Shown here piece by piece: positions 1 through 16,567 of a stretch of 16,567 nucleotides of DNA (the stretch's first letter is position 1; each line of letters starts with the position of its first letter). Position numbers and translations under genes: made by a program. The notes under the pieces are model-generated. The model did no database searches. It was not told the origin of the DNA and saw only the letters and a list, made by a program, of their open reading frames with translations. The stretch is from Prevotellaceae bacterium (GTDB lineage Bacteria; Bacteroidota; Bacteroidia; Bacteroidales; Bacteroidaceae): positions 1 to 16,567 of the forward strand of contig JAJPYW010000119.1 in NCBI GenBank assembly GCA_021204715.1. Reading direction: 5' to 3'.

Positions 1-644
1 ATGTCGTCTACAGAGTCGTCGTCTACGGTAATCTCGCCGGTGGCGGTGTTGAACGAACCTTGCAGCTTCAAGCCGATGAGGTAGAGCTGGATGTCGGAGA
101 GCGAGTATCCTTCGGCTGCTTGGAACGTGAGCTTGATGCGGCTCATGGCGTGGCTGAAGGGCAGCGTTACGTTGTTGTTGGCGGAAGTGACTTCCTGCGG
201 CTCGGAATAGAGCACGTCGAGCGTGGCGCGCGTTTCTTCGGTTGCCTCGTTGTCGCTGCTGGTGTAGAGCTCGATGGCATCGGGCGTGGTGCCGGCATCG
301 CCGGTGAAAGGATAGTAAGCGGAGATTTCCATGGGGTTGGTGCCCATAATCCAAATCTCGTTGGTAGAGCTTACCGCGGTGAAGGTGGCGTCGCCCGAGT
401 ACTCGTAGGGGATGTTGAGCTGTCCGGTACCGCAAGTGATGCCGATAACATCGCCTGTTTCCCAAGCGGTGGCCGTGGCACGAGAAGACATGGAGCTACC
501 GCTCAAATCGTTAATTACCGCGCTAAAGTTTGCCTTAACGCCGGCATCGCCCGAAAAAATAGGATCCGGGTCTCTCATCTCTTCGCTACACCCTGCGAAT
601 AGCAGCAGGGCGAAAGCAGCTGTCATCAGATAGTTTTGCTTCAT
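1..644 (-). CDS. Fimbrillin/Mfa-like family lipoprotein, 3' end cut off by window edge
   Basis: Reading the minus strand from the ATG at 644 gives 214 codons open to the window edge with no stop, so the C-terminus is missing. The protein begins MKQNYLMTAAFALLLFAGC, a lipoprotein signal with Cys19 as the acylation site. SEE follows, an acidic stretch resembling the surface-export signal of Bacteroidetes lipoproteins. The body is rich in Gly, Thr, Ser and Asp. It contains the segments SRATATAWETGDVIGI and SHAMSRIKLTF, which match the layout of fimbrillin-family (Mfa-like/FimA-like) proteins: a Thr/Ser-Arg-Ala start, a WxxGD motif, and a later HAM(S/A)RI strand. Such proteins are outer-membrane-anchored subunits or minor components of Bacteroidales fimbriae. 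The family is assigned from motif memory, not a search. No fimbrial partner is visible inside the window; the rest of any operon would lie to the left. Confidence 0.82.
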   Translation of the reverse strand, partial: MKQNYLMTAAFALLLFAGCSEEMRDPDPIFSGDAGVKANFSAVINDLSGSSMSSRATATAWETGDVIGITCGTGQLNIPYEYSGDATFTAVSSTNEIWIMGTNPMEISAYYPFTGDAGTTPDAIELYTSSDNEATEETRATLDVLYSEPQEVTSANNNVTLPFSHAMSRIKLTFQAAEGYSLSDIQLYLIGLKLQGSFNTATGEITVDDDSVDD

Positions 645-821
645 AAGACATTAAAATAAAAGTTAAAAAGAAATGTTCTATTTATGTAGATTTCACATTT
701 TAAAAACATCTAACTTACCATTAGAATACTTGACAATCACTATGCTTGCAACACTTTCACATTTCCGCTTCTCCACTGTGCCACACACATCATTATCAGC
801 ATTTTCATGGTGCTTTAGATT

Positions 822-833
822 CCCGCTTGCGGG
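822..833. repeat. Small GC-rich palindrome in the fimbrillin leader
   Basis: CCCGCTTGCGGG is a self-complementary 12-mer that folds as CCCG-CTTG-CGGG. It is followed on the plus strand by a T-rich run (TTCTTGTTTTTT), so it could be a weak plus-strand terminator. On the minus strand it lies inside the predicted 5' leader of the fimbrillin gene. Confidence 0.35.
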
Positions 834-883
834 CTTCTTGTTTTTTAATTCTTCTACCCGACCACAAAGTCTCTAAAGTGGGG

Positions 884-916
884 CAAAGTTATAGAAAAAA
901 TAATAAAAGCTTCAAT
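884..916 (-). promoter_or_regulatory. Bacteroides-type promoter of the fimbrillin gene
   Basis: On the minus strand ATTG (916-913) is followed after 21 bases by TAACTTTG (891-884). The latter is a perfect -7 box of the Bacteroides form TAnnTTTG. Transcription would start near 877, giving an unusually long leader of about 230 nt before the ATG at 644. The leader holds a small GC-rich hairpin at 822-833. Inferred from consensus only. Confidence 0.5.
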
Positions 917-1008
917 AAAATGCCGAAATTTTTTCGTTCATGCACAATTTTTATACTTCGCCGTATGTTACTTCTGATTAGGTGTATGTTTCTTCTTGCG
1001 GCTTCTTC

Positions 1009-1045
1009 CTTCTTGCGCCGTCATAAGGCGCAAGAAGCCTTTTAT
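1009..1045 (+). terminator. Terminator-like hairpin with 11-bp perfect stem
   Basis: CTTCTTGCGCC (1009-1019) pairs perfectly with GGCGCAAGAAG (1027-1037) across the loop GTCATAA. It is followed by CCTTTTATT, which gives it plus-strand polarity. No plus-strand gene precedes it, so it is either a relic or ends an unrecognised small transcript. The 5' arm sequence CTTCTTGCG also occurs at 992-1000, so a second, mutually exclusive pairing with 1029-1037 is possible. Confidence 0.55.
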
Positions 1046-1098
1046 TCATTGTTCATGGATTCTCTTTTGTGGCGGTAGCATCCTTATATCGCGAATGA

Positions 1099-1222
1099 AT
1101 GAGGGTGTCATCTCTGTGAAGATGAGGGTGTCATCTCTGTGAAGATGAGGGTGTCATCTCTGCAGAGATGAGGTGGTCATCTCTGTAGAGATGAAGTGGT
1201 CATTTCTGTGAAGATGAGGGTA
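1099..1222. repeat. 23-bp tandem repeat, five full copies plus a partial one
   Basis: Units start at 1099, 1122, 1145, 1168 and 1191, with a partial sixth at 1214. The first two units are identical and later ones diverge by a few substitutions. Each has the form ATGAGGGTGTCATCTCTG followed by TGAAG or a variant. The joint between units 3 and 4 makes a perfect 16-bp palindrome, CATCTCTGCAGAGATG (1155-1170), and the next joint makes a near copy. There are no spacers, so this is a minisatellite and not a CRISPR array. The period is not a multiple of three, so it is not a protein repeat. Confidence 0.9.
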
Positions 1223-1349
1223 CCGGTTCCTTTTCCATCTCCTCTATGGGTTCAAGCAGGCGCGCGCCGACAATTGCCGCTCCCCGGGTAATGGCAGAGC
1301 GCACTTCCCAAGAGCCGGCGCAGACATTGCCCGTACCGAAAGCCGACAC
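1200..1349 (-). pseudogene. Short GC-rich minus-strand open frame, probable gene remnant
   Basis: The minus strand is open from 1427 down to a TGA at 1202-1200. No ATG is present; the best start is the GTG at 1349, giving 49 residues that begin VSAFGTGNVCAGSWEVRSA. The stretch is clearly GC-richer than the DNA around it, and it reads as protein-like (Gly/Ala-rich, one Trp, ending with a charged LLEPIEEMEKEP tail). The last codons and the stop fall inside the 23-bp tandem repeat, so the tail is repeat-derived. I do not recognise the family. It may be the end of a decayed gene or a tiny orphan frame spread together with the repeat. Confidence 0.3.
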
Positions 1350-1401
1350 AACGCCCGGCTTGTGGTAAAATAAAGCGACACTTCGTAAGTGCTTAAAGAA
1401 T

Positions 1402-1538
1402 CTCTGCCAAGCATGCCACCCATTTTGCTAAACTTTTATGCGCGTGTATCAATTAATTGGTAGGGGGTATATACCCCCGCCTATTTTCGTGTACATTTCC
1501 CAAAAAGTTTGCAAAAACAGCCGGCATGCTTGGCAGAG
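1402..1538. repeat. 137-bp imperfect palindrome (MITE-like or cruciform-forming)
   Basis: The two ends are a perfect 16-bp inverted repeat, CTCTGCCAAGCATGCC (1402-1417) and its complement (1523-1538). Pairing continues inward: the outer 36 bases of each arm match at 29 positions. The exact centre is the 16-bp palindrome GGGGGTATATACCCCC (1463-1478). The inner arms are diverged, with one base of length difference. Nothing in it codes for a protein. Terminal inverted repeats with no coding capacity fit a miniature element or a decayed long hairpin, but no clear target-site duplication was seen. Confidence 0.7.
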
Positions 1539-1580
1539 GACCCAAGCGGTTTACGTAATATGTTTATTTCAAGATATTTA

Positions 1581-1738
1581 CAGAAATCGATTTCTGCCAG
1601 ACGCTGCCAAGCGTTTATGGAAAAGATAAAAAATCAGGTCAAAAACAGACAGGAAAATTACTTTGGAAAAAAGTGCGCGATTTGTAAGTAAAAGCGTAAA
1701 AAAACGACACGCTCCGACAAGTGCTTGGCAGAAAAAAG
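1581..1738. repeat. 16-bp palindrome and further TCTGCCA / TTGGCAGA motifs
   Basis: CAGAAATCGATTTCTG (1581-1596) is a perfect 16-bp palindrome. It runs straight into TCTGCCAGACGCTGCCAAGC, and GTGCTTGGCAGA lies in inverted orientation near 1726-1737. These share the core of the terminal repeats of the 1402-1538 palindrome, so this may be a second, more decayed copy of the same kind of element. The DNA between is AT-rich with no supported gene. Confidence 0.4.
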
Positions 1739-1818
1739 CCGGTGGAAGCAGTTCTTTAATATTGACATTATCCACTACATAACCCTTCGACTGTTGTCAT
1801 GTCACGACCGAAGCATCG

Positions 1819-2756
1819 TCACAACCGTAAACACACCATGACTATTGAAAACCCTTCGTGGGTGTATTTCAACCCACAATGGTACCCACGTTTACCATCG
1901 GCAAAGGCGTTGACAAGACTGAAAGGGTTGTAAATGTCGGGCGAAGGCCAGGTGAAATGATAACCATCGTACATGGTCTTTATTCTTTGTAAGGACTCTT
2001 CCCGGGTAATCTTCATCTTTCCCGCAATCTTGTCCACTCCTTCGGACATATAGTTGAGTATCTCCTCCCCGGTGATGCCGCAAACGGCCGAATAGGATTC
2101 AAGCATGCTGATGTTCTTGATGTTGTTCAACTCGCTGAATATGCTCATCTGTGAGAACTTCGTGATGCCGGTCATGAAACGAACCTCAAATAGGGGCCGC
2201 ACGCTTTGAGCGGGCTGTAGAAACCGCGCATCACGTTGCGCAGCTTGGGAAGGTTCTCCTCTTCGTGCGCCACGTCTAAAAGCGGGGCGTCGTATTCGTC
2301 GATCAACACCACCACCTTTTTGCCTTCCTGAAGATACGCCCTCTTAATGAGCCCATGGAGGCGCTGGTTTATCTCAAGTTCTTTTTCGTCGCGGCCGTAT
2401 ATTTGTTCGTATTGGGAAAGTTTCAGCGACAACTCGGATATAAGTATGTCACTGTCCACGTGCTTGGCTGTGCTCATGTCGAAATGCAGCACGGGATACT
2501 TCTTCCATTCCTTCTCCAACCTTTCGATGGCAAGCCCTTTGAACAACTCCTTGTCTCCCTCGAAATAGCTCTTTAATGTGGAGACAAGAAGCGACTTCCC
2601 GAAGCGGCGCGGGCGACTCAGGAATACGTAGCATAAGTCAGCGTGCGTCATTCTGTAGACATATTCTGTCTTGTCCACGTAGACGTAACCGCCCTCCCTT
2701 ATTTTGGAGAATGTCTGTGTGCCCACCGGGTAGTATTTGGTGTTTTCCTGCGCCAT
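1819..2756 (-). pseudogene. AAA-ATPase-like protein (AAA_ATPase_like/DUF1703 type), frameshifted and truncated
   Basis: From the ATG at 2756 the frame encodes a typical N-terminus (KYYPVGTQTFSKIREGGYVYVDKT), then the Walker A-like SRPRRFGKSLL and the Walker B KVVVLIDEYDAPLLD. The frame breaks after YLRFV. Continuing in the next frame gives MTGITKFSQMSIFSELNNI and YDGYHFTWPSPDIYNPFSL, both hallmarks of this family. One missing base in the A run at 2177-2179 explains the shift. Homology stops near 1891 after FADGK, and the remaining frame to the stop at 1819 looks unrelated. The C-terminal PD-(D/E)XK nuclease-like half, normally bringing the family to about 500 or more residues, is gone. These ATPases are abundant in Bacteroidales and their role is poorly known. 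This copy should be inactive. Confidence 0.85.
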
Positions 2757-2784
2757 GATTCACTTCGTCTTGTTCTTCACCCTG

Positions 2785-2792
2785 CAAACATA
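2785..2792 (-). promoter_or_regulatory. -7 box of the ATPase pseudogene
   Basis: TATGTTTG on the minus strand (2792-2785) is a perfect TAnnTTTG box 29 bases before the ATG at 2756. No good TTTG -33 element is present at the usual distance. This is therefore a weak or decayed promoter call. Confidence 0.35.
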
Positions 2793-2960
2793 AGCAATTT
2801 TTTCGGAATACAGGTCATCTGACGGGTAGATTGTAATATATGCCGCTTGCAAAAGCGCAAGTAAGATGTGGTGCATGCGTTGGTAAATAAAAAGTGGCGG
2901 TTGGATATGATTTCTTGGCGGTGTATTATTTGATAAGAAGCAGGGCAATTGTGCTCTCCA

Positions 2961-2976
2961 CTTGATTTAAATCAAG
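2961..2976. promoter_or_regulatory. FNR/CRP-type palindromic operator upstream of susC
   Basis: CTTGATTTAAATCAAG is a perfect 16-bp palindrome whose core TTGAT-N4-ATCAA equals the FNR consensus box. Its centre (2968.5) lies 45.5 bases before the predicted -33 element of the susC promoter and about 83 bases before the predicted start. The same 14-bp core recurs before the GH31 gene at 8419-8432 with almost the same spacing. The binding regulator is not encoded here; a CRP/FNR-family protein is an inference. Confidence 0.6.
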
Positions 2977-3013
2977 AATAATACGTTTCAAAGGTGATTT
3001 TGTTTGCGTTTGT

Positions 3014-3045
3014 TTTGGAATTTGTATATAAATTTTATATACTTG
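3014..3045 (+). promoter_or_regulatory. Bacteroides-type promoter of the susC-susD operon
   Basis: TTTG (3014-3017), a 20-base spacer, then TATACTTG (3038-3045), which differs by one base from TAnnTTTG. Transcription would start near 3052, leaving a leader of about 237 nt before susC. Long leaders are common for SusC genes. It lies downstream of the palindromic operator at 2961-2976. Confidence 0.55.
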
Positions 3046-3135
3046 CCTCATGTTAAACAAATGAAATTGAATTATTATCGTTTTACCTTAATTGTATGTA
3101 GTTATGAAATCTATGCACCCACCTTAGCTTTAAAA

Positions 3136-3168
3136 CTTGCGGAAGAGATTGGCACATCCCTTCGCAAG
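3136..3168 (+). other. Hairpin in the susC leader
   Basis: CTTGCGGAAG (3136-3145) pairs with CTTCGCAAG (3160-3168) apart from one bulged base, with a loop of about 14 nt. It lies inside the predicted 5' leader, about 120 nt before the susC start. No T-run follows, so it is not a terminator; a role in mRNA stability or translation control is speculative. Confidence 0.4.
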
Positions 3169-3195
3169 AGAGGAACTGTATGGTTGCATTTCATG

Positions 3196-3245
3196 CGACA
3201 ACTTCTCGCCATGGCAGTGTTCAAGCAAGCGTGCACTGCTCATTT
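3196..3245 (-). repeat. 50-bp dispersed repeat, copy 1 (inverted relative to 10732-10781)
   Basis: Its reverse complement matches 10732-10781 at 45 of 50 positions without gaps. It starts AAATGAGCAGTGCA and contains GCTTGCTTGAACACTG. GCAGTG and CACTGC inside it can pair to form a hairpin around a 14-nt loop. This copy lies in the susC leader, 43 bases before the start codon. An 83-codon frame (3004-3255) crosses it but does not look like a real protein. Confidence 0.8.
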
Positions 3246-3288
3246 AACCATCTAAAAATCTTTTATTTAAATTAAATCAGCTAATAAT

Positions 3289-6200
3289 ATGCAGCACTCT
3301 TTTAACAACCACTTTGAGGAGATGGAGAAACCTTTACGAAGCTCCTTTGGCAAGTCTCCTTTGTTGACAAGACTATGTATTTTATTTCTTGTCAGTGCAT
3401 TTGCCTCATTCTGTACAACAGGGATGTATGCGAGGCAAATCAACCCCGGCAATCAAACGACAAACAAGACGCAGCAAACCACTCCGTTGAAAGTCACCGG
3501 AAGTGTGATGGATTCCAACGGATATCCCGTTATAGGCGCAACGGTTTTAGAAAAAGGCACCACGAATGGCACCACTACCAATTTAGATGGCGAGTTCAGC
3601 ATCTCGATGAACGGCCAAGGGACTTTGGTCATTTCTTATATAGGCTACATCACCCAAGAGATTAATGTCAATAAAGACGGCCCCATCAGCGTTGTATTGG
3701 AAGAAGAGGAAGAATCGCTTGAGGAAGTGGTGGTCATTGGCTACGGAAGTATACAGAAGCGTTCTGTATCTACCGCCATCTCTACTGTAAAAGGCGGGAA
3801 GATAGCCGACATGCCTACATCCAACATATCGCAAAGCTTGGTGGGCATGTCCTCGGGTATTTCAATACAGCAAATCAGCGGCGAGCCGGGAGCGACGCCG
3901 GCCATCCGCGTCAGGGGAGCGGGCTCCATAAACAGTGGAAACGATCCTTTGTTCGTTATAGACGGCTATCCCACTACAGACGCGGAACTCTTCAACAACA
4001 TAAACCCTTCCGACATCGCCGACATTCAAATATTGAAAGACGCGGCTTCCTCGGCTATCTATGGTTCCAAGGCCGGTAATGGTGTGATTATGGTCACTAC
4101 CAAACAAGGACAAGAGGGGAAAGCGAAAGTGAGCTTCACGGCACAGGTGGGTTGGAGCGCCCCTGAACGCTACGTGGATGTACTCGAGGCCGATGATTAT
4201 TTGGACATGATTATCGAGGCGCGCCAAAACAACGGCACTATCTCGGGCTATCCCGAGCTGACACAAATGAAACAAAGCGGGAATTACTTGAACACCAACT
4301 GGCAAGACGCCATATTCCGCAACGCGCTCAATTATAGAGGCACAGCGACCGTTACGGGAGGTACCGACAAATTAAAATATAATTTCTCGGCCAATTACCA
4401 GTATGAGGACGGCATCTTGTTGAATTCATTCTATAAAAGAGTGGGCATAAAAGGCGGGTTTGAGGCCAACCTCTCGAAGGTAGTAAAGTTGGGAGCCAAT
4501 TTCAACACGACTTACAGCAAGAAGCGTGCTCAGGATCCTACCGGTGGAAACACCGACGACGTGACGGGCATCATCGCGGAGGCATTGTGTATGCCGCCCA
4601 TACTTCCCGTCTATCAAGATAACGGCGATTATACCCAGATTGCCCAGCATTATCCCGATTGGGGGCTCAACAGCCAACTTCGCAATCCTGTTACCAATTT
4701 GTTGGAGAACCGGAATGACCGATGGTCTATCCGCACCATGGCCAACGCTTATTTAGAGGTGAAGCCTGTTAAAGGTTTGACACTGCGCACATCGGTAAAT
4801 CTTACGACAGATTCGGCCAAAGAAGACTACTACCAGTCGGCCTACTTGCTTGGCTCAAGTTATACCGGCAACAAGTCGACGCCCGACTTGACCAGCATTA
4901 AAGCCTACCGTCTGTCAGGATTCGGCTATAACACCTATTGGTCGACCACCGCCACCTACGACGCCACCTTCAAAGAGAAGCATCATATCAATGCCATGAT
5001 TGGTTATGATATGGAGTACAACAACGCCTTCAGTGTGAAGCAAGAAGACCGTACCGACTCCGACAACCCGGTGGCATACGACAATACAACCATCACCAAT
5101 GTGAACGGGGCGAAACTGTGGAACGGATCTTCTGAAAACACCGACTATGTGTTCGACGCGATGTTTGCCCGCGCCATCTACGATTATAAGTACAAGTATG
5201 TTGTCTCGGCTTCCGTGCGCCGCGACCGTTCCAGCAAGTTCGGCCCCGACAAGCGCGCCGGATGGTTCTATTCGGGCTCGTTGGCATGGAACCTCACCGA
5301 AGAGAACTTCATGAAAGACATAGACTGGCTGGACATCGCCAAAGTGCGCGCAAGCTATGGCGTTACCGGCAATGACCAGATTGGTGATAATTATGCATGG
5401 ATATCCACCCTTAGTTCCAACGAGAATGTGATATTCGGCACCACGGCGATGCCCACTTATTACCCCAGCGGATATTCTAATAGGAAATTGGGATGGGAAA
5501 AGAACAAACAGATAGACGTGGGTGTCGACATAGGCGTGTTCAACAGGTTGACAGTGGAAATAGACTGGTACAAGAGAACCAGTGACATCGTGATGCCGGC
5601 CAATATTCCCAACTTCAACGGCATAGCCGGCAGCGTTTACATGAACGCCGGACAGATTGGGAACAAAGGTGTGGAAATACAAGTGTCGGCCATGCCGTTC
5701 AAGGGGAAATTCTCCTGGGACACGACAATCAGCTGGTCGAAGAACAAAAACAAGATTCTGTCGTTAGCCAATAACCAGACCTATCTTGAAAACGAATCGG
5801 CCGGAAACAAATGGAGCGATGTGATAAGGAACTATGTGGGACGGCCCATGGGCGACATGTATATGTTGAAAGTCATAGGGACGTTCAACACCGAGGAAGA
5901 CTTGAACAAATATGCCAAATACGGTACAGAGGACTTAGGCGACTTGATATTTGAGGATTACAACAACGACGGCACCATCGATGTGAACGACTATCAGTTG
6001 GTGGGCAACTACCAGCCTAATTTCACCTTCGGATGGAACAATAATTTCAAGTATAAGGATTTCGATTTGGCTGTAAACATAGACGGGCAAAGTGGAGGCA
6101 AGGTGATTTATGCGGCCGCGCGCGCTTTTACCTTGAACCGCTACGATGACAATGTGCTGAAGGAATCGGGATTAGGACGGTGGAAGTCGGCCTCTGACCC

Positions 6201-6525
6201 GGGAAACGGAAAGTCGCAAAAAGCCGGCTCGGCCAATATGAGCAGCGACATCATAGCTTCTACAAGGTATCTTTATAATGCAAGTTTCCTGCGTATCCGT
6301 AATGTGTCCTTGGGATATACATTGCCCAAAAAGTTCTGCAAGAAAATGATGATAGAGAGCCTGCGTGTGAGTGCCAATATACAGAATTTGTGGACTTTCG
6401 ACAGCTATCCCGGTTATTCTGTAGAGGCTAACTATGAAGGTAACTCGGCGATTAACAATGGTGTGGACTTTGGTGGATACCCCATCGCAAGAACATTTAC
6501 TTTTGGTCTTAATTTCAACTTTTAA
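3289..6525 (+). CDS. susC: SusC/RagA-family TonB-linked outer membrane transporter
   Basis: This 1078-residue protein should form the outer-membrane channel that imports glycan oligosaccharides using TonB energy, with SusD as its lid. After a signal region (hydrophobic LCILFLVSAFASFC, residues 29-42) comes a carboxypeptidase-regulatory-like domain (about 67-138: VTGSVMDSNGYPVIGATV, NLDGEFSI). An acidic run and the TonB box EEVVVIGYG (145-153) follow. The plug (about 157-272) has RVRGAGSIN, PLFVIDGYP and ILKDAASSAIYGSKAGNG. The rest is a beta-barrel ending FTFGLNFNF with the expected terminal Phe. Length and order are normal for the family and the frame is intact. ATG 3289 is used; ATG 3322 (MEKPLRSSF) would give a more ordinary signal peptide and is equally plausible. 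susD starts 12 bases after the stop, so the two are one operon. The substrate cannot be read from sequence. Confidence 0.97.
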   Translation: MQHSFNNHFEEMEKPLRSSFGKSPLLTRLCILFLVSAFASFCTTGMYARQINPGNQTTNKTQQTTPLKVTGSVMDSNGYPVIGATVLEKGTTNGTTTNLDGEFSISMNGQGTLVISYIGYITQEINVNKDGPISVVLEEEEESLEEVVVIGYGSIQKRSVSTAISTVKGGKIADMPTSNISQSLVGMSSGISIQQISGEPGATPAIRVRGAGSINSGNDPLFVIDGYPTTDAELFNNINPSDIADIQILKDAASSAIYGSKAGNGVIMVTTKQGQEGKAKVSFTAQVGWSAPERYVDVLEADDYLDMIIEARQNNGTISGYPELTQMKQSGNYLNTNWQDAIFRNALNYRGTATVTGGTDKLKYNFSANYQYEDGILLNSFYKRVGIKGGFEANLSKVVKLGANFNTTYSKKRAQDPTGGNTDDVTGIIAEALCMPPILPVYQDNGDYTQIAQHYPDWGLNSQLRNPVTNLLENRNDRWSIRTMANAYLEVKPVKGLTLRTSVNLTTDSAKEDYYQSAYLLGSSYTGNKSTPDLTSIKAYRLSGFGYNTYWSTTATYDATFKEKHHINAMIGYDMEYNNAFSVKQEDRTDSDNPVAYDNTTITNVNGAKLWNGSSENTDYVFDAMFARAIYDYKYKYVVSASVRRDRSSKFGPDKRAGWFYSGSLAWNLTEENFMKDIDWLDIAKVRASYGVTGNDQIGDNYAWISTLSSNENVIFGTTAMPTYYPSGYSNRKLGWEKNKQIDVGVDIGVFNRLTVEIDWYKRTSDIVMPANIPNFNGIAGSVYMNAGQIGNKGVEIQVSAMPFKGKFSWDTTISWSKNKNKILSLANNQTYLENESAGNKWSDVIRNYVGRPMGDMYMLKVIGTFNTEEDLNKYAKYGTEDLGDLIFEDYNNDGTIDVNDYQLVGNYQPNFTFGWNNNFKYKDFDLAVNIDGQSGGKVIYAAARAFTLNRYDDNVLKESGLGRWKSASDPGNGKSQKAGSANMSSDIIASTRYLYNASFLRIRNVSLGYTLPKKFCKKMMIESLRVSANIQNLWTFDSYPGYSVEANYEGNSAINNGVDFGGYPIARTFTFGLNFNF

Positions 6526-6537
6526 AACGGTTACAGC

Positions 6538-8166
6538 ATGAAAACTTTCAATAACTTGATAATATTTGCGGTCATTTCCATAACATCCATTACATATACG
6601 GCTTGTAAAAACGACTTCTTTGACCGTTATCCTTCAGATTCCATGCAAATGGAGACGTATATGCGAGATGACTCGGAGCTGCAGAATATTCTTCTGAACG
6701 GCTACTATCAACTGCAGGACCTTACATTGAACCTGATCAATGTGAACAGTGTGGCTACCGACGAGGCGTATAACTACAAAAAGAACAACGCTACGGACCG
6801 CATCAGCCTGAATGAATGTTCATGGGACGCTACTTTAAGCTTTACCAGCGACATTTGGGAAGAGTGTTTTTATATAATAAACCGTTGCAACAACGTCCTT
6901 AAGAATATAGACAACGCTTCGGAGACGAACAGGGAACAGTATGAAGGTGAGGCGTGTTTCCTGAGGGCATACGCCTATTTCACACTTGTAAGGCTGTTTG
7001 GCGCTGTGCCCATTACGACAACGCCCATTGACGACTATTCCACGCTCTACGATTATGAGCGGAACAGCGTGGACGAGGTGTACAGCCAGATAAAAGAGGA
7101 TTTGGCAAACGCGATAACCAATCTGCCCAACAGCTATTCTGCCAGCAACATGCAAGGGCGTGCCACCAAAATAGCGGCCTATACCATGCAGGCGGATGTC
7201 TTCATGACATTGCAAGATTTCAGCTCGGCAAAAACCTCTTTGGAGAATGTGATTAGTTATGCCGGCCAGAACCCGGCCGAGTTGGGATTGGAAGACGATG
7301 TATTGCAGATATATGCTTCGGACAACCCCATGGGGAAAGAGGTGATTTTCGCAGCCCAATACAACAACGGTGCCACCGTGGTGGACAATGAGCTTATGGG
7401 ACGTTGCATACCGGCCGCCGTGCCTACCGACCAACCCGCCTACGTCTATTCGGATGGAAGTTGATCCTCAATCACTGTCGCACAAGGCACCAGTTGTGTC
7501 CTGATGACGTGGGAACTTTACAATACATTCAAAGCCAACGAGAATGATCAACGTTTCCAGAAATTGGCATACAACGGGATTTACAATAATGAGTACATTT
7601 CTGTGGCAAGTGATGAGGTGGATATTACGGATGAAGGATATACTTACATGCCTACCACATTGAAATACTTTGACTTTGGCAATGAAGGTTTGATAGAGTG
7701 CGTCAGCGGCAACGACAATATCATTTACCGCTATGCCGACGTGCTGTTGATGTATGCTGAATGTTTGAATGAGACTGGCAGTGTGTCATCGGCCGCAGCG
7801 TATCTGAATATGGTAAGGACACGTGCCGGATTGGACGATACCACAGCCACCACGCAGGACGACATGAGCTTGGCCATTGAGAATGAGAGGCTGCTGGAAT
7901 TGTGTTTTGAGGGACACAGGTGGTTCGACTTGGTGCGCACGGGAAGAATCACAACAGTGATGGAGGAGCACTACGCCCATCGTACCCAGGGGCTTAATCC
8001 TTCACTCCAGTCAAGTGACAATGGCATGACGGTGAGCAATGCGACGGATACCACCGGCACGCCTTGCACTTGGAAGTGGACGGGGAAATCGGCCGCGGTG
8101 CTGTTTGGAATTCCATACGACCAGATCCAGCTTTCGAGCAACTGGACACAAAATGAGTTGTACTGA
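6538..8166 (+). pseudogene. susD: SusD/RagB-family glycan-binding lipoprotein gene with in-frame TGA
   Basis: The reading frame starts at ATG 6538 with a lipoprotein signal (TYTAC, Cys23) and contains the SusD helical repeat signature EGEACFLRAYAYFTLVRLFG (residues 137-155). At codon 309 (7462-7464) it meets TGA after AYVYSDGS. The same frame then continues, open, for 233 codons to 8166. That part has IIYRYADVLLMYAECLNE, YLNMVRTRAGL, and the usual C-terminus with IPYDQIQLSSNWTQNELY. Counting through the stop gives 541 residues, normal for SusD/RagB, so a single substitution is the simplest cause. No frameshift is needed. A 308-residue product would lack the conserved C-terminal region and probably not fold. 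TGA is used as an ordinary stop by other genes here (for example the antitoxin), so recoding is unlikely. Sequencing error remains possible. The intact protein would bind glycan at the cell surface and cap SusC. Confidence 0.9.
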
Positions 8167-8218
8167 TTTCATGAACTAAAGTACACCTGAGATGTAGTGA
8201 GTGTATAAATCAATAGAG

Positions 8219-8261
8219 GTCGCTACAGCGCTCTTTTTTGAGGCCGCTGTAGCGACTTTTA
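8219..8261 (+). terminator. Rho-independent terminator after susD
   Basis: GTCGCTACAGCG (8219-8230) pairs perfectly over 12 bp with CGCTGTAGCGAC (8245-8256). CTC and GAG can extend the stem inside the loop, and TTTT follows. It closes the susC-susD operon, so GH31 must be transcribed from its own promoter. Confidence 0.9.
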
Positions 8262-8355
8262 TATTGGCGTTTATGCTTGAGGGCGACGCCTTTGTCTCTA
8301 TCGGCTTATACAAAAGGCTGCTTTGAAGGGGATGGCGGTGCCACAGAGTGTAACC

Positions 8356-8414
8356 CCGGCAGGTGCCGGAGTAACTTTCTATCCAAGGCCGGATTATCGG
8401 AGCATGCACGCTCC
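8356..8414 (+). other. Two short GC hairpins between the susD terminator and the GH31 operator
   Basis: CCGGCAGGTGCCGG (8356-8369) and GGAGC-ATGCAC-GCTCC (8399-8414) are self-complementary. They lie upstream of the predicted GH31 promoter, so they are not part of its mRNA. A 67-codon frame across 8277-8480 has no protein-like character. Function unknown; nothing else was recognised in 8262-8418. Confidence 0.35.
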
Positions 8415-8418
8415 TTCC

Positions 8419-8432
8419 TTGATTTAAATCAA
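8419..8432. promoter_or_regulatory. FNR/CRP-type palindromic operator upstream of GH31
   Basis: TTGATTTAAATCAA is a perfect palindrome identical over 14 bases to the core of the site upstream of susC (2962-2975). Its centre (8425.5) is 44.5 bases before the predicted -33 element and about 81 bases before the predicted start, against 45.5 and about 83 at susC. That matched placement is the main argument that it is a working operator. Confidence 0.62.
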
Positions 8433-8469
8433 AAAATGGGTGTGCTTGGTAAGTTCTTTGCTGAAAGGT

Positions 8470-8500
8470 TTTGGATGTGAGATAAATCTCTGTAGATTTG
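8470..8500 (+). promoter_or_regulatory. Bacteroides-type promoter of the GH31 gene
   Basis: TTTG (8470-8473), a 19-base spacer and TAGATTTG (8493-8500) fit the TTTG-N19-TAnnTTTG consensus exactly. Transcription would start near 8507, about 75 nt before the ATG at 8582. The TTTTGGA context of its -33 box also appears at the susC promoter. Confidence 0.7.
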
Positions 8501-8581
8501 TTTATTAAATCATGCGAAAAGGGCTTGTCGGCTTGCCCTGCGGCATGATGGCAAGGTGCGTATATTTAAAAACATTATATT

Positions 8582-10288
8582 ATGAGAAAACTTATTTTAT
8601 CCGCTTTTTTTGTTATTTTGGGTGCAGGCAGCGTGCAACTGCGGGCACAGAATCAGAATCAGCCCCTTACGCCGCCACCTTTCCGTGACTTCGTCAGGGA
8701 GGACAGTATGGTAACAGCTAAAGCGGCCCTGAACCCGCCCGTTACGCCGGCGTGGGCTTTCGGGCACATCGCTTGGGAGGACAGCATCAACACGTCGGGC
8801 GCGGCCATTGCCTTGGTGGACGGTTATCTGCAACGAAACATCCCGGTGGGGGCGGTGATTATCGACAGCCCGTGGTCTACGGGGTATAATGACTTCAATT
8901 GGGACACGCGGCGGTATCCTGACCCGGTGGGGATGATTAATCATTTCAAGGATGAAAACGTGAAGGTGCTGCTGTGGCTGACGGGGGCTGTGAACATCGA
9001 GGGAAAGGACACGCCGCTGCAGAAATGCGAGGTCTATGACGAGGTGGTGGCCAAGGGCTATGCCGTGAACAACGGCGAGCCGCACAACTGGTGGAAGGGC
9101 AAGGGCGTGCACATAGACTTTACCAACAAGGAGGCTACCGAGTGGTGGTATAAACAGCTTGACAAGGTGTTCATAGACGGCGTGTATGGCTGGAAGGTGG
9201 ACCAAGGGGAATATTTCTTCGGCGATTTCATCGACACGTCGATAGGCAAGTTGAGCAACGAGCAGTTCCGCCCCTATTACTACAAGGCGATGTTTGACTA
9301 CACAGTAGGGAGGAATCCCGCCGGAATTATCATCGCCCGGCCCTACTCGCACCAAGGGGGTTATTATGCCGGCTTGGACAAGGTGCCGTTGGGCTGGTGC
9401 GGCGACTTCATGGGCGACTGGCATGGCTTGAAACTACAGATACAGAATATATATATTTCGGCCAAACGGGGCTACGGGGCGCCGGGCTGCGAGGTGGGCG
9501 GCTTTTATGTAAGCCGCGCCTCGAAAGAGCAGTTTGTGCGCTACGCCCAGTTTGGCGCGATGACGGCTTGCATGATTAACGGCGGCGAGAACGGCGCTTT
9601 TACCAACCACTTGCCATGGTGGCACGGCGAGGACGTGGCCGACATTTACCGCTATTGCGTGAAGCTGCACTACGAGTTGGTTCCTTATCTGTTCTCGACG
9701 GTGGTCGACGCGCACTTGCGGGGCGGCTCTTTGATAAAGAACGCTTCGTTTGAAGAGGAGAGCCACCAGTTGGGCGACTGCTTGTTTACCAAGGCGATAA
9801 CTTCGGAGAACAACAGCGTGGCGTTCCACCTGCCTGCCGACGGGGAGTGGTTTGATTTCTTCAGCGGAAGGCGGTATGCGGCCGGCTCGCTCGTGGAGGA
9901 GACGTATCCGTTGGAACGCTTCCCGCTCTTTGTGAAGGCGGGGGCGATTCTGCCTCTTTGCATTACGGACGATGTGACGGGCCTTGGCGACGCTTCGATG
10001 AGCGGCCGGCAGGTGGTGGTGGTTTATCCCAACGGGAACACGAGCCGGTTGTTGCACTTGCCCACGGGCGAGGGCGTGGAATACGAGGATTGCCTTGTGG
10101 GTTACGACGAGAACATAGGCGAGTTGCGCGTGGACGCCGCGGCTGCCCGCCCGTTCACGTTTATCTTGAAGGATATGCCCGAGGTGACGGACGTGAGGAA
10201 CGCCGCCGCTTGGAACTATGATGCCGGCAAACACGAACTTCGCATCGATGCCGAAGGCGACCGGTTTGATATCTGTATCAAGGAGTAG
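8582..10288 (+). CDS. Secreted GH31-family glycoside hydrolase, compact form
   Basis: This 568-residue enzyme begins with a signal peptide (MRKLILSAFFVILGAGSVQLRAQ, likely cut near residue 22) and should act in the periplasm or at the surface. The catalytic TIM barrel starts around residue 55. AVIIDSPWSTGYNDFNWD (91-108) is the typical GH31 beta-strand with the substrate-binding Asp95. KVDQGEYF holds the likely nucleophile Asp207, WCGDFMGDW the likely acid/base Asp275, and EVGGF (304-308) the conserved late-barrel loop. A beta-sandwich C-terminal domain follows (about 390-568). The N-terminal mutarotase-like domain that usually precedes the barrel appears to be missing, since only about 30 residues separate the signal from the barrel. 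GH31 members cleave alpha-glucosides, alpha-xylosides, alpha-galactosides or sulfoquinovosides; I cannot choose among these. It has its own promoter, sharing an operator with susC, and a terminator on each side. Confidence 0.9.
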   Translation: MRKLILSAFFVILGAGSVQLRAQNQNQPLTPPPFRDFVREDSMVTAKAALNPPVTPAWAFGHIAWEDSINTSGAAIALVDGYLQRNIPVGAVIIDSPWSTGYNDFNWDTRRYPDPVGMINHFKDENVKVLLWLTGAVNIEGKDTPLQKCEVYDEVVAKGYAVNNGEPHNWWKGKGVHIDFTNKEATEWWYKQLDKVFIDGVYGWKVDQGEYFFGDFIDTSIGKLSNEQFRPYYYKAMFDYTVGRNPAGIIIARPYSHQGGYYAGLDKVPLGWCGDFMGDWHGLKLQIQNIYISAKRGYGAPGCEVGGFYVSRASKEQFVRYAQFGAMTACMINGGENGAFTNHLPWWHGEDVADIYRYCVKLHYELVPYLFSTVVDAHLRGGSLIKNASFEEESHQLGDCLFTKAITSENNSVAFHLPADGEWFDFFSGRRYAAGSLVEETYPLERFPLFVKAGAILPLCITDDVTGLGDASMSGRQVVVVYPNGNTSRLLHLPTGEGVEYEDCLVGYDENIGELRVDAAAARPFTFILKDMPEVTDVRNAAAWNYDAGKHELRIDAEGDRFDICIKE

Positions 10289-10362
10289 CTGTTCTTGGTG
10301 CTTGAACCCCGGGCTTGACGTTGGGGTAAAGGCTTTATGATAGAACAAGCATCGGGATTTTT

Positions 10363-10408
10363 AAACCGTTTAAGCCACGTTGCACCGTGTGCTTAAACGG
10401 TTTTATCT
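10363..10408 (+). terminator. Strong terminator after GH31
   Basis: AAACCGTTTAAGC (10363-10375) pairs perfectly over 13 bp with GCTTAAACGGTTT (10391-10403). CACG and CGTG in the loop extend the stem to about 17 bp with a single bulged T. TATCTT follows. It lies 75 bases after the GH31 stop. Confidence 0.8.
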
Positions 10409-10422
10409 TAAAACAGTTTTAT

Positions 10423-10487
10423 GTATTCGACCGGGAACCATGAATACATTCGACTCATCTTGTCGAATACATTGAACTCTCCTTGTC
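10423..10487. repeat. Two 23-bp direct repeats with TCGA-rich motifs
   Basis: GAATACATTCGACTCATCTTGTC (shown in part: GAATACATT...CTTGTC) at 10442-10464 is repeated with four changes at 10465-10487. GTATTCGAC (10423-10431) is the inverse of GTCGAATAC (10462-10470). TGTCGA or TTCGAC motifs continue through 10440-10640, at least seven in all. No gene is present; a protein-binding array is one possible reading. Confidence 0.55.
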
Positions 10488-10522
10488 GAAAACTATCCTC
10501 CTATTTTAGTAAAACAAGTTGA

Positions 10523-10704
10523 CGGTTTGAAAATGTCGACAAGTGATGTGACAGCGGTGACACCTGTTTTGTACCTTTATATATAGGTTGTCGTATTAAT
10601 TATATACCCCTTATAAGGGTACCTATATTAATTCGACATATATAGTAAAATAATACAGGACCGGTGTCACAGGTGTCACAAGTTTAAGAGTTATTTTACA
10701 ACCG
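10523..10704. repeat. 182-bp imperfect palindrome
   Basis: The two halves are mirror-complementary about the point between 10613 and 10614, with no gaps. The centre is CCCTTATAAGGG (10608-10619). Well-paired blocks are 10589-10600 with 10627-10638 (11 of 12), 10547-10573 with 10654-10680 (22 of 27, seven-base end TGTGACA), and 10523-10534 with 10693-10704 (10 of 12). The right arm also carries GGTGTCACA twice in tandem (10663-10681 region). It codes for nothing and is AT-rich between the GC-rich blocks. It resembles in size and plan the palindrome at 1402-1538. Confidence 0.7.
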
Positions 10705-10731
10705 AATGATTATTAACGATTTCGTTAAGCC

Positions 10732-10781
10732 AAATGAGCAGTGCAAGCTTGCTTGAACACTGTCATGGCGAAAAATTGCCG
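10732..10781 (+). repeat. 50-bp dispersed repeat, copy 2
   Basis: Matches the reverse complement of 3196-3245 at 45 of 50 positions. It ends seven bases before the predicted -33 element of the toxin-antitoxin promoter, while copy 1 lies in the susC leader on the other strand. The internal GCAGTG/CACTG(T) pairing is kept with one G-T wobble, which suggests that the fold is under some constraint. Confidence 0.8.
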
Positions 10782-10787
10782 CTTAAC

Positions 10788-10819
10788 CTTGTTTTATAAA
10801 GTTTAATTTCGTACTTTTG
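10788..10819 (+). promoter_or_regulatory. Promoter of the toxin-antitoxin operon
   Basis: CTTG (10788-10791), a 20-base spacer and TACTTTTG (10812-10819), an exact TAnnTTTG box. Transcription would start near 10826, about 90 nt before the antitoxin ATG. Confidence 0.6.
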
Positions 10820-10916
10820 TATTGTGTGTGGCACGGAGTGTATTGCACGTATAATAGTTGCGGAATGATTTACTTTCATATAAACGTAACGATATTGTTG
10901 AATTGAGTATAATTTG

Positions 10917-11129
10917 ATGACTATGGATGCTAAAGATGAAAACAAAAGGGTGTTTACGCCCGAGGAGATTGCCGAACTGAAAAAGAAGAAGTGGAGCGAG
11001 CTTACGTATGAGGAGAAAAGAGCGTTGCTGCCCAAGAAGCTGAACAAAATCGGCGAATGGCTATTAGCGGATGATAAAGAAGATGATGATTATTATGTGG
11101 TAGCCGATTGGGATGCCGTGATGCAATGA
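10917..11129 (+). CDS. Putative antitoxin of a PIN-domain toxin-antitoxin pair
   Basis: A 70-residue protein if it starts at ATG 10917, or 68 if at ATG 10923; both are in frame and neither has a clear ribosome-binding site, as is usual in Bacteroidetes. It is highly charged: FTPEEIAELKKKKWSELTYE, then a basic segment LLPKKLNK, an acidic DDKEDDDYY, and a C-terminus VVADWDAVMQ. I do not recognise a named DNA-binding fold. The assignment rests on context: its stop codon overlaps the toxin start as ATGA, a classic arrangement that couples translation of antitoxin and toxin, and size and charge fit. It would bind and neutralise the neighbouring PIN nuclease and probably repress the shared promoter at 10788-10819. 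Confidence 0.75.
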   Translation: MTMDAKDENKRVFTPEEIAELKKKKWSELTYEEKRALLPKKLNKIGEWLLADDKEDDDYYVVADWDAVMQ

Positions 11130-11548
11130 GAATATATCTTGATACCAATATCGTCATATTTTTACTGACCAACGACAGGGACAGTATAAATAGAGACACA
11201 GATGAGTTGATTGCCGACCCGGGGAATGTTCTTTTTACAAGTACAGAATGTGTAAAAGAAGTGATTCATTTGAGGCATATAGGTAAGATTTTCAAACGTA
11301 ATAAGATTAATGGCAAGAGAAGGGCCATTGTGGACATGATTCGTGATTTCGGTATCGAGATTGTCCCCATTACGGAGAAGCATCTCAATGCAATGGATGA
11401 ATTGCCGCTTGTCAAAGAACACAGGGACCCGGCGGACAGGCTTATCATTGCGCAAGCCATTACCGACCGGGCCCTTCTTGTAAGTTGTGATACGGCGTTC
11501 CCCGATTATATGGGGTACGGTTTATTTTTTCACCAAAACGAGCGGTAA
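11126..11548 (+). CDS. PIN-domain (VapC-like) ribonuclease toxin
   Basis: With the ATG at 11126 (overlapping the antitoxin stop) the protein is 140 residues and begins MRIYLDTNIVIFLL, the standard PIN start with Asp6. An ATG 18 bases upstream would add MGCRDA and is less likely, because nearly all PIN proteins start just before the first strand. Other expected acidic residues are Glu41 or Glu45 (ECVKE), Asp101 and Asp104 in HRDPADRLIIAQA, and Asp122 in SCDTAF. Together they form the Mg-dependent nuclease site. VapC-type toxins cleave RNA such as tRNA when the antitoxin is lost. All catalytic positions are present, so it appears active. It is convergent with the esterase gene, 15 bases away. 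Confidence 0.9.
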   Translation: MRIYLDTNIVIFLLTNDRDSINRDTDELIADPGNVLFTSTECVKEVIHLRHIGKIFKRNKINGKRRAIVDMIRDFGIEIVPITEKHLNAMDELPLVKEHRDPADRLIIAQAITDRALLVSCDTAFPDYMGYGLFFHQNER

Positions 11549-11563
11549 ATAATAGGGCTGCCT

Positions 11564-12556
11564 TTATTCTAACCGCTGCCGGAATATCCAGTCTCTGGCG
11601 GCTTCGAGGCGGTAGATGTAGTCGAAGGAGTGCATGTGCTCGCCACCGGGATGGCCCGTGTAGCCTTCGGGCAGGACGCTGCCTTTGGTAAGGACAATGA
11701 AGTTGACGTTGTTTCCTTCGGAGAGGAGCTTCAGGGTGTTGGCTTTCTGTTCTTCTTCGGGCAACTTGGCGCTCCACTCGGCCGAGCTTATCTGCTTGCC
11801 TTCGGCTTCGAGTACTTTCCTTAAAGCGGCCATGCCGCCGCTGGCTCTCTCGTCGCCGCCGGCTACGGCGTAGATGAAGGAATCGGTGGCGAAGGAGGCC
11901 ATCTTGGTGGTGTCCCACTGGCAGCCGGCATAGAGCGAGGCGGCGAAGAACTTGGGATGGGCCACGTTGAAGTACATGGACATCATGCCGCCCATGGACT
12001 GGCCGGTGGTGTAGAGGCGTTTCGTGTCGATGGTGTACTGGGAACAGATGTATTCAACAAGGCGGATGGTCATCTCTACTTCATAGCTTGTATTGAAGTT
12101 GTCGTTCACCGTGACGGTGGTGTACTGGGGCACGACGATGAAGCAGGGGTGCTTGGCTTGTTCGGCAGCCGTGGCCCATATCACGCCGCCATAGCCTTGC
12201 GTGAGGGGAACGGTGACTTCGCGGCGGGCGGTGCTGGCGTCGCCCATGAAGAGGATGAGCGGGAACGCTGTCTTGTCGTCGTAGCTTTCGGGGATGAACA
12301 AGTTGTACTCCATGGTTTTCCCTGTTTCGGCGTCGGTGTAGGTGCACTGGATGAACTTGTTCAGGGTTTCGTCCAAGACGGCTTGCAGCGCGGCATCGGG
12401 TTGCTTGCCGGGGTTGTCGGGCATGGGACGGCCTACGCCGGGTATGGGGCCGGCGGGAACACCGGCTTCGTCAGTAGGGTTCTGGCAAATACCGTAGGAA
12501 CTTGTCAGCAGGGCGGCCAATGCCAGCCCGATGAGTTTTTGATGCTTGTTGTTCAT
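11564..12556 (-). CDS. Secreted alpha/beta-hydrolase, carboxylesterase-like
   Basis: Starting at ATG 12556 gives 330 residues beginning MNNKHQKLIGLALAALLTSS, an evident signal peptide; an in-frame ATG 72 bases upstream would bury the signal behind a basic extension and is rejected. A Pro/Gly-rich linker (residues 31-53) precedes the hydrolase core. TYTDAETGKTMEYNLFIPES and FPLILFMGDAS are typical of the PHB-depolymerase/feruloyl-esterase-like branch. The nucleophile is Ser187 in GQSMGG, Asp235 (AGGDE) is a candidate acid, and His307 or His309 (GGEHMHSF) is the base. It may remove acyl groups from plant glycans, which would suit a neighbourhood with GH31 and PL11, but the substrate is unknown. 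It is divergent from the MATE gene. Confidence 0.85.
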   Translation of the reverse strand: MNNKHQKLIGLALAALLTSSYGICQNPTDEAGVPAGPIPGVGRPMPDNPGKQPDAALQAVLDETLNKFIQCTYTDAETGKTMEYNLFIPESYDDKTAFPLILFMGDASTARREVTVPLTQGYGGVIWATAAEQAKHPCFIVVPQYTTVTVNDNFNTSYEVEMTIRLVEYICSQYTIDTKRLYTTGQSMGGMMSMYFNVAHPKFFAASLYAGCQWDTTKMASFATDSFIYAVAGGDERASGGMAALRKVLEAEGKQISSAEWSAKLPEEEQKANTLKLLSEGNNVNFIVLTKGSVLPEGYTGHPGGEHMHSFDYIYRLEAARDWIFRQRLE

Positions 12557-12597
12557 ATTATATAAATAAATTGGTTGTTTGCAGCACTTACTGTGTG

Positions 12598-12629
12598 CAA
12601 AGTACCTGAATCTCTTTTTGATTGGCAAG
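12598..12629 (-). promoter_or_regulatory. Probable promoter of the esterase gene
   Basis: On the minus strand CTTG (12629-12626), a 21-base spacer, then TACTTTG (12604-12598), one base shorter than TAnnTTTG. The start would fall near 12591, about 35 nt before the ATG. Confidence 0.45.
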
Positions 12630-12702
12630 TTTTCGGGGCGGGAAGTTTGGGATAATTAAGTATTTTAAAGAGAGCAGTCTCCTTTTTTAGTGCCTTTGTT
12701 CG

Positions 12703-12710
12703 TACCTTTG
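12703..12710 (+). promoter_or_regulatory. -7 box of the MATE gene promoter
   Basis: TACCTTTG is an exact TAnnTTTG box, 30 bases before the ATG at 12741. The -33 position holds no good TTTG. It is divergent from the esterase promoter about 75 bases away. Confidence 0.5.
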
Positions 12711-12740
12711 CACGCGTTTTGAAAATGAAACCGCTGGTGT

Positions 12741-14111
12741 ATGGCAAGTTCTAAAGAGATGACAAGTGGTGCCGCGCTGCCGCTGATTGTAAAGTTCACC
12801 CTGCCGCTCTTATTGGGCAATATATTGCAGCAGACTTATTCATTGGTGGACGCGGCGATCGTGGGAAAGTTCTTGGGGATAAACTCGCTGGCTTCGGTGG
12901 GTGCCAGCTCGTCGGTGATTTTCCTTATATTGGGTTTTTGCAACGGCTGTTGCGGCGGCTTCGCCATTCCGGTGGCGCAGAAGTTCGGGGCGAGGGACTA
13001 CAGCACCATGCGCAGCTACGTGGCGGTGGCCTTGAAGCTGACGGTGGTGATGTCGGTGGTGATTGCCTTGGTGACGGGGTTGCTTTGCATGGACATTTTG
13101 CGGCTGATGCGCACCCCGGAGAGTATATTGCAGGGGGCTTACCGGTACCTGCTTGTTATCTTCATAGGTATTCCTTGTACTTTTTTCTATAACTTGCTTT
13201 CGAGCGTTATACGCGCTTTGGGCGACAGCAAAACGCCCTTCTGGTTCCTTCTCTTCTCGACGGTGCTGAACATCTTGCTCGACTTGTTCTGCATCTTGAC
13301 GTTGGGTTGGGGCGTGGTGGGGGCGGCCGTGGCCACGGTGTTCTCGCAGGGCTTGTCGGCGGCGCTGTGTTACATTTATATGCACCGCTCGTTTGACATC
13401 TTGCGGAGCACGCCCAAGGAACGGCGGTACCGGCCGAAGCTGGCGCGGACGTTGCTTTATATCGGTGTGCCCATGGGGTTGCAGTTTTCCATCACGGCCA
13501 TAGGCAGCATCATGTTGCAGAGTGCCAACAACGCCTTGGGCACGGCGTGTGTGGCGGCTTTTACATCGGCGGTGCGCATCAAGATGTTCTTTATTTGTGT
13601 GCTCGACAGCTTGGGCATGGCCATGGCGACTTATTGCGGGCAGAACTACGGGGCGGGCAAGGTGGACCGTATATGGACGGGCGTGAAAGCGAGCGTGCTG
13701 TTGTTTATGTGTTATTCGGTTTTCTCTTTCGTGGTGCTGATGCCGGGTGCCAAGTTCTTGGCGCTGTTGTTCGTGGACAAGGGGGAGACGGAGATATTGC
13801 GCGACACGGTGCAGTTCATACACGTGGCTTGCTATTTCTTCCCGGCATTGGGGTTGTTGTCGGTGTTGCGCTACGCCATACAGGGTGTGGGGTACACGAA
13901 CTTGGCTATTTTCTCGGGGGTGTCGGAGATGATAGCGCGTATCTTGGTGAGTGTTCTTGCCGTTCCCGCCTTTGGCTTCGTCGCCGTGTGCTTCGGCGAC
14001 CCGTTGGCTTGGATAGCTGCCGACCTGTATTTGATTCCGGCGTTCTTTTTCCTTTACCGCAGGCTCAAGAGACGTATGGTGGAAAGCCGCGTGCCTGCTG
14101 TTGCCGGCTGA
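12741..14111 (+). CDS. MATE-family multidrug/cation efflux transporter
   Basis: A 456-residue, very hydrophobic inner-membrane protein with about 12 membrane helices in two similar halves, the normal size for MATE pumps. The first half has the family hallmark LPLLLGNILQQTYSLVDAAI near residues 22-41, then VGKFLGINSLASVGASSS, and NLLSSVIRALGDSKTP in the loop after helix 4. The second half repeats the pattern with GVPMGLQFSITAIGSIMLQ and NYGAGKVDRIW. It ends with a basic tail (RRLKRRM). Such pumps export cationic drugs or other small molecules in exchange for Na+ or H+. Substrate not predictable. The frame is intact and codon use is strongly G/T-rich. A long antisense frame covering it is an artefact of this composition. 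The next gene starts 118 bases downstream with its own -7 box. Confidence 0.95.
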   Translation: MASSKEMTSGAALPLIVKFTLPLLLGNILQQTYSLVDAAIVGKFLGINSLASVGASSSVIFLILGFCNGCCGGFAIPVAQKFGARDYSTMRSYVAVALKLTVVMSVVIALVTGLLCMDILRLMRTPESILQGAYRYLLVIFIGIPCTFFYNLLSSVIRALGDSKTPFWFLLFSTVLNILLDLFCILTLGWGVVGAAVATVFSQGLSAALCYIYMHRSFDILRSTPKERRYRPKLARTLLYIGVPMGLQFSITAIGSIMLQSANNALGTACVAAFTSAVRIKMFFICVLDSLGMAMATYCGQNYGAGKVDRIWTGVKASVLLFMCYSVFSFVVLMPGAKFLALLFVDKGETEILRDTVQFIHVACYFFPALGLLSVLRYAIQGVGYTNLAIFSGVSEMIARILVSVLAVPAFGFVAVCFGDPLAWIAADLYLIPAFFFLYRRLKRRMVESRVPAVAG

Positions 14112-14191
14112 TGTAAAGGTTTCAGGGATAACTTTTTTGCCGTCGCACTTCACTTTTTGGGTGTAAGTGTAGTTAGATTCGTATTTTTATG

Positions 14192-14199
14192 TATCTTTG
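14192..14199 (+). promoter_or_regulatory. -7 box of the aminopeptidase gene promoter
   Basis: TATCTTTG matches TAnnTTTG exactly and lies 30 bases before the ATG at 14230. No convincing -33 element at the expected distance. Confidence 0.5.
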
Positions 14200-14229
14200 C
14201 AAGCATAGAAACCAACAACAAAAAACATC

Positions 14230-15606
14230 ATGTTTGCAAAAGAAACATACGTGCAGCGACGGGCCGTGTTGAAAAAAAAAGTGGGCTCGGGCGTGCTGCT
14301 CTTTTTGGGAAACGACGAGCAGGGATTGAATTATGAGGATAATACGTTCCGCTATCGGCAGGATTCCACTTTCCTATACTATTTCGGCCTTTCGGCAGCC
14401 GGTCTTTCGGCCATTATAGACATTGACAGAGACAAGGAGATTATTTTCGGTGATGAACTGACCATTGACGATGTTGTGTGGATGGGCGTGCAACCTACGC
14501 TGCGCGAGAAGAGCGACGCGGTGGGGGTGCGGGAGACGCGTCCTTCCAACGCGCTGGCCGACTCCCTGCACCGGGCCATCCAGCGGGGGCAGACCATTCA
14601 CTACCTGCCGCCTTACCGCCCCGAGCATAAGTTGAAGCTGATGGATTGGTTGGGTATTCCGCCTTCGCACCAAGAGGGTTCCGTTCCTTTTATCCGCGCG
14701 GTGGTGGCGCAGCGTAATGTGAAGACGGCCGAGGAGATTGCCGAGATTGAGAAGGCGTGCGACGTGACGGCCGACATGCACATCGCGGCCATGAAGATGT
14801 TGCGTCCCGGCATGTATGAGTATGAAGTGGAGGCCGAGTTGAGGCGGGTGGCCGCCATGCAGCATTGCGAATTGGGCTTTGCCAGCATAGCCACCATAGA
14901 CGGCCAGACGCTGCACAACCACGGTTACAACAACCGGGTGAAGGAGGGCGACCTCTTCTTGATAGACGCGGGCGCCGAGCTGCCTTCGGGGTATTGCGGC
15001 GACATGTCGTCGACTTTCCCGGCAAGCAAGCAGTTCACGCCGCGCCAGCGCGCGGTGTACGAGATACAGAACGCCATGCACATCGAGTCGGTGAAGGCGT
15101 TGCGGCCGGGCATCCCTTATATGGATGTGTACGAGCTGTCGGCCCGCGTGATGGTGGAGGGGTTGAAAGACTTGGGCTTGATGAAAGGCGATGCCGGGGA
15201 TGCCGTGCGCGAGGGTGCCCACGCGCTGTTCTATCCGCATGGATTGGGACACATGATGGGATTGGACGTGCACGACATGGAGAGCTTGGGCGAAATCTGG
15301 GTGGGCTACGACGGCGAGCCCAAGAGCACGCAGTTCGGCCGCAAGAGCCAGCGGCTGGCCATCCCGTTGCAGCCGGGCTTTGTGCATACGGTGGAGCCGG
15401 GTATCTACTTCATTCCTGAATTGATTGATTTGTGGCAGGGGAAGAATTTGTTCAAGGACTTCATCAACTACGACAAGGTGGAGGCTTACCGCGACTTCGG
15501 CGGCATACGCAACGAGGAGGATTACTTGATTACGGAGACGGGCGCGCGCCGCTTGGGAAAGAAGATTCCGTTGACGCCCGACGAGGTGGAGGCGTTGAGG
15601 AGTTGA
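14230..15606 (+). CDS. pepP: Xaa-Pro aminopeptidase (aminopeptidase P, M24B)
   Basis: A 458-residue cytoplasmic metallopeptidase that removes the N-terminal residue from peptides with proline at position 2. Residues 1-160 form the aminopeptidase P N-terminal domain (YRQDSTFLYYFGLSAAGLSA). The rest is the pita-bread catalytic domain. The five metal ligands are all present: Asp246 (LIDAGAE), Asp258 (CGDMSST), His341 (GLGHMMG), Glu389 (TVEPGIYF) and Glu429 (GGIRNEED). The substrate-side His348 is in LDVHD. There is no signal peptide. Length and order match the family. Nothing links it to the glycan genes; it looks like a housekeeping gene with its own promoter. Confidence 0.95.
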   Translation: MFAKETYVQRRAVLKKKVGSGVLLFLGNDEQGLNYEDNTFRYRQDSTFLYYFGLSAAGLSAIIDIDRDKEIIFGDELTIDDVVWMGVQPTLREKSDAVGVRETRPSNALADSLHRAIQRGQTIHYLPPYRPEHKLKLMDWLGIPPSHQEGSVPFIRAVVAQRNVKTAEEIAEIEKACDVTADMHIAAMKMLRPGMYEYEVEAELRRVAAMQHCELGFASIATIDGQTLHNHGYNNRVKEGDLFLIDAGAELPSGYCGDMSSTFPASKQFTPRQRAVYEIQNAMHIESVKALRPGIPYMDVYELSARVMVEGLKDLGLMKGDAGDAVREGAHALFYPHGLGHMMGLDVHDMESLGEIWVGYDGEPKSTQFGRKSQRLAIPLQPGFVHTVEPGIYFIPELIDLWQGKNLFKDFINYDKVEAYRDFGGIRNEEDYLITETGARRLGKKIPLTPDEVEALRS

Positions 15607-15716
15607 CGCCGATGGCCGTTCTTGTCTGATGGACGGCGGTGTCTTTGACAGGGACACGTGTATGGTGTGCATATATTAATAAGGTATATAGGACATCTTT
15701 TATATATATAGAAGTT

Positions 15717-16567
15717 ATGATAAAGATTAAATGTTTGTGTGGCGTTTTGTTGACGCTTTTCGTGACGGCCGGGGCAATGGCCCAGACTGCATACGATTAT
15801 TCCCGGCTGCAGCGGGAAAAATTGGGTAGGGGCGTGGTGGCGCTCCGTGAGAATCCGTCGGATGTGACCGTCTCTTGGCGTTATCTTTCTTCCGACGCGA
15901 TGGAGACTTCGTTCAACGTCTACAGGGACGGGGTGAAAGTGGCCGAGGTGCCTGCCACGACGGGTACGTTCTACCGTGACGCATACGATGGGACACAGGC
16001 GGCTGTCTACACGGTGAATCCTGTGGTGGACGGCGTGGAAATAGCTGATGCGGGCGGTAGCTATACGTTGCCTGCCGACGCGCCTTGCGGCTATATCAAT
16101 ATTCCGCTCGACGTGCCTGCCGAGGGTGTGACGCCCGCGGGCCAGCCTTATAAGTACAGCCCCAACGACGCCTCCGTGGGCGACGTGGACGGTGACGGTG
16201 AATATGAGATTATATTGAAATGGGATCCTTCCAACTCGCACGACAACGCGCAGGATGGCTATACGGGCAATGTCTACATAGATTGCTACCGCTTGACGGG
16301 CGAGAAATTGTGGCGCATTGACTTGGGGAAGAACATCCGCGCGGGCGCGCACTACACGCAGTTCATGGTGTTCGACTTGGATGGCGACGGCAAGGCCGAG
16401 GTGGTGATGAAGACCGCTGACGGTACCATAGACGGCACGGGTGTGGTTATTGGCGACGCCGAGGCCGATTACCGTGAACCGGGCGACCCGGACATTCCCG
16501 CAGGCGGAGACTTTCCTCCCGGAGACCCGCGTGGCCTGCCTCAACCGGGCGACCCGTTGCACAACCA
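15717..16567 (+). CDS. PL11 rhamnogalacturonan lyase, 3' end cut off by window edge
   Basis: From ATG 15717 the frame is open for 283 codons to the edge. It starts with a signal peptide (MIKIKCLCGVLLTLFVTAGA, then MAQ). RLQREKLGRGVVALR and WRYLSSD...FNVYRDG form the N-terminal fibronectin-like part. The start of the eight-bladed propeller follows, with SVGDVDGDGEYEIILKWDPS, DNAQDGYTGNVYIDCYRL, AHYTQFMVFDLDGDGKAEV and MKTADGTIDGTG. These are the calcium-binding DxDGDG motifs and core of family PL11, as in YesW and YesX, which cleave the rhamnogalacturonan I backbone by beta-elimination. Near the edge (about residues 252-281) a Gly-Pro-Asp-rich stretch with repeated GDP appears where the family usually has a shorter loop. 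It starts 110 bases after pepP, and no clean promoter was found in between. Confidence 0.92.
   Translation, partial: MIKIKCLCGVLLTLFVTAGAMAQTAYDYSRLQREKLGRGVVALRENPSDVTVSWRYLSSDAMETSFNVYRDGVKVAEVPATTGTFYRDAYDGTQAAVYTVNPVVDGVEIADAGGSYTLPADAPCGYINIPLDVPAEGVTPAGQPYKYSPNDASVGDVDGDGEYEIILKWDPSNSHDNAQDGYTGNVYIDCYRLTGEKLWRIDLGKNIRAGAHYTQFMVFDLDGDGKAEVVMKTADGTIDGTGVVIGDAEADYREPGDPDIPAGGDFPPGDPRGLPQPGDPLHN

What the first reader, a model, noticed from the sequence alone, without database searches (positions are those of the whole stretch)
2961..8500. Twin FNR/CRP-type palindromes at matched distance before the susC and GH31 promoters
TTGATTTAAATCAA occurs at 2962-2975 and 8419-8432, each a perfect palindrome with the TTGAT-N4-ATCAA form of the FNR box. 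The centre-to-(-33) distances are 45.5 and 44.5 bases, and centre-to-predicted-start distances about 83 and 81. Such agreement in two independent promoters is hard to explain by chance and fits an activator site one to two helical turns upstream of the usual class I positions. Bacteroidetes polysaccharide loci are best known for control by SusR, hybrid two-component or sigma/anti-sigma systems; none is encoded here. CRP/FNR-family regulators exist in Bacteroides (for example Cur/BT4338), so a redox- or catabolite-linked regulator joining the two transcription units is a reasonable hypothesis.
Basis: partly seen in the sequence, partly recalled or inferred. Interest (0 to 1): 0.75.

Follow-up and report, generated by a model that had tools for sequence, protein, structure and literature searches.

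The report
FNR-type switch sites in Bacteroides promoters
Two identical 14-base palindromes lie before two sugar-uptake transcription units of an uncultured Bacteroides; their sequence and spacing match a control site that recurs across the genus, some copies of it before a CRP/FNR-type regulator gene, so they are probably real regulatory sites, although no experiment has been done and that regulator gene was not found in this incomplete genome.

Summary
TTGATTTAAATCAA lies at 2962-2975 and 8419-8432 and nowhere else in the 1.74-Mb draft genome (72% complete; about 0.015 copies expected). Centre-to-(-7) distances are 69.5 (susC, imperfect TATACTTG) and 67.5 (GH31). In 158 genomes of the genus TTGATWTAWATCAA occurs 179 times, a same-composition palindrome 61 times. 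Of 141 distinct boxes fetched, 107 lie upstream of ORFs (control: 8 of 30). Distances to TAnnTTTG peak at 15-17, 28-30, 45 and 66-69; the last peak is mostly one gene (117 aa), 19 of 32 hits, one of them in the own genome. The box precedes a 194-aa CRP/FNR gene (helix TPETLSR) in 12 of the 30 best-scoring orthologue loci: the best candidate regulator, not found in this draft. Cur/BT4338 is unlikely: its box differs. Orthologues of susC (2) and GH31 (4) lack the box; one susC orthologue has an STN domain and an adjacent sigma/anti-sigma pair, so control may have changed in this lineage. Most likely: class I-type CRP/FNR activation at about -80. Binding, ligand and direction of control are untested.

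The parts
2962..2975 (.). FNR-type palindrome TTGATTTAAATCAA before susC
3014..3017 (+). putative -33 TTTG of susC
   Evidence: consensus from PMC7366714 passage
3038..3045 (+). putative -7 TATACTTG of susC (one mismatch to TAnnTTTG)
3289..6525 (+). susC-like TonB-linked outer membrane protein, 1078 aa; no STN domain reported
6538..7464 (+). susD-like, first part (SusD-like_3), ends at an in-frame TGA
7504..8166 (+). susD-like, second part (SusD_RagB), same frame as the first
8219..8260 (+). terminator-like hairpin plus T run between susD and GH31
   Evidence: read from the sequence
8419..8432 (.). FNR-type palindrome TTGATTTAAATCAA before GH31, followed by A-AAATG
8470..8473 (+). putative -33 TTTG of GH31
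8493..8500 (+). putative -7 TAGATTTG of GH31
8582..10288 (+). GH31 glycoside hydrolase, 568 aa

Best explanation
The two palindromes are binding sites of one CRP/FNR-family dimer placed about 80 bases before the transcription starts of susC-susD and of GH31, where it would act as a class I-type activator and so co-control the two units. The best candidate is the 194-aa Bacteroides CRP/FNR protein with recognition helix TPETLSR; in part of the genomes its own gene has the same box just upstream of its -7, a position that suggests autorepression. Shown by computation: the boxes, their rarity, their spacing, recurrence of box and spacing in the genus, and the box before some regulator genes. Inferred: that this protein binds it, that the effect is activation, and that the organism has the protein. 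The ligand is unknown.
For: Rarity and exact pairing. Genus-wide: 179 boxes against 61 of a same-composition palindrome in the same 158 genomes, own draft included; 107 of 141 distinct fetched boxes within 400 bases upstream of an ORF of 60 aa or more, against 8 of 30 controls. Spacing peaks at 15-17 (11), 28-30 (29), 45 (11) and 66-69 (32) of 133 hits. The 117-aa gene has the box at 66-69 in 19 fetched sites while the spacer diverges, own contig C263 included. GH31 shares the AAATG that follows the box in 14 of these 19; only 3 of the 229 other directions have it, GH31 being one. Box before CRP/FNR genes. TPETLSR invariant in 15 aligned proteins, some of them near-identical; Pro and Glu at the CRP-180 and -181 positions fit a TTGA half-site by the published correlation (PMC1274295 passages; the residue match is my reading).
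Against: No CRP/FNR gene found in the own draft, which is 72% complete. 18 of the 30 regulator loci inspected have no perfect box within 250 bases upstream. Orthologues of susC (2 of 2) and GH31 (4 of 4) have no perfect box in the stretches fetched. Regulator and box are only weakly linked: 49 of 73 against 10 of 25 genomes, p=0.02, but box-to-control ratios do not differ significantly, p=0.13, and genome size and completeness confound both. The 66-69 peak is mainly one family, which was found through the box; its orthologues without a box were not sought. The own-genome member of that family lacks AAATG, and so does the susC box. The susC -7 is imperfect and susD has an in-frame stop, so the locus may be decaying.
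Confidence: 0.6

Rival explanations
1. The sites are bound by a different CRP/FNR paralogue (or another family) that shares the TTGAT half-site.
For: Many genomes have several CRP/FNR matches, up to 10 each; boxes occur in 10 of 25 genomes without a strong match to the 194-aa protein.
Against: The box was seen before the 194-aa gene and before its 47-49% relative, both with TPETLSR. Promoters of other paralogues were not inspected.
Confidence: 0.22
2. Cur (BT4338-type, Bacteroides CRP) binds the boxes, giving catabolite control.
For: Cur is the known sugar-use regulator of the genus (PMC3878776, PMC6989115 passages); a Cur-like core TGTTnTAnAACA stands between the box and the -7 in 15 of 19 promoters of the 117-aa gene.
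Against: The published Cur box TATGTTnTAnAACATA differs; best matches have 5 mismatches before susC and 3 before GH31, the latter at 8561, beyond the -7; 9 of 300 shuffles of the GH31 stretch reached 3. Two different boxes coexist in the 117-aa promoters.
Confidence: 0.04
3. The locus is controlled by SusR, HTCS or ECF sigma encoded elsewhere, and the palindromes are chance or relics.
For: An orthologous susC has an STN domain and an ECF sigma/FecR pair beside it; susD is interrupted here; the box is absent at orthologues.
Against: Two exact copies at matched spacing where 0.015 are expected; window SusC shows no STN; no 21-, 67- or 77-base direct repeat stands out (a crude test).
Confidence: 0.14

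Closest known systems
CRP/FNR family regulons with TTGAT-N4-ATCAA boxes (FNR, DNR, ANR)
   Same: Half-site, symmetry, and site positions like class II and class I of E. coli (positions recalled).
   Different: The candidate protein has no FNR-like cysteine pattern (read), and box-bearing genes here include exporters, a small probably secreted protein and a glycan locus; not a proven oxygen regulon.
Cur/BT4338 (Bacteroides CRP)
   Same: Same protein superfamily, same genus, sugar-related targets.
   Different: Recognises TATGTTnTAnAACATA (PMC3878776, PMC6989115 passages).
SusR, HTCS and ECF sigma/anti-sigma control of Bacteroides glycan loci
   Same: Same kind of target genes; an orthologous susC is next to ECF sigma/FecR.
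   Different: SusR and HTCS motifs are long-spaced direct repeats (PMC3878776 passages), not single palindromes; no such regulator among the window ORFs scanned.
HcpR and PgRsp of Bacteroidetes
   Same: CRP/FNR-type regulators of the phylum.
   Different: HcpR2 box is GTAACnnnnGTTAC (PMC1274295 passage); the find in the PgRsp paper (PMC6955866) gave no hit for TTGA, consensus or binding site.

Membership tests
CRP/FNR-type regulon (TTGAT class) | TTGAT-N4-ATCAA palindrome in promoters | tested here: met
CRP/FNR-type regulon (TTGAT class) | Consistent position relative to the promoter | tested here: met
   starts predicted only, and the 66-69 peak is dominated by one gene family
CRP/FNR-type regulon (TTGAT class) | CRP/FNR regulator encoded in the same genome | tested here: inconclusive
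   none found in the 72% complete draft
CRP/FNR-type regulon (TTGAT class) | Candidate has cNMP-binding fold and FNR-like recognition helix | tested here: met
   PF00027 above cut-off in G042 and G046, below it in G006; TPETLSR invariant in 15 aligned
CRP/FNR-type regulon (TTGAT class) | Binding of the box by the regulator | not testable with these tools
   needs an experiment
FNR proper (oxygen sensor) | Four-cysteine iron-sulfur site | tested here: not met
   read: only C81 and C85 are nearly invariant; FNR pattern recalled
Cur/BT4338 regulon | TATGTTnTAnAACATA box | tested here: not met
SusR or HTCS regulon | Direct repeats with 67/77- or about 21-base spacing | tested here: inconclusive
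   no such offset stands out, crude test
ECF sigma/anti-sigma glycan locus | STN domain on SusC and adjacent sigma/FecR | tested here: not met
   for the window; met in orthologue G042; no STN in orthologue G053

The most novel reading that the evidence does not exclude
A Bacteroides glycan-uptake locus switched from trans-envelope sigma/anti-sigma control to an undescribed genus-wide FNR-type regulon, losing the STN domain of SusC and gaining, at two promoters, the box-at-minus-80 layout of a conserved 117-aa gene.
Probability: 0.3. Interest if true: 0.65.

Novelty: new member of a known kind. Interest (0 to 1): 0.5.

Why it matters
It gives a testable regulator-site pair, separate from Cur, for many Bacteroides genomes, with predicted targets (its own gene, MATE and MFS exporters, a small probably secreted protein, some susC genes) and predicted site positions. 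It also suggests how a glycan-uptake locus can change its control system. My searches for the box in print (17 papers, judged from titles and abstract starts; 2 papers) showed none on this box in Bacteroides; PMC1274295 names both the motif and Bacteroides, but in the passages seen its Bacteroides box is a different one.

Tried and rejected
Cur as the binder: box differs. SusR/HTCS direct repeats: nothing stood out. Duplication of one promoter into the other: flanks outside the box do not align by eye. Window MATE gene at 12741, similar by eye to MATE genes that carry the box in G156 and G162 (for one of them): no box with up to 2 mismatches at 12501-12741. Footprinting of the window promoters themselves failed: orthologues have no perfect box; the single scan of named genome contigs gave 6 loci, of which only the 59% relative from a roe-deer rumen draft was checked for boxes. 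Pfam found nothing for the 117-aa protein, the 64-aa ORF in the susC leader or the 125-aa box gene. The tool's reversed-pattern control was not relied on because it contains CTA/TAG words, rare in bacteria (recalled); a same-composition palindrome was used instead.

Rows dropped: order-level relatives were left out of the positional counts; boxes identical in 25 bases on each side were counted once; of 179 boxes, 141 distinct ones were analysed; of 61 controls, 30, one per genome. One script match to the 117-aa family (L242) is false by its peptide, so 20 and one search is given here as 19. Promoters of 117-aa orthologues without the box were not sought. In one search one Fisher test drops five genomes after the fact. 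No structure was predicted.

Full report
What is there. TTGATTTAAATCAA is at 2962-2975 and 8419-8432. Among the genes are an AAA-ATPase-like ORF (minus strand), susC, a susD in two same-frame pieces, GH31 as a separate unit, an esterase-like ORF (minus strand), a MATE exporter, an M24 peptidase and a rhamnogalacturonan-lyase-like ORF. In the own draft genome the 14-mer occurs only at these two places and TTGATN4ATCAA at six. About 0.015 exact copies are expected in 1.74 Mb.

Spacing. From box centre to the -33 TTTG: 45.5 and 44.5. To the first T of the -7: 69.5 (susC, TATACTTG) and 67.5 (GH31, TAGATTTG) (coordinates). The -7/-33 consensus is that quoted in PMC7366714 (passage). If the start lies about 11-13 bases beyond that T (my estimate), the sites lie near -80; E. 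coli class I positions (-61.5, -71.5, -82.5) and class II (-41.5) are recalled, not looked up.

The box in relatives. 20 of 118 relatives have the exact 14-mer (21 of 119 with the own genome). TTGATWTAWATCAA is in 87 of 158 genus genomes, own included, at 179 places. The same-composition palindrome ATTGAWTAWTCAAT is in 40 of 158, at 61 places. Of 141 distinct boxes fetched, 17 are inside ORFs of 100 aa or more and 107 lie within 400 bases upstream of an ORF of 60 aa or more; of 30 controls, 20 and 8.

Positional classes. Around 124 intergenic boxes (248 directions) there are 133 TAnnTTTG within 160 bases: 11 at 15-17, 29 at 28-30, 11 at 45, 32 at 66-69. Around 10 intergenic controls (20 directions) there are 5, none at 28-30, 45 or 66-69; two of the 5 are at 16. 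The clusters show that 10 of the 11 at 15-17 are regulator genes and all 11 at 45 are one MFS exporter; 28-30 covers several families, among them MATE exporters, a weakly YiiX-like protein, a glyoxalase-family protein and two regulator genes (families). Of the 32 at 66-69, 19 are the 117-aa gene, 3 a 125-aa gene without a Pfam hit, 1 a thioredoxin-like gene and 1 the window GH31; the rest have no clear gene. So the classes are real but are not many independent events.

A promoter with the window's layout. The 117-aa gene (probably secreted, from its N-terminus by eye) carries the box at 66-69 in 19 fetched sites, with a diverged spacer and in 15 of 19 a Cur-like core TGTTnTAnAACA after the box. 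One of the 19 is in the own genome, contig C263. After the box 14 of 19 have AAATG at positions +2 to +6; of the 229 other directions 3 have it, among them the GH31 box (A-AAATG). The own-genome member has AAAAA instead, and the susC box has AATAA. These promoters were found through the box; orthologues without it were not sought.

Candidate regulator. The box stands before a short CRP/FNR gene in G006, G042 and G046. Of the 30 best-scoring loci from 99 genomes, 12 have a perfect TTGATN4ATCAA within 250 bases upstream and 8 one within 250 bases downstream; 18 have no perfect one upstream. The 12 include close relatives and are not independent. A match at E<=0.001 is in 87 of 99 genomes, paralogues included; by my reading of that list 70 have an orthologue (61% identity or more) and 3 a relative of 49-52% (used). 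The recognition helix TPETLSR is invariant in 15 aligned rows, some near-identical. The only solved structure found by sequence is 3dn7, E=1e-15. PMC1274295 (passages) links residues 180 and 181 to bases 3 and 6 of the half-site; a non-Arg at 180 with Glu at 181 fits TTGA. The own draft gave no PF00027 hit, no hit for the protein and none for the alignment; at 72% completeness this is inconclusive.

Test of linkage. 49 of 73 genomes with the regulator have a box, against 10 of 25 without (p=0.02; 0.004 when five genomes are dropped after the fact). Box-to-control ratios, 98:22 against 30:13, do not differ significantly (p=0.13). This is weak.

Orthologues of the window locus. GH31: G056 73%, G145 62%, G010 55% and a roe-deer rumen draft 59%; susC: G042 80%, G053 79%. 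None has a perfect box in the stretch fetched. In G042 susC has an STN domain and follows an ECF sigma factor and a FecR. G053 SusC has no STN; of the two ORFs next upstream one is an OmpA-like porin and one has no Pfam hit, and the box is absent there too. The window SusC shows no STN. So STN loss does not by itself bring the box; rewiring in the window lineage is suggested, but three lineages are few.

Against Cur. The published Cur box is TATGTTnTAnAACATA (passages of PMC3878776 and PMC6989115). Neither window box is accompanied by one; the nearest match has 3 mismatches at 8561, in the GH31 leader. Published SusR and HTCS motifs are direct repeats; one search shows nothing notable at those spacings.

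Papers. PMC3878776, PMC12596196, PMC6989115, PMC1274295, PMC12040651, PMC6955866 and PMC7366714 were seen as passages only; others as search listings. I did not recognise the 194-aa regulator or this box for Bacteroides in them (searches); locus tags of the regulator are unknown to me, so a paper naming it by tag could be missed.

Verdict. A real, well-placed pair of FNR-type sites, most likely part of an undescribed CRP/FNR regulon of Bacteroides. Binding, ligand, direction of control and presence of the regulator in this organism remain to be shown.

Noticed in passing
window 7462-7464: In-frame TGA splits susD (308 aa plus 220 aa, same frame); G042 and G053 orthologues are 542 aa without it. 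Decay, assembly error or other cause unknown.
   Followed up: partly
L234 (G042:C110) 1600-6821: Orthologous susC carries an STN domain and is preceded by an ECF sigma factor and FecR, which the window lacks.
   Followed up: partly
L026 (G000:C263) around 1501: Promoter of a conserved 117-aa protein without a Pfam hit has an FNR-type box at 68 and a Cur-like box nearer the -7; similar layout in many relatives.
   Followed up: partly
L036 and L040: Regulator gene neighbourhood: a weakly YiiX-like protein downstream, with its own box in 5 fetched sites; in L040 a MATE exporter lies upstream of the regulator.
   Followed up: partly
L030, L164, L171: Another susC family has the box 67-68 bases before its start codon, divergent from an aldose-epimerase-family gene in L030 and a similar one, by eye, in L171.
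   Followed up: no
window 1819-2756, minus strand: AAA-ATPase-like (PF09820) gene looks broken into two overlapping ORFs; only the 194-aa one was scanned.
   Followed up: no
window about 1095-1220: Degenerate tandem copies of GATGAGGGTGTCATCTCTGTGAA, seen by eye.
   Followed up: no
window 3061-3255: 64-aa ORF in the susC leader, no Pfam hit.
   Followed up: partly
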